NCBI RefSeq assembly: GCF_032163395.1 | Contig: NZ_CP119968.1 | Span: 915,501-979,500 of the forward strand | DNA: 64,000 bases | Direction of reading: 5' to 3' | Source: Gloeocapsopsis dulcis | Lineage (GTDB): Bacteria > Cyanobacteriota > Cyanobacteriia > Cyanobacteriales > Chroococcidiopsidaceae | Shown here: positions 1-64,000 of the stretch, piece after piece | Layout of the letters: every line of letters begins with the position of its first letter | How positions within the stretch are numbered: the stretch's first letter is position 1 | Program-made: the position numbers and the translations under genes | Notes under the pieces: generated by a model | What the model was told of the DNA's origin: nothing | The model's input: only the letters and a program-made list of their open reading frames with translations | Database searches by the model: none

Positions 1-1151
1 CTGGTTTCTAAAAAGAACGGATCGCGATCGCGCGTCCCGCAGGTTGGCGGACGACCTGCTTTGAGCAGATTTGATCCAGTGATGAGATAGCCTGCGTCAT
101 CTCGAATAATGGAAGTCTCCTTTGCCCAGTCCGTGTTCGGAACACCGCCAATACAAACAAACAATCGTTGAGTGTCGACCCATTGCACAGTTCCATCTTG
201 ACAATCCGTGATGGCGATCGCTCGCAAGGTTGCATCCCCATCTAATCCTGTTACTTGAGCGTTGAAGCGGACTTCAATGTTGGAAGTACTCATAATACGG
301 TGAATTAAATACTGTGATAGCGTTGCTGCCAGATTACTGCCGCGAATCAGCATTGTGACCTGTTTGGCATAACGCGAAAAGTGCAGTGCTGCTTGACCTG
401 CCGAGTTACCGCCGCCCACGACAAACAAATGCTCACTACGACACATCGGAGCTTCACTTGCGCCAGCCCCGTAAAACACCCCCAGATTGAGCAATCGGTC
501 TTCATCGGGAATATTGAGCCGTCGATACTCCACACCTGTGGCACAAATGTTGGCGCGGGCAATCATTTGGCTGCCGTCAGCCAAATCGACATAGATGCGA
601 TTGTGTTTGAACTCAGCTTTGATACCTTCACGCAGCAGCAACAGTTCCACACCAAACTTGACGGCTTGCTGCCGCGCTCGCTCAGCTAAATCAGCCCCAC
701 TAATCCCGTTAGGAAAGCCCATGTAGTTCTCAATTAGTGAACTCGTGCCCGCTTGTCCACCAACAGCATGACGTTCAATCAAAACGGTGCGTAATCCTTC
801 AGAGGCAGCATACACTGCCGCGCTCAGTCCAGCTGGACCTGCCCCATAAATTGATAAATCGTATTCGCGAAATCTTGGTTGTGTCACCCATCCCAATCTT
901 TGAGCGATCTCTCGAATCGAGGGCGAGAAGAGTTGTATCCCGTCAGGAAACTCAATCATTGGCAATCGCAGATCGTGCAGGGTTGAAAACCCGAGTTCTC
1001 GATCGCAGTCTTCATCATTGGTGAGTTCAATCCAGTCAAACTCCACCACGCTGCGATTCAGGAAATCTCGAATTTCATAGGCTTGTGCTGAATTTGGTAA
1101 GCCATAGAGCCGAACTTTTGTAGCAGATCGTGGCGGTGTATTGTTTGTCAT
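1..1151 (-). CDS. Thioredoxin-reductase-like FAD/NAD(P)H oxidoreductase with N-terminal thioredoxin-fold domain (3' end cut by window)
   Basis: The frame is open from an ATG at 1151 to the window edge, about 383 residues. The first 80 residues look like a glutaredoxin/thioredoxin fold (VRLYGLPNSAQAYEIRDFL), but the usual CxxC is replaced by PNSA. A FAD-binding motif follows (YGAGPAGLSAAVYAASEG), then an NADPH-binding motif (VVGGGNSAGQAAL). Just before the second motif, classical TrxR has the redox CATC; here the sequence is GAGASEAPMCRSE, so the disulfide centre is absent. This matches the family of flavoproteins often annotated as cyclic-nucleotide-domain thioredoxin-disulfide reductase, rather than true TrxB. 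The electron acceptor is unknown. It lies 45 bp downstream of a dsbA-like gene on the same strand, which suggests an operon concerned with thiol redox. Confidence 0.8.
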   Translation of the reverse strand, partial: MTNNTPPRSATKVRLYGLPNSAQAYEIRDFLNRSVVEFDWIELTNDEDCDRELGFSTLHDLRLPMIEFPDGIQLFSPSIREIAQRLGWVTQPRFREYDLSIYGAGPAGLSAAVYAASEGLRTVLIERHAVGGQAGTSSLIENYMGFPNGISGADLAERARQQAVKFGVELLLLREGIKAEFKHNRIYVDLADGSQMIARANICATGVEYRRLNIPDEDRLLNLGVFYGAGASEAPMCRSEHLFVVGGGNSAGQAALHFSRYAKQVTMLIRGSNLAATLSQYLIHRIMSTSNIEVRFNAQVTGLDGDATLRAIAITDCQDGTVQWVDTQRLFVCIGGVPNTDWAKETSIIRDDAGYLITGSNLLKAGRPPTCGTRDRDPFFLET

Positions 1152-1196
1152 AGTTACGTCATCATCGGCGTTGATTAGTGGTTGCAACGGTTGCGG

Positions 1197-1841
1197 TTAG
1201 GCGGTTGCTAATTGATTCATTGCTTTTTGCAAAGCCGCTAGAAAGACTTCTACCGATTGCGCTCCTGATAACAGTTCTTGACCAATCCGAATTGTCGGGA
1301 CGCTATAGATTTCTTGGGCGATCGCCTGTTGTTCCAAGTCTTTAACTTCTTGAATGCCTGCTTCTGATTCAAGCAATGCTTTCGCTTGTGCTGCATCAAT
1401 GCCAATCTCTGCTGCCAAAATTGCTAGCGTCTCAACGTTGCCAATGTTTTGACCTTCGGTGAAATAGGCATGGAGAATGCGGACAGCCATCTCGGTTGCT
1501 TTGCCCTGTTTGCCTGCAAACCAAGTTAGACGGTGCGCTTTCAGGGTGTTGGGTGTGACGGTCATGAGGTCGTAGCGAAAGTTAATGGGATCGGCTTGTG
1601 TTGCCTGTACCGTTTTTGTGTCCAACACTTGCGAGTATTCCCAACTGCCAAATTTGCGAGTGCGGTAGGCTTTGCGATCCATTCCAGCCTCTGGCATTTG
1701 CGGATTTAGCTCAAAAGGGAACCAAAGGCGCTCAATCTCGACGGCAGAAGTTAACTGCGCGATCGCTTGTTCTAACCGCGTTTCTGCGACCAAGCACCAA
1801 GGACAAATAAAATCAGAAATCATTGCGATCGTCAGCGTCAT
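1197..1841 (-). CDS. DsbA family oxidoreductase (FrnE-like)
   Basis: 214 residues. The thioredoxin-type active site is C13-P-W-C16 close to the N-terminus (SDFICPWCLVAETRLEQAI). A cis-proline loop is seen near residue 182 (SVPTIRI), with a helical insertion between them, as in cytoplasmic DsbA/FrnE and 2-hydroxychromene-carboxylate isomerase relatives. There is no signal peptide, so a cytoplasmic protein is expected. The ATG at 1841 has a perfect AAGGAGG ribosome site 5 bases upstream. It is followed by the flavoprotein gene on the same strand and is divergent from a LysR gene, whose product may control both. The family reduces or isomerises disulfides; the natural substrate cannot be read from sequence. 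Confidence 0.88.
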   Translation of the reverse strand: MTLTIAMISDFICPWCLVAETRLEQAIAQLTSAVEIERLWFPFELNPQMPEAGMDRKAYRTRKFGSWEYSQVLDTKTVQATQADPINFRYDLMTVTPNTLKAHRLTWFAGKQGKATEMAVRILHAYFTEGQNIGNVETLAILAAEIGIDAAQAKALLESEAGIQEVKDLEQQAIAQEIYSVPTIRIGQELLSGAQSVEVFLAALQKAMNQLATA

Positions 1842-1966
1842 CGTTGCCTCCTTTCAGACTGTTCTGCAACTGTTGATAGTTTTACTTTAATCTCCTTCAC
1901 AAAGAATGTTAATGTAATAAATACGCCAAACACCTTTGCGTTTTTCGCAATAATCAGAGGGGTGCG

Positions 1967-2980
1967 ATGGATCAACTGTCAGCAATGCGATCGTTTGTCA
2001 AGGTTGTCGAAACTGGCGGATTCTCAGAAGCAGCCCGACAGCTAGGGTTAGCCGTTTCCTCTGTGATGCGCCAAGTCAATTCTTTAGAAGCGATGCTGAA
2101 CACTCAGTTGCTTAACCGCTCCACGCGCAGCATCACGCTCACGCTACAGGGTCAGAAATACTACGACAAAGTAGTCCAAATTCTGCAAGACGTGGAAGAA
2201 GCCAACCTCTGCGTTATGGAACAGGGCGATATTCCGCACGGCATTCTGCGCGTCAGCCTCCCTGTAACGTTTGGACGGCTTCATATTGCTCCGATTCTGA
2301 GTGATTTTCTGACTCAGTACCCAGAAGTTAAATTCGACCTACAACTAAGTGATGGACTCGCAAACTTAGTAGAAGCCGATTTAGATGTGGCGATCCGGAT
2401 CGGCAATCTCAATCGTTCTAATCCTAATCTGATTGTCCGCAAACTGGCAGCTTATGGTCGATTTGTCTGCGGTAGCCCAGCGTACTTTAAGCAATATGGC
2501 AAACCGAATCATCCAAACGATTTAACCCAGCACAATTGTTTGCTGTTCGCCTATTCTACAACTCATCAAATCTGGCAATTCCAGCGTGAGACAGAAGTGT
2601 GTGAAGTGAAAGTGAGTGGGTCTTTAGTGGCAAACCATTCGGAAATGCTGCGTCAAGTTTGTTTAGATGGCAGTGGTTTAATCTTGATGCCAACCTGGTT
2701 GATTGGTGAAGATCTTAAAGCTGGAAGATTACAGGCAGTGTTGACTGATTTTCAAATCTCCCCACAAACTGATCTAGATACAGGCGTTTATGCATTGTAT
2801 TTACCTAATCGTAAGCACTCGCGGCGTGTTCAAGTGTTTATTGATTTCCTAATTCAGCAATTTGGCAATCCGCCGTACTGGGAAACAAGAGGAAGTTTGC
2901 CTCCAATTGCGAAGCTTGGCGAGGCAAAAAATAAAGTAGTTACGGCAATATACAAGCAGACGAGTGAACGGAGAAAATAG
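1967..2980 (+). CDS. LysR family transcriptional regulator
   Basis: 337 residues. The N-terminal winged helix-turn-helix is clear (MDQLSAMRSFVKVVETGGFSEAARQLGLA, then SSVMRQVNSLE), and a periplasmic-binding-protein-like effector domain follows (LRVSLPVTFGRLHIAPIL; DLDVAIRIGNL). A GAGGGG ribosome site precedes the ATG. The closest family style is the CrgA/AphB/DmlR type with short promoter-proximal effector domains. The C-terminal 40 residues after the effector domain (from about 300) are a loose, basic extension without recognised motif. The gene is divergent from the dsbA-like operon across 125 bp, the usual arrangement for a LysR protein and its target. Confidence 0.9.
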   Translation: MDQLSAMRSFVKVVETGGFSEAARQLGLAVSSVMRQVNSLEAMLNTQLLNRSTRSITLTLQGQKYYDKVVQILQDVEEANLCVMEQGDIPHGILRVSLPVTFGRLHIAPILSDFLTQYPEVKFDLQLSDGLANLVEADLDVAIRIGNLNRSNPNLIVRKLAAYGRFVCGSPAYFKQYGKPNHPNDLTQHNCLLFAYSTTHQIWQFQRETEVCEVKVSGSLVANHSEMLRQVCLDGSGLILMPTWLIGEDLKAGRLQAVLTDFQISPQTDLDTGVYALYLPNRKHSRRVQVFIDFLIQQFGNPPYWETRGSLPPIAKLGEAKNKVVTAIYKQTSERRK

Positions 2981-3031
2981 CGACGAGACAGCATGATGCG
3001 AACGGAAAGCTCAACTTAACATATGTTTACA

Positions 3032-3343
3032 TTATGCACTGCCATCTTCGTCAGTTTGTGTCGTGGCAGTTTGATCGATTGTTGTCGCAGGCTCTAAATG
3101 GCTAGCAGAAGGTGGCTCATCTGAACTACTAACCGCTTCGATGTATTGACTGTCTATTAAGAAGGTTCCGCGTGTAAAGCGAACGCTCCAATACCCACCT
3201 GGACGGCGATCCATAACAATTCCCTCTTCACCAATTTGAATCACGTCTGGTGGGCGTAACATTGGCATGGGTTCAGATGTTTTTAAGTAGGGTGGTAATG
3301 CTACAACTCGTACCATTTCACCAATGACAAATTCTTTAGACAT
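3032..3343 (-). CDS. sipA: SipA-like regulatory protein (DUF3148)
   Basis: 103 residues. The first 70 residues match the small beta-barrel (SH3-like) DUF3148 family. Diagnostic segments are GEMVRVVALPPYLKTSEPMP, MLRPPDVIQIGEEGIVMDRR and PGGYWSVRFTRGTFLIDSQY. In Synechococcus and Synechocystis the family member SipA binds the essential histidine kinase NblS/Hik33 and modulates its signalling. Here the protein has a 30-residue acidic, Ser/Thr-rich tail (after residue 72) not typical of the 78-residue family members. No operon partner: the upstream gene is cbiX-side and 80 bp away. Confidence 0.82.
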   Translation of the reverse strand: MSKEFVIGEMVRVVALPPYLKTSEPMPMLRPPDVIQIGEEGIVMDRRPGGYWSVRFTRGTFLIDSQYIEAVSSSDEPPSASHLEPATTIDQTATTQTDEDGSA

Positions 3344-3421
3344 AACTGGGCTTCAGCTGCTAGCTATCAGCATGACAGAATATATTCATTTTTGCTGCTG
3401 ATAGCCAATTACTAATCTCTC

Positions 3422-4417
3422 TTAAGGAACTTGCCAAATTTTTTGGTGATATTGTTCGGGATCGGCGTAAGGATCGACTACAGGATGTGAGTGGTCGTGA
3501 CTGTGATGGTGATGATCGTGGTTGTGTGTGTGATTATGACTGCCTACAGCTGCTAGCCGAAACTTACACATTTCACAGTTCATCTGCACATTACCAAGCT
3601 GAGTTTCAATTTCGCGATCGCGGAGAATGGAAAATAACTGCGGATGTAGCCCCATTTCTGGTAAACAGGTGACAGTGATATCTGGATATTGTGCTTGTTG
3701 CTGGGCAGCAATATCGAAGATCTTATTGACTAATATTCCTGTGAAGAGAAAGTAAGGAAGTACAATAATTCGTTTGGGGTGGTAGAGACGCGCGCGGCGG
3801 AAACCTTCTTCGAGGCGAGGATGGGTAATACCAATGAAACAAGTTTCTACAGTTTGGTAGCCGCTACCTTCCCAGAGCAGACGTGCTAGTTTATAAACGT
3901 CACCATTGGCATCTGGATCGCTGGAACCGCGACCGACAAATAGCAAAACTGTATCAGCGCGATCGCCCAGAAGCGGATCGTCAACTTCAGCAAGACGCGA
4001 TCGCCATAAATTTATAATTCCTGGTGTGATACCAAAATGTCGCCCATAGTGAAATTTTACTTGGGGGTGGCGTTGACGCGCGCGGTCAAGTTCGTTGGTA
4101 ACATCAAATTTATTGTGCCGTGCCGCAAATAACAAAATTGGTAGGGCAGAAAGTTCAGTATATCCCTGGGCAACACACTGATCGACACCTTCTTGAATTG
4201 TCGGACCTGTCAGTTCTAAAAAACAAGGGACAACAGGTCTAGACGAATCTAACGCTTGATAAGCAGCAGCAAAGTCTAAAACGCTTTGTCGCCCTGCTGC
4301 ATCTCTGGTACCGTGACCAATCATCAGCAAAGGACGACGTAATGGTAAAGGGGGTAGATGAATTGTACTAACTGGGTTCTTCAGCAGAGTGGAATTTACT
4401 GTATTAATGGTAGGCAT
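3422..4417 (-). CDS. cbiX: Sirohydrochlorin cobaltochelatase, long CbiX type
   Basis: 331 residues from the ATG at 4417. Two CbiX half-domains are visible: the first around [20 protein letters not shown] (catalytic His35) and the second around [20 protein letters not shown]. The C-terminus (residues 293 to 331) is a His-rich metal-binding tail ([18 protein letters not shown]). The enzyme inserts Co2+ into sirohydrochlorin on the anaerobic-type cobalamin route; some homologues make siroheme. The frame is open up to 4540, but the upstream ATG at 4482 sits inside the B12 box of a cobalamin riboswitch, so translation must start downstream of it. The riboswitch argues that this copy serves B12 synthesis. 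cbiB, another B12 gene, is 9 kb away. Confidence 0.88.
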
Positions 4418-4476
4418 CCTTGTTTTAGTGCTCCGTTCCTGTGTAACGCAGGAATATAGTGTGAGCGAGTCACAGT

Positions 4477-4641
4477 TAGGCATTCTGGCTTGAGAAAGTT
4501 TTGAGGTTTGAGTTTTAAGTTTTGAGCCAAATTGACGCACTCAAAATTCATAACCCATGACTCACAACTTCTTTTACAGCTGCGGCACAGCCTCGGATTT
4601 ACACCGAAGTTTCCCTATACCGTGACAGATCACTTGTGCCT
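4477..4641 (-). promoter_or_regulatory. Cobalamin (B12) riboswitch in the cbiX leader
   Basis: Read on the minus strand. The 5' P1 strand is AGGCA (4637-4641), a GTGATCTGTCAC hairpin follows, then AGGGAAAC, then the core GGTGTAAATCCGAGGCTG and TGCCGCAGCTGTAA (4574-4609), which is the diagnostic conserved block. The 3' B12 box reads AGCCAGAATGCCT (4477-4489) and its TGCCT pairs with the 5' AGGCA. Between core and box, about 80 nt carry the TTTTGAG-type dispersed repeat found elsewhere in this window. Downstream, TTCCTG...CAGGAA (4436-4454) can form a hairpin just before the GGAG upstream of the cbiX ATG, a possible expression platform. A folding program or covariance search would settle the boundaries. 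Confidence 0.85.
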
Positions 4642-4701
4642 TGTTATCTTAGCTGATTCTCCTCAGTTGAAAAATACTACCGGAGGGGTTGTTAGTAATC
4701 G

Positions 4702-5163
4702 CTAATTGCTCCCCTGATTGCGTTGCTGACGTTGTTGACGCCACTGCTGCATTCTTTGTTCAATTTGCTGGCGTTGTTCGGGTGTCAGAACCGCTGTCGC
4801 ACGTTCTTTTGAGGATTGCATAATCTGGCGAATTTGAGTTCTTTGCGCTTCAGATAGATTTAAGGCAGCCATTGCACCGCGTCGTCGTTGCCCGTTTTGC
4901 ATAGCAGCTTGCCATTGTTGACGTTGTTCTGGCGTCAGAACTCCTTCAATTTGAGTGCGCGTTTCATTGCGGATTTGTTCCATTTGAGCTTGTTGTTCCG
5001 CTGTGAGTTCAATACCTGCCTTGCCCATACCTCTGCCACCCGCACGTTGTCCTACTTGAGGTGCAGCAGGTTGTGCATTAATTGCCAGCGGTGCGAAGAC
5101 AGCAGAAAGTGCTACTGCTCCAGCGAACAGCGACATGAATTTTACTTTCTTTGATGGCGACAT
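4702..5163 (-). CDS. Spy/CpxP-like periplasmic LTXXQ protein
   Basis: 153 residues from the ATG at 5163, chosen because AGGAAG lies 7 bases upstream; the longer frame to 5259 has no ribosome site. An N-terminal signal peptide is clear (MSLFAGAVALSAVFAPLAINAQ). The mature part is Gln/Arg-rich and helical with repeated LTXXQ-type motifs: LTAEQQAQ, LTPEQRQQW, LSEAQRTQ, LTPEQRQQ. Spy and CpxP are periplasmic chaperones or sensors of envelope stress; CpxP inhibits the CpxA kinase. The gene is divergent from a histidine kinase and response regulator pair, which fits a regulatory loop, but that link is inference. Confidence 0.8.
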   Translation of the reverse strand: MSPSKKVKFMSLFAGAVALSAVFAPLAINAQPAAPQVGQRAGGRGMGKAGIELTAEQQAQMEQIRNETRTQIEGVLTPEQRQQWQAAMQNGQRRRGAMAALNLSEAQRTQIRQIMQSSKERATAVLTPEQRQQIEQRMQQWRQQRQQRNQGSN

Positions 5164-5404
5164 TATTGACTTCCTCATGTTTGATGTTTCTATCCTATAA
5201 ACTTGCCTTCCTGAGTAGCATGAGGAAAAGGTCACGAATTGAAGTATGACTAAAGTCATGTATTGCTGATCGTCAATAAATTAAATGTACTAAGTACGGT
5301 AATGGGTAATAGGTATCACTACTTTTTACTTGAGTAAATGACATAACTGCTTACTTTTACAGGGCTATATCTATCTAATAACATTTACTAGAAATCTAAA
5401 TGAG

Positions 5405-6610
5405 ATGAATCGTCCAATTCAAATTCGTACACATCCCTTGCCATTCTTACTGTTATTAGAGTGGTTATTACTACTCACTGTGGCAATTACGGAAGCTTTA
5501 TCAATCCACTTTCGCCGATTTCATACTTTGCCGTCTTTAACAATTATCAGTTTAGTAGGCTTTGGGTTGTTAGGATTACGAATGCCCACAGGAAAATTGC
5601 TACACAAAACACTTTATACGGCACTAGAAATTTGCTTAATCCTTTTGGCAGGAATAGTCAGTAGTAGAGGAATTCGATTATTTCCGTTTCTTTATATTAT
5701 TCTTGTGATTCGCAGTTGTCTTATTTTTCAACTACCAGGACGTATTATCGTAACGAGTTTGTCTTTTGCATTATTTGTGCTCACATTAATACACCGATTT
5801 CAACACGTTCCCGCAGTTCCCATGTTACAAGAACGACTACGGTTTACGTTGTTGAGTTTTGCGCTTTCGTTTGGATTAAGCTTAGTATTTGTGTTGTTGT
5901 TGATGAATGCTGTGCTTGCAGAGCGACAAATTCGCGAAAAACTGGCGATCGCAAATGACCAACTGCGACAATATGCACTACGCATTGAAGATCAAGCAAC
6001 GTTACAAGAACGCAACCGCATTGCGCGAGATATTCATGACTCGTTAGGACACTCTTTAACGGCTTTAAACTTGCAGCTAGAAACAGCACTAAAATTGTGG
6101 CAATCTAACCCTGCTAAAGCACAAACTTTCTTAGCACAAGCCAAAAACTTGGGTTCTCAGGCGTTACAGGAAGTGCGACAATCTGTTTCAGCAATGCGCT
6201 CTGATCCGCTGCATGGTCAATCTTTAGAAGTTGCGATCGCTGCTTTAGTCACTGAGTTTCATCATTCTACGGGATTTTCTCCAATTTATCATCTAGTGCT
6301 GAAACATTCGATTCCTGCTGAAGTCAAAACTGCAGTGTACCGAATCGCACAAGAAGCACTTACCAATATTTGGAAACACGCACAAGCAAATGAAGTCAAG
6401 ATTAATATCCAAACATCGCTGGAATCTTTACACTTGAAAATTGCAGACAATGGCAAAGGATTTGTATTAAACAAAAACACTACCGGATTTGGACTGCAAA
6501 GTATGCGCGATCGCGTCCTTGCATTAGGAGGTGAATTTCAAATCAGCAGCGCACTTGGTGCTGGTTGTTGTATTACTGCTACAATCCCCTTGCCGAGGTT
6601 ATTGACATGA
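5405..6610 (+). CDS. Membrane sensor histidine kinase, HisKA_3 (NarL/DesK-type)
   Basis: 401 residues. About five or six hydrophobic membrane segments fill residues 10 to 175, with no large periplasmic domain. A coiled linker leads to the HisKA_3 box with the phospho-acceptor His211 (ARDIHDSLGHSLTALNLQLE). The HATPase domain has the N box (AQEALTNIWKHAQAN) and G boxes (IADNGKGF; GFGLQSMRDRVLALGGEF). The architecture resembles DesK/LiaS, which read membrane state. Its stop overlaps the ATG of the response regulator (ATGA at 6607-6610), so the two are translationally coupled. The Spy-like gene is divergent 240 bp upstream. Confidence 0.92.
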   Translation: MNRPIQIRTHPLPFLLLLEWLLLLTVAITEALSIHFRRFHTLPSLTIISLVGFGLLGLRMPTGKLLHKTLYTALEICLILLAGIVSSRGIRLFPFLYIILVIRSCLIFQLPGRIIVTSLSFALFVLTLIHRFQHVPAVPMLQERLRFTLLSFALSFGLSLVFVLLLMNAVLAERQIREKLAIANDQLRQYALRIEDQATLQERNRIARDIHDSLGHSLTALNLQLETALKLWQSNPAKAQTFLAQAKNLGSQALQEVRQSVSAMRSDPLHGQSLEVAIAALVTEFHHSTGFSPIYHLVLKHSIPAEVKTAVYRIAQEALTNIWKHAQANEVKINIQTSLESLHLKIADNGKGFVLNKNTTGFGLQSMRDRVLALGGEFQISSALGAGCCITATIPLPRLLT

Positions 6611-7272
6611 TTCGCCTAGTACTGGTAGACGATCAAAATCTTATTCGTCAGGGTTTAAAAGCTTTACTTGAGTTAGAACCAGATTTACAAGTTGTCGGAG
6701 AGGCGGAAAATGGGCAAGCAGTAATGCATTTATTACAAAAGTTGCAACCTGATGTCATACTTATGGATGTGCGAATGCCAGTCATGGATGGTGTTGCCGC
6801 AACACGAGAAATTGCTCAGCGTTTTCCCCAAATCAAGGTACTTGTATTAACCACTTTTGATAATGATGAGTATATTGCTGCAGCACTGCGGAATGGTGCA
6901 ATGGGCTATTTGCTTAAGGATACGCCTTCGGAAGAGTTAGCCGCAGCAATTCGGGCAGTCTATAAAGGTTATACTCAGCTAGGTCCTGGTTTAGTTGAAA
7001 AAATTATTGCGAAAGTCCCAGAACCTTCCGCACTAACACCCGCAGGTTGGACAGAACTCACGCCAAGAGAACGCGAGGTGTTACGGTTAATTGCTGCAGG
7101 CGAAAGTAATCGCGAAATTGCCCAAACGCTTCATATCTCGGAAGGAACTGTTAAAAACCACGTCACAAGTATTTTAAATCGACTTTCTCTACGCGATCGC
7201 ACGCAAGCTGCTATTTTTGCTAATTCGTTCCTACACCATGTAGAAACTGACAGAAAAGGAATGAGGGGTTAG
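6607..7272 (+). CDS. NarL/LuxR family response regulator
   Basis: 221 residues from the ATG at 6607, which overlaps the kinase stop codon; a 14-residue upstream extension in frame is inside the kinase gene and not expected. The receiver domain has D8/D9, phospho-acceptor Asp54 (ILMDVRMPVMDG) and Lys in LLKDTPSEEL. The C-terminal LuxR-type helix-turn-helix reads LTPREREVLRLIAAGESNRE, then IAQTLHISEGTVKNHVTSIL. It is the cognate partner of the upstream kinase. Likely targets include the divergent LTXXQ gene, but no operator repeat is obvious by eye. Confidence 0.93.
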   Translation: MIRLVLVDDQNLIRQGLKALLELEPDLQVVGEAENGQAVMHLLQKLQPDVILMDVRMPVMDGVAATREIAQRFPQIKVLVLTTFDNDEYIAAALRNGAMGYLLKDTPSEELAAAIRAVYKGYTQLGPGLVEKIIAKVPEPSALTPAGWTELTPREREVLRLIAAGESNREIAQTLHISEGTVKNHVTSILNRLSLRDRTQAAIFANSFLHHVETDRKGMRG

Positions 7273-7422
7273 GGAAGAAATCAGAAAAACTTTAGTTGTG
7301 GGTATCAAACCTACTTAAGAAGAAACAATTTATATCAAGATTCGCCCTACAAAATATAAACTCATCTGCTGCCATTTCAATTTCACGTTTTTAAATCTGA
7401 GTCAATAATACAAAATACCAAA

Positions 7423-7848
7423 CTACTTAAATAACTCTAGACACTCTTCTTTCAATAATCCCTTTGTCACCTTAATATCTCTAAAACTTCTGGCAATAAC
7501 TTCATCACAAGATATATCAATTTGTGATTGGTTGAGACGAATTAAGTCTTCAATAGAAATTGCACAAATAATTTCAGATATACCAGCCCAAACACACACA
7601 GTTGCACACATTGGGCAAGGTTCGCCTGTAGTGTATATTATGTATCCTGCCAAAGATGGATTTTTGATTTGAGATGTCAGTTTGCGAATGGCATTCATTT
7701 CTGCATGGGCGGAAGGGTCGCTATTTTGCTGCACAGTGTTATGTGCTATTGCTACAATCTCATTATCTTTAACTATCACCGCACCATAGGGGGCATCTCC
7801 TTTTTTTGCTTCTTCTAGCGCAATTCGCATAAAATCTTCTGCAGTCAT
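7423..7848 (-). CDS. Nucleoside deaminase (cytidine-deaminase-like fold; GuaD/TadA relative)
   Basis: 141 residues. The zinc-binding signature is complete: HAEMNAIRK (His plus catalytic Glu) and PCPMCATVC. The segment GDAPYGAVIVKDNEIVAIAH is the substrate-side strand of the family. The tail without the tRNA-binding residues of TadA, together with VWAGISEIICAISIEDL, is closer to guanine or isocytosine deaminases than to the tRNA enzyme. The gene stands alone, on the opposite strand to both neighbours, in a notably AT-rich stretch. Confidence 0.83.
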   Translation of the reverse strand: MTAEDFMRIALEEAKKGDAPYGAVIVKDNEIVAIAHNTVQQNSDPSAHAEMNAIRKLTSQIKNPSLAGYIIYTTGEPCPMCATVCVWAGISEIICAISIEDLIRLNQSQIDISCDEVIARSFRDIKVTKGLLKEECLELFK

Positions 7849-8057
7849 CTTGTTAATAATGTTAATAAGTGTATTTTAACAATATAAAACTTCTATAGTT
7901 TTTTACTATAAAAAATATGCTAAACTTTAGTTGTAGACTATAGTCGGCTATTTTCCTGCAAAAAATTCATTTGTATAGTGTAATTCAATCTCTAAGCATG
8001 AATGATACACAAGCATTCAAATTGATATTATTGAGTTCCATAAAATACTAGCAAGTA

Positions 8058-8849
8058 ATGAATATGTTGCTAGCAAGAAAAATCATTGGTTTCTATTTAG
8101 AAGATATAGAAACACCCCTAGGGAGATTTATTAATTTAGCAATTACAAGCCTGGTTTTAGTATCCTCAGCTATTTTTGTTATAGAGACATATCCAATTTC
8201 TAATAACTTAAAGTTAATTTTAGATGGTTTAGATATAATTGTTTTAGGTATTTTTGCTTTGGAATACTTATTGCGTTTTTGGTGTGCAGAATCTAAAGTA
8301 AGGTATTTTTTTAGCTTGTATTCGCTTTTGGATCTCTTAGCAATTTTACCTTTCTTTGTAGGCTTAGTCAACATTAGTTATATCCGAATTCTACGTTGGT
8401 TTCGGATTCTTAGATTAGTTAGATTTATTCAAAAGAAATTCTTATTTGAGCGCATTAGTAGCGAAGATAGCATTATTTTTGCTAGAATTCTCTTTACTTT
8501 ATTTGCTATTATTTTTGTTTATTCAGGGTTGATTTATCAAGTTGAACATCCTGTTAATCCTGAAACTTTTAATACATTTTTAGATGCGGTTTACTTCTCT
8601 GTCGTCACTATGACAACCGTCGGCTTTGGAGATGTCACTCCTGTGTCGCAAGTAGGGCGGTTACTGACGGTATTAATGATTATGACTGGTGTCGCATTAA
8701 TTCCTTGGCAAGTAGGCAATTTAATTAGACAATTTATCAAAGCAAGTAACCAGGTAGAAGTTCGTTGCCCTACTTGTCAATTATCTCTACATGATGCAGA
8801 TGCTCAGTACTGCAAGATCTGCGGGACAAAACTGGCAAAGAGTCCGTAG
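8058..8849 (+). CDS. Kv-like potassium channel with C-terminal zinc ribbon
   Basis: 263 residues with six membrane segments. The S4 helix has arginines at every third position (R110, R113, R116, R119, R122 in YIRILRWFRILRLVRF). The pore has the selectivity filter TTVGFGD at 186-192. After S6 and a short linker there are two CxxC pairs (C237/C240 in RCPTCQ and C252/C255 in YCKICG), forming a zinc ribbon where most prokaryotic Kv channels end or have a coiled coil. The domain may stabilise the tetramer or sense metal or redox; this is inference. Low GC and no HIP1 site set it off slightly from its neighbours. Confidence 0.9.
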   Translation: MNMLLARKIIGFYLEDIETPLGRFINLAITSLVLVSSAIFVIETYPISNNLKLILDGLDIIVLGIFALEYLLRFWCAESKVRYFFSLYSLLDLLAILPFFVGLVNISYIRILRWFRILRLVRFIQKKFLFERISSEDSIIFARILFTLFAIIFVYSGLIYQVEHPVNPETFNTFLDAVYFSVVTMTTVGFGDVTPVSQVGRLLTVLMIMTGVALIPWQVGNLIRQFIKASNQVEVRCPTCQLSLHDADAQYCKICGTKLAKSP

Positions 8850-8883
8850 GGCAATAGTTGGTCACTTGTATTTCAAGGTTACT

Positions 8884-9381
8884 ATGGCGTTTGATTATTC
8901 TTTAGATTTTAAAAAGATTGATTTTCGCTCTTCACCTGAATTGTACCGTGTAGGTAAAGGTGAGCAAGGAGTGTTGCTAGTAGAGCCTTATAAATCAGAA
9001 ATTTTACCATACTGGCGCTTTAAAACTCCTGAGATTGCTAAGGAATCGAGTGAAAAAATTTATGAGTTATTTCTCAACTATTTAGAACAAGATGATTTTG
9101 TTGGTGCGGATATGGCGCGTAAGTTTTTGCAGATGGGTTACACGCGATCGCGTCGTTATGCCAATCATAAAAGTGGCAGGAAGTATAAAGCCAACCCCCA
9201 AAAGGCAGGTTCACAGGAAGCCGAAAAACAAGCGCGAAAAGAAGTTTTACCTTTAGAGATTGATCCTGTCAAAGCTGAATCAGCTGCAATCTTCAAAGAA
9301 AAATGGACTTTAGCGAAAACTCATGAAAAATATCTTCAACTAATGAAAAAACATCAACAGATGTACGAGAAAACAGAATAA
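8884..9381 (+). CDS. DUF4385 domain protein
   Basis: 165 residues from the ATG at 8884; the frame is open from 8791, but that part overlaps the channel gene. The start MAFDYSLDFKKIDFR and the segments GKGEQGVLLVEPYKSEILPY and GADMARKFLQMGYTRSRRYA are typical of DUF4385, a family found in cyanobacteria, other bacteria and some phages. The C-terminal third is rich in Lys and Glu and looks helical. No catalytic motif is known to me and the function is unknown. It starts 34 bp after the channel gene on the same strand and may be cotranscribed. Confidence 0.8.
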   Translation: MAFDYSLDFKKIDFRSSPELYRVGKGEQGVLLVEPYKSEILPYWRFKTPEIAKESSEKIYELFLNYLEQDDFVGADMARKFLQMGYTRSRRYANHKSGRKYKANPQKAGSQEAEKQARKEVLPLEIDPVKAESAAIFKEKWTLAKTHEKYLQLMKKHQQMYEKTE

Positions 9382-10048
9382 ACTCTAGATTGTTCAGAAA
9401 TAATTTCAGGTTGTATGACTTCTGTCATCTATGTAACTAATTATTGCCACTTTAAGTAGGATAATGCGACCAAGTTATGCCAAAGAGAACGTTAGGAGTG
9501 GATTGCCAGCATGGCTATGCACAAATTTCACAAAAGCTCAGAGAATTGTAAAGATTTTGCTAAGTCACTTACTTTAGCCTTGACATCATGACACTTTTTA
9601 CTGAATAAGTTGATTGGATAAAATCAAACTTAACTTAAAAGGTGTATCAAAGAGTTTTGAATCACAGGATGTTCTTGACTCAATGCTCATAGCCTCTCAT
9701 TGCCTATTACCGCATGTTCAAAGGTATGATTATTCATTGCGATCGCTCGCTTGGTACATATATTATTTTCTAATAAAACTCAATTTTTGTTATCAGTTAA
9801 TAAAATTTTAATATGCGTGTATAATCTGATAGATTTTGTTTACAACCCCGCTAGTGTGTATCCCTGAACTATCAAGAGGTAGTAATGCAATAAAACCCAG
9901 TTTCATGTTAGTTGTATTGCTGAAAGAAGCGATGACTTGCTCTATCTAGTCTAGGAAGTTGATTGCAACAGAAGAAAATGTTTGGTAGATTTTCACTTTT
10001 AAGTGTGTGGAATACGTGAGTACTAATAAAAGTAAAGGTAGTAGGAAG
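9382..10048. other. Gene-poor stretch between DUF4385 and cysC
   Basis: 667 bp, AT-rich. It holds one small frame described separately (9614) that begins like an ABC ATPase, and a 26-codon frame at 9512 with no clear ribosome site or recognisable content. I see no RNA gene or strong terminator. Confidence 0.5.
9614..9811 (+). pseudogene. Possible ABC-transporter ATPase N-terminal remnant
   Basis: The frame opens with a TTG and reads KIKLNLKGVSKSFESQDVLD for its first 20 or so residues, which has the shape of the first beta strands of an ABC ATPase (x-LxxVSKSFxxxxVLD). The similarity then stops: there is no Walker A motif, and the rest (HCLLPHVQRYDYSLRSLAWY) looks like non-coding translation. 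It is therefore read as a decayed remnant. Substrate cannot be told; the nearby APS kinase would make a sulfur transporter possible, which is speculation. Confidence 0.3.
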
Positions 10049-10600
10049 ATGAAACAGCAAGGAATGACTTTATGGTTTACTGGGTTGAGTGGTGCAGGGA
10101 AAACAACAATTAGTAAAGCAGTAGAAGAACAACTGCGCGAACAAGGTTACAAAGTTGAAGTTCTTGATGGTGATATTGTTCGGGAGAACCTAACAAAAGG
10201 TTTAGGTTTTAGCAAAGCTGATCGCGATGAAAATATTCGTCGTATTGGTTTTGTTGCTCAATTGTTAACTCGCAATGGAGTGATCGTCATCGTTTCTGCT
10301 ATTTCTCCTTACCGTGCAATTCGTGATGAAGTACGCAGTAAGATTGGTAATTTTATTGAAGTTTATGTCAACGCACCATTAGCTGTGTGCGAAGATCGTG
10401 ATGTCAAAGGGCTATACAAAAAAGCCCGTGCTGGAGAGATCAAGAGTTTTACTGGAATTGACGATCCTTACGAACCACCACTCAATCCTGAAGTTGAATG
10501 CAAAACAAACCAAGAAACTTTGTCTGAAAGCGTCGAGAAAGTGATGGCGAAGCTAAATCAATATGTTCATGTAAACAATAATGTCTCAAAAGTTGCATAG
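10049..10600 (+). CDS. cysC: Adenylyl-sulfate kinase (APS kinase), short form
   Basis: 183 residues from the ATG at 10049; a GTG at 10007 would add 14 poorly conserved residues. The P-loop is GLSGAGKTT, followed by EVLDGDIVRENLTKGLGFSK and the APS kinase block DRDENIRRIGFVAQLLTRNG. The C-terminal FTGIDDPYEPPLNPEVE motif binds APS. It phosphorylates APS to PAPS for sulfate assimilation and sulfonation. A second paralogue with an N-terminal extension lies at 53143. No other sulfur gene adjoins it. Confidence 0.93.
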   Translation: MKQQGMTLWFTGLSGAGKTTISKAVEEQLREQGYKVEVLDGDIVRENLTKGLGFSKADRDENIRRIGFVAQLLTRNGVIVIVSAISPYRAIRDEVRSKIGNFIEVYVNAPLAVCEDRDVKGLYKKARAGEIKSFTGIDDPYEPPLNPEVECKTNQETLSESVEKVMAKLNQYVHVNNNVSKVA

Positions 10601-10852
10601 TTTTTAGCTGCGATCGCCCTTGGCGCTGCGCTGTGCGCAATCGCTTTTAGCAGCGGGCATAGCGCAATCCTACTGTACTCAAAAACAATAACCTTGAGTG
10701 TACTAATAGTCCACTATTTCTCATCCCAGGATGACTGAGTGCGAAAAGGCACTTGTTCATCCTTTTTCCTATTGGGTAAAGTTTGAATAATATCTTGCTG
10801 CATGGGAGTATGGCTAGTTGTACAGTCGTAAAAAATCGCTTTTAATTAACCT

Positions 10853-11911
10853 GTGAATCTCCCTGTAAACTCCTTAGGACAAACGCAGACGCGGAAGGCA
10901 GAACACTTACGCATTTGTCTCGATGAAGATGTCCAATTTTCGCAAACGACGAATGGATTAGAACGCTATCGGTTTATACATTGTTGTTTACCAGAGATTA
11001 ACCGCGATGAAATTAACTTGAGGACTCAGTTTTTAGGAAAGCAGCTATCCTATCCACTGTTGATTTCTTCGATGACGGGTGGTACAGAATTCGCCGGAAC
11101 AATTAACCGTCGTCTTGCACAAGTTGCCCAGCATTACAATATCGCGATGGGAGTTGGTTCGCAGCGGGTAGCCCTCGAAAAACCACAAGTCGCAGCAACT
11201 TTCGCCGTGCGATCGCTGGCACCGGATATTTTACTCTTAGCTAATTTGGGTGCGGTGCAACTCAATTACAAGTACGGATTAGATGAATGTCGGCGCGTTG
11301 TTGATTTACTCCAGGCTGACGCTTTAATTTTGCATCTCAATCCATTACAAGAATGCATTCAACCGAGAGGTGATACGAATTTTCGTGGGTTGCTTGACAA
11401 AATAGAGAAACTATGCAGCAAGCTACCTGTGCCAGTCATTGCTAAAGAAGTTGGTAATGGCATTTCTGCGACTATGGCAAAAAGATTGATGAATGCAGGC
11501 ATCAGCGCAATTGATGTTGCAGGTGCGGGCGGAACTTCTTGGGCAAAAGTTGAAAGCGAACGTGCAGAAAATAGCCTACAGCGGCGCTTAGGGATGACAT
11601 TTGCCAATTGGGGATTGCCAACTGCAGAGTGTATCACGAGTATTCGGGCAGTAGTACCTGAAATTCCCCTAATTGCCTCTGGCGGTTTGCGTCACGGATT
11701 AGATGTTGCTAAAGCGATCGCCCTAGGTGCAGATCTTGCAGGTTTAGCATTACCCTTTTTACAAGCCGCAGCCGAATCTGAAGCAGCGCTTTACGAGTTA
11801 GTTGAAGTATTAATTGCCGAAATAACCACGGTTCTATTTTGTACTGGTACAGCAAATCTAGAGGAGTTCAAACGTTCGGAAGTATTGCAGGTTGTACCGG
11901 TTAATGGTTAA
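10853..11911 (+). CDS. fni: Type 2 isopentenyl-diphosphate delta-isomerase
   Basis: 352 residues with a GTG start. It is an FMN-dependent TIM barrel: [16 protein letters not shown] at the start, [11 protein letters not shown] for FMN binding, [32 protein letters not shown] and [19 protein letters not shown] follow in the family order, then [33 protein letters not shown]. It interconverts IPP and DMAPP for carotenoid, chlorophyll-phytyl and quinone synthesis; cyanobacteria generally use this type. It stands alone between cysC and pyrR. Confidence 0.95.
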
Positions 11912-12040
11912 TAGTTAATGGCGATCGCTAGCCCTAAACCTAGTCTACCTTGTTTACGACTACTACTGCTATCTGCCTAACAGATATGGGGCAGAAAAAA
12001 ACGTAACTTACCACGCCTCATGGAGGAAATATCAAGGAGT

Positions 12041-12577
12041 TCAATTACCGATCAACTCCACAGCATCGCGCCCATCAAAATCTTGAAGGTATACTTTAAC
12101 TTGTTCTTCTTTAGCTGTAGGTAGCTGTTTACCCGTAAAATCTGGATGAATCGGTAACTCGCGATGACCGCGATCGACTAATACTGCTAGCCAAATTGCC
12201 GCAGGTCTACCATAATCATTAACAGCATTCAAAGCTGCGCGTACGGTGCGTCCTTTGTAAATCACGTCATCGACGAGTAACACAGTTTTACCCGTCAAAT
12301 CAAAAGGAATTTCCGTCTTGGCTGGAGTTCGGACGCCAATCTGATCTAAATCGTCGCGGTAAAACGTAATATCTAACGCCCCTGCAGGAACTGTTACGCC
12401 TTCCAGCATTTCAATTTGACGTGCCAACAAATCCGCTAGAAATGCACCTCTAGTATAAATACCTAAAATGACGAGTTGCGACAAATCCCGCGATCTTTCT
12501 ACGACTTGGGAAGCCAGGCGCGTAACAGTGCGACGGATCTCTTCAGCAGAGAGAATTTCAACAACTTTAGCAGGCAT
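12041..12577 (-). CDS. pyrR: PyrR bifunctional regulator / uracil phosphoribosyltransferase
   Basis: 178 residues. The PRPP-binding loop is [20 protein letters not shown], and the N-terminal [17 protein letters not shown] plus [20 protein letters not shown] match PyrR. In many bacteria it binds pyr mRNA leaders and attenuates pyrimidine genes in response to UMP, with minor UPRTase activity. In cyanobacteria the pyr genes are scattered, so its regulatory role here is less certain. It is convergent with fni and in the same direction as cbiB upstream (115 bp apart). Confidence 0.93.
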
Positions 12578-12692
12578 ATTGAAGAGGGGTGAGGGGCGAG
12601 GGACTAGAATATTAATCTAAGATTAGTTCTTCCTAAACCTCTTTTAGGCATAAACTTAGTTTAAAACTTTGTGATTGTTGTGTCATTGCGGT

Positions 12693-13685
12693 TTAAATTT
12701 GCAACGAAAGCCAGGCGATCGCAACTCCTAGCCAAATGAAAAAGCAGTATCTTGTCAGTTGCAATGCTTGATAAACTTTGGCTGAAGTAATCGGATGAAT
12801 GTTGTTTCCAAGTAAAGGCTTGTATTTTGCAACTCCCCGATACCAGTTTGTTCCTCCCACTTGTACGCCAAGTACAGCCGCATAAGCACATTCACTCCAA
12901 CCCGAATTAGGGCTAGGATCTTGCCCTGCATCTCGACAGCAAATGCGCCAAACATAGCGAGGCTTACCGGATAGAATTGCTAAAGTCAACACAGTTAAGC
13001 GACATGGTAGCCACGTTAAGAAATCTTCCAAGCGAGCGCTAAACCAACCTAAATAAGTATAAGGTGCTTCGCGATAGCCTACCATTGAATCTAAAGTACT
13101 TGCCGCTTTGTAAACTAGAGCAACAGGAACACTACCAATAAATGGTATGAAAGCACCAGCGATCGCATAAAACAAAGGTGCCATCACACCATCTGTAGCA
13201 TTTTCGGTAACAGTTTCTAAAACTGCCCGCAAAATTTCAGTCTCGGAAAGATTTTCTGTATCTCTACCAACATATTTACTAAGGCTAGAACGTGCTTGCG
13301 TGATGTTTCCAATACTTAGTGGTTGTAAGACTTCTTGTGCAGCTAATCTAAGGCTTCTTGCCGCAAAACAACTTGCTAAGAGAATACTTTCAACAACAGT
13401 TCCGAGGCTGGGGTGAATTAATTTAGTAGCTTGTACAATTAACCATCCTACTAAACCACTGCCAGTAATCAATCCAATGCCCAAAATAATACCAGCCAAG
13501 CGTTGTGTCAATTGACTGTTAAAGTATTTCCAAACAATTTTATTAAAGCGGGCGATCGCCCAACCCATGACGCGCACTGGATGAGGAAAACCCCACGGAT
13601 CGGCAATTAGGTAATCTAAAAAGGCAGCCAAAACTAAAACAACAATTGAGTTGATGTTGGTAATAGATAGAGTCAATGAGTGCAA
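12693..13685 (-). CDS. cbiB: Adenosylcobinamide-phosphate synthase CbiB
   Basis: 330 residues with a TTG start at 13685. It is an integral membrane protein: DYLIADPWGFPHPVRVMGWA is the signature first loop, followed by LSKYVGRDTENLSETEILRA, VLETVTENATDGVMAPLFYA and YKAASTLDSMVGYREAPYTY, all conserved in CbiB/CobD. It joins aminopropanol (phosphate) to cobyric acid. Together with the riboswitch-controlled cbiX it shows that this organism makes a corrinoid, in cyanobacteria usually pseudocobalamin. No riboswitch was seen upstream of this gene. Confidence 0.93.
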   Translation of the reverse strand: MHSLTLSITNINSIVVLVLAAFLDYLIADPWGFPHPVRVMGWAIARFNKIVWKYFNSQLTQRLAGIILGIGLITGSGLVGWLIVQATKLIHPSLGTVVESILLASCFAARSLRLAAQEVLQPLSIGNITQARSSLSKYVGRDTENLSETEILRAVLETVTENATDGVMAPLFYAIAGAFIPFIGSVPVALVYKAASTLDSMVGYREAPYTYLGWFSARLEDFLTWLPCRLTVLTLAILSGKPRYVWRICCRDAGQDPSPNSGWSECAYAAVLGVQVGGTNWYRGVAKYKPLLGNNIHPITSAKVYQALQLTRYCFFIWLGVAIAWLSLQI

Positions 13686-13749
13686 ATAAATGTAACTTAA
13701 AGGTTGGTCATTAGTAGCGATTGGCGATTAGCTATGAGCTTTTGACTGA

Positions 13750-14193
13750 CTAAACAACAAAACTTGTTGCTTCTCCTTGGGCTGCTTGCCAACTGCGAGC
13801 ATCATAGTAAAGGTCTGCCAGAGTAATAGTATAAAGTGCTTCTTTGAGTTTTTGGTGTAATCGCTGCCATAGGGTAAATGTTACCCAGTCTTCTGCTTGA
13901 GTTGGGGCGGGAGTATGGTGAGGTAAAGGGTTAATTGTTTCACCGACTGATTCTAGTATTTGTCCTAAAGAAATTTGTGCAGGCGATCGCGCTAATTTAT
14001 AGCCACCTTGAACACCACGTATTGATTCTACTAATCCCGCACGGCGCATTTCAATCAGTAATTTTTCCAGGTAAGGTGCTGGTATATCTTGGCGTTGGGC
14101 GATCGCTTTTACTGATGCAGGTCTATTTTTGGGCTGCAAACTCAAATCGAGTAATGCTTTCACGCTGTAGTGTCCGCGAGTTGTTAGCTTCAT
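13750..14193 (-). CDS. Rrf2 family transcriptional regulator without Fe-S cysteines
   Basis: 147 residues. The winged helix is clear: MKLTTRGHYSVKALLDLSLQ, IPAPYLEKLLIEMRRAGLVE and SIRGVQGGYKLARSP. IscR-type proteins carry three cysteines in the loop near residues 90 to 105; here that loop reads PLPHHTPAPTQAEDWVTF and no cysteine is present in the whole protein. It cannot bind a cluster in the IscR manner and probably senses something else or acts constitutively. It is 64 bp upstream of cbiB on the same strand, so cotranscription is possible. Confidence 0.88.
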   Translation of the reverse strand: MKLTTRGHYSVKALLDLSLQPKNRPASVKAIAQRQDIPAPYLEKLLIEMRRAGLVESIRGVQGGYKLARSPAQISLGQILESVGETINPLPHHTPAPTQAEDWVTFTLWQRLHQKLKEALYTITLADLYYDARSWQAAQGEATSFVV

Positions 14194-14885
14194 TCTGTCA
14201 AGTTAGACTTCATGTTAAATTTTCTCCTATTTTCAACTATCAAAAAATATTTGCTAGACTCAAATATCGTTCGTTGAACGAGACTACCCACTCTGTCATC
14301 CTAAAGAAGTTCAAGTTATTTTCCTGATTCTTGAATACCAGACTCGATTATTAGAGTTTTGAGTACAACCAAAATAAATATGATATGTGGATTAGTCATC
14401 TTGCTTACCCATACCCAATAGCCGAGACAGCTATTTCACATTTAATTAAGTTGACGGATTGACATCAGAATTGTTGTCTTTCTTTGACCTTGAGGAAGCT
14501 TATCAGGTTAATGAGTAGCTATGTAGTAAAAATTATACTCTGACCTATTCGTCTACTAAGTTTCTACCCTAGCATTGCCTCCATACCTTATCAGTAACTT
14601 GAGATAGTTGCTGTCTTCATTCTTTTTTAGTGTGCTTCAGTTAGCGTCAAAAACTTAAGTGTATCAAGGTATCAATAACAGCGAGATAGTTATCACGAAT
14701 ACCAATAGTGTTTACAACTGATTAACTTAATAGTAAGGTAGCTCCATAGGCGCAAATATTGATTAATTTCAGTGTAAGATGTTTTATTAAGCTGATATAA
14801 ATCTGAGTGTTACTCCTATTAAGCGCTAGTAAGCTAAGATCAAACTCAGTTATTGACTTCATTCATTCATTTTAGTACTAAGTTG
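14194..14885. other. Long spacer with the cyAbrB leader
   Basis: 692 bp between the divergent Rrf2 and cyAbrB genes. AT-rich, with no frame that looks coding. A direct repeat TATCA-AGG-TATCA sits near 14666. cyAbrB genes often have long leaders; nothing more specific can be read. Confidence 0.5.
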
Positions 14886-15293
14886 ATGAGTAAAAAGAAA
14901 AAAATCGAGCCACTAACTGGTGAAGAACTCCTGAAGAAAGTCAGGGAGCTAGAAAACCTAAGTAAAGAAGAAAAGGCTAAAGCCTGTGGCTATTACACCG
15001 TTACAAAAAATGGTATTGAGCGTGTTAACATGATGAAATTTCTTAATGCCTTAATTGATGCAGAAGGCATTGAGTTAGATAGCACAGCTCATGCCAATGG
15101 ACGTGGCGGACGGAGTGCCAGCTATAGAATCAGCGTGCAGTCAAATGGCAACTTACTAATAGGTTCTGCTTATACAAAACAGATGGGTTTAAAACCAGGA
15201 GATGAATTTGAAATCAGCCTAGGTCGCAAACACATTCGTTTGAAGCAACTTGACGAAGATGGCGAATTTGATGAAGTTGAAATTGCATCCTAA
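14886..15293 (+). CDS. cyAbrB family transcriptional regulator
   Basis: 135 residues from the ATG at 14886; an upstream in-frame start at 14853 adds 11 residues that do not fit the family. The N-terminal region LTGEELLKKVRELENLSKEEKAKACGYY is cyanobacterium-specific, and the C-terminal AbrB-like DNA-binding part reads YTKQMGLKPGDEFEISLGRK. In Synechocystis (Sll0359, Sll0822) and Anabaena (CalA) these proteins regulate carbon/nitrogen balance, hydrogenase and stress genes. Single gene with a 690-bp upstream region. Confidence 0.92.
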   Translation: MSKKKKIEPLTGEELLKKVRELENLSKEEKAKACGYYTVTKNGIERVNMMKFLNALIDAEGIELDSTAHANGRGGRSASYRISVQSNGNLLIGSAYTKQMGLKPGDEFEISLGRKHIRLKQLDEDGEFDEVEIAS

Positions 15294-15363
15294 ACAATTT
15301 TATATATGATTTTGTGAAGAGAATTGAGGTAATTGCCCTTATTCTCCCTTCACTCAAACTTCC

Positions 15364-17352
15364 TTAGCTAGGTGAGGCTTGTTGCTGCAAACTAGCTAAG
15401 GGTAAGTCATCAGATTTCGGTGATGCTGGTAAGACTTGGTGTAGTGCTTGACGCATTACCTCTAAGTTGCAAGTTAATCCAATTTGTTCTCGTTCTAGCA
15501 AACCTAAAATACGATCGTGGTTGTTTCGTTCAACTACAGGTAACTGATGTAAACCTCGTGCTGCCATGCGGGCTAAAGCATCAGATAAAAGTTCATCGGG
15601 ATAAGTGTAAAGTAGCTCAGTTGTATAAATGTCACAGAGTTGAGATAGAGAAAAAACTGGCTCGTTTGAAGGATGTACCGAACTTGAGTTACTAACACTT
15701 ATTCTGTAGTGTTCCCGCGAAATTGCCCGCGAAATATCTTCTGAGGTAACGATACCAACTAATTTTTGAGTTTCATCAATAACCAAAGCACTCCGGCGAC
15801 GATCGCGAGTCATTGCCAAGCCTGCTTCCCAAATGGGTAGTGTTGCAAATAACATCAGTGGAGATTGATGCATCGCCTCTGCGACAGAGATTTGTTGTAA
15901 AATTTCTTGTTCGCGATCTGTCTCGACACTCAAATTCAACTGTTGTAGATGTGCATCAGAATTTGCACCAGGCTTCATGCTCTCAACAAGCCAGACACTT
16001 AGACCTACAGCTGCCATTAACGGTAAAACAATGCGGTAATCTCGTGTCAGTTCAAATAATAAGAGAATAGCCGTCAAAGGCGCTCGCGCACTTGCAGCTA
16101 GTACTGCTGCCATACCTACCATCGCATAGGCTGGAGGTGCCGCCATATAAGGAGTCATTCCAGGTAAAAGGATTGCCAAAATTTTCGCATAAGCTCCTCC
16201 TAATGAAGCTCCAAGAAACATTGCTGGAGCAAATACACCACCAACTAAACCACTACCCAAACTAATTGCAGTTACGACTAACTTAACTATCAATAACACC
16301 ACAAGCAATTGCAAAGAAAATTCCACATCCTGCAGCATTGCTTCCACAGTTTCATAACCGATACCCAAGATTTGGGGATACTGTAGTGCTACCAAACCAA
16401 CACAAGCACCGCCAATAACAGGATGAATTGCTAAGGGAATTCTGGCTAACCACGCAAAACCAGGAACTTGTCCTTGAAAGCAAGCTCGCAGTAGTTGTAG
16501 AGATTGGGTATAAGTTATGGAAACAAGACTAGCACTTAATCCCAAACCAACGTACAAGGGAAATTCCAACGGACTGCGGACTTCGTAAACTGGCAGTGTA
16601 AAAGCCGGTTGTCCTCCTAAGCCGATTTGAGCAATCAATGCTGCTACGACTGCGGCTAGCAGTACAACACTGACTGCAGAAGTGGCGAATGTAGTTCCTA
16701 AAACGACTTCCAAAGCAAAAAAAACACCTGCGATCGGAGCATTAAATCCTGCTGCTAAGCCTGCTGCTGCTCCAGCCCCCAATAACAAGCGACGCCGCTC
16801 TTGCGACATTTGTAGGATGTGACCCAACCGTAAACTAAAATTAGCACCAATCTCAACACTGGGTCCCTCTGGTCCTAATGAAGCCCCACTTCCTAATGAC
16901 ACCGCAGCTGCAAACATCTTAATAATTGGTTGCAATTCTTTACAAGTAATACTTTGGGCATGACTACCCTGTGTTGCGGCAATTAAAGAAGACAGCCCAG
17001 GACCAAAATCTTGTTTAGCACCACGCATTAAACCAACAACCAATCCACCTAGCAAAGGGACACACGCAAGTGTCCAAGCTCCCCAATAAGAAATAACTCC
17101 CATCAAATCTTCTAACATCAAGCGGTGGATTAGCTCGATTAAAAAGTGAAAGAAAACGACAGCTAAACCAGTGCTACCGCCGATCAGCACAGCTAAAATA
17201 AGCACAACGCTTTCTGGGGATAGCTGAAAACGATTCAGTAAATGAGTTAAGCCAGTAGAAGGTGTTGACAGTGCAGGCTGTATCGTCACCTTCCGTAACT
17301 CAGCAGGGAGACTTGGTGCCTCCTCTGGGGATTGGGGAGAAAGGGCAGTCAT
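15364..17352 (-). CDS. ClC family chloride channel/antiporter with CBS pair
   Basis: 662 residues. About ten to twelve membrane helices span residues 40 to 460. The ion-path motifs are GPGLSSLIAA (in place of GSGIP), GSGASLGPEGPSVEIG with the gating glutamate, and GSGLVGGVFAPAMFLGASLG. Two CBS domains follow (VAEAMHQSPLMLFATLPIWE and LLSDALARMAARGLHQLPVV). The gating glutamate is kept, and a proton-coupled antiporter or a channel are both possible. Divergent from the zinc-ribbon membrane gene; single gene. Confidence 0.93.
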   Translation of the reverse strand: MTALSPQSPEEAPSLPAELRKVTIQPALSTPSTGLTHLLNRFQLSPESVVLILAVLIGGSTGLAVVFFHFLIELIHRLMLEDLMGVISYWGAWTLACVPLLGGLVVGLMRGAKQDFGPGLSSLIAATQGSHAQSITCKELQPIIKMFAAAVSLGSGASLGPEGPSVEIGANFSLRLGHILQMSQERRRLLLGAGAAAGLAAGFNAPIAGVFFALEVVLGTTFATSAVSVVLLAAVVAALIAQIGLGGQPAFTLPVYEVRSPLEFPLYVGLGLSASLVSITYTQSLQLLRACFQGQVPGFAWLARIPLAIHPVIGGACVGLVALQYPQILGIGYETVEAMLQDVEFSLQLLVVLLIVKLVVTAISLGSGLVGGVFAPAMFLGASLGGAYAKILAILLPGMTPYMAAPPAYAMVGMAAVLAASARAPLTAILLLFELTRDYRIVLPLMAAVGLSVWLVESMKPGANSDAHLQQLNLSVETDREQEILQQISVAEAMHQSPLMLFATLPIWEAGLAMTRDRRRSALVIDETQKLVGIVTSEDISRAISREHYRISVSNSSSVHPSNEPVFSLSQLCDIYTTELLYTYPDELLSDALARMAARGLHQLPVVERNNHDRILGLLEREQIGLTCNLEVMRQALHQVLPASPKSDDLPLASLQQQASPS

Positions 17353-17887
17353 GAAAGTGGGGAAATGTGATAAAAACTTTAATTTTTATTGCTTACTTTT
17401 CATTTTGATTGATCTTCTAGCTTGCCGACAAGTATGTTCTGCCTAAGTGTGACAGGTTTTGATTCATAATCGTAATTACTGAGAAAAGTTTATTTCTACC
17501 TCGCTTAGATGAGTTACAGATTTGGTCAATACGCTAGCGTTGTGACAAGTTAGAAGTAGAGAGGAGTGGCAGTGGCTAGAAGAGGGGTGAGGGGTGAGTG
17601 AATAGAGTGACTGGTGGTTAGTGGCTAGTTGTGTTCGCGCAGCGTGCCGGAGGCATTAGAGTTTTCTTAACTCAACACTCAACACTTCACGACTCACAGT
17701 CTCCCCCAGCTTCATTTACTCTCTTTGTGCTACACGTCCTTCTTAAATGTTTATAAATATATCTACTGCGAGTATGGCTATCTATCACAAAAATAGGCAG
17801 ACTAAGATTTGAGGCATATAGAAAATACAGCTCAGAAATTTGATGGCACTCTGCTGTAAAGCGAGAAAAGAATTGATTTGACGCGCT
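17353..17887. other. Spacer with a composite dispersed repeat
   Basis: 535 bp without a gene. It contains copy R1 of the dispersed composite repeat (17582-17704) and otherwise AT-rich unique sequence. Confidence 0.6.
17582..17704 (-). repeat. Composite dispersed repeat, copy R1
   Basis: GAGGGGTGAGGGGTGAGTG, then the GC-rich core TTCGCGCAGCGTGCCGGAGG (17634-17653), then ACTCAACACTCAACACTT. It is the reverse orientation of copies at 18297, 23988 and 61094. Confidence 0.75.
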
Positions 17888-18280
17888 ATGAACACTCACA
17901 CCTTTGATCACCACTCCGTAACCTGTCCAATTTGCCAACGTACTGGCAATCTCAAGCAAATCAAAAAGTGTAATGGACTATTTACATGTCCATATTGTCA
18001 AGAACGATTGGTAGTGAGTTGGAGCGGTCACTATGTACGCGATCCGCATAGCTCTAAACAAGTCGAGATGACTCATTTACTTCGTCGTCAAAGTCGTCCC
18101 TGGGCAAGAATTCTGCGAGATTTTAGCTTCATTAAGCGTACCGCAGCGATCGCCGCAATTGGTAGTGCCATTCTTCTAGGCATTAGTGTTGTCACCTTAG
18201 AAACACTAAAATCAGGACAAGAATCAAATTCAGAACCATCAAAAGAAATTGTTGTCGATCCGCCGCAGGAGTCGCCATGA
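17888..18280 (+). CDS. Zinc-ribbon protein with one membrane helix, function unknown
   Basis: 130 residues. Two cysteine pairs form a zinc ribbon (CPICQRTGNLKQIKKC and CPYCQERLVVSW) in the first 45 residues. A single membrane helix lies at about 89 to 108 (TAAIAAIGSAILLGISVVTL), followed by a short acidic, Ser/Pro-rich tail. The order suggests a cytoplasmic zinc domain anchored to the membrane. No known function. It is flanked on both sides by dispersed repeats and is convergent with the GT39 gene. Confidence 0.65.
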   Translation: MNTHTFDHHSVTCPICQRTGNLKQIKKCNGLFTCPYCQERLVVSWSGHYVRDPHSSKQVEMTHLLRRQSRPWARILRDFSFIKRTAAIAAIGSAILLGISVVTLETLKSGQESNSEPSKEIVVDPPQESP

Positions 18281-18296
18281 GAAAGCAGAAGAAGCA

Positions 18297-18420
18297 GGGG
18301 GAGTTATAAGTGTTGAGTTTTGAGTTTTGAGTTTTGAGTTAAAAAAATTCAAAATAAATGCCTCCGGCACGCTGCGCGAAAAAAAACCAAAACTAATCAC
18401 TCACCCCTCGCCCCTTCTCA
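18297..18420 (+). repeat. Composite dispersed repeat, copy R2
   Basis: Runs of TTTTGAG, then the core TGCCTCCGGCACGCTGCGCG (18359-18378), then ACTAATCACTCACCCCTCGC. The end of the repeat reaches into the last codons of the GT39 gene. Confidence 0.75.
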
Positions 18421-20011
18421 GTAGCGTCCAACGTTGGGTACTTCCTAACTGCTGTGCTGCTGAAAGTTGGAGATTTTTAAGTGTTGGGGGATCGAGAAGA
18501 AGATAGGATAGCGAATTGTGTTGCCATTGACGCTGAAGTTCGTCAGGAGTAGCAGTAATAATTTGGCGATCGCTATAAAAATTTAGCGAAGGACGAGCGT
18601 AAGGAAAAGATGTATAAATGATCTGTCCTGGGGGTGTAGACTTTTGAATCATTGCAGCAACAGGTTTTACAGGATAAGCTTCGGCAAGTTCCCAAACCCA
18701 GTGGTGCGAAGTCATAAATAACACAAGCGAGACATACATTCCCCAAATTAAAATTATCAAGAACTGGCGATCGCCTCGTCTAGCTAAAATATTTGCCAAA
18801 ATCATTGTGCCTGCAACTGCAGCTAAAATCATTTGTAATGCAACATCCTGTGCAGGACTCCAAGGGCTAAAGTAGAAACTACCAAGAGTGGCTCCTACGG
18901 CAAGTAGCCCCAAGCACACAACGACTGGGCGCGGATATGAGGCATCAGATGTATGCCAGTAATCAGCTAACTGTGCTCCCACAGCTAAAGAAATAGCTGG
19001 ATATAGTGGCAAAACATACCAAGGAAGCTTGGTTTGCATTACAGAAATTGCGATCAAATAAAAGCCAATCCACACAAGGATGAGTTTTGCCCAACTCCAG
19101 TTGCGGTTTTCCCATGCTTTACGTAAACCCTGGGGCAAAAAAAGCAACCAAGGCAAGCTGTACTTTAATATCTCCAATAAATAATACCAAGGTGGTCCGG
19201 CATGATTTTCTACACTTGTCCAAACACGACTCAAGGATTGAGCCATAATTCCTGTATGAGTGAAAGTGTTGCCGTATTCCAGCCATTGAGATAAGTACCA
19301 CCAAGTTACAGGCGCAGCACCAATAAAAACACCTACGCATAAGTAAGGACTCGTCAGTAATCGTGGCGTATCCCACAACAAAAATAACAGCGCGATCGCC
19401 AGCAGCAATAATCCAATAATTCCTTTAGTCAGACAAACTAAGGCAAATCCAATACCAACACCCAAGCAATAACGTAAATTGCGACGCGATCGTAATACAC
19501 ACAACATCATCAACAGAAAGAAACACACTACCGCCCCATCCAACATTGCTAATCGCCCATGACGCACCATTGGTAGCAGTGTGAGATATACCAATGCAGA
19601 AAAAATTGCCGGCGATCTCCTGGGGAAAACTTCCCGCCCGATACAGTACAATAGAGGCACAGAAATCGCACTCAGCATCGCTCCTGGCAAACGTGATGTC
19701 CACTCATTAACCCCGCCAAGTGAGTACGCCTCAGCTATCAATAAATGCATGAGTGGTGGCTTATTTAGATAAGGTGTGCCTCCTAGCGTAGGATGCAGCC
19801 AACGCCATGAATTCGCAGGCGCACGCCAAATTTCGCGGGCAACTTGGGCGACAGTTCCTTCATCCCAATCGCGTAGTGCTAATCCTCCCAAATTAATACT
19901 GTAAACTAGCACTGCAGCTAACAATAAAGCTAAAATCCATAACCAATCAACCTTGCTATTGCGTCGGTAATCAAACTTTTTTGCAAAATCCCAATGAAAG
20001 CGATCGCGCAT
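18401..20011 (-). CDS. GT39-family (PMT/ArnT-like) membrane glycosyltransferase
   Basis: 536 residues, about twelve membrane helices. The first loop carries the acidic catalytic pair after the first helix (LRDWDEGTVAQVAREIWRAP), and the next loop PYLNKPPLMHLLIAEAYSLG contains the conserved KPP motif; SRLPGAMLSAISVPLLYCIG follows. These match ArnT/PMT enzymes, which use polyprenyl-phosphate sugars on the outer face of the membrane. The acceptor (lipid, protein or polysaccharide) cannot be told. Single gene, long upstream spacer. Confidence 0.88.
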   Translation of the reverse strand: MRDRFHWDFAKKFDYRRNSKVDWLWILALLLAAVLVYSINLGGLALRDWDEGTVAQVAREIWRAPANSWRWLHPTLGGTPYLNKPPLMHLLIAEAYSLGGVNEWTSRLPGAMLSAISVPLLYCIGREVFPRRSPAIFSALVYLTLLPMVRHGRLAMLDGAVVCFFLLMMLCVLRSRRNLRYCLGVGIGFALVCLTKGIIGLLLLAIALLFLLWDTPRLLTSPYLCVGVFIGAAPVTWWYLSQWLEYGNTFTHTGIMAQSLSRVWTSVENHAGPPWYYLLEILKYSLPWLLFLPQGLRKAWENRNWSWAKLILVWIGFYLIAISVMQTKLPWYVLPLYPAISLAVGAQLADYWHTSDASYPRPVVVCLGLLAVGATLGSFYFSPWSPAQDVALQMILAAVAGTMILANILARRGDRQFLIILIWGMYVSLVLFMTSHHWVWELAEAYPVKPVAAMIQKSTPPGQIIYTSFPYARPSLNFYSDRQIITATPDELQRQWQHNSLSYLLLDPPTLKNLQLSAAQQLGSTQRWTLLRRGEG

Positions 20012-20375
20012 ATTTTGGACGAGTTAATATTCTGATTTCCAAGTCTAGCTTCAACTAAAGATTGATAGTTAGTTTACTTATTTTTCTTCTACTACTTATT
20101 AAAATCTGCTACGAAGCATTGGAGCGTTGTGTCAGGAACTTTGCTCTAATTTCCTAAACGTGGGTCTGAGCGATCGCGCGTCCTCTGATCCCTTCCCGAG
20201 ACAAATTCTCTAAAAAATAACTATAAATTCAATTTTATGAGAATCTTCTTACATTTTTTACGATTAGCTCACAAAAGCTCTTGATTTATCAATTTTATTC
20301 AAAGATTTACTCAAAGGTATAGCATTTTAGGAATAATTACTTAGGCTAAACTACGTAAGTATTTTTTCTAGGTAT
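20012..20375. other. Spacer without recognised content
   Basis: 364 bp between divergent GT39 and PhyH-like genes. AT-rich; one HIP1 site at about 20171; no coding frame or hairpin of note. Confidence 0.5.
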
Positions 20376-21299
20376 ATGCTACTGATAAACGATAAACTCA
20401 GGTACAGCCGTAGCAGGCTGCGACATTTGTTGGTAAGGATTAGTCTTAAAGTAAAACCTTACTATACATATTCCGTTCAAAATCCGAAGTGGTTATTGAT
20501 GTTTGTGTTCTCGCGATTTCAAATAATTCGTTCTCGCATCGACATTTTTTATCCAAAAACAGAACTTGAGCAATATTCAGAAGTCTCTATATTTGAAAAT
20601 CTTGATGTAGAAAATATCATCCAATCGTTACAAGAGGATGGCTTATACTTAGGTATTCAACTTCCGCAAACGATTGTAGAGGAGATTTTAGAATTTACAG
20701 AGCGCGAGCAGTGTTATGCCAATCTCAATCCACAACTGATGTTTCATGTCAATAGTAAAGAATCTTGGCAAGAAAAGTACGGTTCTCTTGTGGTTAGTGA
20801 CTATGTAGATCCTGAGAGAAATTGTCGCGCAATCGAGAAGATTATTCAAGATCCTAAGTTGCTCAAAATAGCAGCTACTTACTTAAATGCAAAACCTGTG
20901 TTTACAGGTTCGCGGTTGTGGTGGAGTTTTGCAACAAATGCTAATTTCCAAGAAAGACTAAATTTTGCCCAAGAATTATTTCATTACGATCCAACTGATT
21001 ATCGTTCGCTAAAATTCTTCTTTTACTTAACTAATGTGGGTTCTGGTAATGGACCTCATGTTTGCGTCCGTGGAAGTCACAAAAACAAAAAGATTTCTCA
21101 TCAATTGACTTTGTTTATTGGTCGTAGCGATCGCGATATTAGTCAATATTATCAGCAAAAAGATATATTAACGATCTGCGGAGATGTCGGTTTTGGTTTT
21201 GCCGAAGATCCTTTCTGTTTTCATAAAGGCACTCCACCTCAACAAGGCGATCGCCTCATGTTACAAATAGAATTTTGTCTAAATAACTATCATTTTTAA
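20376..21299 (+). CDS. Phytanoyl-CoA-dioxygenase-like Fe(II)/2-oxoglutarate oxygenase
   Basis: 307 residues. The iron triad is visible: H203-x-D205 (LFHYDPTDYRSLKFF) and H283 (FCFHKGTPPQQGDRLMLQIE), with Arg293 ten residues later as the expected 2-oxoglutarate ligand. The segment GNGPHVCVRGSHKNKK is typical of PhyH-type loops. The first 60 residues are basic and hydrophobic and have no assignment. The substrate is unknown; PhyH-like proteins hydroxylate lipids or secondary metabolites. Its stop overlaps the stop of the convergent LysR gene by three bases. Confidence 0.8.
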   Translation: MLLINDKLRYSRSRLRHLLVRISLKVKPYYTYSVQNPKWLLMFVFSRFQIIRSRIDIFYPKTELEQYSEVSIFENLDVENIIQSLQEDGLYLGIQLPQTIVEEILEFTEREQCYANLNPQLMFHVNSKESWQEKYGSLVVSDYVDPERNCRAIEKIIQDPKLLKIAATYLNAKPVFTGSRLWWSFATNANFQERLNFAQELFHYDPTDYRSLKFFFYLTNVGSGNGPHVCVRGSHKNKKISHQLTLFIGRSDRDISQYYQQKDILTICGDVGFGFAEDPFCFHKGTPPQQGDRLMLQIEFCLNNYHF

Positions 21300-22207
21300 A
21301 CTACAGCTTTCAAGATGAACTGCTCTGACTTCTTGAGAACATCTAAAAAGGCAAAAACTGCAGGAGTTTGTAGTGTATCTGCTAACACAGCTACACCAAT
21401 AACTCTTTCCAGAGGAGTTGGTAAAGTGCAGGCTTGTAAACCTCGCGGTACTGGTTCAGCGGCTAATCGTGGGAGAATTGCTGCACCTAAGCCTTGAGCA
21501 ACCATACTAACAATTGTAGAATCTTCTCTAACTTCATAGGCAACATTTAAAGGACAGTCAGAAAATTTTAGATGATTGCGAATTCTAATTGAGCAGGTAT
21601 TTGTGGAAGGAACAATTAAAGGATAAGCTGCTAACTGCTGCCAATTAATTTCTTGAGTGATATTTGGGGCAGTTGGAGGTAACAATACAATGTAATCATC
21701 GCGCAATAACTCCCAAGTTTCAAATTCATCACTAGCAGGAAGATAGGTGAAGCCAAGATCGGCATGACCTTCACGTAAATCTTGTTCTACATTGATGTAA
21801 TCGTAATGCTCCGTAATTGTGATTGCAATCTTAGGAAAGTTGCTGCGAAACTGGGCAATCACTGCTGGTAAGATGTGAGTCGCTACGCTCCGAAAACAGG
21901 CAATTCGTACTTGTCCGCCATGCAAACCTTTTTCGAGGTTTGCTTCTTTAGCCATGGTTTCGAGTAATTGTAGTACCTGACGTGCATGAGCAATAATACG
22001 TTCTCCTACAGGGGTAGGATGCGCACCATAACGCCCACGCGCCAGTAAGACTACGCCTAAATCTTCTTCTAAAGCAGCGATCGCATGACTCACCGCTGAC
22101 TGCGATATCTCCAAGTGCAACGCAGCCGTACTGAAGTTTCCCTGTTCTGCAACTGCGACTAATGCCCGCAACTGCGAAAGCTTGATTTTACTAGTAATGT
22201 CACTCAT
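21296..22207 (-). CDS. LysR family transcriptional regulator
   Basis: 303 residues. Winged helix KLSQLRALVAVAEQGNFSTA and ISQSAVSHAIAALEEDLGVV, then a full effector-binding domain (GGQVRIACFRSVATHILPAV; LREGHADLGFTYLPASDEFE). It is divergent from the two small genes at 22461 and 22775. The region between has a perfect 8-bp inverted repeat (ATATGAAT-TTT-ATTCATAT at 22343), and an equivalent palindrome stands before the amidohydrolase gene at 23081. The protein is the obvious candidate to bind both, but this is inference. Confidence 0.93.
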   Translation of the reverse strand: MSDITSKIKLSQLRALVAVAEQGNFSTAALHLEISQSAVSHAIAALEEDLGVVLLARGRYGAHPTPVGERIIAHARQVLQLLETMAKEANLEKGLHGGQVRIACFRSVATHILPAVIAQFRSNFPKIAITITEHYDYINVEQDLREGHADLGFTYLPASDEFETWELLRDDYIVLLPPTAPNITQEINWQQLAAYPLIVPSTNTCSIRIRNHLKFSDCPLNVAYEVREDSTIVSMVAQGLGAAILPRLAAEPVPRGLQACTLPTPLERVIGVAVLADTLQTPAVFAFLDVLKKSEQFILKAVV

Positions 22208-22342
22208 AGAACGTTAAAAGCAATTAGCTGTTAGTAATTAGCTGTTAGCTAAACCGTACAGATGAAGCTGAGGGCTTGAATCTATCAAGTAGTCAGATAG
22301 CCGCTAATCACCAAGCGTTTCTTGGTCGTAATATCCCTTTGT

Positions 22343-22361
22343 ATATGAATTTTATTCATAT
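22343..22361. promoter_or_regulatory. Palindromic operator candidate 1
   Basis: ATATGAAT-TTT-ATTCATAT, perfect arms of 8 bp, between the divergent LysR and 93-residue genes. It shares its ATGAAT/ATTCAT core with 23049-23066. Confidence 0.6.
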
Positions 22362-22460
22362 GTTTTATGCATATTTTAATTGGATTGTCAAGAAAAACAT
22401 TGGTAAAGTGGATTGATTAAGAGAAGCAAACAAGGTGAGGTGAGGTCATAAAGATTTAGT

Positions 22461-22742
22461 ATGAAAAATTCGACTAGTGCCTTTGAGCGAGAAAAACTAG
22501 AATTTCTCTATCATCAACCAATAAAAAAAGCAAAATATACTAACGTTTTTGCACCCCTAAAAAGCATTTGGCAACAAGTAATCAACTATCTGAATGCAAA
22601 GCACGAGCTACAAGTTTGGCAGAGTTCAGATCGTGATGGTCATACATGGTGGAATGCTTACGATCCTATAACAGGTCGTACTACAAAACGTAACTCAGAA
22701 ACCGAGATGCGTGCTTGGATTGAAGAGCGATATTACTACTAA
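22461..22742 (+). CDS. Small conserved cyanobacterial protein, function unknown
   Basis: 93 residues, soluble. It reads as an alpha/beta protein with a basic N-terminal half (LKSIWQQVINYLNAKHELQV) and an aromatic C-terminal half (WQSSDRDGHTWWNAYDPITG; MRAWIEERYYY). I do not recognise a domain. It is followed after 32 bp by a 51-residue gene sharing a PLxSxW segment (PLKSIWQQ versus PLISFWKF), so the two may interact or be related. The pair ends in a strong terminator and is preceded by a palindromic operator candidate, and thus forms its own small operon. Confidence 0.7.
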   Translation: MKNSTSAFEREKLEFLYHQPIKKAKYTNVFAPLKSIWQQVINYLNAKHELQVWQSSDRDGHTWWNAYDPITGRTTKRNSETEMRAWIEERYYY

Positions 22743-22774
22743 CTGAGTTTAATTATTAAATAGGAGGAATAATA

Positions 22775-22930
22775 ATGATTTTCTCTCATCGCAATCAAGA
22801 ATCTATCCTAGTCAATCAAACTAGCAACAAGCAAAAATCTTTTCATCTGTTGTTGCGTCCGCTAATTAGTTTCTGGAAGTTTAGCTGTTACTATGCAGAC
22901 TACAAAGCACGCATTTGGGATCTCAAGTAA
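22775..22930 (+). CDS. 51-residue small protein, function unknown
   Basis: This short gene has an ATG at 22775 preceded by AGGAGG at the ideal distance and a TAA at 22928. The product starts MIFSHRNQESILVNQ and ends FWKFSCYYADYKARIWDLK. It is basic and aromatic and has no membrane helix. The perfect ribosome site, the position between a small gene and a strong terminator, and the shared PLxSxW segment with the upstream product make it convincing as a real gene. No function is known. Confidence 0.75.
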   Translation: MIFSHRNQESILVNQTSNKQKSFHLLLRPLISFWKFSCYYADYKARIWDLK

Positions 22931-22946
22931 GCCCTTAACACAACTC

Positions 22947-22976
22947 ATCCCCAGTCCGCCCTGGGGATTTTTCTTT
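22947..22976 (+). terminator. Rho-independent terminator of the small-gene operon
   Basis: ATCCCCAG (22947-22954), loop TCCGCC, CTGGGGAT (22961-22968), then a T-rich tract TTTTCTTTG. Perfect 8-bp stem. Confidence 0.9.
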
Positions 22977-23048
22977 GCAGTGCATTGCAACTTGTTACCG
23001 TCGTTACATTTGTTTACCTCAATTCAAGGGAAAATAAGAACTTCGTAG

Positions 23049-23066
23049 TATGAATACACATTCATA
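23049..23066. promoter_or_regulatory. Palindromic operator candidate 2
   Basis: TATGAAT-ACAC-ATTCATA, perfect 7-bp arms, 14 bases before the ATG of the amidohydrolase-like gene. Same core as 22343-22361. Its position next to the start suggests repression. Confidence 0.55.
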
Positions 23067-23080
23067 ATTTGGGGTAGTAA

Positions 23081-23896
23081 ATGACGTCAAGTAGCTGGGT
23101 ATTAACTGAGGGAGATGGACCTGTTGTCGCTGTCGCGTTGCATGATGGTCATGATATCCGCGAAGAAGTCGCCCCGTTACTCAGCGTCACCGAAGCGGAT
23201 CGCTGGCGCGAAGAAGATCCCTATACCGCACATTGGACAAAGATTGGCGATACCAGAATTATTGCACAGCGATCGCGTTTTGAATTTGACCTGAATCGCC
23301 GCCGCGATCGAGCTGTCTATATTAAACCTGAAGATGCATGGGGATTAAAAGTTTGGCAAAATAGACCACCCCGTGCTATTATTGAGCGTTCTTTGGCAGA
23401 ACATGACGCCTTTTATGCAATGTTGGAAGGAGTCTTGAGCAATATTGAACGTCGCCATAGCCGCTTTATTGTATTCGAGTTACATACTTACAACCACTTG
23501 CGTTTTGGTCACTCATTACCCGCTGATCCGCGATACAATCCTGAAATCAACATTGGGACAGGAACACTCAATCGTCAACGGTGGGCACCTGTCATCGACC
23601 GTTTTACAAAGGATTTGCAAGCTTTCAACTTTCTAGGTAGACATTTAGATGTCCGCGAAAATATCAACTTTTCTGGTGGTTACTTCCCTCGCTGGGTACA
23701 TCAAACATTTCCTGACTCAGCGTGTGTTTTATCAATTGAAGTTAAGAAGTTTTTTATGAACGAATGGACTAATGAAGTAGACATTGTGCAGTTAGATGCG
23801 ATTCGTCAAGCACTGCAATCGACTGTCCCAGGTTTACTAGAAGCTTTAAATCAAGTCGATGCAGGTATTACCAGCAGCGCGTATCAATTAGCTTAA
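23081..23896 (+). CDS. N-formylglutamate amidohydrolase family protein
   Basis: 271 residues. The family zinc site is indicated by VALHDGHDIREE near the start and by FIVFELHTYNHLRFG, with RFEFDLNRRRDRAVY between them, a recognised FGase motif. Members hydrolyse N-formyl-L-glutamate in histidine degradation, but many homologues outside hut clusters act on other acyl or peptide bonds. No hut gene is present here; instead a GCS2-type carboxylate-amine ligase follows 300 bp downstream. The pairing suggests making and breaking of a glutamyl-type amide, which is inference. Confidence 0.82.
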   Translation: MTSSSWVLTEGDGPVVAVALHDGHDIREEVAPLLSVTEADRWREEDPYTAHWTKIGDTRIIAQRSRFEFDLNRRRDRAVYIKPEDAWGLKVWQNRPPRAIIERSLAEHDAFYAMLEGVLSNIERRHSRFIVFELHTYNHLRFGHSLPADPRYNPEINIGTGTLNRQRWAPVIDRFTKDLQAFNFLGRHLDVRENINFSGGYFPRWVHQTFPDSACVLSIEVKKFFMNEWTNEVDIVQLDAIRQALQSTVPGLLEALNQVDAGITSSAYQLA

Positions 23897-23987
23897 CTAA
23901 AAATATTGAGGTGTGAGGATTGAAGAGTAAAATTAAAATAGTACCACGCACATAAAACCGTGGAGACATTAAAGAGGGCTGACGAGA

Positions 23988-24176
23988 TGGGAAGTTATGA
24001 GTTATGAGTGTTGAGTTTAAGAGAGTTATGAGTTATGAGTTTAAGAAAGTTCTTCAATAATTCAAAACTCAAAATTCAAAACTCAAAACTTAAAATAATT
24101 GCCTCCGGCACGCTACGCTTTCCAAAACTCTTTAGAATTCAAAACTCAAAACTAATCACTCACCCCTCTACATTGG
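23988..24176 (+). repeat. Composite dispersed repeat, copy R3
   Basis: GAGTTATGAGTTTAAG and CAAAACTCAAAACTT runs, core GCCTCCGGCACGCTACGC (24101-24118), and ACTAATCACTCACCCCTC at the end. It fills most of the gap between the amidohydrolase and GCS2 genes. Confidence 0.75.
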
Positions 24177-24196
24177 CTTGCTTTGAGGTTTAAAGC

Positions 24197-25516
24197 ATGA
24201 GTGTAGAAGATCGGCGGATAGGGCTTGAGCAAGAGTTTTTTTTAGTAGATGAACAAGGTGTTATTTCGCAGCGCGGTGATGAATACTTACAGCATTGTCA
24301 AGAAGTAGCAACATCAGAAGGACGAAATCCTCAGCATTTTGCCCCTGAATGGGTAAAAAGCATGGTGGAAATTAACACACCGCCTGCATATAGTGTGACA
24401 GAGTTAGCAACTGAGTATTTAAGCAATCTCAAGGTAGCACTCAAGGTAGCTAAGGAAATGAGTCTCAGGCTTTACCCTTTATCTACCTATCCGTTACACG
24501 TTATGCCGACAATTCGTAACAAGCCGTGGTATCACATTCAAGTCCGCACCGTAGGCTTTGATCGCTTTATGCACGCGGCGCGGTGTACGGGAACGCACAT
24601 TCATTTAGATCTCCCTGAAGGAATTATTGACCGACGTGTAGGCGTATCTTACAACTCTACACCAGAGGCACGCGCAGAACTGCTCAATATCTACAATTTA
24701 GCAACAGCTTTAGACCCATCACTGATTGTCCTATCGCGTGCGTGTCCTTTCTACGAAGGACGAGTGATGAAGTTTGCAGCCCATACCGTACGTTATCGCG
24801 GTAGTGAGGTTTTTGGCTGGGAAGGAGTGTATACCCATTTGCAATCTGTAGGTGGATTACAGCCTTATGCAGCAGACACTGAAGAATTAGTTGAGTTACA
24901 GTTTGCACGGTACTACTCTTGGTTATCAGCAATGGATAAAGCAGGAGTAGAGAGACGTTTATTTCAAGAAGCTGGGGGAAATCTGCTTAAGGCGGCGTGG
25001 AATCGCGTGCGACTTAACGGTATTGGTACAGTAGAAATGCGCGGTACAGATAGTAACTATCCCCAAGTCATTTTAGCGATCGCTACGCTACTTTATCACG
25101 CGGCGCATCGCGTACGAACTGAGCAATTGACAGTAAAACCAACTGATGGAGTACGCACATTTGAGTTGAATGGCAATATCCTTGCTGTACCCGATTTTCG
25201 CTATCTTGATGGTGATTTGCTCTATGCTGCTGTCACTGAGGGAGTTAAGAGTGCTGAGGTTGTTGCTTATTTAGATTCGATTCTTGATTTTGCTGTGCAA
25301 GAAGGTGGTGAAGGATCGCACTATCTAGAAACTTTGAGATCTTCGTTAGGGCAATATCAAACTACTGAAGCGGAAATTTTACAAGACTTTATCCCAACTA
25401 CTGAAGAAATCTCGCAAGAAGAGGGCTTACGTTTGGTACGTCAGTGTTGCGACAAGTTAGAACAGCAAGTTGCATTTCTAGAACAATCGCATTTCGAGAT
25501 GCTTATGGAGAATTAA
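24197..25516 (+). CDS. Glutamate-cysteine-ligase family (GCS2) carboxylate-amine ligase
   Basis: 439 residues. The start IGLEQEFFLVDEQGVISQRG carries the acidic metal ligands of the GCS2 fold. Further family blocks are EWVKSMVEINTPPAYSVTEL, TGTHIHLDLPEG and GIGTVEMRGTDSNYPQVILA. In cyanobacteria some GCS2 proteins are the true GshA; others have unknown substrates. It is the second gene after the amidohydrolase-like gene and is followed 3 bases later by a 65-residue gene. Whether it makes gamma-glutamylcysteine or another amide cannot be decided here. Confidence 0.85.
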   Translation: MSVEDRRIGLEQEFFLVDEQGVISQRGDEYLQHCQEVATSEGRNPQHFAPEWVKSMVEINTPPAYSVTELATEYLSNLKVALKVAKEMSLRLYPLSTYPLHVMPTIRNKPWYHIQVRTVGFDRFMHAARCTGTHIHLDLPEGIIDRRVGVSYNSTPEARAELLNIYNLATALDPSLIVLSRACPFYEGRVMKFAAHTVRYRGSEVFGWEGVYTHLQSVGGLQPYAADTEELVELQFARYYSWLSAMDKAGVERRLFQEAGGNLLKAAWNRVRLNGIGTVEMRGTDSNYPQVILAIATLLYHAAHRVRTEQLTVKPTDGVRTFELNGNILAVPDFRYLDGDLLYAAVTEGVKSAEVVAYLDSILDFAVQEGGEGSHYLETLRSSLGQYQTTEAEILQDFIPTTEEISQEEGLRLVRQCCDKLEQQVAFLEQSHFEMLMEN

Positions 25517-25519
25517 AAC

Positions 25520-25717
25520 GTGTGGGAAGATGAAATCATTGAAGAACTGCATCGGATTCGTGAAGAACACGCAAAGTCATTTGCTTACGACTTAGATGCC
25601 ATGCTTGCCGATTGGCAAAAGAAACAAGCTGCAAGCGATCGCCAAATTGTCACATTGTCTCCACAACAACACAGCAAAGCACTGGAGCAAACGAATAAAA
25701 GTCACGCTTCCAATTGA
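25520..25717 (+). CDS. Small acidic protein of the IREEHA...YDLDAM type, function unknown
   Basis: 65 residues with a GTG start three bases after the GCS2 stop, so probably translated with it. The segment WEDEIIEELHRIREEHAKSF then AYDLDAMLADWQKKQ is a pattern I have seen in many short cyanobacterial proteins of unknown function, often treated as antitoxin-like. No toxin gene adjoins it here. It is predicted to be almost entirely helical. Confidence 0.65.
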   Translation: MWEDEIIEELHRIREEHAKSFAYDLDAMLADWQKKQAASDRQIVTLSPQQHSKALEQTNKSHASN

Positions 25718-25838
25718 GATATAATCTTCTGGAAATCAGAATTAAGCGAGTTTTGGTGTTTTTGGCTAATTATTGCAGCATAAACATAAAAAACAAGTTT
25801 TTTGTCTGCCATGTTTGGTATAAAAAGGGTAGAGTGTA

Positions 25839-26237
25839 ATGCTAGTGCGATTGATTGCGATCGCTTTATTCGTGTTGCTCACAGCTTGTAGTGGTGGAGT
25901 CGAACCAAGTAATAAACTTGTACAACAGGCGATCGCACTTCAGCTAGAACAAACACAACAGCAACTAAGTCAACAACTCGGTGTCCATCTTCAAGGAATA
26001 GAAGTCGAACACGTCGCGGTTACGCAGCGCGAACTATTACAAATTCACAGCTTGCCTGTTTCTCATGTTCGTGGCACCTACAATCTGACGCTCAAATTAC
26101 CACGCAAAGTCACTCAAAAGCAAAATTCCTTTGATGTCTACTTGCAACGTCAGCAAGAAGGTAAAACATGGCGGCTTTTGATTCCGCAAGCAGGAAAAGA
26201 TAAATCAATAACGTGGTTGAGTTATTTAATTCGATAA
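25839..26237 (+). CDS. Small lipoprotein, function unknown
   Basis: 132 residues. A short signal sequence ends in a lipobox (LLTAC at residues 13 to 17 approximately), so the protein should be lipid-anchored after cleavage before the cysteine. The mature part starts with a Gln-rich helix (AIALQLEQTQQQLSQQLGVH) and continues with alternating strands ending TWRLLIPQAGKDKSITWLSY. No domain recognised. The HIP1 site at its 5' end shows it belongs to the native chromosome. Confidence 0.75.
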   Translation: MLVRLIAIALFVLLTACSGGVEPSNKLVQQAIALQLEQTQQQLSQQLGVHLQGIEVEHVAVTQRELLQIHSLPVSHVRGTYNLTLKLPRKVTQKQNSFDVYLQRQQEGKTWRLLIPQAGKDKSITWLSYLIR

Positions 26238-26351
26238 TAGTTAAGTAGGTTGGTGGTAATGGGTAATTGGTAAGATTGACCGAAAATAATGGGATACAAT
26301 CCTCCCCCTTCCAAGGGGACTTTTTATTTCTGGTTTGATGTTATCATAGAA

Positions 26352-26378
26352 TTTGATACCACATAGTCTAGTATCAAA
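26352..26378 (+). repeat. Hairpin at the left end of the TnpB element
   Basis: TTTGATAC (26352-26359) and GTATCAAA (26371-26378) form a perfect 8-bp stem immediately before the GTG start of tnpB. A second hairpin CCCCTT-CC-AAGGGG lies just upstream near 26306. Subterminal hairpins are characteristic of IS200/IS605 ends. Confidence 0.55.
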
Positions 26379-26379
26379 G

Positions 26380-27582
26380 GTGTTTGTCTACGAGTACAAA
26401 GTCAACCCAAAGCCACAACAAATAGCCGCCATCAATGAAGCAATTAGGACATCTCAATTTGTCCGCAATAAAGTGCTTCGCTATTGGATGGATAATCGTG
26501 GTGTGGGAAAGACTGAGATGTTTAGATATAACACTAACTTGAGGAAAGAGTATAAATTTGTTGATGATTTAAACTCCCATGCCTGCCAGACTGCTGTTGA
26601 AAGAGTCCTGAGAGCCGTTAATCGCTTCTACGACAACTGCAAAAAACAGATACCTGGGAAAAAAGGATATCCACAATTCAAGCGTTCCTCTCGCTCAGTT
26701 GAATATAAGGTGTCGGGGTGGAAGTTATCGCAGAACAGAAAACGTATTACTTTCACCGATAAGAAAGGGATAGGCAATCTCAAGTTAATCGGTTCTAGGG
26801 ATTTAAATTTTTATCAAATAGAACAAATTAAGCGCGTCAGAATTATCCGTCGTGCCGATGGGTATTACGTACAGTTCTCAGTGCATCTAGATCCTAGAGA
26901 CACGGTTGAACCTATAATTCCTAGCCAAAAAGCAGTAGGTATTGATGTCGGCATCAAGTATTTCTTGGCAGATAGTCAAGGAAATGTTGAGCCTAACCCC
27001 CAGTTTTATCGTCGAGGAGAAAAACAATTAAATCGTTTAAATAGGAGGAAGTCTAAAAAGTTTCGTAAAGGTACACATCAGTCTAGAAACTATCACAGGG
27101 CTAGATGTTTATATGCATTGAAGCATTTAAAAGTAAGTAGGCAGCGAGAAGAGTTTGTCAAGAGAGTGGCACTCCGTTTAATCAAGTCTAACGACTTAGT
27201 AGCCTATGAAGATTTAAATGTGAAAGGCATGGTAAAGAACAAGCATCTGTCTAAGTCGATTAGTGATGCAGGATGGTCAACTTTTAAAAGGTGGTTAGAT
27301 TATTTTGGCTACAAATATGGCAAGATAACTATTGCAGTTTCTCCATACAACACCAGCCAGAACTGCTCTAACTGTGGCGAAAAAGTGCAGAAGTCTCTAT
27401 CTACTAGAACTCATATTTGTTCTCATTGTAATTATGTGGAAGATAGAGATGTTAACGCTGCAATCAACATCCTACAAAAGGGACTACTAAGTACCGTCGG
27501 GCAGACGGAATCTTCTAAGCTTGGGGAGATAGAACCTCTGGCTAGGTTGGAGCAATCCTGCTTAACTAAGTTGTGTCTGTGA
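26380..27582 (+). CDS. tnpB: RNA-guided endonuclease TnpB
   Basis: 400 residues from the GTG at 26380; a TTG at 26353 would add nine residues inside the left-end hairpin. The RuvC triad is present: Asp in GIDVGIKYFLADSQG, Glu in VAYEDLNVKGMVKN, and Asp in DRDVNAAINIL. The zinc ribbon CSNCGEKVQ...CSHCNY is intact. The N-terminal domain begins VFVYEYKVNPKPQQIAAINE. TnpB uses an omegaRNA from the element's 3' end to cut DNA and favour element retention. All catalytic residues are kept, so it is probably active. No HIP1 site in the gene. Confidence 0.92.
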   Translation: MFVYEYKVNPKPQQIAAINEAIRTSQFVRNKVLRYWMDNRGVGKTEMFRYNTNLRKEYKFVDDLNSHACQTAVERVLRAVNRFYDNCKKQIPGKKGYPQFKRSSRSVEYKVSGWKLSQNRKRITFTDKKGIGNLKLIGSRDLNFYQIEQIKRVRIIRRADGYYVQFSVHLDPRDTVEPIIPSQKAVGIDVGIKYFLADSQGNVEPNPQFYRRGEKQLNRLNRRKSKKFRKGTHQSRNYHRARCLYALKHLKVSRQREEFVKRVALRLIKSNDLVAYEDLNVKGMVKNKHLSKSISDAGWSTFKRWLDYFGYKYGKITIAVSPYNTSQNCSNCGEKVQKSLSTRTHICSHCNYVEDRDVNAAINILQKGLLSTVGQTESSKLGEIEPLARLEQSCLTKLCL

Positions 27583-27671
27583 ACCAAGAATCCTCGGACT
27601 TTAGGACGAGGAGTGTCAATACCCTAATACTCACTACTAAATACTCAGTTTCAATTACACTTATCAAATCA

Positions 27672-29588
27672 ATGCAAATCCCACGCCTGCATCCAGACAC
27701 TATTGAGGAAGTTAAGCAACGAGTTGATATCGTCGATGTGGTATCAGAACATGTTGTTTTACGCAAGCGGGGAAAAGATTATGTTGGTTTATGCCCATTT
27801 CACGACGAGAAAACACCGAGTTTTAGTGTTAGCCCTAGTAAACAAATGTATTACTGCTTTGGCTGTAATGCTGGGGGAAATGCTATCAAATTCCTGATGG
27901 AAGTCGGGAAAAGTTCCTTTAGTGAAGTTGTCTTAGATTTAGCGCGGCGCTACCAAGTCCCCGTGCAAACATTGGAACCCGCACAACGACAGGAATTACA
28001 GCGTCAGTTATCGCTACGCGAACAACTCTACGAGATTTTAGCGATCGCCTGTCAATTCTACCAACACGCCTTACGCCAACCGCAAGGAGAAGCTGCACTA
28101 GAGTATCTTCAATCCTCACGGAAACTCAGCTTAGCAACAATTCAGCAATTTGGTTTAGGTTACGCACCAACAAGCTGGGAAACTCTTTACCGCTACTTGG
28201 TAGAACAAAAAAACTACCCTGTACAACTGCTAGAACAAGCGGGATTAATTCGTCAACGACAATCGGGAGATGGTTATTACGATTACTTCCGCGATCGCTT
28301 AATGATTCCGATTCATGATATTCAAGCGCGAGTGATTGGCTTTGGAGGAAGAACGTTAGGTGATGAGCAACCGAAGTATCTTAACTCACCGGAAACTCAA
28401 TTATTTAACAAGGGGAAAACGCTGTTTGCCTTAGATCAGGCAAAATCAACAATTTCTCACACCGATCAAGCTGTTGTTGTTGAAGGCTATTTTGATGCGA
28501 TGGCACTCCACGCCGCAGGAATTACAAATGCGGTTGCTTCCTTAGGCACTGCTTTGAGTTTAGATCAAGTCCGCCAATTATTGCGCTATACCGAATCAAA
28601 ACAACTCATCCTCAACTTTGATGCTGACGCCGCTGGAACCCAAGCAGCAGAAAGGGCAATTGGTGAAATTGCCAATCTTGCGTATCGCGGTGAAGTTAGT
28701 TTGCGAATTCTCAACTTACCCGAAGGCAAAGACGCTGACGAGTACTTACACACTTATACGCCTGAACACTATCGCGAACTACTGCAAAACGCCCCATTGT
28801 GGTTAGACTGGCAGATACAGCAACTTGTGGGAAACCGCGACTTAAAGCAAGCAGATCAATTTCAGCAAGTCGCTCAAAAAATGGTTAAATTGCTCAAGTT
28901 AATTGATAACAGCGATACGCGAAATCATTATGTTTTCCGTTGTGCTGAATTACTTAGCTTAGGTGATTCGCGCTTGATACCTATCCAAGCCGAAAGTTTA
29001 TTATCACAAGTTGCACCTGTTCACAACACCCGTACGTCACAACCATTTAAAAAGCAGCGGCAAAAAACTTCAGCTTTTCCCCTTACAAGCGATCGCAGTC
29101 TCCTGGAACAAGCCGAAGCCTTACTCTTACGCATCTACTTACATTGTTCCGAACATCGTCAAGCAATTACTGAAGCTTTACAAGCACGAGATCTCCAATT
29201 TAGCCTCTCGCACCATCGGTTTTTGTGGCAGCAAATATTAACAGAAACTGCTGATGACGAACTTGCTAATTCTTTAGTTTCTCGTTTGCAAACTCGATAC
29301 TTGCAGTTAGATCGCGAGATGACTTTAGTATCACACTTATTTTACTTAGATGAGAAAACCGAACACGATCTGTTACGTGCTACCCAGGGAGTACAAGCAG
29401 CAATTGCGTGTATGGAACGTGTCATGTGTGAAAAACGCTATCGTTTGTATCTTGAACTATGGCAAGACACTGATCCGCAAACCGATTTTGAGCGATCGCA
29501 GTCATATTATGAATTACTTTACACCGAACAGCGACGCTTACAAGAGTTAGATCGACAACGGCAATTTTCACTAACGGATTTAATCTAG
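27672..29588 (+). CDS. dnaG: DNA primase DnaG
   Basis: 638 residues from the ATG at 27672; the frame is open further upstream (27573) but that part overlaps tnpB and the element end. The CHC2 zinc finger is complete (CPFHDEKTPSFSVSPSKQMY, then YCFGC). The primase core has RDRLMIPIHDIQARVIGFGG, and the Toprim acidic residues lie in VVVEGYFDAMALHAAG and NFDADAAGTQA. The C-terminal helicase-binding region is present. It makes RNA primers for replication. Its native promoter may be displaced by the TnpB element 52 bp upstream. Confidence 0.95.
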   Translation: MQIPRLHPDTIEEVKQRVDIVDVVSEHVVLRKRGKDYVGLCPFHDEKTPSFSVSPSKQMYYCFGCNAGGNAIKFLMEVGKSSFSEVVLDLARRYQVPVQTLEPAQRQELQRQLSLREQLYEILAIACQFYQHALRQPQGEAALEYLQSSRKLSLATIQQFGLGYAPTSWETLYRYLVEQKNYPVQLLEQAGLIRQRQSGDGYYDYFRDRLMIPIHDIQARVIGFGGRTLGDEQPKYLNSPETQLFNKGKTLFALDQAKSTISHTDQAVVVEGYFDAMALHAAGITNAVASLGTALSLDQVRQLLRYTESKQLILNFDADAAGTQAAERAIGEIANLAYRGEVSLRILNLPEGKDADEYLHTYTPEHYRELLQNAPLWLDWQIQQLVGNRDLKQADQFQQVAQKMVKLLKLIDNSDTRNHYVFRCAELLSLGDSRLIPIQAESLLSQVAPVHNTRTSQPFKKQRQKTSAFPLTSDRSLLEQAEALLLRIYLHCSEHRQAITEALQARDLQFSLSHHRFLWQQILTETADDELANSLVSRLQTRYLQLDREMTLVSHLFYLDEKTEHDLLRATQGVQAAIACMERVMCEKRYRLYLELWQDTDPQTDFERSQSYYELLYTEQRRLQELDRQRQFSLTDLI

Positions 29589-29597
29589 CTTGTTATC

Positions 29598-30128
29598 TTA
29601 GAAGCACATTAATGTTTCCCTTGTTTCTCGCCCTGTTGTAGAATTAGTTCCTTTCGCTACCTTACACAGTTTGGCTTGTTCATCTCGGCGCAATAGTACG
29701 TCAGTAAAATCAGCCCCATCAATCACTGCTTTGTCAAACTTGGCATTTGCCGCGAATGCACCTTCTAACACAGCATCTTTTAAATTAGCATTACTCAACC
29801 GTGCTGAATCTAATGTGGCATTTGTTAAATTTGCACCTTCTAAATTGGCTGACTCTAAATTAGCAGCAAACAAACTGACACCTTCTAAATTTGCGTGGCT
29901 GAAATTGCTATTACGGAGATTAGCATGATTAAAGCTTGAGTCTGTCAAGTCTCGTTCTGAAAAATCAAAGTTAAGTAAATTTTCTTTGTTGTAATCCAAC
30001 GCTAAGGCTGGGGGAACACTTAGATAAAGTGGAGACGCGATCGCACTTACAACTAGCACAAAGATCGCTATCCAGCGGCATAACCTGAATATATTCTCGA
30101 TCATCCAATACCCTCGCTTGTAAATCAT
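29598..30128 (-). CDS. Exported pentapeptide-repeat protein
   Basis: 176 residues from the ATG at 30128, which has GGAGG 10 bases upstream; an internal ATG at 30104 is also possible. The N-terminus has a signal sequence (RWIAIFVLVVSAIASPLYLS) ending VPPALA, so a lumenal or periplasmic place is expected. Residues 55 to 150 consist of A(N/D)LxN-type pentapeptides (ANLESANLEGANLTNATLDS), which form a right-handed beta helix. The tail has two cysteines (KLCKV and LMCF), perhaps a disulfide. Its start codon overlaps that of the divergent yraN gene by two bases. Confidence 0.87.
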   Translation of the reverse strand: MIYKRGYWMIENIFRLCRWIAIFVLVVSAIASPLYLSVPPALALDYNKENLLNFDFSERDLTDSSFNHANLRNSNFSHANLEGVSLFAANLESANLEGANLTNATLDSARLSNANLKDAVLEGAFAANAKFDKAVIDGADFTDVLLRRDEQAKLCKVAKGTNSTTGRETRETLMCF

Positions 30129-30591
30129 GATGACAAACCCTCCTTCTTCTTATTATCCCGATATTGGTGTACTAGGAGAAGATCTCGTCGCACAATGGTT
30201 ACAATCACAAAGTTGGCAAATTCTGCATCGTCGCTGGCGGTGTCGTTGGGGAGAACTTGATATTGTTGCTCAACAGACTACCACACCACTACTTGCCTTT
30301 GTTGAAGTTAAAACTCGCAGCAGCGGCAATTGGGATGAAGGAGGGTTGCTATCTTTAACACCGCGAAAGCAAGCTAAACTTTGGCGCACAGCTAATTTCT
30401 ATTTGACGAAATACTCATACTTAAACGATTGTCCATGTCGCTTTGATGTTGCTTTAGTCTATTCCCAACGCTTTGCTACTCATCCGCCACAAATAAAAAA
30501 GCCTACGATTTTTGAGTCGCAGGTAATACAAGTTGGCAATGCTAAATTTCAATTGCTATTACAAGAATATATTCCTGCGGCATTTGGCTAA
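30127..30591 (+). CDS. YraN family endonuclease-like protein
   Basis: 154 residues. The PD-(D/E)XK-like core is clear: GELDIVAQQ (Glu, Asp) and AFVEVKTRSS (Glu-x-Lys). The N-terminal GEDLVAQWLQSQSWQILHRR and the segment LTPRKQAKLWRTANFYLTKY are typical of UPF0102/YraN. The cellular function is not settled in bacteria. Two ATG codons in tandem at 30127 and 30130 are possible starts. It is back to back with the pentapeptide gene, the two sharing the TCATGA start region. Confidence 0.88.
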   Translation: MMTNPPSSYYPDIGVLGEDLVAQWLQSQSWQILHRRWRCRWGELDIVAQQTTTPLLAFVEVKTRSSGNWDEGGLLSLTPRKQAKLWRTANFYLTKYSYLNDCPCRFDVALVYSQRFATHPPQIKKPTIFESQVIQVGNAKFQLLLQEYIPAAFG

Positions 30592-30593
30592 AA

Positions 30594-30712
30594 TTCAAAT
30601 TTTTGAGTTTTGAATCCTCAAGAGTTTTGAATTTTGTTCGCGCAGCGTGCCAGAGGCAATTATTTTGAGTTTTGAATTATTGAAGAACTCTCTTAAACTC
30701 ATAACTCTCTAA
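30594..30712 (-). repeat. Composite dispersed repeat, copy R4
   Basis: TTTTGAG runs, core TTCGCGCAGCGTGCCAGAGG (30637-30656), and a tail that reaches the last codons of the next gene. Confidence 0.7.
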
Positions 30713-31176
30713 GCTAGAGTTTCTGGACAGTAGCCTAATCCTCTTACAAACTGTTGGCGAAAAGCTTCGATTTCTTCACGCTCTGGGCTACCATGAGAGA
30801 CGATCGCAACTTGATAGCGACGCATAACATCAATGGGAGATTGTCCAGCCTCTAAACTCCAGAGTGCCATGTTGATGCGCATGGGGGGTTCGTAGGGAAT
30901 TCCCAATTCATTTAAAAACGCCCGAAAATCTCCATCATCTTGAGGATTCAAAGGCGAGTTCATCTTAACTTTTACCACCCAGCCATCAATTTGATGGATC
31001 ACGGTTACAAACCTGACCGATAGATGCTGTACTTTGTGTAGATATTCAACAATCCTCAAGGTGAGGCTGGCATTTGCAAGGTAGTAAAGGTATTCCATTT
31101 CCGTGGTTGGGAGACGCACCAATCCGACACTTCTATTGTGCCGAACGTCTACACTTCTTTCATAGGGGAAAATCAC
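30709..31176 (-). CDS. Conserved hypothetical protein, 155 residues
   Basis: GTG start. I do not recognise a domain. The sequence looks like a mixed alpha/beta soluble protein: LPTTEMEYLYYLANASLTLR, VRFVTVIHQIDGWVVKVKMN, then a C-terminal helical part (REEIEAFRQQFVRGLGYC). It contains no cysteine pair, signal peptide or membrane helix. Neighbours are yraN upstream in the opposite direction and queA divergent. An imperfect repeat ACCCAATTTAACCTGGGT lies before its start. Confidence 0.55.
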   Translation of the reverse strand: MIFPYERSVDVRHNRSVGLVRLPTTEMEYLYYLANASLTLRIVEYLHKVQHLSVRFVTVIHQIDGWVVKVKMNSPLNPQDDGDFRAFLNELGIPYEPPMRINMALWSLEAGQSPIDVMRRYQVAIVSHGSPEREEIEAFRQQFVRGLGYCPETLA

Positions 31177-31370
31177 CCAATTTAACCTGGGTAGTTTTAC
31201 CCAATTAAATATGTATATGTCAGGGTGAATTGTTAAAAATTAGCAAAACATCTGTAAATCTACGGTGTTTAAAAAGAACGAGCTATGAGTTAAGGACAAT
31301 ATAAAAGATGCAACAACGTAGTGAAATCCGTAATAACACGGATTTTTGATTCAGAAACGACAATGCTGTA

Positions 31371-32498
31371 ATGTTGTTATTCAAAACCATGTTTAGTAGA
31401 TCGTTACCTTCTCAACCACAAGACCGCTTATTATCTGCCTACGATTATGATTTACCTCAAGAGTTAATTGCCCAAAACCCTGCAGTTCCTAGAGATAGTG
31501 CGCGGTTATTAGTCGTTGATGCTACGCATCATAGCCATCATCGATTTTTTGAATTGCCTCAACTATTGCAACCAGGCGATCTACTCGTGATGAACAATAC
31601 TAAAGTCATACCCGCACGGCTGTATGGGCGAAAATCGAGCGGTGCATTTATTGAGGTATTGCTATTAGAAGAACGCCAGCATAATCAGTGGCTAGCTTTG
31701 GTAAAACCAGGAAAACGTTTACCACCAGGAGCAACAATTGTCTTTGAAGGCAGCGCCTCTTATCCTTTAAATGCAACAGTATTAGCAACGGATGCAGCAA
31801 CTGGAGGGAGATTACTGCAATTTGATGTTCCTCAAGGAATGTCTTTGATTCAAGTATTAGACAAATATGGGCAAGTACCTTTGCCGCCTTATATTACTGA
31901 TTCTCAGGCAGCAGGCGAACAATATCAAACAGTATACGCTGAGCAACCTGGTGCTGTAGCGGCTCCAACAGCAGGGCTGCATTTTACTCCAGAGTTACTC
32001 ACACACTTACAAAATAAAGGAATCAATACAGCTTTTGTCACGCTACACGTTGGTGTGGGCACCTTTCGCCCTGTTGAAGTCGAAGATATCACAACACACA
32101 AAATGCACGGAGAATGGGTAGAAGTGAGTGCAGATACCGTTGCCCAGATTCAGGAAACGCAAGCTCAAGGTGGGAGAGTGATTGCCGTAGGAACTACTGT
32201 GGTACGCTCGTTAGAAGGTGCTGCGGTTTCTTGTGGGCAATTACAACCTTTTTGTGGTAAGACGAACTTATTTATTTATCCTGGTTATCAATGGCGGGTG
32301 GTTGAGGGATTGATTACTAACTTTCATCTGCCTAAATCGAGTTTACTGATGCTCGTGAGTGCCTTAATTGGTCGTCAGCGCCTGCTGGCATTGTACCAAG
32401 AAGCGATCGCACATCGTTATCGCTTTTACTCATTTGGTGATGCCGTGTTGCTGCTACCAGTTGATTTCTCGACAATTGAGCGTAAAGATCGAAAGTAG
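31371..32498 (+). CDS. queA: tRNA preQ1(34) S-adenosylmethionine ribosyltransferase-isomerase QueA
   Basis: 375 residues; an ATG at 31389 is an alternative start. Family blocks: [76 protein letters not shown] and [28 protein letters not shown]. It transfers the ribosyl group of SAM to preQ1 in tRNA, the penultimate step of queuosine synthesis. A hairpin (GGAAAAGA...TCTTTTCC, 32519-32541) separates it from the next gene. Confidence 0.95.
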
Positions 32499-32518
32499 AC
32501 GTCAATTTTGATTACCCT

Positions 32519-32541
32519 GGAAAAGATACCGCGTCTTTTCC
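32519..32541 (+). other. Hairpin between queA and the coiled-coil gene
   Basis: GGAAAAGA, loop TACCGCG, TCTTTTCC: perfect 8-bp stem without a T tract. It may be an attenuator, a weak terminator or mRNA processing site. Confidence 0.5.
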
Positions 32542-32563
32542 TGATCAGCAGGCAAAAGGAACT

Positions 32564-35500
32564 ATGAAGCGCAAGCATAAACAGATTCTCGGATCTTTAT
32601 CACACGGCAGTGGTCTTTTGCTGTCTACTCTGTTACTGTCAATTAGTGCTGTTGTTGCTAATGCCGAGGTGACACATAGTGCTTCTGAATCAAGGTTGGC
32701 GCAATCAAATAAGATGCGATCGCCTCAACTAGCCCAAGTACAGCCACAATCACCAGCCCCAGCACTTGGTACACAGCCGATCGCGCTGTCTAATATCTTA
32801 TTGGCAACTTTAGTTGTGCTATTAGGTGCAACATTGCTAGCACTATTTTTCTTGCGTAAGTCATTGATTCGCGGTGTCGCTGATATTGTGATGGTGCGAC
32901 TTAAAGAACTTGAAGATGTTCAAAATGAAATTGCTAACGCCGATCGCAAAGTTCAGCATATCTTACAAGATGCTGAGGAAATTTTAGACGAGATTAATCA
33001 CGACGCAGAAGAGTTACAACAGGAAATTGCAGCGCAACGCGAAAGCTTATCGCAGATATCCAATCTCTCACAGTCACAACAACAACAAGTAGTAACAAAA
33101 CTCGAAAATCAATTTAAAAGTTCAGAACAATCACTTAAAAAATTATCAAATGAATTTGCAAATGAACTAGGAAACTTAAAACAGCAAATACAGCAGCAGC
33201 AAGCTTTGGTTTTACAAAACCTTGAACAAGTAAAGGAAGAATTTTCTCCACATCTTTTAAAAATTAGAGCAGAAGTTCAAGAAAAAAAAGATACAGTATT
33301 ACAAAACCTTGAGCAATCCCAAACAGAATTAGTAAATCAAATAAATCAAATTCAACAACAAGCTCAGCAGCAACGCAATACAATTTTTCAAGATTTTGAA
33401 AAACTCACATCTGAATTTACTCCTCAACTTTCCACAATCTACGCAGAAGTTGAAGCACAAAAAGCTAGAATTATTCAAAGGTTACAACAATCAGAAAGTG
33501 ATTTTACAGAGCAAGTAGCACACAATCAACAATATTTGGTAACACAACGCAGCGCTGTATCACAAGAATTTGAGCAGATTCTAACAAACTTAGACCCACA
33601 AATATCAGAGATGCAAACTGATATTCAATCACAAAAAGATGTTGTCCTGCAAAATATTAGACAATCAGAAATAGACTTAGTTGAACAACTAGCACAGATT
33701 CAACAACAAGCCCAACAGGAATATAATGCAACTTTAGATAACCTGGAACAGTTAGCGTTAAGCTTTAGTCCAGATGCTACAGAAATTCAAGCTGATATTC
33801 AAGCAGAAAAAGACACTGTTCTGCAAAATATTAGACAATCAGAAATAGACTTAGTTGAACAACTAGCACAGATTCAACAGCAAGCCCAACAAGAATATAA
33901 TGCAACTTTAGATAACCTGGAACAGTTAGCGTTAAGCTTTAGTCCAGATGCTACAGAAATTCAAGCTGATATTCAAGCAGAAAAAGAAGCAATATCACAA
34001 AGCTTACAACAATCTAGAAAAGAATTTGCAATTCAACTAGCGCAGCTGCAACAACAAGCACAAAAGCAGCGAGATTTCTTGTTGAAAAATTTAAAACAAC
34101 TTACCTCAGATTTTGCCCCGCATCTGACAGAATTACAGTCTGACGTTCAAGATGAAAAAGATGTAGTCATCCAAAATATTAGACACACAGAAACTGAGTT
34201 TATCACACAAGTTTCTGAGTTGCAGGCAGAAATCCGAGCACAAAAAGGTGAAGCTGTCTATCAACTAGAAGATATAAAAACCGAGCTAGAAGACCGAATT
34301 ACAGCTTTACAGGCTGAAGTGCAACAGCAACAAAATACTCTACAAGAGAGCCTAAAACAGCTAGAGGCTAACTTAACGCCACATCTTTCAGAAATCCAAG
34401 CCGATGCTGTAGCAAGATTACAACAACAAAAAGATGTCACATTAGAAAACTTACAGCAAATTCAAAGAGAAATAACCGCACAGATTAAAGAATTTCAATC
34501 GCAAACACAAGCACAAATTGAACAAGAAATTCAAAATTTGCGATCGCAAGTAGCAGAATTTGCAACTCAAGTTAGCGATTCTCAATCGGGAATTCAATCG
34601 CAGCAAGATACCACAATCAAAAATCTGGAAAAACTAGCATCTGAGTGGTTAAATCAACTTGTAACACTTCAGTCAGAAATTACGAATCGCAAGAAATTAA
34701 CACTAGAAAATCTGGAGAAGTTAGAAAACAGACTAGAAACAGAACTTACTCAGGTAGAATCAGATGCTCAAGCACGAAAAGAGCAAATTCTCAAGCAATT
34801 AGCAGAAATTGCTCCAGCATCAATTGCTCAAGCTGCATTATCTGAAGTATCGCAACAAATTCAAGCGTTATCTGAACAATTAGAACTACTGAAATCAAAC
34901 TATCCACAGTTATTCATGCGTCCAGATGATTATATCAATCAGGGAAATGCATTATTTGCCGAAGGACGTTATCAAGAAGCGATCGCCACCTACGAACAGG
35001 CGTTAGAAATTCAACCTAATAACCCTAATGTTTGCTATCAGCAGGGCTTGGCATTATGGGAATTGAAGCAGTACGAGTCAGCAATCTCCGCATTTGACAA
35101 AGTACTCGAACTCAAGCCTGAAGATGTAGCAAGTTGGTATCATCGTGGGCTCGCTTTAAAAGAATTAAAACGCTATGAAGGTGCATTTGCTGCTTTTAGC
35201 CAGGTAATTCAAATTCAGCCAGAATATAGCGATGCTTGGTTTAATTGCGGTATTGTTTTAAGTAGAATGAAGCGCTATAAAGATGCGATCGCATCGTATG
35301 ATAAAGCAATCGAACTCAAGCCTGAACACCATTTAGCATGGGTAGATCGCGGGGTAGCATTAGGCAAATTACAAAACCACGAAGAAGCTTTTCAATCGTT
35401 TGATCGTGCAGTGCAAGTCAAACCAGATGATGCGGTAGCTTGGATGAATCGGGGTATGGCATTAGAAGTCCTCGAAAGACTAGAAGATGCGATCGCATCC

Positions 35501-35815
35501 TATGATAAAGCGATTGAACTCAATCCAGATTACTATAAAGCTTGGAACGCGAGAGGATATGTACTCATCCAACTAGAGCGCGATCCTGAAGCACTAGAAA
35601 GCTTTGATCGAGCTTTACAGGTTCAACCAGATTATCCTAATGCTTACTACAATAAAGCAGTTTGCTATGCCTTTCAGGGAGAAGTCAAATTAGCACTAGA
35701 GAACTTACAAAAGGCGATTGAACTTAATCCGAAGTATCGCGCTGAAGCTATCACCGATCCAGATTTTGAGAGTATTGCTAATAATCGACGTTTTCGACAG
35801 TTAGTGGAAGAGTAA
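32564..35815 (+). CDS. Membrane-anchored coiled-coil protein with C-terminal TPR array
   Basis: 1083 residues. A signal-like segment (LSHGSGLLLSTLLLSISAVV) and a membrane helix near residues 75 to 98 (LLATLVVLLGATLLALFFLR) come first. Residues 110 to 780 are a Gln/Glu-rich coiled coil with a 58-residue period (LQNxxxSxxxLxxQLxQIQQ). One unit is duplicated almost exactly (33647-33820 and 33821-33994). The last 300 residues hold seven to eight TPRs (YINQGNALFAEGRYQEAIAT; AIASYDKAIELKPE). Such proteins probably act as long spacers or scaffolds at the membrane; the partner is unknown. Five HIP1 sites mark it as native. Confidence 0.87.
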   Translation: MKRKHKQILGSLSHGSGLLLSTLLLSISAVVANAEVTHSASESRLAQSNKMRSPQLAQVQPQSPAPALGTQPIALSNILLATLVVLLGATLLALFFLRKSLIRGVADIVMVRLKELEDVQNEIANADRKVQHILQDAEEILDEINHDAEELQQEIAAQRESLSQISNLSQSQQQQVVTKLENQFKSSEQSLKKLSNEFANELGNLKQQIQQQQALVLQNLEQVKEEFSPHLLKIRAEVQEKKDTVLQNLEQSQTELVNQINQIQQQAQQQRNTIFQDFEKLTSEFTPQLSTIYAEVEAQKARIIQRLQQSESDFTEQVAHNQQYLVTQRSAVSQEFEQILTNLDPQISEMQTDIQSQKDVVLQNIRQSEIDLVEQLAQIQQQAQQEYNATLDNLEQLALSFSPDATEIQADIQAEKDTVLQNIRQSEIDLVEQLAQIQQQAQQEYNATLDNLEQLALSFSPDATEIQADIQAEKEAISQSLQQSRKEFAIQLAQLQQQAQKQRDFLLKNLKQLTSDFAPHLTELQSDVQDEKDVVIQNIRHTETEFITQVSELQAEIRAQKGEAVYQLEDIKTELEDRITALQAEVQQQQNTLQESLKQLEANLTPHLSEIQADAVARLQQQKDVTLENLQQIQREITAQIKEFQSQTQAQIEQEIQNLRSQVAEFATQVSDSQSGIQSQQDTTIKNLEKLASEWLNQLVTLQSEITNRKKLTLENLEKLENRLETELTQVESDAQARKEQILKQLAEIAPASIAQAALSEVSQQIQALSEQLELLKSNYPQLFMRPDDYINQGNALFAEGRYQEAIATYEQALEIQPNNPNVCYQQGLALWELKQYESAISAFDKVLELKPEDVASWYHRGLALKELKRYEGAFAAFSQVIQIQPEYSDAWFNCGIVLSRMKRYKDAIASYDKAIELKPEHHLAWVDRGVALGKLQNHEEAFQSFDRAVQVKPDDAVAWMNRGMALEVLERLEDAIASYDKAIELNPDYYKAWNARGYVLIQLERDPEALESFDRALQVQPDYPNAYYNKAVCYAFQGEVKLALENLQKAIELNPKYRAEAITDPDFESIANNRRFRQLVEE
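33647..33994 (+). repeat. Tandem 174-bp duplication inside the coiled coil
   Basis: Two adjacent 174-bp units (58 codons each) starting CTGCAAAATATTAGACAATC, differing at only a few third-codon positions (for example CAACAA/CAACAG and CAGGAA/CAAGAA). The near identity indicates a recent in-frame duplication. Confidence 0.9.
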
Positions 35816-36207
35816 GTAGTAAAGAAGCAATTAGCTATGAAGTGTGCCTCCGCACACTAATATAAGAGAGTTTTACCAGTAAGGCTTAGTTTTAGCAACG
35901 GAAAAATTTTGGTCGTTAAGGCTGAGAAGCTTATGCATCGCTCAGGAAGTAACGGTTCGCCTTGGCTTAATTTTAGGGTTCAAACTAGCAATGCTGTCAT
36001 TTGCCGCTACGCAAGGGCTGTAATCCAAATCGAGCAAAGTTTACAGAACAATTTTTGACTCTAACAACCTTACGCTGTATCGAGTTGTTACTGCTCATTG
36101 AGATCTAGTCGGAAGGTTTCATAAGGATTGACATGTGCCCAAGTCAAAGGAGTTATTTAACTTGTTTTTGTAATTCGCCTATAGAGTCTTCGCTATATCC
36201 ACCCCAG
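35816..36207. other. Left border of the accessory island
   Basis: 392 bp. It contains the hairpin AGTGTGC-CTCC-GCACACT (35840-35857), inverted-repeat copy A, and on the minus strand after 36207 a short frame GGYSEDSIGELQKQVK that looks like the tail of a lost gene. Confidence 0.5.
35881..35940 (+). repeat. Inverted repeat copy A (left border of island)
   Basis: Begins GGCTTAGTTTTAGCAACGG (from 35883) and ends GAAGCTTATGCATC. It matches the reverse complement of 44941-45000 over about 58 bp with a single internal difference (GTTAAG versus GTCAAG). Confidence 0.85.
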
Positions 36208-36570
36208 TTAACTCAGAGGAATATGAACAATTCGGTCTTGATATTCACTTTCGTTTCCAGCCAAAGCAATCAGAATTAAGTCATCAAGGACTTGCCCGAT
36301 TTCTGCTCTAGGACGCAGGACGAAAATTCCTGAGATATGGTGTCCTTGGGCTAGATGCTCTGCCAAATGTACGGGCATGGAACTACGATTATTTGTGACC
36401 AAAATAAAGTTGTTGCTCTCACACCATAACAGAATTTCTGGATCTAATGTACCTGTAGAGGGAACTCCAGGCTCTCCAATCATCCAAACGATTAGATTGC
36501 TTTAGCGGCGGAGAAGTTGCACTTTGTACAGGGGAGACAAGTTTTCATCCAGTAAGTAATTAATGCTCAT
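36208..36570 (-). pseudogene. DUF5615 PIN-like toxin with in-frame stop
   Basis: The natural start is the ATG at 36570, which overlaps the DUF433 stop. It reads MSINYLLDENLSPLYKVQLL, then RR and a TAA at 36502-36504, and continues in the same frame with LIVWMIGEPGVPSTGTLDPE, ILLWCESNNFILVTNNRSSM and so on to 36208. DUF5615 proteins carry the catalytic Asp of the LDEN motif in the part before the stop, so a product re-initiated at the Met of MIGEPG would lack it. The change is consistent with AAA to TAA. It forms a toxin-antitoxin pair with DUF433. Read as an inactivated toxin. Confidence 0.8.
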
Positions 36571-36901
36571 TTAAAATTTGTGTGGCTGCTCCTCGCTCTG
36601 CTTTCAACTTGCGAAGTCTGATTACAAAGGGATGTGGATTTTCATCCTGCTCTCGCTCAGATTTCAGGCAATACTCTAACCAATCAGCAATGTACTTGCT
36701 AACAGTTTCTTTGTTATGCAGGTAATAGAGAATTGTGGCGTAGACTTGTTCTAATGTAATGGAAGGGTAATTTTGGGCGATTTCTTCTGGTGTTCGGGCG
36801 CGATAGATGTACTCGTACAAAATGGTTTCAATCCCGATGCGGGAGCCAACGAGCCGAATGTCATTGGGTGCGAGAAAGCTGAAGTAGTCTTCTAGTTGCA
36901 T
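36560..36901 (-). CDS. DUF433 antitoxin-like protein
   Basis: 113 residues. DUF433 has a helix-turn-helix-like fold; recognisable segments are LVGSRIGIETILYEYIYRAR, TPEEIAQNYPSITLEQVYAT and ILYYLHNKETVSKYI. In cyanobacteria it is regularly paired with DUF5615 and taken as its antitoxin. The stop overlaps the ATG of the DUF5615 gene by 11 bases. The toxin is broken, so this gene may be under relaxed selection or act as an anti-toxin against copies elsewhere. Confidence 0.82.
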   Translation of the reverse strand: MQLEDYFSFLAPNDIRLVGSRIGIETILYEYIYRARTPEEIAQNYPSITLEQVYATILYYLHNKETVSKYIADWLEYCLKSEREQDENPHPFVIRLRKLKAERGAATQILNEH

Positions 36902-36951
36902 CGGTTAATACTCCTTTTGAATTAGTCGTGGGGTTGTCGATCATTCAGTCA

Positions 36952-37105
36952 TCAATTTAAAACATCTCCGGCTCTGAGATAAGCCAAAGCCTCATCTAAT
37001 CCCTGCCCCTCAGCTTTAGCGCCGCTAACCACCTGAATCATCAATCTTTCAGCAGCGCCCGCATCTCCGTTTGAAAGCACTGGGCTTGAGTTTAAGTTGC
37101 TCGTA
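36952..37105 (-). pseudogene. C-terminal remnant of an unidentified gene
   Basis: A minus-strand frame ends at TGA 36952 and reads SNGDAGAAERLMIQVVSGAK, AEGQGLDEALAYLRAGDVLN. Its amphipathic, coding-like composition and clean stop suggest the tail of a lost gene, but there is no start codon with ribosome site and I cannot name the family. Confidence 0.3.
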
Positions 37106-37164
37106 AGTCTTAGTTATTCCTCCTTGACCCACTTGTAGTCACTTGTTCCCATTCACGCGAGAGG

Positions 37165-37914
37165 TTAATTCTCGAGTTCTTTAACCAGCTCAGTACGCAA
37201 CAAACTGCTAAATTCTATAAAGGCGTCTAGCTTCTCAATCCTTGAGCGAAAACCTTGCCGCATTTTCTCAAGAGTTTCCTCATCGTGATCGTCTTCTCGA
37301 GTTTCCCCAACAAGGCGAATAATTACAGAAATATCATTCTCGTCATCAACAGAAATTCCAGTCGCATTTTCAATCCAAGCAATAGTTTTTTCATCCGCTG
37401 CATTACAGGCAGCTTGCTTGAGAGCAAAATCGATCAAGACACGTGCAGCACGATCAATACCAAGTGCAATATTTATCCATGATTGAACCTCATTCGTTTG
37501 GGATTTGGATGTATCATTGTTATTTGCTGTCGCCTGAAAACGAGAGTCATCAAAATAGTAAGACTGGGAGTTGTCTGGATCAATTCTATTCAGAGCCTTA
37601 AAAATCGGTTCAAAACTCTTAAAAGGATACCGATCGTTTGGTAACGATGATCGGCGCTCCCAAAGTTTTAGAACTGTCTCAAAACAACGCTGTTCAGCTT
37701 CAGACTTTTCATCACTGATCGCATTTTCTGCGAGCGCAATTTGTTCAGCAACATAATGTGCCATCCACCGTGAAAGCGTATCCACGCCGGTTTCAAGTCC
37801 AAGCTCTTGGACAAGAGCCTTACCTAAGCTGATAGCACGTTTTTGTGTCTCTGAGCTTACCATCTGCTGAGAAGATATAAATTTTGCTATTTGGGGTTGA
37901 GTATTCTCCATCAT
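37165..37914 (-). CDS. Partner protein of the STAND nuclease, function unknown
   Basis: 249 residues from the ATG at 37914 (248 from the tandem ATG at 37911); AGGAG lies just upstream, supporting this start over the longer frame to 37986. The start region overlaps the last 95 bp of the large gene in another reading frame, so the two are translationally coupled. The protein is acidic and mostly helical: LGKALVQELGLETGVDTLSR, WMAHYVAEQIALAENAIS, CFETVLKLWERRSSLPNDRY, IDRAARVLIDFALKQAACNA, and a C-terminal coiled segment (KMRQGFRSRIEKLDAFIEFS). No known domain or catalytic motif. It may be an effector modulator, sensor or inhibitor of the large protein. Confidence 0.8.
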   Translation of the reverse strand: MMENTQPQIAKFISSQQMVSSETQKRAISLGKALVQELGLETGVDTLSRWMAHYVAEQIALAENAISDEKSEAEQRCFETVLKLWERRSSLPNDRYPFKSFEPIFKALNRIDPDNSQSYYFDDSRFQATANNNDTSKSQTNEVQSWINIALGIDRAARVLIDFALKQAACNAADEKTIAWIENATGISVDDENDISVIIRLVGETREDDHDEETLEKMRQGFRSRIEKLDAFIEFSSLLRTELVKELEN

Positions 37915-40900
37915 CGCTCCTGGTGTAGTACGACAACCTACGCAAATGGCGCTCGATCTGTACTTCAACGATGAGTTCACGTTCAAGAGTAGAACAGAGT
38001 GTCTTTAGGAATTCTAGTGATGCATTCATTCGTATTCCATGTCTAGGTGGTTCTTCCTTATCTCCGCTCTCAGATGAACTCCAAAGTTCACAGACAAGTG
38101 ATTCTTCAGCCATATCCGGCATATACCATTTTTGTTGCTCTAAGTCCACAGAAAGTCCGAGTCGTTCAATGATTGAATCGCCGATTCTATAAGGTGGATA
38201 TTCAATCTCACCTGCATGTGGATCAGCAGCATCAAGCCCCTTATCTTGTGAGCCTCTCCAAATCCACCCCTGTAATTCAAAGGGGGATTCGTTAAACTCC
38301 ATGTCCTCTTCTTGATAAGCAGGAAGCTTAAAATCGTAAGGATTGAGACAAGTGCTTAGGGCGTTCAATAGAGATTGAGAGGTTTTCTGTGGAACAAGCG
38401 CACTTGTAATGTAAAAGCTTTCCTTGCGTTCGTTGTCACTGTCGCTCCAAGACCCACGGATATTTAACCAAGTTCCCCCGTTCCGTTCGGTTAATAGACC
38501 ATCGAGAAAATCATCAGGCTTTATTTCCTGCCGCCAATTTTCCGTTGTCTTTTCTAGCAACCAAGTACGTTGCTCTAGAGGAGCTGGGTCGCGTCGATCT
38601 GCTAACCATCGACCATCAGAGCGAGTCAATGTATGCCCTTGAAGCCAATCAGCCCATTCGTTGTTGCACCAATCATATCTATGAACGACGGGCATCTCTA
38701 ACAACAACTTCGCAGCAACAGTGAGCATCGCATGGTAAGAGATATAGAAGCTATAGTCATCAGTACGAGGATAACTCCCGTGACTATGCCATGTTTCTCG
38801 TTCACTATGATGAGAATTCCACAGGCTAGAGCGGGGATCGCGAATGAAATCGTTGCCTATTGTAATACTCCATTCTTTAAGGACAACTTCACGTGTCAGT
38901 TCCTCGACTTGATTTCCTGAAATGCCGAATACGCTTCCAAGAGGCTCGAACCAGTAGCGATCAAAGTCCCAACCAAAGTGAAGTTTCAAATTGCGATCAA
39001 CCTCACCTCTAGCATGCCAAGGGGTTTCTTCAAAGTTTTCTCTATATCCGTCAATTTCTTTGACTGGCATTTGACTAATGCCTACTTCGCGAAGCTTGTC
39101 AGTGACACCACTATCATAAGTTCCTGGAAAAGTAGCTTCAATGGACAGAGCGATCTTGGCTGCAAATTTCTGGATGAGTGCATGGGGTAAGCCATCAAGC
39201 ACATGATGTGCAAAGATCGAGTGATGTCGTCTTAACTTTTCAGGACTGTCTATTGCTACACGTGCTAAGGCTATCAACAAATATAATCGTGCGTGGAGAT
39301 TATAGAAAGGAAATGCATGACTTCCAAAAGCATTGACACAGTCTCGATTCATCCACTCGATCAAGGCATTGATCTCGCATTCACAACCCACTTCTGCAAG
39401 CCTTCGGACGCAATGTGCGGCTTGCCATCGCACGGCAGATCGGGGTGAACCTAGTGCCGCCCAAACAAAGCCTGTGAATGCATCTGAAATATTATCTGGG
39501 GGGAGCAGCCAGTTATCCCAAGAACCATCAGCATAATTTTCGTCGATATGAACTTCAAAACGGGAAAGCGCAAACTCAAGCAGATCACTCGCCTCTTGAG
39601 GCGAGATGAATGACGATACGATTTCGGAGAAACCAAAAAGTACGCTTGCACTAACTAGGTCACAAGATTCTGATAACCCTTCAATGATGCCTTCGTGAAT
39701 CAAAGGCTGCAAATTGTTTTCTGCTCGAATTTCTCTAATAAAGTCCTCGCGTATATAACAATTTGTGAGTCTAGAAGCAAAACGTCGAGCAATTAATCGG
39801 AAAAATTTAGACCATGATTTTTTGACACTGATTTTCTGACGATAACTATCTGGAAAGTTTAATAGAGCGTATCTGATATCATATAAATCAGCTCTTTCAG
39901 CATCTGCAAGCGTCTGCAGGAAATCGCTCGCCTTGCTTACAGGAACTCGTTTGAAGATTTCTTTCCAAAAAGTTTCAGGGTGACGTGGATACGGCACGGC
40001 ATCGAATCGAGCTATCGCAGTACTCACTTCTTCGCTTTTGGTTAGATCGAGGTTACCAAGAATCTCTTCCCAATCAATATTTTGCGATTCCTCTGGGTGA
40101 TTCATCCGAGGTAATTGGCTAGGTTCCTCTGTATCGCTCGCCCTTGGTTGTTGGGCATAAAAAGCAAGAACCTGTTGGATTTCTTTATTATCTAGTGACA
40201 ATCGTTCAGCAACTCTTTTAAGGTTTTGCCAGCTACTCTCGGAAGCATCGTTCAACCTAAGTTGTCGGACGGTGGTATCTAAGATGTACTGGCGGCAAGT
40301 CTCATCGGATTCAGCCTCTATGCAAAGCGCTGCAAACTCATCAAATCGATACTCCCAGGAAAATGCAGATAGCGACCAACCAATTGATGGCGCAACAATC
40401 TTGGAACGCACGGCTTCATGAGCCAAAGCAGGGAGTTGACGCTCGAACCATCCTACATCTCGGTCGCGCCAACGACTCAGAGCAGCGAAAGCTGATGGAG
40501 GGTGTAATTTTGCACAAACTTGAATAGCTTCATTGCGACTCCAATATTTTTCCCGAGCTACGGAATCACCCACTAACTCAGCACAACGTATAAAGCGATA
40601 AGCAATTTCTGGGGAAGAACGCCCACCTTCCGCAGCTCGCTTCGCTATAGCGACAACAGCTTCCCATCTCTCAACCAATTCATCGCCGAATTTTGAGACT
40701 GCCTCAATCGCACAATTGAAATAAGCCGCTGCGTCCGTAAGGCTTATGGGAAGAACAGCGCGGGCAAGATCTATATAATAGTTAGCTTTTGCCTCTGGTC
40801 CTTCGTCTGATATAGACACCACTATCTCATAACAAGATTGCTCAAGTTGGTTTCTAATCGCCGAAAGATGTTCCAAACGATAGGCTGCTCGAACTACAAT

Positions 40901-43900
40901 TAAATGATCCTTGAGCGAAAGTTTGTATTCTTTATCGAAGAGCTTTTCAATGATGCTTACTTCTTTAAAGCTATCGCAAGGCTTTTTTAAGGCTAAGCTT
41001 TCAAAGCGTACACGAGCGATTTCAAATGGCAATCGGTCATGTTGCCTATATCTCTGCGATCGCGCCTTTTTTGAATGCTGATTCGCTTCTTGAAAGGCTA
41101 CCTCAAGGTCTTCTCGACTACCGAGTAGAATACGAGAGCGAATTAAATACCACAGTAACAGTCCTCCAACGACTTGCTTAAACTCCTCTATATCGTGATT
41201 CCTTTGATAGTTCTTTTTATCTTCAAGCAACTTCTCTGGTACTAAGGCTTCAATCTCAGGCTCAAGATCACCTAAAATTGCAGCTCTTAGAGCGGTTCCT
41301 CGGAGAAAAAGATGGCGTTCACCATCGTGATAATCATTGCTGGTTAAGCCAGACGCTCTTTGAGGAAGATAGTGGTTCAGAACCCGCAGTATTTTATTTT
41401 TAGAGAGCTCTATCGCCGAGCCTGCTTCTGCGAATGAAATGATCGCCGAGGTAAATGTCTGTTCACTCCAATACTCAGCAGGTTTAGGGATACGAACTCG
41501 CTTATGGGTTAACAAGTCCAAGCACTGTCCCATTGCGTTTATGGGAGGAAACTTACCAACCGCTATTAGTTCATCCGCAACAGCTACCATTAAATATTGA
41601 TTACGACAACCAAGCTGTGAAATTTCATCTACTGCCGTGAAGTTTCCTGCGTCAATAAAACGCTTAATAAACAACCGTGTAATTCGGAACACGACTTCTG
41701 GCGGTTGCCAACTCAAAATAAAATCGACTAGTCTCTTAGTCCCATGAAGATGAAAATGAGCAACTGCCATTTCTCCAAGGTCACTGTCTGTGAGACGCTC
41801 CTCGCTGTATGTCTTATCCTTGTTATTACTACGCTCCTCAAAATACAAGCTCAGCCAATTGCCAGCCACTCTTAAAAAGCTTCTGGCTTCACCTCTAAAT
41901 TCCTCGACCGAAGATAAGAGTGCAGCAGAATACACGTTTTCTGAACCATCCCAACCGCCTCGCAGCATCCGCCGAAACGCCAATTCTTGAACTCTCTGCG
42001 GGGACTGCAACGGTGCAATAAGATCAACGTTTTGAGTAAGAAGTTCAAGCTGCCGCTTATCACCTGCAACCTCTTCTCCTGCGCGTAAAGCCAGTTTTGC
42101 TGCGTCAGCATATCGTTTTTGCCTTAAAGCTGCTTTGAAGGCGAATTGCAAGCGGTACACTCGAATATTACGTTCATCAATCGGGCTATCTTCAGGTAGA
42201 TAATCGTCAGAGATTGCTAAGCTGATTAGCTCATCATAGTTCTCAGACTGTAGTAACAGAGAAGGCAGTACTTGGGCAGCATAAGAAAACTCAGAAGCCA
42301 AAGGTTTGAGGCGCGTAATATATGATTCAATCTGCTGCACTGATGCAGAAAATTTCTCTCGAAACCTGGTTTCTGTTGGCTCATCTCGAAATTGAACTGA
42401 GTTCTCTGATATCCAGAGAGGCCGCCCCAAATCAGCGACAAAACTCACGACTGTTAACACTTCAACCTCGGCGGCAATAGCAAGTACATTAATCGGGATA
42501 AATGGAGTTAAATTTGCGAGACCGAGACATATCGCATCAATATATCTTTGAAAATCAGTAGGTAGCTTGTCTTTAACCGTAGAAATTGCGGATTCAAGCT
42601 GTGCTGCAATCTGCTCTTCAACCGTAGTACCTGAAGGTCCAAGACCAGTCAAAATATCTGAAACCGTATTACGGTGTATACTCAGTGCATTCGCTTGTAC
42701 TCGCGGATTGCCACCCGTCAAGCGATGAAACTCCAATCCATCAATATCGGTTGCACTTGGAAAATATTCTCGAAGATGAACTAGTGTCTCAGCCTGGCTG
42801 AAGGATTTCAATTCAATCTGTCGAACTGTACTTAAAGGCTTGAGAAGGTCGATACGCTCAGTTCTACACAGTGCAATAATGCGACATCCTTCTGGAACTT
42901 CCTCACGCAATAGCTGATGAGCAAAACAGGATTCACTGAACTCTTTCGCAGCCATCTCTGCATTATCAGCTGCATCAATCAGGACAGCTAAAATAGCACC
43001 TTGATTGACTTTTCGTAGAGCTGTAGCAGCCGTATTTAATCGCGACAGAAATGCTCTTAGAATTGCATCATCTAAATCAGTAGCTCGCGGTATCATAAGT
43101 TCACATAAACCACGTGATGCAATTTCATTTACAATTTGCACAAGAGCATCACGATGGCGGTGCCGAGGCTCACTTCGATTGCGGTACTTTCCAGAGCCAA
43201 AGCAATCATAAACAATTCCTAACGAGCCGGTGGGTAAAGACTCTACCAGTTGACGAGAGAAAACTGATTTACCCACACCACCACCTGCATGGATGATTAC
43301 AGGCGTAAAAGCTTCGAGAACACTATTAAGTAGGATTTCATGTTGCTCTCGCTTGATAAAGTTCTTGGATTCCTCAAACTCCAGCGGTGCAGGGAATAGA
43401 TCTCTTTCAGACGTAACGCCAAAACGTTTCAGGATATCTTCACGAATTATCTTACCGTTGTTTTTGGGTAGAGCCTTGTCTTGTACAAGAGCAATCACAC
43501 TGTCAATCTGAGCATTATCAACAGTTCCGGCTAAAAGTTCTGAAATTTCAGCATGCAATTCGTGTCGTTGTGCGATGTAATCTCCCTCTCCATCAACTAA
43601 CTCAAGGGAAGCGCAAAAATCTCGCAGTTTTTCATCTTTAAGTTGTGTATATTTTTCAAGCGTTCTCTGATTTGCTGCCTGACCTCCATTTTTGATTGCA
43701 AGAATTCCTGCTTTAAACGAATCAGCAATCTGGCGGTTCGTGATAATCGAGAATCTTACATCCCTAAATTGCTCTGTATTATTATCTTCGTATAAGTGAT
43801 AGCAAAATCGTTTTGCAAATCCCTCAACTGTGTCTTTTAAGTCGCTTAGTTGGAAGGGTTGATTAACTCTCTGGGTTGAATGTTTTAGTTGGAAGTAGGT

Positions 43901-44107
43901 AATTTCTTCACTGCAATTCTGAGTGTTTTCAATATACTCAGTAACATCGATTACATACTCTCCAGCAGCCTCATTTATCTTTGAGCCTTCAATCACTATA
44001 CTTTTGACTGGTGATTTTGGATGTATCATCCTGAGACAACGGCGTGCTGCCCATCGGTAATGAAATACATCACCTGCTCTTGAGTATCTAACGAGTTCGT
44101 TTTCCAT
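37820..44107 (-). CDS. Avs-like STAND NTPase with N-terminal PD-(D/E)XK nuclease, 2095 residues
   Basis: Residues 1 to about 200 look like a Cap4/Mrr-like nuclease: RAGDVFHYRWAARRCLRMIH, E40, D54 (YVIDVTEY) and Q73-x-K75 (YFQLKHS). Residues 240 to 560 form a STAND NTPase: Walker A AGGGVGKS at 274-281, a segment YDCFGSGKYRNRSEPRHRHR typical of a family of large bacterial ATPases, Walker B LIDAADN at 376-382 and the sensor CRTERIDLL, then a winged-helix part. About 1500 further residues are helical and TPR-like, ending in a Trp-rich region (GRWLADRRDP). Known Avs proteins of this build bind phage proteins and degrade DNA. Assignment to an Avs type is not possible by eye. No strong ribosome site precedes the ATG at 44107. 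Confidence 0.82.
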   Translation of the reverse strand: MENELVRYSRAGDVFHYRWAARRCLRMIHPKSPVKSIVIEGSKINEAAGEYVIDVTEYIENTQNCSEEITYFQLKHSTQRVNQPFQLSDLKDTVEGFAKRFCYHLYEDNNTEQFRDVRFSIITNRQIADSFKAGILAIKNGGQAANQRTLEKYTQLKDEKLRDFCASLELVDGEGDYIAQRHELHAEISELLAGTVDNAQIDSVIALVQDKALPKNNGKIIREDILKRFGVTSERDLFPAPLEFEESKNFIKREQHEILLNSVLEAFTPVIIHAGGGVGKSVFSRQLVESLPTGSLGIVYDCFGSGKYRNRSEPRHRHRDALVQIVNEIASRGLCELMIPRATDLDDAILRAFLSRLNTAATALRKVNQGAILAVLIDAADNAEMAAKEFSESCFAHQLLREEVPEGCRIIALCRTERIDLLKPLSTVRQIELKSFSQAETLVHLREYFPSATDIDGLEFHRLTGGNPRVQANALSIHRNTVSDILTGLGPSGTTVEEQIAAQLESAISTVKDKLPTDFQRYIDAICLGLANLTPFIPINVLAIAAEVEVLTVVSFVADLGRPLWISENSVQFRDEPTETRFREKFSASVQQIESYITRLKPLASEFSYAAQVLPSLLLQSENYDELISLAISDDYLPEDSPIDERNIRVYRLQFAFKAALRQKRYADAAKLALRAGEEVAGDKRQLELLTQNVDLIAPLQSPQRVQELAFRRMLRGGWDGSENVYSAALLSSVEEFRGEARSFLRVAGNWLSLYFEERSNNKDKTYSEERLTDSDLGEMAVAHFHLHGTKRLVDFILSWQPPEVVFRITRLFIKRFIDAGNFTAVDEISQLGCRNQYLMVAVADELIAVGKFPPINAMGQCLDLLTHKRVRIPKPAEYWSEQTFTSAIISFAEAGSAIELSKNKILRVLNHYLPQRASGLTSNDYHDGERHLFLRGTALRAAILGDLEPEIEALVPEKLLEDKKNYQRNHDIEEFKQVVGGLLLWYLIRSRILLGSREDLEVAFQEANQHSKKARSQRYRQHDRLPFEIARVRFESLALKKPCDSFKEVSIIEKLFDKEYKLSLKDHLIVVRAAYRLEHLSAIRNQLEQSCYEIVVSISDEGPEAKANYYIDLARAVLPISLTDAAAYFNCAIEAVSKFGDELVERWEAVVAIAKRAAEGGRSSPEIAYRFIRCAELVGDSVAREKYWSRNEAIQVCAKLHPPSAFAALSRWRDRDVGWFERQLPALAHEAVRSKIVAPSIGWSLSAFSWEYRFDEFAALCIEAESDETCRQYILDTTVRQLRLNDASESSWQNLKRVAERLSLDNKEIQQVLAFYAQQPRASDTEEPSQLPRMNHPEESQNIDWEEILGNLDLTKSEEVSTAIARFDAVPYPRHPETFWKEIFKRVPVSKASDFLQTLADAERADLYDIRYALLNFPDSYRQKISVKKSWSKFFRLIARRFASRLTNCYIREDFIREIRAENNLQPLIHEGIIEGLSESCDLVSASVLFGFSEIVSSFISPQEASDLLEFALSRFEVHIDENYADGSWDNWLLPPDNISDAFTGFVWAALGSPRSAVRWQAAHCVRRLAEVGCECEINALIEWMNRDCVNAFGSHAFPFYNLHARLYLLIALARVAIDSPEKLRRHHSIFAHHVLDGLPHALIQKFAAKIALSIEATFPGTYDSGVTDKLREVGISQMPVKEIDGYRENFEETPWHARGEVDRNLKLHFGWDFDRYWFEPLGSVFGISGNQVEELTREVVLKEWSITIGNDFIRDPRSSLWNSHHSERETWHSHGSYPRTDDYSFYISYHAMLTVAAKLLLEMPVVHRYDWCNNEWADWLQGHTLTRSDGRWLADRRDPAPLEQRTWLLEKTTENWRQEIKPDDFLDGLLTERNGGTWLNIRGSWSDSDNERKESFYITSALVPQKTSQSLLNALSTCLNPYDFKLPAYQEEDMEFNESPFELQGWIWRGSQDKGLDAADPHAGEIEYPPYRIGDSIIERLGLSVDLEQQKWYMPDMAEESLVCELWSSSESGDKEEPPRHGIRMNASLEFLKTLCSTLERELIVEVQIERHLRRLSYYTRSDDGEYSTPNSKIYIFSADGKLRDTKTCYQLR

Positions 44108-44620
44108 CGATTGTGCGTAAAACTAGCGTATAAGCCTTCCAAGAAAAGCAAATTAGAAGCATTTAGACTTTCTATACTCCAACGTTAAGTTCAACAGCAT
44201 CAAGGGATTTAAACACACCACTGGGGACAGTTTCTAACTGTTATAACATCCTGGCATGAGATTGTTCCCGTTTGCGGCTTTGGGTAGTGTTATCAAACTG
44301 TTGTTAAACATTCAATTTTGGTCAAGTGATGCGCTAACAACTATTCCTCAGCAAGACGTGACTGAGCCTTAGTCATAAGTAAGAGTTTGGAGCGTCATAA
44401 AAGCGTTTCCCGACAACAGAAACTGGAGGTGTATAATTCAAGCTGGGTGCGCTTGAGTTTGCTTGGAGATATTTGAGCGTAAGTTCCCATTTAGGTATGA
44501 CAAAACTTTCTAGAGCAATGGGGCAATGGCAATTTGGGAGTGGCACTTTGAGGCTAAGCTAACTGCTTGTCAACTTGTGCTTTATCGGATGCAGGATGAG
44601 ATTAAAGGTTAAAAGGAACT

Positions 44621-44691
44621 GTCACGAAATAACTTTTACAAATGACATTCAGAATGCTTATAATTCAAATGAAGTCAAGTTATTTCATTAC
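44621..44691. repeat. 71-bp inverted-repeat structure
   Basis: GTCACGAAATAACTT at 44621-44635 and AAGTTATTTCATTAC at 44677-44691 pair at 13 of 15 positions, with a central CATTC-A-GAATG palindrome. It may be a small non-autonomous element or a regulatory site. Confidence 0.5.
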
Positions 44692-44724
44692 GAATTCTAA
44701 GTTTGGAAGCGAAGCCTACTATAA

Positions 44725-45000
44725 GGCTTAGTTTTAACGATGGAAAAATTTTGGTCGTTAGTGAGGAATAAAAGCAAACTGTCCCATTTTATGATGCTTG
44801 ACCGAGCACCACTCAGTAGCCTGTTGTAATGGCGAAAAATCGTTGTTTGTGATTATAATTGTCCCATTTATGGCTTAATTTGGGACAGTTGAACACCCAG
44901 TAGTGTTTGTAAACTTAAAAATAAGGCATCGCATAGAAGCCTTGATGCATAAGCTTCTCAGCCTTGACGACCAAAATTTTTCCGTTGCTAAAACTAAGCC
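44725..45000. mobile_element. MITE-like element with about 38-bp terminal inverted repeats
   Basis: Left end GGCTTAGTTTTAACGATGG then AAAAATTTTGGTCGTTA; right end is the reverse complement of GGCTTAGTTTTAGCAACGG then AAAAATTTTGGTCGTCA. The interior is non-coding and has TGTCCCATTT at 44780 and 44860 and the inverse AAATTTGGGACA near 44877. The right end equals island border copy A. Confidence 0.7.
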
Positions 45001-45060
45001 AGTAAGTCCACCTCCGTGGACTTTGCTGTTTAGCTGCGAATAAATTCGCCAAGCGTTCTT

Positions 45061-46131
45061 TTATGTCCAATAAAGTATAGGTGCATTAGGAAAACGTCTA
45101 GCAATCTCGCGCTCAAAAAAGCGACGCAGTGCTTTCATGTTGTCGGTATCATAAACATACTTCGTGCCACCAAACTTATTACGCTTAGTGCTGCGGTTGT
45201 CTTGTTCCATGTCAAGTTTTGAGTGTGGATACCATGTTTGCAATACTTCTTTTGACTTGGGCGTAAAGCGATGAGAGATTAACTCAAAGGTCAAGTCGCA
45301 ACTAAAATCTAAAGTAGCACTCATTTCATCAAATAGCCGCGTGTAGTGCAACTCCCAATCGTCAATTAGCATAATTGGTGCAATAACAATACCCACAGGA
45401 TAGCCACCACCACCTTGACTGCGTGGCAAAGCTAACTGTCGTAATGCTTGCAATCGAGAAGATACTGATGCGGTACCACCTTCAAACCGTCCCGAAACAG
45501 GTGCAGCATTGATACTGACACGACAACGGGTGTGTCCATTGTGCGGCAAGTCGAGTAACTCATCAACAGCATCAAACTTAGAAACCCAACGCAGGTGAGC
45601 ATTGCTGCGAGTACCAAAATAACGAATACACTCAGCTAAGCTGCCTGTAAGATGTTCAATACCAAGTGGATCGGTGTAGCAACTGACTTCAAATGTCGTT
45701 GCAGTGTCAGGGCGTTCATAGGTTGCCAAGTTTTCCAGAATTTGGGGCAAGTTAGCAAAAACACGAATAACTGGTGGACCTTGTAAACTACCTGCAAGAT
45801 AACAATATTGGCAGTGGGCTGGGCAACCTTCTGCAAGATGAAATTGCCAATCTGCTGAAGGGGGAATCGGACTCAGCTTAAAATGACTTGGTGGCGCGGT
45901 GACAACTGCAAGAGTACGCTTAGCAATTTGATATGTCTCGCGTTCAGAATCACCACGTAAACCTGAAAGGCGATTTTGAGGTAGTTCCTCGATGGGTAAG
46001 TTAAGTGCTTGTATACGTGATAAAATCTTTTGTCCCCACGGCTGATCGAGTGCAGCAGGTGTAAATAGTACGCGTTCTGGCATCCACAAACGAGAAGAGG
46101 ATGTTTGTGCTGCTGAGGTTAAAATTGTCAT
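45061..46131 (-). CDS. Spore-photoproduct-lyase family radical SAM protein
   Basis: 356 residues from the ATG at 46131. The radical SAM cluster motif is C-x3-C-x2-C in EGCPAHCQYCYLAGSLQGPP. Flanking blocks QNRLSGLRGDSERETYQIAK, SCYTDPLGIEHLTGSLAECI, LRWVSKFDAVDELLDLPHNG and GYPVGIVIAPIMLIDDWELH correspond to the SplB family. SplB repairs spore photoproduct in firmicute spores; cyanobacteria make no such spores, so the substrate here is unknown. Typical firmicute proteins have a catalytic cysteine near residue 140, which I could not confirm. Single gene beside the accessory island, not part of it (outside repeat C). Confidence 0.82.
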   Translation of the reverse strand: MTILTSAAQTSSSRLWMPERVLFTPAALDQPWGQKILSRIQALNLPIEELPQNRLSGLRGDSERETYQIAKRTLAVVTAPPSHFKLSPIPPSADWQFHLAEGCPAHCQYCYLAGSLQGPPVIRVFANLPQILENLATYERPDTATTFEVSCYTDPLGIEHLTGSLAECIRYFGTRSNAHLRWVSKFDAVDELLDLPHNGHTRCRVSINAAPVSGRFEGGTASVSSRLQALRQLALPRSQGGGGYPVGIVIAPIMLIDDWELHYTRLFDEMSATLDFSCDLTFELISHRFTPKSKEVLQTWYPHSKLDMEQDNRSTKRNKFGGTKYVYDTDNMKALRRFFEREIARRFPNAPILYWT

Positions 46132-46269
46132 TACGAAGCTTACCGCTGTAGACCAACTTATTTGATCGTAACGACTACAACTAGAGTTGTAAGTCAATCT
46201 GGCAGCGGATTTTACTCTACTTTTTGTAGCGATCGCTCCCTATTTGGCGATCGCTACCTAAATCAACAC

Positions 46270-48486
46270 CTATTGGTTGACTAATTCCATGGCACGGTTG
46301 ACGAGATTTTCAGCAGTTAAACCATTGAGTGCCATCAATTGTGCAGGGCTAGCGGTTGTTTCTCCCCGCTTCCAAGCGAAGGTGTCGCGTTTGGCGGTAC
46401 TGCGTAGCATAATAGGTTCTAGCATACCACTCGCCCCAGCCGTTACCCCTATTAAAGCATCGCCACCAAATAACTTGTCGAATTCCGCATTATCTAGGAA
46501 ATGACCATCAGGTTCTGCACAGCTATCCCACGCTACATCACTAGGGCGATACAAGCGACGGGGATTAATAATAGATACAACCCGAACACCAACTTCTTGA
46601 ACAGCTAGTGAAGACGCGGCTTCTAATACTGGTAGCAACACCATGTCACCCACGACAGCAAAAACAACGGTTTTATTCCCAGAGGCTTCTTGCAAGACGA
46701 TCGCGCCATCTTCAAGCGCTTTTCTACCTTGCTCAAATGTTGTGCGAATTGGTAACGGCGACTTACTAGCAGTAATCACAATCCCTTTATTCTTTGTTGT
46801 CAATGCCCACTCATAAGCAACTTGAATGCAGTTTGCATCTAGGGGAAAGAGTGGAAAGACATTGCCATTGCGCATCATGGCGGCGAAATACGCTTCAACT
46901 TCTGGGCGTTGGTGCGTCCAACCGTTACGACCTTGTTCTAATGCCCCAGCAGTAAATAAAGTAACAGTGGAAGGAGTAGGACGTCGTAATTCTGTCATTG
47001 CTTGCGTGACTGTTTGCCAAATTGGTAAACCATTAATGGCAAATGATTCATAAGAACACCACAAAGTCCGGCTACCCATCAGGGCGGAACCTGCGGCTAA
47101 ACCTGCGCAAGCATCTTCGCTGAGTGGTTCATAAACTTGTCCGCCAGGTTTTTGGTTATACAGCGGATCTTCGACTGGGTGAATAATTTTGAGGGCTTGG
47201 TTGATATTGGCAATTCCTGACGCTTCGTTTCCATCCGCATTTGTGACTAAGAAACTGCGATCGCATTCTCCAACTTTGCCTACTAATCGCCCCATTGCTG
47301 TTGTTGCGACTTTAGGATCGCCACCTATTGCATATTCTTCTAATGGTAGATCCTTGATCTCTGGTAATTCTAGTATAGATTCCGTTACTGCAACACGACT
47401 CGCCGGACCACCACCGGCACGTTCAAAATTAGTCCGAACAAGCTGCCAAGCTTCTGGGGCTAAAGCACGGGCTTTCAGCGCATTCACGATATCTGGATTA
47501 TCTAGCGTGTGCATTGCATAGAGGTTGTGCGATTTTGCTCCTCTAGCATGTACCCCAGCACCTTTTAATTGTTTAATAATAAATACTGTACGCGTCCCAC
47601 TCAACGCAGATTTTGTGGCTTCGTCAGCGGCGATTAATACAGCTTCAGTAAATGTCAATCGTTGCTTCAAGGAAAAAGCAGTACTATCTACAAAGTTTCC
47701 CTGCTGATCTTGATCGTCAAAATCTTTGGCATCTACTAAAACAACTTCTTCAAAGCCGTTACCGTGCCAATATGCCATCATCTGCTCATTGGACTGCGTG
47801 GAAACCATACTATGATGCTCTTGGCTAAAGCCGTTCCACACTAGCACTGGTAAGAAATTGGTCATTCCTGGATAGGCAGTGTGAAAATGCGCCATACTGC
47901 TCATAATGTATGGTTCGCCCAAACCACCGTCACCAATTGTCACAGGAAACAGTTTATCAGGGTTTAATCTGGCAGCTGCCATGGCAAAGTGTTGCCCTTG
48001 CCCTAAAGGACCCGCAGGTGAGAGAATTCCTGGAATGTAACCGGATAAGTGTCCGAGTAAGCCGTGATGTTCGCGGAAGCGATCGCGTAGTTGCTGTACG
48101 GTTTCAATTCCCATGTCCTCTAGAGAACGATCGAGGAACATCGCACTATAAAATCCTGGTGCGTGATGCCCAACTTCAGTGACAATGTTTTTATGCCCCA
48201 GCATGACCAATGCAGCGTATGCTTCGACTTGACTGGCAAATCCTCCTGGATGACCTGAAGCTTTGCTAGCAGTAACTTGTAACGTCAGGTAGCGCAATGC
48301 ATCAGCAGCTAGTAGCGTTTGGAAGACGACAGCCGGATCTTTGGGATCGCTAATTGAGGTACTACCAGAGACGATCGCGGCTTTTTTACCATATGTCTCA
48401 AATTCGGGCAGCATTTCTCCAAAATATTGAATTCCTTGACAGAAATCTGGAGTTGCTAACTTTGCCGCTTGGGTCGATGCCGTCAT
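46270..48486 (-). CDS. Thiamine-diphosphate enzyme of the transketolase/phosphoketolase superfamily
   Basis: 738 residues from the ATG at 48486, which has GAGG nine bases upstream; a TTG two codons before is less likely. N-terminal ThDP domain: TLQVTASKASGHPGGFASQV, LGHLSGYIPGILSPAGPLGQ, GQGQHFAMAAARLNP, TIGDGGLGEPYIMSS (GDG motif). The pyrimidine-binding part includes EDACAGLAAGSALMGSRTLW and TAGALEQGRNGWTHQRPEVE. This cyanobacterial family is annotated in databases as xylulose-5-phosphate 3-epimerase or phosphoketolase-like, and is distinct from the classic 800-residue Xfp. The reaction is not certain. Confidence 0.8.
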   Translation of the reverse strand: MTASTQAAKLATPDFCQGIQYFGEMLPEFETYGKKAAIVSGSTSISDPKDPAVVFQTLLAADALRYLTLQVTASKASGHPGGFASQVEAYAALVMLGHKNIVTEVGHHAPGFYSAMFLDRSLEDMGIETVQQLRDRFREHHGLLGHLSGYIPGILSPAGPLGQGQHFAMAAARLNPDKLFPVTIGDGGLGEPYIMSSMAHFHTAYPGMTNFLPVLVWNGFSQEHHSMVSTQSNEQMMAYWHGNGFEEVVLVDAKDFDDQDQQGNFVDSTAFSLKQRLTFTEAVLIAADEATKSALSGTRTVFIIKQLKGAGVHARGAKSHNLYAMHTLDNPDIVNALKARALAPEAWQLVRTNFERAGGGPASRVAVTESILELPEIKDLPLEEYAIGGDPKVATTAMGRLVGKVGECDRSFLVTNADGNEASGIANINQALKIIHPVEDPLYNQKPGGQVYEPLSEDACAGLAAGSALMGSRTLWCSYESFAINGLPIWQTVTQAMTELRRPTPSTVTLFTAGALEQGRNGWTHQRPEVEAYFAAMMRNGNVFPLFPLDANCIQVAYEWALTTKNKGIVITASKSPLPIRTTFEQGRKALEDGAIVLQEASGNKTVVFAVVGDMVLLPVLEAASSLAVQEVGVRVVSIINPRRLYRPSDVAWDSCAEPDGHFLDNAEFDKLFGGDALIGVTAGASGMLEPIMLRSTAKRDTFAWKRGETTASPAQLMALNGLTAENLVNRAMELVNQ

Positions 48487-48664
48487 GCTCAATTTCCTCT
48501 GTAATTACAGTACTGTTGCTCTTGAAGTGCCTTAACTAACAATTTTACAATTTCCCTATTCCCGAAACTATTACTTCTACTTCTCACAAAAATCAAATAT
48601 GGCAATCTAATCTAGAAAAATTGTTACACTTCTGTAGTTTGTGTAGCGAAAAAATAAAACATCT

Positions 48665-49147
48665 ATGATGCGTCGCCTACTATCTTCCTCAAAATATATT
48701 ATGATTTTGCCTGCTTTGTCTAATGTCATGGCAGCTTTAGTTTTGATGATTTATAGTACTATACAAACTTGTGTTGCTGTTGTTACTCTCCTCCGCAGAA
48801 GTTTTACTGGAAATCTATCTAAAGATGTTATTTTTGATGCTGCTATTAGTTTTTTAGAAATTGCTGATATTGTACTTTTGGCAACTGTTATTTTAGTCAT
48901 TGGTCTTGGTTTATATGAACTTTTTATTAGTCAGCTCAACTTACCAGGCTGGTTATTAATTCGTAATCTTGACGATCTTAAAGATAAACTTATTGGCACT
49001 GTAGTTGCTGTAATATCTATTCTATTTCTTGGCGCAGTTGTTAATAATATTCCTAATTTGTTACCTTTTGGTGCATCAGTAGCTTTGGTTATTGTTGCTT
49101 TGGCAATTTTTACTAATTGGGTTCCTAATTTCAAGAAAGATTCATAA
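48665..49147 (+). CDS. YqhA family (UPF0114) membrane protein
   Basis: 160 residues with three to four membrane helices. Family-typical segments are KYIMILPALSNVMAALVLMI at the start, LEIADIVLLATVILVIGLGL in the middle, and YELFISQLNLPGWLLIRNLD, DLKDKLIGTVVAVISILFLG. The function is not established; the family resembles small channel-like proteins. AT-rich coding sequence. Single gene. Confidence 0.85.
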   Translation: MMRRLLSSSKYIMILPALSNVMAALVLMIYSTIQTCVAVVTLLRRSFTGNLSKDVIFDAAISFLEIADIVLLATVILVIGLGLYELFISQLNLPGWLLIRNLDDLKDKLIGTVVAVISILFLGAVVNNIPNLLPFGASVALVIVALAIFTNWVPNFKKDS

Positions 49148-49318
49148 GAATAAGAAAGTAACTATAGCAAATTATACTTACCGAGTTTTTTAAACGAACC
49201 GCAGAGATCCAGAGGAGCCAGAGATTGAAATTAAAAGAAGCACTCTAAATGAGTTAAAATCGCTATAGCATTTTCAAATATTAGTTACTAAAATAAATGA
49301 ACGTAAAAGTAACTTAAA

Positions 49319-50686
49319 GTGGAAATGCAAGTAAATTTTCAAAACAAAACTCCTGCACTTTGGCAAAGTTTGCAATTAATTTCTCAACCAACAAGGTTTT
49401 TAGAAAATTGTATAGAGCGATATGGAGATCCATTTACTGTCAGAGTGCTTGGTTTGAATTCTCCTCCAGTTGTATTTTTCAGTCATCCGCAAGCAATTAA
49501 AGAAATTTTTACCTTACCAGGCGAAAAGTTCGATTTTAAAAAGGCTACTCATGTTTTCAAACCGTTGATGGGTGATAAATCAATTATCTTACAAGAAGGT
49601 CGCAGCCATCAACGACAGAAGCAATTAATGATACCTCCGTTTCATGGCGATCGCATGAAAAATTACGGAGAAATTATTTGTCAAATTACTACAGAAGTTA
49701 TCCAGCAGTGGACTCCAGGTAAAGTCATTTCGCTGCAACACGAGATGTCAGATATTACTTTGCAGATTATTTTGCAAGTTGTGTTTGGCATTAGTCCTGG
49801 AGCGCGTTATAACAAAATTCAAGAACTACTCAGTTCTTTATTAGATGATGTTACTAAGCCTTGGTACTCTAGTTTATTTTTCTTTCCACCTTTACAAAAA
49901 GATTTGGGTGCGTGGAGTCCTTGGGGACAGTTTTTACGCCGTAGACAAGAAATTGATGAGTTGATTTATAGCGAAATCTCCCAACGGCGGCAAGAGCAAT
50001 TTCGGACTGATATTCTTTCATTGCTCATGTCGGCACAAGATGAAGATGGGCAACAGATGACAGATGTAGAACTGCGCGATCAATTAGTTTCACTACTACT
50101 ATTGGGATATGAAACAACAGCAGCAGCTTTGTCTTGGGCATTTTACTTAATTCATTCTTCACCACAAGTGCTAGCAAACTTATTATCAGAATTAGCACAA
50201 ACATCAGCAAATCCTGAAAAAATTACGGCTCTTCCCTATTTAACAGCAGTTTGTCAAGAAACTCTGCGAATCTACCCTATAGGCTTAGTTTGTACACCAC
50301 GCATGATAAGAGAGACAGTACAAATTAATGGGGAAAGTTTTGGTACAGGAACAATTATAGTGCCTTGTATTTATTTAGCTCATCGTCGCCTAGAAACTTA
50401 TTCACAACCCAACAAGTTTTTACCAGAGAGATTTATAGATAATCGGTTTTCTCCTTACGAGTATTTGCCTTTTGGTGGAGGTATTCGTGGCTGTATTGGA
50501 GTAGCCTTCTCGCTGTATGAAATGAAACTTGTACTCGCGACAATTTTGTCAAAACTTGAACTTGCTCTTGCTGATTCTCGCCCAGCACATCCAGTGCGTC
50601 GTGGTATTACTATTGTTCCTTCTGCTAGCGGTATGAAGATGATAGTTACAGCCCAAAAGCAGCCTGCCAAAGTTCCAGTACTGTGA
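49319..50686 (+). CDS. Cytochrome P450 (CYP110-like)
   Basis: 455 residues with a GTG start; an ATG two codons later is equally likely. The heme-binding loop is PFGGGIRGCIGVAFS (FxxGxRxCxG, cysteine near residue 390). The I-helix oxygen-binding motif is LLLGYETTAAALSWAF and the ExxR motif is ETLRIYP. The N-terminal WQSLQLISQPTRFLENCIERYGDPF resembles cyanobacterial CYP110 proteins, which oxidise fatty acids or terpenoids. No redox-partner gene adjoins it. The 170-bp upstream region carries the common cyanobacterial repeat AAACGAACCGCAGAGA. Confidence 0.92.
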   Translation: MEMQVNFQNKTPALWQSLQLISQPTRFLENCIERYGDPFTVRVLGLNSPPVVFFSHPQAIKEIFTLPGEKFDFKKATHVFKPLMGDKSIILQEGRSHQRQKQLMIPPFHGDRMKNYGEIICQITTEVIQQWTPGKVISLQHEMSDITLQIILQVVFGISPGARYNKIQELLSSLLDDVTKPWYSSLFFFPPLQKDLGAWSPWGQFLRRRQEIDELIYSEISQRRQEQFRTDILSLLMSAQDEDGQQMTDVELRDQLVSLLLLGYETTAAALSWAFYLIHSSPQVLANLLSELAQTSANPEKITALPYLTAVCQETLRIYPIGLVCTPRMIRETVQINGESFGTGTIIVPCIYLAHRRLETYSQPNKFLPERFIDNRFSPYEYLPFGGGIRGCIGVAFSLYEMKLVLATILSKLELALADSRPAHPVRRGITIVPSASGMKMIVTAQKQPAKVPVL

Positions 50687-50856
50687 TTTTTTCTACCGAA
50701 GTTTTATTCCGTAATATAGATTCCTGTTACTGGCTCAGCTTATAAAGTAACGATTATAGGTTTATCTTTCTAGTTTTGTGAGGCTAAGCAACCCACACAG
50801 CAGTTTGATATAGCGTACAAGTCGTAAATTGAGCAGCACCTGAGACAATCGCGATT

Positions 50857-51600
50857 ATGTTAGACGACGAAGCAAGAATAGAAGAACAGGCAATTAGTAG
50901 AGCCGCTGAAGTTGGGCTTTCTAGTAAATTAGAGCAAGCAGAAGCCATCGCTGTTGATGTTAAAACTGATTTGTTCAAAATTGTCCAAGGGCAAGCGGAT
51001 TCAGTTGCGATTGCAGGTGAAGGTGTTGTACTTCAAAAAGATATCCGCGTTCAGCACCTGGAACTGTCTACAGATAAAATTGATATTAATCCTTTTAGTG
51101 CTTTACTAGGGCAAGTTGAACTTAATCAGCCGATACAAGCTAATGCCCGACTCGTAATGACTCAGGAAGATCTCAACCGCGCGCTAAATAGCGATTATGT
51201 TCTTAATCAAGCGCAATTTGATTTAGATGTAGATGGGGAAAACGTTAACTTGCAGATGCAGCAAATGCAACTAACGTTACCAGGTGGCAATAAAATGGTA
51301 TTCGATGGCAAAGCTGTGTTGCGTGAAAAAGGCACTACCCGCCAACTCGCATTTTATGCGACAGTACGTCCGCGTACGCAAACTAAAGCAGTGATGCTAG
51401 AAGGATTTACCTGTACTGAAGGAGATGGTATTTCTTTGGAATTTACTGCTGCTTTGATACAGAAAGTCAAGGAACTTGTTAATTCAGCTTACATTGATTT
51501 AGATACAATGGCGCTGCGTATTAGCAACATGGAAGTACAGCAAGGCAAAATTTTACTCCAAGCCCAAGCCTTTGTCCGAGAACTTCCGACGATGGAATAA
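50857..51600 (+). CDS. DUF2993 (LmeA-like) protein
   Basis: 247 residues. Segments LEQAEAIAVDVKTDLFKIVQ, ADSVAIAGEGVVLQKDIRVQ and NPFSALLGQVELNQPIQANA, then RLVMTQEDLNRALNSDYVLN are typical of DUF2993, a beta-rich lipid-binding family (LmeA in mycobacteria). No signal peptide is visible, unlike LmeA. In cyanobacteria the role is unknown. It begins 170 bp after the P450 gene; cotranscription is not evident. Confidence 0.85.
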   Translation: MLDDEARIEEQAISRAAEVGLSSKLEQAEAIAVDVKTDLFKIVQGQADSVAIAGEGVVLQKDIRVQHLELSTDKIDINPFSALLGQVELNQPIQANARLVMTQEDLNRALNSDYVLNQAQFDLDVDGENVNLQMQQMQLTLPGGNKMVFDGKAVLREKGTTRQLAFYATVRPRTQTKAVMLEGFTCTEGDGISLEFTAALIQKVKELVNSAYIDLDTMALRISNMEVQQGKILLQAQAFVRELPTME

Positions 51601-51653
51601 TCGTCCCATTGCAGAGTTTAAAGGCACGATTGTGCAGGCGATCGCTTGTCTAG

Positions 51654-52082
51654 CTAAGGTTCAGAGTCTGGGTTAATGCCCAAAGCCCTCAGCTGTTCTG
51701 CTAGTCGTTCAGCACGTTGGCGTTCTTGTTCTGCCTCAGTTGAAATCCAATTCCCTTGGCGATCGTACCAACGCAGCCAAAGGCGATTAATTCCTGCATA
51801 CTCGCTTTGCCATAAACCTAAACCCAATGCTATGTCAGGCATCCAGACCTTAGATTCAGTGAGATTAAGTTCTTGATAGTGTCCTCCCTGTAAGCTAAAA
51901 ACTTGCAGGCGTTCAGTATATCGACTGAAAATCACATAGTAAAGAATCCGCAAAATCTTTTCGTACTGCCATTTTGTTGGCGGTTGGTTATCCTTTTGCT
52001 CTGTTCTTCCCAAATCCTCATCTTCTGTATGCGGTGAAAGTAACTCAACAACGACGAATGGACTAACTCCCTCTTGCCACAT
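51654..52082 (-). pseudogene. N-terminally truncated Uma2-family nuclease-like gene
   Basis: 142 codons remain. The segment WQEGVSPFVVVELLSPHTED is the core strand of Uma2 proteins (VVVEIxSPxT), and RILYYVIFSRYTERLQVFSL follows in family order. A full Uma2 protein has about 80 to 100 more residues before this, with the first catalytic acid. Directly upstream the frame reads HWEGV and then hits TAA, so the N-terminal half is missing. The sequence beyond (VGREGG-like) belongs to a dispersed repeat. Uma2 genes are very numerous in cyanobacteria and this copy is probably dead. Confidence 0.75.
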
Positions 52083-52160
52083 TACGCCTTCCCAGTGTTA
52101 CGCGATATCGAAGCCCGCCTTCCCGACCAAGATTCTGCTTCGATAAGTTAGCCGCTAACC

Positions 52161-52961
52161 CTACTTATCACGTAATGGCCACCAGTGTACCTTATCTCTA
52201 GTTGCACTATAGGTTTCCTTCAACCCTTCAGCATCAATTACTTTTACAGTGTCACTCGAAGGATCGCTTGACTTTGGAGATGCGAGTAACTTAACTTGCC
52301 GCATACCCTTGAGTACCTGCTCGACAGTACGATGGTTAAGCTGACTAGCGCGGGCAATCACATCCATAGGTAAGTCGAACACATAAATGCCATTAGACTC
52401 TGGTTGATTGCCCAGTTCTCGTTCTTGATAGACAAGCGCTCGTAACAAAGCAGCAACTGCCTGTGGTGGGTATGTGCTGCAATTGAGTAAATGGTATTGA
52501 AATTTTTGTTGTAGTTCAAATAGCAAATCGTAGCGCAGGCGAAATACTTCACTATCCTCGTAAAGTGCTTGCACCGTCTCGAGAGGAATCTTAACAACAT
52601 CTGTCGTTTTATAAGCTTCTACCAAGCTAGGAAACGCTTTACCTATCAATCCGTAGCTAAAAGGTAAACTTTGCATACCAAAGCAACTACCAGGATAGCT
52701 TACACCAATGACTCGATCCAAAGGAGTGCTGCGGACAACAACAGGTCCACCTGTAACGATCGCATACAAAACATCTAGCGGTTCTCCTTTCTGAAAAGCT
52801 GTATAAATTGGGCGACTAGCATACAACTTTGCTTGCTGTACGTCTTCACGACTTAAGTAGCTGGTTAACCATGCTTCATCCAAGTCTCGAAATAGATAGT
52901 TGTTTTGAGTTAACGCCTTTACGGTGTCAGATTCTGTTAAATGCCTAGCTGGTGTTGCCAT
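52161..52961 (-). CDS. Crp/Fnr family transcriptional regulator
   Basis: 266 residues. A cyclic-nucleotide-binding-like beta barrel occupies residues 25 to 140 (IYTAFQKGEPLDVLYAIVTG; VVRSTPLDRVIGVSYPGSCF), but the canonical phosphate-binding RXA is not seen, so cAMP binding is doubtful. The C-terminal helix-turn-helix reads DVIARASQLNHRTVEQVLKG. It is divergent from the second APS kinase gene across 180 bp and is a candidate regulator of it. No Fe-S cysteines. Confidence 0.88.
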   Translation of the reverse strand: MATPARHLTESDTVKALTQNNYLFRDLDEAWLTSYLSREDVQQAKLYASRPIYTAFQKGEPLDVLYAIVTGGPVVVRSTPLDRVIGVSYPGSCFGMQSLPFSYGLIGKAFPSLVEAYKTTDVVKIPLETVQALYEDSEVFRLRYDLLFELQQKFQYHLLNCSTYPPQAVAALLRALVYQERELGNQPESNGIYVFDLPMDVIARASQLNHRTVEQVLKGMRQVKLLASPKSSDPSSDTVKVIDAEGLKETYSATRDKVHWWPLRDK

Positions 52962-53142
52962 GCGGAAATGTAAACAGGCTTTATTTATTTTGACATGAAA
53001 TACAAATCAAGCTCAAAAAAATTGTACTTCATTTGTTTTGGAATTAGATTGCGTTTTTATTAAGTTATGGCTATGATGAGATTTCAATAAAACTTAGTTT
53101 TAGCTCCACTGTTCAATTGAATAGAAATTCAAGGAGTTTTCT

Positions 53143-53853
53143 ATGGCTTTTGCGCAAAGTCTTCAGTGGCGATCGCCAGTATTAGAATTATTAGCAATGT
53201 TTTCTGTGGGGCGTAAGATGCAAGAGTGGATTCGTTCCGAGGTCGTCGATGATGCACCAGTAGATAACGAAGAACTGCTTCCTGAAAGACAGTACCCAGC
53301 CAATCAAGGCTTTGTTCTTTGGTTAACAGGACTGAGTGGCTCAGGCAAAAGTTCGATTGCCAAGAAACTCGCTCAAGAACTGAAAGAACGCAGTTGTTTA
53401 GTAGAAGTCCTTGATGGTGATGTCGTTAGAACCAATCTTTCCAAAGGCTTGAGCTATAGCAGAGAGGATCGCGACACGAATATTCGGCGCATTGGTTTTG
53501 TCGCCAATCTCCTCAGTCGCAATGGAGTTGCAACAATAGTGGCTGCTATTAGCCCCTACCAAGATGCCAGAGAAAACCTGCGGGCAACAACAACAAACTT
53601 TATCGAGGTATTCGTAAACGCACCTCTAGAGGTATGTGAAGCACGAGACGTTAAAGGATTGTATGCGATGGCACGCGCAGGTGAAATCAGAGCTTTTACA
53701 GGTATTGACGATCCCTACGAAGCGCCTCAAAACCCAGATATTATTTGCCATACCTCCGAAGAAACCCTAGAAGAAAGCGTGGCAAAGATTTTAGCTGAAC
53801 TAGAACAACGTGATTACATTCCACCCCAGCCCCAGATAGAATTCTTTATTTAA
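53143..53853 (+). CDS. cysC: Adenylyl-sulfate kinase with N-terminal extension
   Basis: 236 residues; AAGGAG precedes the ATG at a good distance, so the extension is translated. Residues 1 to 58 are additional (AMFSVGRKMQEWIRSEVVDD) and have no known domain. The kinase core has the P-loop GLSGSGKSS, VEVLDGDVVRTNLSKGLSYS, REDRDTNIRRIGFVANLLSR and FTGIDDPYEAPQNPDI. It is the second APS kinase of the window; the two cores are similar but not identical. It lies opposite the Crp-type regulator, suggesting separately controlled PAPS supply. Confidence 0.93.
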   Translation: MAFAQSLQWRSPVLELLAMFSVGRKMQEWIRSEVVDDAPVDNEELLPERQYPANQGFVLWLTGLSGSGKSSIAKKLAQELKERSCLVEVLDGDVVRTNLSKGLSYSREDRDTNIRRIGFVANLLSRNGVATIVAAISPYQDARENLRATTTNFIEVFVNAPLEVCEARDVKGLYAMARAGEIRAFTGIDDPYEAPQNPDIICHTSEETLEESVAKILAELEQRDYIPPQPQIEFFI

Positions 53854-54032
53854 AATTAAATTTTACTGAAGAAAGGAAGGATTTCTATTCCCTGTTTCTC
53901 GCTTCCAGCTTGGTATTCCCGATTTTAGCTAACTCAATTACCACAAGGATAAGCTCTCTAACTCGCGAATGATTCTATATCATTTAACTTATTTCTAATA
54001 TCGGGAAGGTACCCGATCGCTGGAGTTCATGC

Positions 54033-55727
54033 ATGGAAGCTTATGATGTTGTCATTATTGGCGCTGGACATAACGGTCTAGTATGCGCCGCGTATTTGCT
54101 AAAAGCTGGTTATAGCGTTTTATTGCTAGAGAAACGTTCTGTTCCAGGTGGTGCAGCAACTACTGAAGAATCGCTACCGCAAGAAGCACCTGGTTTTAAG
54201 TTCAACCTGTGTGCAATTGACCACGAGTTTATTCACTTAGGACCAGTTGTAGAGGAGCTTGAACTAGCAAAGTATGGTTTAGAATACCTAGAGTGCGATC
54301 CTGTTGTTTTCTGTCCCCATCCAGACGGTAAATATTTTTTAGGTCACAAATCACTCGAAAAAACTTGTGCAGAAATTGCGCGTTACAGTGAACGTGATGC
54401 CAAAAAATATGCTGAGTACACAGACTACTGGCAACGAGCGCTCGGTGCAATGATTCCTATGTTCAACGCACCACCAAAATCAGTAATTGATATTCTTGGC
54501 AACTACGATATTAAAAAAATTAGAGACTTATTCTCAATGATTGGTGCGCCGTCTAAAACTTTAGACTTCATTCGCACCATGCTAACGAGTGCTGAAGATC
54601 TCCTCAATGAGTGGTTCGATTCTGAATTTCTTAAAGCACCACTCTCCCGATTAGCCGCTGAACTTGGTGCGCCACCTTCGCAAAAGACAATCGCTGTTGG
54701 TGCAATTATGATGGCAATGCGTCACGATCCTGGTATGGCAAGACCGCGTGGCGGAACTGGGGCGCTAGTGCAAGCCTTACTTAACTTAGTCAAAAGTAAA
54801 GGTGGTGTTGTGCTTTGCGATCAGCACGTTGAGAAAATTTTAATTGATGATGGTAAAGCTGTTGGTGTTCGCGTTGCCGGTGGTCAAGAATACCGTGCCA
54901 ACAAAGGGGTTATTTCCAATATTGATGCGAAGCGAGTCTTTTTGCAACTCGTAGACAAGAGTGACATCGATCAAGCCGAACCTAATTTACGCGAACGGTT
55001 AGAGCGCCGAATTGTCAATAACAATGAAACAATCCTCAAAATTGACTTGGCTTTAGATGAAGTACCGCGCTTTGAACGATTCGACCACAAAGATGAATAT
55101 CTCATCGGTTCAGTATTGATTGCTGACTCAGTAAGACATGTGGAAAAAGCGCATAGTGAATGTTCGCTGGGCAAAATTCCCGATGACGATCCATCAATGT
55201 ATCTCGTAGTTCCTACTGTGCTCGATCCTTCCATGGCACCTCCTGGAAAGCACACCGCATGGATTGAGTTTTTTGCACCATATCAAATTGCAGATGCAGA
55301 AGGAACTGGTGTAAATGGTACTGGTTGGACAGAAGAACTGAAAAATAAAGTTGCCGATCGCGTCATTGATAAATTGGCAGACTACGCACCAAATGTTAAA
55401 AACTCAATTATTGCTAGAAGAGTAGAAAGCCCTGCGGAACTAGGAGAACGCCTCGGCGCATATAAAGGCAACTACTACCATGTCGATATGACGTTAGATC
55501 AGATGGTGTTCTTCCGCCCACTACCAGAAATTGCAAACTACCGCACGCCAATTGACAATTTGTACCTCACTGGTGCAGGAACCCACCCTGGTGGTTCAAT
55601 TTCCGGAATGCCAGGACGCAACTGTGCGCGGATATTTCTGCAAACCCAACAACCATTTGCACAAACGCTAAGAGATGCACGAGATTCGATTAAATCTACC
55701 GTCGGGTCAGTGTTTAAAATTAACTAA
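54033..55727 (+). CDS. crtO: Beta-carotene ketolase CrtO
   Basis: 564 residues. N-terminal FAD-binding motif VVIIGAGHNGLVCAAYLLKA, then LLLEKRSVPGGAATTEESLP, FKFNLCAIDHEFIHLGPVVE, and the C-terminal dinucleotide/quinone block NLYLTGAGTHPGGSISGMPG. This is the CrtO-type ketolase related to phytoene desaturases (CrtI), which makes echinenone from beta-carotene in cyanobacteria. GGAG lies nine bases before the ATG. It may also be a related desaturase-like enzyme, but the CrtO match is good over the full length. Confidence 0.9.
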   Translation: MEAYDVVIIGAGHNGLVCAAYLLKAGYSVLLLEKRSVPGGAATTEESLPQEAPGFKFNLCAIDHEFIHLGPVVEELELAKYGLEYLECDPVVFCPHPDGKYFLGHKSLEKTCAEIARYSERDAKKYAEYTDYWQRALGAMIPMFNAPPKSVIDILGNYDIKKIRDLFSMIGAPSKTLDFIRTMLTSAEDLLNEWFDSEFLKAPLSRLAAELGAPPSQKTIAVGAIMMAMRHDPGMARPRGGTGALVQALLNLVKSKGGVVLCDQHVEKILIDDGKAVGVRVAGGQEYRANKGVISNIDAKRVFLQLVDKSDIDQAEPNLRERLERRIVNNNETILKIDLALDEVPRFERFDHKDEYLIGSVLIADSVRHVEKAHSECSLGKIPDDDPSMYLVVPTVLDPSMAPPGKHTAWIEFFAPYQIADAEGTGVNGTGWTEELKNKVADRVIDKLADYAPNVKNSIIARRVESPAELGERLGAYKGNYYHVDMTLDQMVFFRPLPEIANYRTPIDNLYLTGAGTHPGGSISGMPGRNCARIFLQTQQPFAQTLRDARDSIKSTVGSVFKIN

Positions 55728-55762
55728 ATTCTCGACGCTGCATTTCTAGAACTGAGGAAGTT

Positions 55763-55858
55763 GAGGGAGTTATGAGTTATGAGTTTAAGAGAGTTCTTCA
55801 ATAATTCAAAACTCGCGCATTCAAAACTCAAAACTAATCACTCACCCCTCACCCCTCT
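55763..55858 (+). repeat. Composite dispersed repeat, copy R5
   Basis: GAGTTATGAGTTTAAGAGAG and CAAAACTCAAAACTAATCAC plus TCACCCCTCACCCCTC; the GC core is reduced to CTCGCGCATTC. Confidence 0.7.
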
Positions 55859-55938
55859 TTATTTAATACCTACTACAGAGGTAAACAAACTACAAATCTG
55901 CTCAAATAGATTACTATGATGTGACCAACTCTTAACCA

Positions 55939-57045
55939 ATGACGCCTAGGGTGCTAATTCTTGGAGGTCGGGGGCGAATTGGCAGTAGTATTGCCCAAGA
56001 CATTGCCACTCATACCCAAGCAAATATTACAATTACAAGTAGGGATATAACTGCCGCTACAGCAGTGAGTCAACGTATCGGGTCACAAGTAGATGTTGTA
56101 AAACTCGATTTGGCTGATACTGAGGCGCTAAAAAAGGCGATCGCTTCATCTGATCTTGTTATTCACAGTGCAGGACCTTTTCACTACCGCGATGCTAGTG
56201 TTTTGAAGACTTGTATCGAACAAGGTGTCAATTATCTCGATGTCAGCGATCACCCGTCGTTTACTCGTAAAGCTTTAGCGTATAAGTCAGCAGCAGAGGA
56301 AGCAGGAATTACGGCGATCGTTAACACAGGCATTTTTCCTGGAATTTCTAATAGTATGGTACGTGAAGGCGTCGAGCAGTTTGACCAAGCTGAACACATT
56401 CATTTGAGTTATCTCGTTTCAGGTTCTGGTGGTGCTGGAATTACAGTTATGCGCACTACCTTTCTTGGGTTACAAAAGCCTTTTGATGGTTGGATTGATG
56501 GGAAATGGCAAGAAGTCAAACCGTACAGCGATCGCGAAGCTATTGAGTTTCCAGATCCTTACAGGCGATCGCATGTTTACTGGTTTAATATGCCAGAAAC
56601 TTTTACTCTGCCAGAAGCTTTTCCTACGGTTAAAACTGTCATTACTAAATTTGGCTCTCAACCTGATTTCTACAATCACCTTACCTGGATTGCTGCCCAT
56701 TGGTTTCCGAAACCTTTGATGCAACAACGTAGTGCGATCGAATTCTTAGCTCATGTCAGCCATGCGATGACCGATGTAACGAACCGTTTTAGTGGTATTG
56801 GGGTGGCAATTCGTTCTGAAGTTAGTGGCGATAAACAAGGCAAACAAGCAAGTTACTGTTCGACTTTAATACATGAAAATACCGCGATCGCTGCCGGTTG
56901 TGGTACTGGTAGTCTGGCTCAATTTCTACTTGAAGGAAAACTCAAAAAACTTGGAGTTTGGGTTGTAGAACAAGCCGTATCAACCGATTTATTTCACCAA
57001 GCAATGCAGCAACGAGGTATTAAAATTTACCAACAATGGTTATAA
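55939..57045 (+). CDS. Saccharopine-dehydrogenase-like NAD(P)-binding protein
   Basis: 368 residues. The Rossmann motif is LILGGRGRIGSSIAQDIATH, followed by DLVIHSAGPFHYRDASVLKT and VNYLDVSDHPSFTRKALAYK, as in the saccharopine dehydrogenase NADP-binding domain. The C-terminal half is a mixed domain (YWFNMPETFTLPEAFPTVKT) without family-specific catalytic residues known to me. Cyanobacterial homologues are often beside carotenoid genes, and crtO is 210 bp upstream, but no pathway role is proven. Confidence 0.8.
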   Translation: MTPRVLILGGRGRIGSSIAQDIATHTQANITITSRDITAATAVSQRIGSQVDVVKLDLADTEALKKAIASSDLVIHSAGPFHYRDASVLKTCIEQGVNYLDVSDHPSFTRKALAYKSAAEEAGITAIVNTGIFPGISNSMVREGVEQFDQAEHIHLSYLVSGSGGAGITVMRTTFLGLQKPFDGWIDGKWQEVKPYSDREAIEFPDPYRRSHVYWFNMPETFTLPEAFPTVKTVITKFGSQPDFYNHLTWIAAHWFPKPLMQQRSAIEFLAHVSHAMTDVTNRFSGIGVAIRSEVSGDKQGKQASYCSTLIHENTAIAAGCGTGSLAQFLLEGKLKKLGVWVVEQAVSTDLFHQAMQQRGIKIYQQWL

Positions 57046-57213
57046 GAATTTATATAACTAAGACGGTGTTTGCTACTCTAATCTATCCGTGGACAGAAGG
57101 CAGCAATAAATTTATCAAAGTAGGATGCGGTTCTTAGAAATAATTAGCGTTGGTATTGATACACAATAACGCTACATGAAACTAGCCTTGATTTCTTAAA
57201 TAAGGACAATTCT

Positions 57214-57579
57214 ATGCAAAGAATTTTGAATTTACGGCAATCTACACAAAAGCTTTTTGCGATTGGTTTGATGTTAATCGCTGTCTCTTGCTTAATGATT
57301 CTTGGTACTGCCCCTAGTTACGCTGGTACATATGCAGAACAAAAACTAGTACCTCCAGCGGAAAGAACCCTCACACCAGAAGAAAAAATTGAACGTGCTT
57401 CTGATTTGGGTCAAGGGGCCGGAATGCTTGAGGAAGCGAAGCAACGATCGCAAAATGCTAATACACTCACAAAACCTAATGAGAAAATGAATGTGAAAAC
57501 TGTCACAACTTCTAAATCAGAACAAGGCTTAGTAGAAAAAGCAAAAGAACTAGTAGAAAAAGTCAAAGGCAACGAATAA
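57214..57579 (+). CDS. Secreted small protein, function unknown
   Basis: 121 residues. AAGGA precedes the ATG. A signal peptide is present (LFAIGLMLIAVSCLMILGTA) with a likely cleavage after SYA. The mature protein is charged, Lys/Glu-rich and helical, with TPEEKIERASDLGQGAGMLE and KAKELVEKVKGNE at the end; low complexity and possible disorder. Similar short secreted proteins in cyanobacteria respond to stress, but I cannot place this one. Confidence 0.6.
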   Translation: MQRILNLRQSTQKLFAIGLMLIAVSCLMILGTAPSYAGTYAEQKLVPPAERTLTPEEKIERASDLGQGAGMLEEAKQRSQNANTLTKPNEKMNVKTVTTSKSEQGLVEKAKELVEKVKGNE

Positions 57580-57603
57580 ACTAAACTTCAACAAAGATAG
57601 CTA

Positions 57604-57687
57604 TAGCAATCCTAGTAGTCTATCCTCTTGCTTAGGATTTAAAGTTCTCAAAGAAGAGAGATTACTAATAATTTAGGATTGCTGTAT
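57604..57687. repeat. Inverted repeat downstream of the small secreted gene
   Basis: AGCAATCCTA near 57605 and TAGGATTGCT near 57674 form a perfect 10-bp pair, extended by a few matches, with about 58 bp between. No T tract, so not a plain terminator. Confidence 0.4.
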
Positions 57688-57832
57688 CTAGCGTTAGGTT
57701 ATCCCATCGTAGTTGTTGCTTTCTTACTTAAGACTGATTAAATTCCTGTTTAGAATTGACACGATGAAGTCATTATGTGTTGATTTACAGGTCAATTAGC
57801 TAAGACTTGAGCTACAAGCTTGGATTGAAAAA

Positions 57833-58306
57833 ATGCTTAAACCTTGGATGGTTATTGGAGGGATAACGCTTTTAATTGCCCTAGCTACTCTTTTTTTAAG
57901 ACCGCGAGATACACAATGGGCAAAAAACTTAAAGCGACCGAAATGGTTAGTTTTTGAGCCACTGATTCCTGTGATTTGGACAATAGTTTTTACGGGTGGA
58001 GCTTTATCGGCTGCAACTATCTGGGAACGCGATCCTGGTAGCTTACCAACTTGGCTATTAATGGGACTTTACTTGTTGTTAGAAATAATCACAGTTACTT
58101 ATATTCCTGCCACATTGCGATCGCACAATCTCAAAGTAGGGACAATACTAGGAGGCAGTGGAGTCATTCTAGGCATAATACTTATACTCCTTGTTTGGAA
58201 TATCTCAGGTGTAGCAGCTTTGCTGCTCTTACCATACCTTCTTTGGAGTCCAGTTGGTACTTACACAACTTGGGAAATGATGCAGCTTAACCCAGAAGCC
58301 GTGTAA
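57833..58306 (+). CDS. TspO/MBR family protein
   Basis: 157 residues, five membrane helices. The TspO pattern is seen in NLKRPKWLVFEPLIPVIWTI, FTGGALSAATIWE, LLMGLYLLLEIITVT and LLLPYLLWSPVGTYTTWEMM ending in LNP. TspO binds tetrapyrroles or heme and affects stress responses in Fremyella and other cyanobacteria. Compared with canonical members, the second tryptophan-rich loop is less conserved. A terminator-like hairpin follows. Confidence 0.85.
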   Translation: MLKPWMVIGGITLLIALATLFLRPRDTQWAKNLKRPKWLVFEPLIPVIWTIVFTGGALSAATIWERDPGSLPTWLLMGLYLLLEIITVTYIPATLRSHNLKVGTILGGSGVILGIILILLVWNISGVAALLLLPYLLWSPVGTYTTWEMMQLNPEAV

Positions 58307-58331
58307 ATTATTTCTATTAATTGTAATTAAG

Positions 58332-58357
58332 GGTGAGCTAAATTGCCCACCTTTTCT
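58332..58357 (+). terminator. Probable terminator of tspO
   Basis: GGTGAGC, loop TAAATT, GCCCACC with one mismatch, then TTTTCTTG. Confidence 0.6.
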
Positions 58358-58393
58358 TGTATTTAGCCTTCAACCGCGAGAATCTTCACACCA

Positions 58394-58723
58394 CCGGACA
58401 CTTTTCTCAAGTCGGTACAACCGCCCACGAAAGTGTCCTCTTCAAGGTCACAGATGTGATGGGATGAATTGCGAAGAGGATCTTTACTTTGACAACTAAG
58501 AGTGATATATTATACATGGTTTTGCGACCCGCCCAACGACACGAACGTACTAGGTAACTAGGTGAACAGTGCTAGCTTTTGGGAATAGCTTTTGAACCTT
58601 GACAATTGTAGGGGGTTGTATCCAGAAGGAAGATGTATAGTCAAAACCTTGGATACGTAAAACCAGTTGGGTTGGTGAGGACACTTTCGTGCGGAGGTCT
58701 CCTCCGCTCTCGAAAAGTGTCTG
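58394..58723. repeat. Pair of inverted, hairpin-forming ends around 236 bp
   Basis: Unit 1 (58394-58440) reads CCGGACACTTTTC...CACGAAAGTGTCCTC and unit 2 (58677-58723) reads GAGGACACTTTCGTG...GAAAAGTGTCTGG; each is nearly the reverse complement of the other. Each folds on itself: inner stems CGGT-ACA-ACCG in unit 1 and GCGGAG-GTCT-CTCCGC in unit 2. The interior is non-coding. Confidence 0.7.
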
Positions 58724-58734
58724 GTTGTGCATAG

Positions 58735-58843
58735 TCTTTTTGGGCTACTTGTACAAGAAGTACCTTGGGACGCAGGGGAAAGGAAACTGCCTATTGAATG
58801 CGTACTGCCGGGTATATGGAATGGCTTACTGTTTCGTATATAG
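58735..58843 (+). pseudogene. Possible TnpB C-terminal remnant
   Basis: An open frame ends at TAG 58841 and reads LLVQEVPWDAGERKLPIECV, LPGIWNGLLF. It is followed by TGTGAGGTAATGAAGCCCAC (from 58870), which resembles the 3' omegaRNA part of IS605-group elements. No complete tnpB is left. The family call rests on memory of similar ends. Confidence 0.35.
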
Positions 58844-58925
58844 ATAAGTGCAACGTAGGAATGCATTATTGTGAGGTAATGAAGCCCACGCCGTCATTGC
58901 AAGATGCGGCGCTGGTAGAACGTCA

Positions 58926-59387
58926 CTACCTGGTAGTTCCCGCACCTGTATTGATTGAATTAGGATCGCGATATGCTGGTTCAGCAGGCTTGCGGAATAA
59001 GTTAGCTAAGCCAAGTAAACCTAGTAAACCTAGCCAACCCCAAGAACCGCCTGTTCTTCCCTCAGTCTGGGTTTCTGTAGTAGTACCAGTTGTACCGCCG
59101 TATGTAGGTTCTCCTGGAATTGTGCCACCTGTTGTTGTGTCATTGTCCGGTGTAGTTGTAGTGCCTGGGGCTGTGCCACCTGGGGTAGTACCAGGTGTAG
59201 TAGTGCCACCCAATCCTGTATCAGTACCAGGTGCAGTCGTTCCTCCAGTAGTACCGCCAGGAGTAGTGGTTTCTATTCCTGTGCCAGTACCAGTAGCTTG
59301 TGCGATCGCAGGAACCGTCAAAGGCAGAGTAGCTAAACTAAAAGCAATACTTGCCAAAACAAGTTTATCTAAAAGAGAATGTTTCAT
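58926..59387 (-). CDS. WGxxGxxG-CTERM secreted protein
   Basis: 153 residues from the ATG at 59387 (AGAGGA upstream); a longer frame to 59450 lacks a ribosome site. Signal peptide LVLASIAFSLATLPLTVPAI ends in AQA. The middle is a low-complexity Gly/Thr/Pro region (GTDTGLGGTTTPGTTPGGTA). Near the C-terminus WGWLGLLGLLGLANLF followed by RK has the WGxxGxxG sorting-like signature, and 20 more residues follow. The middle is encoded by an imperfect GGxxTA-type repeat and may vary in length between strains. Role unknown. Confidence 0.78.
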   Translation of the reverse strand: MKHSLLDKLVLASIAFSLATLPLTVPAIAQATGTGTGIETTTPGGTTGGTTAPGTDTGLGGTTTPGTTPGGTAPGTTTTPDNDTTTGGTIPGEPTYGGTTGTTTETQTEGRTGGSWGWLGLLGLLGLANLFRKPAEPAYRDPNSINTGAGTTR

Positions 59388-59806
59388 CAGTAAAATTCCT
59401 CTTAATTCTAATTTTATAGTTTTTCCAACGCAAAGGCATAGCAGTGTCAAATACCTTTTGCGCCACTAACTCAAGGTATTTAATGTGCAGTTCTAAACTA
59501 GAAAAGTCTTGTACCAAATGCTTGTTTGGATGTAAAAATTCATCCTCAAGAAAATGAAGCTATTAATCCTTAATAGACACGAATGCGATCACTATTTTAA
59601 CTCTCATACACACCTTGTTTAATTACTTACCGTTGTGATAGCTATTACCCTTATAAAAGGTAACTTCTTCAACTCAAAGTCACTTCTACCAGAGGATCGA
59701 GCTATTGTTAAGCTAAATGGTGTTCATGAATACAAAATCCCAAACAACTTTAGTTGCAACTAAAGCGATTAGCAATTAGCTAATAGCTAAGCTCTTTTCT
59801 GCAAAA
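59388..59806. other. Spacer between the CTERM gene and coaBC
   Basis: 419 bp with no gene. It contains the perfect 18-bp palindrome at 59748-59765. Confidence 0.5.
59748..59765. promoter_or_regulatory. Perfect 18-bp palindrome CTTTAGTTGCAACTAAAG
   Basis: Self-complementary over all 18 bases without a spacer, shortly downstream of coaBC. Protein-binding site or repeat; ACTTTAGTTG also occurs near 7289 and 7921. Confidence 0.45.
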
Positions 59807-61081
59807 TCAAGACAAATCAGAATGAGACCTGACCTCGGTTTTCTGACCTCTACTATACAATCCACTAACAAAATCAAATAACTGATGAGCAAGCTTGAGT
59901 TTACTACAGTGAGGAATTTCTATTTGGCGTCCTTGATTGTCTAAAAACACTGCTGAGTTAAAATCACTGCCAAAACCAACATTAGGTTTATCAATCGGAT
60001 TTGCCACGATCGCATCCAGCTTCTTTTGCTGTAATTTTTGCCGTGCAGGAGTTATGATATCTCCGGTTTGTGCGGCAAAACCAATTAGGCGTTGGTGGGG
60101 CTGTTTGCGGCGTCCGAGTTCTGCCACAATGTCGGGGACGGGTGCTAAAGGTAACTGTTCTGGAAGCGATCGCTTTGGTAACTTTTCTTGACTATACTCG
60201 GCAGGTTTAACATCGGCGACAGCTGCGGACATTACAGTTAAATCAGCATCAGCAAAGTTTTCCAGCATGGCTTGCTGCATTTGGTGTGCATTGACACCTG
60301 CGATCGCCTGTACTCCTTGTGGTACAGCCCACTCAATCGGTGCGTGAACTAAAGTTACATATGCCCCACGATGTAATGCTGCTTGCACCAAAGCTAATCC
60401 CATTTTCCCTGTTGAGGGATTACCGATAAACCGCACTGGATCTAAATATTCGCGCGTTCCCCCTGCACTAATTAGTACGCGTTTGCCCAGTAAGTCGCGC
60501 TTCCCAGATGTGTGAAGTAAAGATTGAACTCCAGTGACAATTTCCGCTGGTTCTGCCATGCGTCCTGCACCGACGCGATCGCACGCAAGTAAACCATAAC
60601 CAGGTGCTAATGCATGAAACCTTAAATCTGTCAAGAGTTGTTGCCAATTGCGTTGCACTGCGACTTGTTGCCACATTTCCGTATTCATCGCTGGTGCTAA
60701 CAGTACAGGACATCTAGACGCAAGAACCGTATTTGTTAACAGATTATCTGCGATACCGTAGCTTAACTTGGAGAGCGTATTTGCTGTCAGCGGCGCAATT
60801 AAAAAAACATCCGCCCACTCACCGAGTTCAATATGCAGTGGGCGTTGATGAGGTTGCCAAAAATCCGCATCTGTATATGCTGGGTGACGTGATAACGTAG
60901 CAACTGTTAGTGGTGTAATAAACTGCTGTGCTGAATCTGTAAGAATAACTCGTACTTGCACTCCAGCTTTAAACAGCGTGGAAATGACTTCACAAACCTT
61001 GTAAGCCGCGATTCCTCCACCGATACCAATTAATACCCGTTGCACTGGTTCCATGAATTTCGCAACAGTAAGACTCCGCAT
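59807..61081 (-). CDS. coaBC: Bifunctional phosphopantothenoylcysteine decarboxylase / phosphopantothenate-cysteine ligase CoaBC
   Basis: 424 residues; a start at 61054 ([14 protein letters not shown]) is also possible and closer to the family norm. The flavin-dependent CoaC half has [40 protein letters not shown] and [12 protein letters not shown]. The CoaB half starts [20 protein letters not shown] with [20 protein letters not shown], and ends [18 protein letters not shown]. It carries out two consecutive steps of coenzyme A synthesis. The DUF2555 gene is upstream on the same strand, separated by repeat R6. Confidence 0.95.
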
Positions 61082-61093
61082 CGCTCAACAGGA

Positions 61094-61206
61094 AGCAGAG
61101 AAGTTATGAGTTATGAAAATTCTAATGCCTCCGGCACGCTGCGCGAACAATTTAAAACTCGCGCATTCAAAACTCAAAACCAATCACTCACCCCTCACCC
61201 CTCTTC
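61094..61206 (+). repeat. Composite dispersed repeat, copy R6
   Basis: GAAGTTATGAGTTATG, core TGCCTCCGGCACGCTGCGCG (61127-61146), CAAAACTCAAAACCAATCAC and TCACCCCTCACCCCTC. It fills the space between coaBC and the DUF2555 gene. Confidence 0.75.
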
Positions 61207-61420
61207 AAGCCTCATCATACGGCTCTAAGTCTAATAAATAAACATACGGTTCTACTAACTCAGGGCGCTGAAAAGCGATCGCGCGGAGCAAATGCCAATC
61301 TTTTAAACCATCAAAGACATTTGTGTAGTCGTCCCTTTCTAGCCGTGTAGCCAGGGCTTCTACATCAGTAGCAGTTATAGTGGCAATATCTTGCTTTGAT
61401 AGGCTCAAAGTTTCCCTCAT
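61205..61420 (-). CDS. DUF2555 cyanobacterial protein
   Basis: 71 residues from the ATG at 61420, chosen because GGGAGG lies seven bases upstream; the longer frame to 61441 covers this ribosome site. The sequence LSKQDIATITATDVEALATR, LERDDYTNVFDGLKDWHLLR, AIAFQRPELVEPYVYLLDLE is diagnostic of DUF2555, a short family confined to cyanobacteria and of unknown function. Probably expressed with coaBC or alone. Confidence 0.85.
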   Translation of the reverse strand: MRETLSLSKQDIATITATDVEALATRLERDDYTNVFDGLKDWHLLRAIAFQRPELVEPYVYLLDLEPYDEA

Positions 61421-61540
61421 TGACACACCTCCCTTGAGCAATTTTTGAGACTGGTATTAGGTTGAACATTATTTATGTCCAACCTCATTTATCTTACTCA
61501 TTCAAGCTAAGTAGATGTGTGAAGTACCACAAGTTCCGCG

Positions 61541-61660
61541 CTAAGCTTCACTGGTGGCTTCCTGCCCTGAACCAGTATTTCGGTTCATCCCTAGTCTTAC
61601 AACTAGCTGGTCAGGCGTAGATTTCCCTTCTTCCAAGGGTATTTTTGGTTTCCCATAGTG
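61541..61660 (-). pseudogene. TnpB transposase C-terminal remnant
   Basis: The minus-strand frame reads YGKPKIPLEEGKSTPDQLVV, RLGMNRNTGSGQEATSEA and ends at TAG 61541, a sequence typical of the variable tail of cyanobacterial TnpB proteins. Downstream, GTGGTACTTCACACATCTAC resembles an IS1341-type right end. The catalytic part is gone. Confidence 0.5.
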
Positions 61661-61717
61661 CTTACTATACTATACTTATCCAATTCAAGTCAATTAGTTA
61701 AACACCCTATTTCCTGC

Positions 61718-61773
61718 CCTGGCTTTCATCCCCAGATTCTGCTTAATGCTCCATCTGGGGTCTTCCCGCCAGG
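61718..61773. other. Nested hairpin of 56 nt
   Basis: Outer pair CCTGGC/GCCAGG and inner pair CCCCAGAT/ATCTGGGG (61730-61737, 61753-61760). No T tract. 35 bp downstream of the esterase gene; RNA element or part of the decayed transposon. Confidence 0.5.
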
Positions 61774-61807
61774 ATGATACATCAACTGCGATCGCGAGAA
61801 TTTCGGA

Positions 61808-62440
61808 TTAATTTAAGAAACTTTTTTTACTTTCTCCAGATAATGCTGCTAGGACAAAATTACGTATGACTGGAATCGCTTCTGGACGAATTTCATGCCC
61901 CATTTCAAATTCATGATACTGCACTGCAACACCTAATTGCATTAATTGCTCTCGTGCAGAGATAGCTGCACTTAGGGGAACAACGTAATCTTGACGTCCA
62001 TGTACGAGTAAAATGGGAGGATAGGTAACAGTTGTTAATTGACTTATGGGATGCAAATAGCCACTTAAACTAGTTAAACCAGCTAAGGGTAGGGTTAGCC
62101 CTACATCTAAAGTCATTGCTCCGCCTTGAGAAAATCCACCTAAAACCGTGCGAGATAATGGAACTGCAGTCGTACTTTCGAGCGACTGTAGCCACTCCAT
62201 TAACAATTGACGACTTTCTGCTAGCCCCTGACCTTGATATTCACGCTCTAAATTATACCACATTCTCCCCGTAGAAACATAAGGATGTGGAAAAGGTGCA
62301 TTAGGAAATAAAAGTTGGTAGTCAGGCAAGTTTAATAGTTGTGATAGCGAGGCTAAATCTTGAGCATTTGCGCCCCAACCATGCAAAACCACAATAACTC
62401 CCTTTGGTGGTTCCCCTGTCATTGGGGGAACGGTAATCAC
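61808..62440 (-). CDS. Alpha/beta hydrolase (phospholipase/carboxylesterase family)
   Basis: 210 residues. GVIVVLHGWGANAQDLASLS gives the oxyanion region, GGFSQGGAMTLDVGLTLP the nucleophile elbow with serine, GRQDYVVPLSAA the aspartate and MGHEIRPEAIP the histidine. This is the EstB/YpfH-like carboxylesterase fold. The annotated start is a GTG at 62440 without a ribosome site; AGGAG stands about 21 bases upstream, so the real start may be a few codons earlier at a rare codon. Substrate unknown. Downstream of the P5CDH gene on the same strand (85 bp). Confidence 0.87.
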   Translation of the reverse strand: MITVPPMTGEPPKGVIVVLHGWGANAQDLASLSQLLNLPDYQLLFPNAPFPHPYVSTGRMWYNLEREYQGQGLAESRQLLMEWLQSLESTTAVPLSRTVLGGFSQGGAMTLDVGLTLPLAGLTSLSGYLHPISQLTTVTYPPILLVHGRQDYVVPLSAAISAREQLMQLGVAVQYHEFEMGHEIRPEAIPVIRNFVLAALSGESKKSFLN

Positions 62441-62524
62441 TTCTAAAGACAGAACCTTGCTCCTGAGATTAAACTCTTCTACAAGATCCTAGCGAAGTAC
62501 CCGTCTACTTTGATTGCAACTACA

Positions 62525-64000
62525 CTAATCAGCACCTTCAATTGGTGCAAAGCCCTGACGTTGAATATTTTCAGTACTATGGCGGGGTTCGAGGAATTGC
62601 AGAAGATAATCAGGTCCTCCAGCTTTTGAACCAACCCCAGAAAGCTTAAAGCCACCAAAAGGTTGTCTTGCTACAATTGCACCTGTAATCGTGCGATTGA
62701 TATACAAGTTACCAACTTCAAATTCTTGCTGGGCAATGTCGATATGCGAAGGAGTCCGCGAGTAAATTCCTCCAGTTAAGGCGTAGTTTGTCCCGTTAGC
62801 AACCGCAATCGCCTCAGCGAAATCTTTCACGCGTATGACGGCAACAACAGGACCAAAAATTTCTTCTTGAGCAATTGTTGCTGTAGGTGAAACTTCACTA
62901 AAGACGACTGGATCAATAAAATATCCGGTATCTGGTGCTGAAAGTTCTACTGCAACTTCAGCTTCCGCACGTCCTTTTTCAATATATTCTTTAATGCGTG
63001 CTTGGGCAGTAGCGTCGATCACAGGACCTACTTGTGTACTTGGTAACTCGGCTGCACCGATATTCAGCGATCGCACTGCTTCGGCGACTCGTTGAATAAA
63101 AGTTTCATAAATCGGTTCGAGAACAATAACCCGCGAACACGCCGAACATTTTTGTCCGCTGTAACCAAATGCTGATTGCACAACACCAGCAACGGCTTGA
63201 TCTAAATCTGCACTTTCATCAACAATGATTGCGTTTTTCCCGCCCATCTCGGCAATGACGCGTTTTAAGTGCTTTTGTCCAGGTTTTAAGATTGCCGCAT
63301 CAGCATAAATGCGACAACCGACTTCTTGCGAACCAGTAAACGCGATTAAGTGCGTATCAGGGTGATTAACAAAGTAAGCACCAACTTGCGAACCTTTACC
63401 AGGAACGTATTGAAATACGCCTTTGGGAATTCCTGCGTCAACTAAAATTTCGGCAAGTTTGGCAGCAATGACGGAGGATGTTTCTGCGGGTTTGAGTAAA
63501 GTACAATTTCCTGTAACTAATGCTGCAACAGTCATTCCGGTTGCGATCGCTAACGGAAAATTCCAGGGTGAAATGACTACAGCAATTCCCCGTGGTTGGT
63601 AGTGATAGCGGTTATTCTCCCCAGGGATATCGTAGTTGACTCCTTTATCTAGCCGTTCCATTTCATCCGCATAGTAACGACAAAAGTCGATTGCTTCTGA
63701 AACTTCTGCATCCGCTTCGCGTACAGGTTTACCAACTTCTAAGACAATCCAACACGATAACTCCGCACGGCGTTGTTCCATCAAATCAGCAGCTTTACGC
63801 AATATTTTTGCGCGATCGCTTGCAGGTGTCCGTTTCCATGCAGGAAACGCAGTTTTAGCGGCTTGCATAGCTTGTTCGGCTTGTTCTACCGACAATAAAC
63901 CTACTTTACCGATAATTTCGCTGGGGTTAGAAGGATTGAGCGAATCAATGCTTTGTTGAGTGTTGACGTACTCACCATTAATTAACGGTAGGTAAGTTTT
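62525..64000 (-). CDS. L-glutamate gamma-semialdehyde (P5C) dehydrogenase, probably PutA C-terminal part; 5' end outside window
   Basis: About 491 codons are visible and the frame stays open to the window edge (YLPLINGEYVNTQQSIDSLN upstream of the first in-frame Met). The aldehyde dehydrogenase motifs are complete: ISPWNFPLAIATGMTVAALV, AFTGSQEVGCRIYADAAILK, AEMGGKNAIIVDESADLDQA, catalytic cysteine in SGQKCSACSRVIVL, QEEIFGPVVAVIRV, and RQPFGGFKLSGVGSKAGGPD, diagnostic for P5CDH. In many cyanobacteria this is the C-terminal half of a proline dehydrogenase-P5CDH fusion; the N-terminal half would lie beyond position 64000. Confidence 0.9.
   Translation of the reverse strand, partial: KTYLPLINGEYVNTQQSIDSLNPSNPSEIIGKVGLLSVEQAEQAMQAAKTAFPAWKRTPASDRAKILRKAADLMEQRRAELSCWIVLEVGKPVREADAEVSEAIDFCRYYADEMERLDKGVNYDIPGENNRYHYQPRGIAVVISPWNFPLAIATGMTVAALVTGNCTLLKPAETSSVIAAKLAEILVDAGIPKGVFQYVPGKGSQVGAYFVNHPDTHLIAFTGSQEVGCRIYADAAILKPGQKHLKRVIAEMGGKNAIIVDESADLDQAVAGVVQSAFGYSGQKCSACSRVIVLEPIYETFIQRVAEAVRSLNIGAAELPSTQVGPVIDATAQARIKEYIEKGRAEAEVAVELSAPDTGYFIDPVVFSEVSPTATIAQEEIFGPVVAVIRVKDFAEAIAVANGTNYALTGGIYSRTPSHIDIAQQEFEVGNLYINRTITGAIVARQPFGGFKLSGVGSKAGGPDYLLQFLEPRHSTENIQRQGFAPIEGAD

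Follow-up and report, generated by a model that had tools for sequence, protein, structure and literature searches.

LysR-family proteins are usually tetramers, and RbcR, NdhR/CcmR, CmpR and PacR are cyanobacterial LysR regulators that share protein family and phylum with the LysR protein considered here. In the layout set out in the excerpted part of PMC4834489, a T-N11-A site near -65 overlaps the promoter of a divergent LysR gene and a secondary site lies at -35, and LysR regulators with such a layout activate the target and repress their own gene. We analysed a stretch of 64,000 nucleotides from Gloeocapsopsis dulcis (hereafter, the window) in which a LysR gene resembles the ThnR and PltR systems, as excerpts of PMC4834489 and PMC3382589 describe them, in its HTH_1 and LysR_substrate domains, in a T-N11-A dyad within a divergent intergenic region and in a second box towards -35. 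Compared to what those excerpts report for ThnR and PltR, the window differs in that its LysR protein has as predicted targets two small proteins to which no family is assigned, and in that few exact operator sites per genome occur beyond the LysR locus. We consider it highly probable (roughly 85%) that the interrupted palindrome between the LysR gene and the small genes, referred to below as palindrome 1, is the primary operator through which the neighbouring LysR-type regulator would activate the small-gene operon.

The LysR locus and its two palindromes

The genes of the locus follow the order PhyH-like (20376-21299, + strand; Pfam PhyH, E 0.00054, 20.7 bits compared to a gathering score of 22), LysR (21296-22207, - strand), small gene 1 (22461-22742, 93 aa), small gene 2 (22775-22930, 51 aa), N-formylglutamate amidohydrolase-like (FGase, 23081-23896; Pfam PF05013, E 1.2e-17) and glutamate-cysteine ligase-like (24197-25516), the last four all on the + strand. 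Downstream of the ligase-like gene lies a TnpB-like gene (26353-27582) with OrfB_IS605 and Cas12f1-like TNB domains. No Rfam family of structured RNA reached its gathering score in the interval 20000-24300.

The 303-aa product of the minus-strand gene is a LysR-type transcriptional regulator, with an N-terminal HTH_1 domain (E 3.3e-20) and a C-terminal LysR_substrate domain (E 5.6e-36) that scored 72.2 and 124.3 bits, respectively, compared to cut-offs of 26.6 and 28. None of the 25 NCBIfam models listed for this protein reached its cut-off, and no name was assigned; among the papers listed, no published description of the regulator was recognised by title or by the start of the abstract. The LysR profile found no solved structure at E 1e-30, a threshold so strict that this result says little. 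Both small genes have homologues in relatives, where small gene 1 is the divergent partner of LysR and homologues of small gene 2 stand beside small gene 1 in several cases; searches of Pfam and NCBIfam gave no match for either. The AlphaFold model of the small gene 1 product contains three strands and helices (mean pLDDT 73.5, pTM 0.47), and no solved structure matched it at E <=0.001.

Palindrome 1 (ATATGAATTTTATTCATAT, 22343-22361) lies between LysR and small gene 1, and palindrome 2 (TATGAATACACATTCATA, 23049-23066) has its last base 14 bases before the amidohydrolase start codon; no strand is assigned to either. A preliminary description of this DNA had reported two near-identical palindromes with the same arms, the first in the divergent region of a LysR gene, and we find both as described, with identical arms 705 bp apart. 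It had also called the pattern unlikely by chance, and by count the pair is indeed nominally unusual as a coincidence. The two palindromes are the only ATGAAT-N2-6-ATTCAT sites in the window, compared to a mean of 0.05 in 100 shuffled windows, none of which reached two sites, and of 100 Markov sequences one contained a same-arm dyad pair at most 1 kb apart (arms of at least 6 bases, centre of 3-4). Across the 5.6-Mb genome, ATGAAT-N0-12-ATTCAT occurs at 15 places, compared to 9 for a reversed control pattern; the centre is N3-4 at three of these 15, and two of the three are palindromes 1 and 2. The rarity of the pair alone cannot tell whether both palindromes are functional. At the level of sequence, conservation separates them: a scan of relatives, which the preliminary description had proposed as a check, found palindrome 1 in 6/6 syntenic species and palindrome 2 in 1/6, the window being counted in both cases.

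Palindrome 1 contains the dyad TGAATTTTATTCA, whose T-N11-A frame recurs in most homologous loci, and it is an interrupted dyad in a divergent intergenic region, which is the form and setting of a LysR-type operator. By eye, we placed a predicted promoter for the small-gene operon at 22380-22408 on the + strand (-35 TTGGAT, 22380-22385; -10 GTAAAG, 22403-22408) and a predicted transcription start at about 22415, relative to which the dyad centre falls at about -63. To score sites, we used an operator matrix of 58 distinct operator sequences, from which the window's own site was omitted and in which near relatives were kept; in a scan of the window, palindrome 1 ranked first by this matrix, with 27.7 bits. 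The matrix shows TTTGAT at the expected -35 position and, 22 bp after the first arm, a second box with the consensus CTATGCAA. The window's equivalents are TTGGAT and TATGCATA (22366-22373, no strand assigned), the latter a conserved box that matrix and alignment mark as a predicted secondary (activation) site.

Palindrome 1 in syntenic relatives and across the order

The core of palindrome 1, ATATGAATTYTATTCAT, is present in 6/6 syntenic species from two genera, window included. In the five other species it is unchanged save for one centre transition (Y), and the flanks carry insertions and substitutions.

Beyond these species, we searched 243 sampled genomes for LysR homologues with a cut-off of E 1e-85 and obtained 90 matches, spread over 73 of the genomes. 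The 90 upstream regions are those of these matches and exclude more remote LysR matches (L046-L053, L060-L064). The pattern TATNNATTTTATNNATA (TATNNAT-TTT-ATNNATA) occurred with at most one mismatch upstream of 46 of the 58 LysR homologues that have a divergent small gene, compared to 3 of the 32 for which none was found, and at two mismatches these fractions were 50/58 and 7/32, respectively; the small-gene search used tblastn (E 1e-3, composition correction off) and covered only ~900 bp upstream for L098-L146, and some of the hits are weak (21-33% identity) or lie 500-800 bp away. At 12 of the 58 small-gene loci the pattern was absent at this one-mismatch limit, under a match with a fixed 3-base centre that misses operators with any other centre. 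Among 79 listed loci from named genomes, which are partly the same as those of the 90 matches, a profile search for the small gene within 1,200 bp gave a result in the same direction: the pattern with at most one mismatch preceded 35 of 60 loci with the small gene, being missing from the other 25, compared to 3 of 19 without it (Fisher p 0.0014). The loci are related by descent and are not independent; thus, these operator and small-gene counts look stronger than they are.

The exact form TATNNATTTTATTCATA gave 60 hits in 52 of the 243 sampled genomes, of which 34 precede a LysR homologue by 61-317 bp. The remaining 26, sorted as off-locus with 45 of the 90 LysR positions entered and the others, per the listing, not near these hits, are close in number to the hits of the reversed-pattern control (24, summed). 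Within the window's own genome, sites with up to three mismatches showed no enrichment over the reversed control (43 compared to 45). A wide LysR regulon was rejected on these two comparisons. Comparison across genomes shows a conserved cyanobacterial module made up of the predicted operator, LysR and small gene 1, and exact sites beyond it are few in each genome.

The window's genome also carries a paralogous LysR, 56% identical (L054, G000:C1:556654-557532), with its own divergent small-gene paralogue. The group to which this paralogue belongs has the upstream dyad TATCAAATTTACTGATA, which in the window's genome reads CATCAAATTTACTGATA and keeps the T-N11-A frame. Compared to shuffles of the same upstream regions, the match to this dyad was weak or not significant (0.04-0.25), and a diverged operator at the paralogous LysR is a possible lead rather than a result.

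Candidate targets on either side of the module

The PhyH-like gene is convergent with LysR, the 3' ends of the two genes overlapping by 4 bases, and adjoins it in 6/6 syntenic species. A candidate second LysR site, TATCAATTTTATTCAAA (20287-20303, + strand), stands 72 bases before this gene. By the operator matrix it is second of the 127,968 window positions, with 21.2 bits compared to 12.8 for the next, and a longer matrix gave 33.2 for palindrome 1, 13.5 for this site and 1.7 for the next. A candidate -10 element read by eye (TAAACT, 20347-20352) is 52 bp from the dyad centre, compared to 51 bp in the small-gene operon. These observations favour a regulon made up of LysR, the small-gene operon and the PhyH-like gene, with operators on both flanks of LysR, as does the presence of TATCAATTTTATTCAAA in 3/3 genomes of the genus, where it is exact to a pattern that was loosened after the site had been seen. 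Compared to the consensus, the site has one mismatch in three of the six syntenic species and three mismatches in the other three, all of the sister genus, in which it is degraded; this tells against the larger regulon, as does the finding that the loosened pattern, within one mismatch, shows no enrichment across six genomes (63 compared to 58 for the control, summed). Eleven further PhyH homologues in the family have no good operator upstream, the best sites there having 4-6 mismatches. A gapless block at ~20240-20376 precedes the PhyH-like gene in 6/6 species (window and syntenic loci L175-L180) and counts in favour of such a site. However, the block holds a short frame with the same stop position in 6/6 species, no obvious start codon and, in the window, an extra internal stop, and this shared-stop frame makes another cause for the conservation of the block possible. 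We regard the regulon that includes the PhyH-like gene as a serious candidate at somewhat less than even odds; it is compatible with, and extends, the reading of palindrome 1 as the LysR operator. Should a local regulon exist, its second member is more likely to be the PhyH-like gene than the amidohydrolase gene.

The preliminary description had instead proposed a local LysR regulon that took in the amidohydrolase gene through palindrome 2. The part that joins palindrome 1, LysR and the small-gene operon is strongly supported by the order-wide comparison; the amidohydrolase part is not, as palindrome 2 is unconserved. We compared 12 amidohydrolase loci (the window and 11 others) found in 19 family genomes. 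Palindrome 2 was in none of the 11 others, 5 of which are syntenic, an absence of conservation that the preliminary description had itself named as counting against its proposal, and no operator-like site within 4 mismatches was present in the 400 bp upstream (one strand) of the amidohydrolase at any of the 12 loci. The centre of palindrome 2 is 4 bases long, one more than that of palindrome 1, making it a T-N12-A dyad. Its operator-matrix score of -21.4 (rank 2,275 of 127,968) is at background, though a matrix with a fixed centre cannot fit an N4 site. Because palindrome 2 ends so close to the start codon, it is more likely to lie downstream than upstream of the amidohydrolase promoter. Between the small-gene operon and palindrome 2, an intrinsic-terminator-like hairpin with a T run follows small gene 2 (22949-22972, + strand), and a pattern search found such a hairpin in 4/6 syntenic loci, window included. 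This hairpin, and the fact that the amidohydrolase has a conserved promoter region to itself, suggest that the gene is transcribed as a unit apart from the small-gene operon.

A different element upstream of the amidohydrolase is shared with relatives: TTACA-N5-TTACA with at most one mismatch occurs in 5/6 syntenic amidohydrolase loci and 0/6 other loci. The window's version, TTACA-N5-TTACC (GTTACATTTGTTTACCTC, 23003-23020, + strand), resembles HLR1 and is a candidate RpaB site. The HLR1 sequences bound by RpaB that are tabled in the excerpted part of PMC6331805 served as the comparison set, and a TTACA-N5-TTACA-like repeat of the kind found in those promoters also stands upstream of the window's amidohydrolase; unlike the HLR1 repeat given there, the window's element has a second repeat that ends in C.

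Palindrome 2 was rejected as an operator on conservation, spacing, position and matrix score; it is probably a coincidence or a strain-specific dyad, and membership of the amidohydrolase in a local LysR regulon is not supported. The identical arms and the scarcity of such pairs would fit a model in which LysR binds both palindromes and the amidohydrolase has entered the regulon, perhaps by a recent strain-level gain, but we consider this model unlikely in view of the results above, the absence of palindrome 2 from 5/5 syntenic relatives among them.

Two of 11 off-locus exact operator hits that were examined, out of the 26, precede small gene 1, in genomes G231 and G134 (loci L224 and L227), where no LysR match was found in the 4.8 and 4.0 kb examined. 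The operator thus stands before small gene 1 without an adjacent LysR, which suggests that it belongs to the small gene as its target. These two genomes, together with the fact that palindrome 1 is tied to LysR by sequence comparison, could be taken to mean that another regulator using the divergent region binds palindrome 1 in place of the adjacent LysR, but this is very improbable given that the operator tracks LysR and the small gene across the order, that G231 and G134 both encode a LysR homologue elsewhere in the genome, and that the T-N11-A frame and its position are as the excerpted part of PMC4834489 leads one to expect of LysR proteins.

A proposed LysR-small protein module

In our preferred reading of palindrome 1 as the LysR operator, the LysR protein would occupy both the T-N11-A dyad (22343-22361, at about -63) and the TATGCATA box beside the -35 element. 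By analogy with other LysR systems, effector-bound LysR would switch on the small-gene operon, and, as in the LysR family, the protein may repress its own divergent gene. Palindrome 2 would lie outside this LysR module, with the amidohydrolase transcribed separately, and the site at 20287-20303 may make the PhyH-like gene, convergent with LysR, a weaker second target. A bolder reading, which we consider less likely than not, would be a dedicated LysR-small protein switch of cyanobacteria with very few operators per genome and the small protein as its sole conserved target, with diverging operators at paralogous modules of the same genome and with the PhyH-like gene as an extension in Gloeocapsopsis.

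As a predicted LysR operator, palindrome 1 is well supported by comparison and ordinary in kind; the mild novelty here lies in the conserved module of LysR and a small protein, and in the family to which that small protein belongs. The locus also illustrates how palindromes with shared arms can mislead, as conservation speaks against the amidohydrolase and points to the PhyH-like gene. The paralogous modules could help to test how DNA specificity changes among LysR proteins. For the cyanobacteria, the comparison would provide a concrete operator, found order-wide, for a LysR regulator that has no name, and would tie an uncharacterised family of small proteins to that operator.
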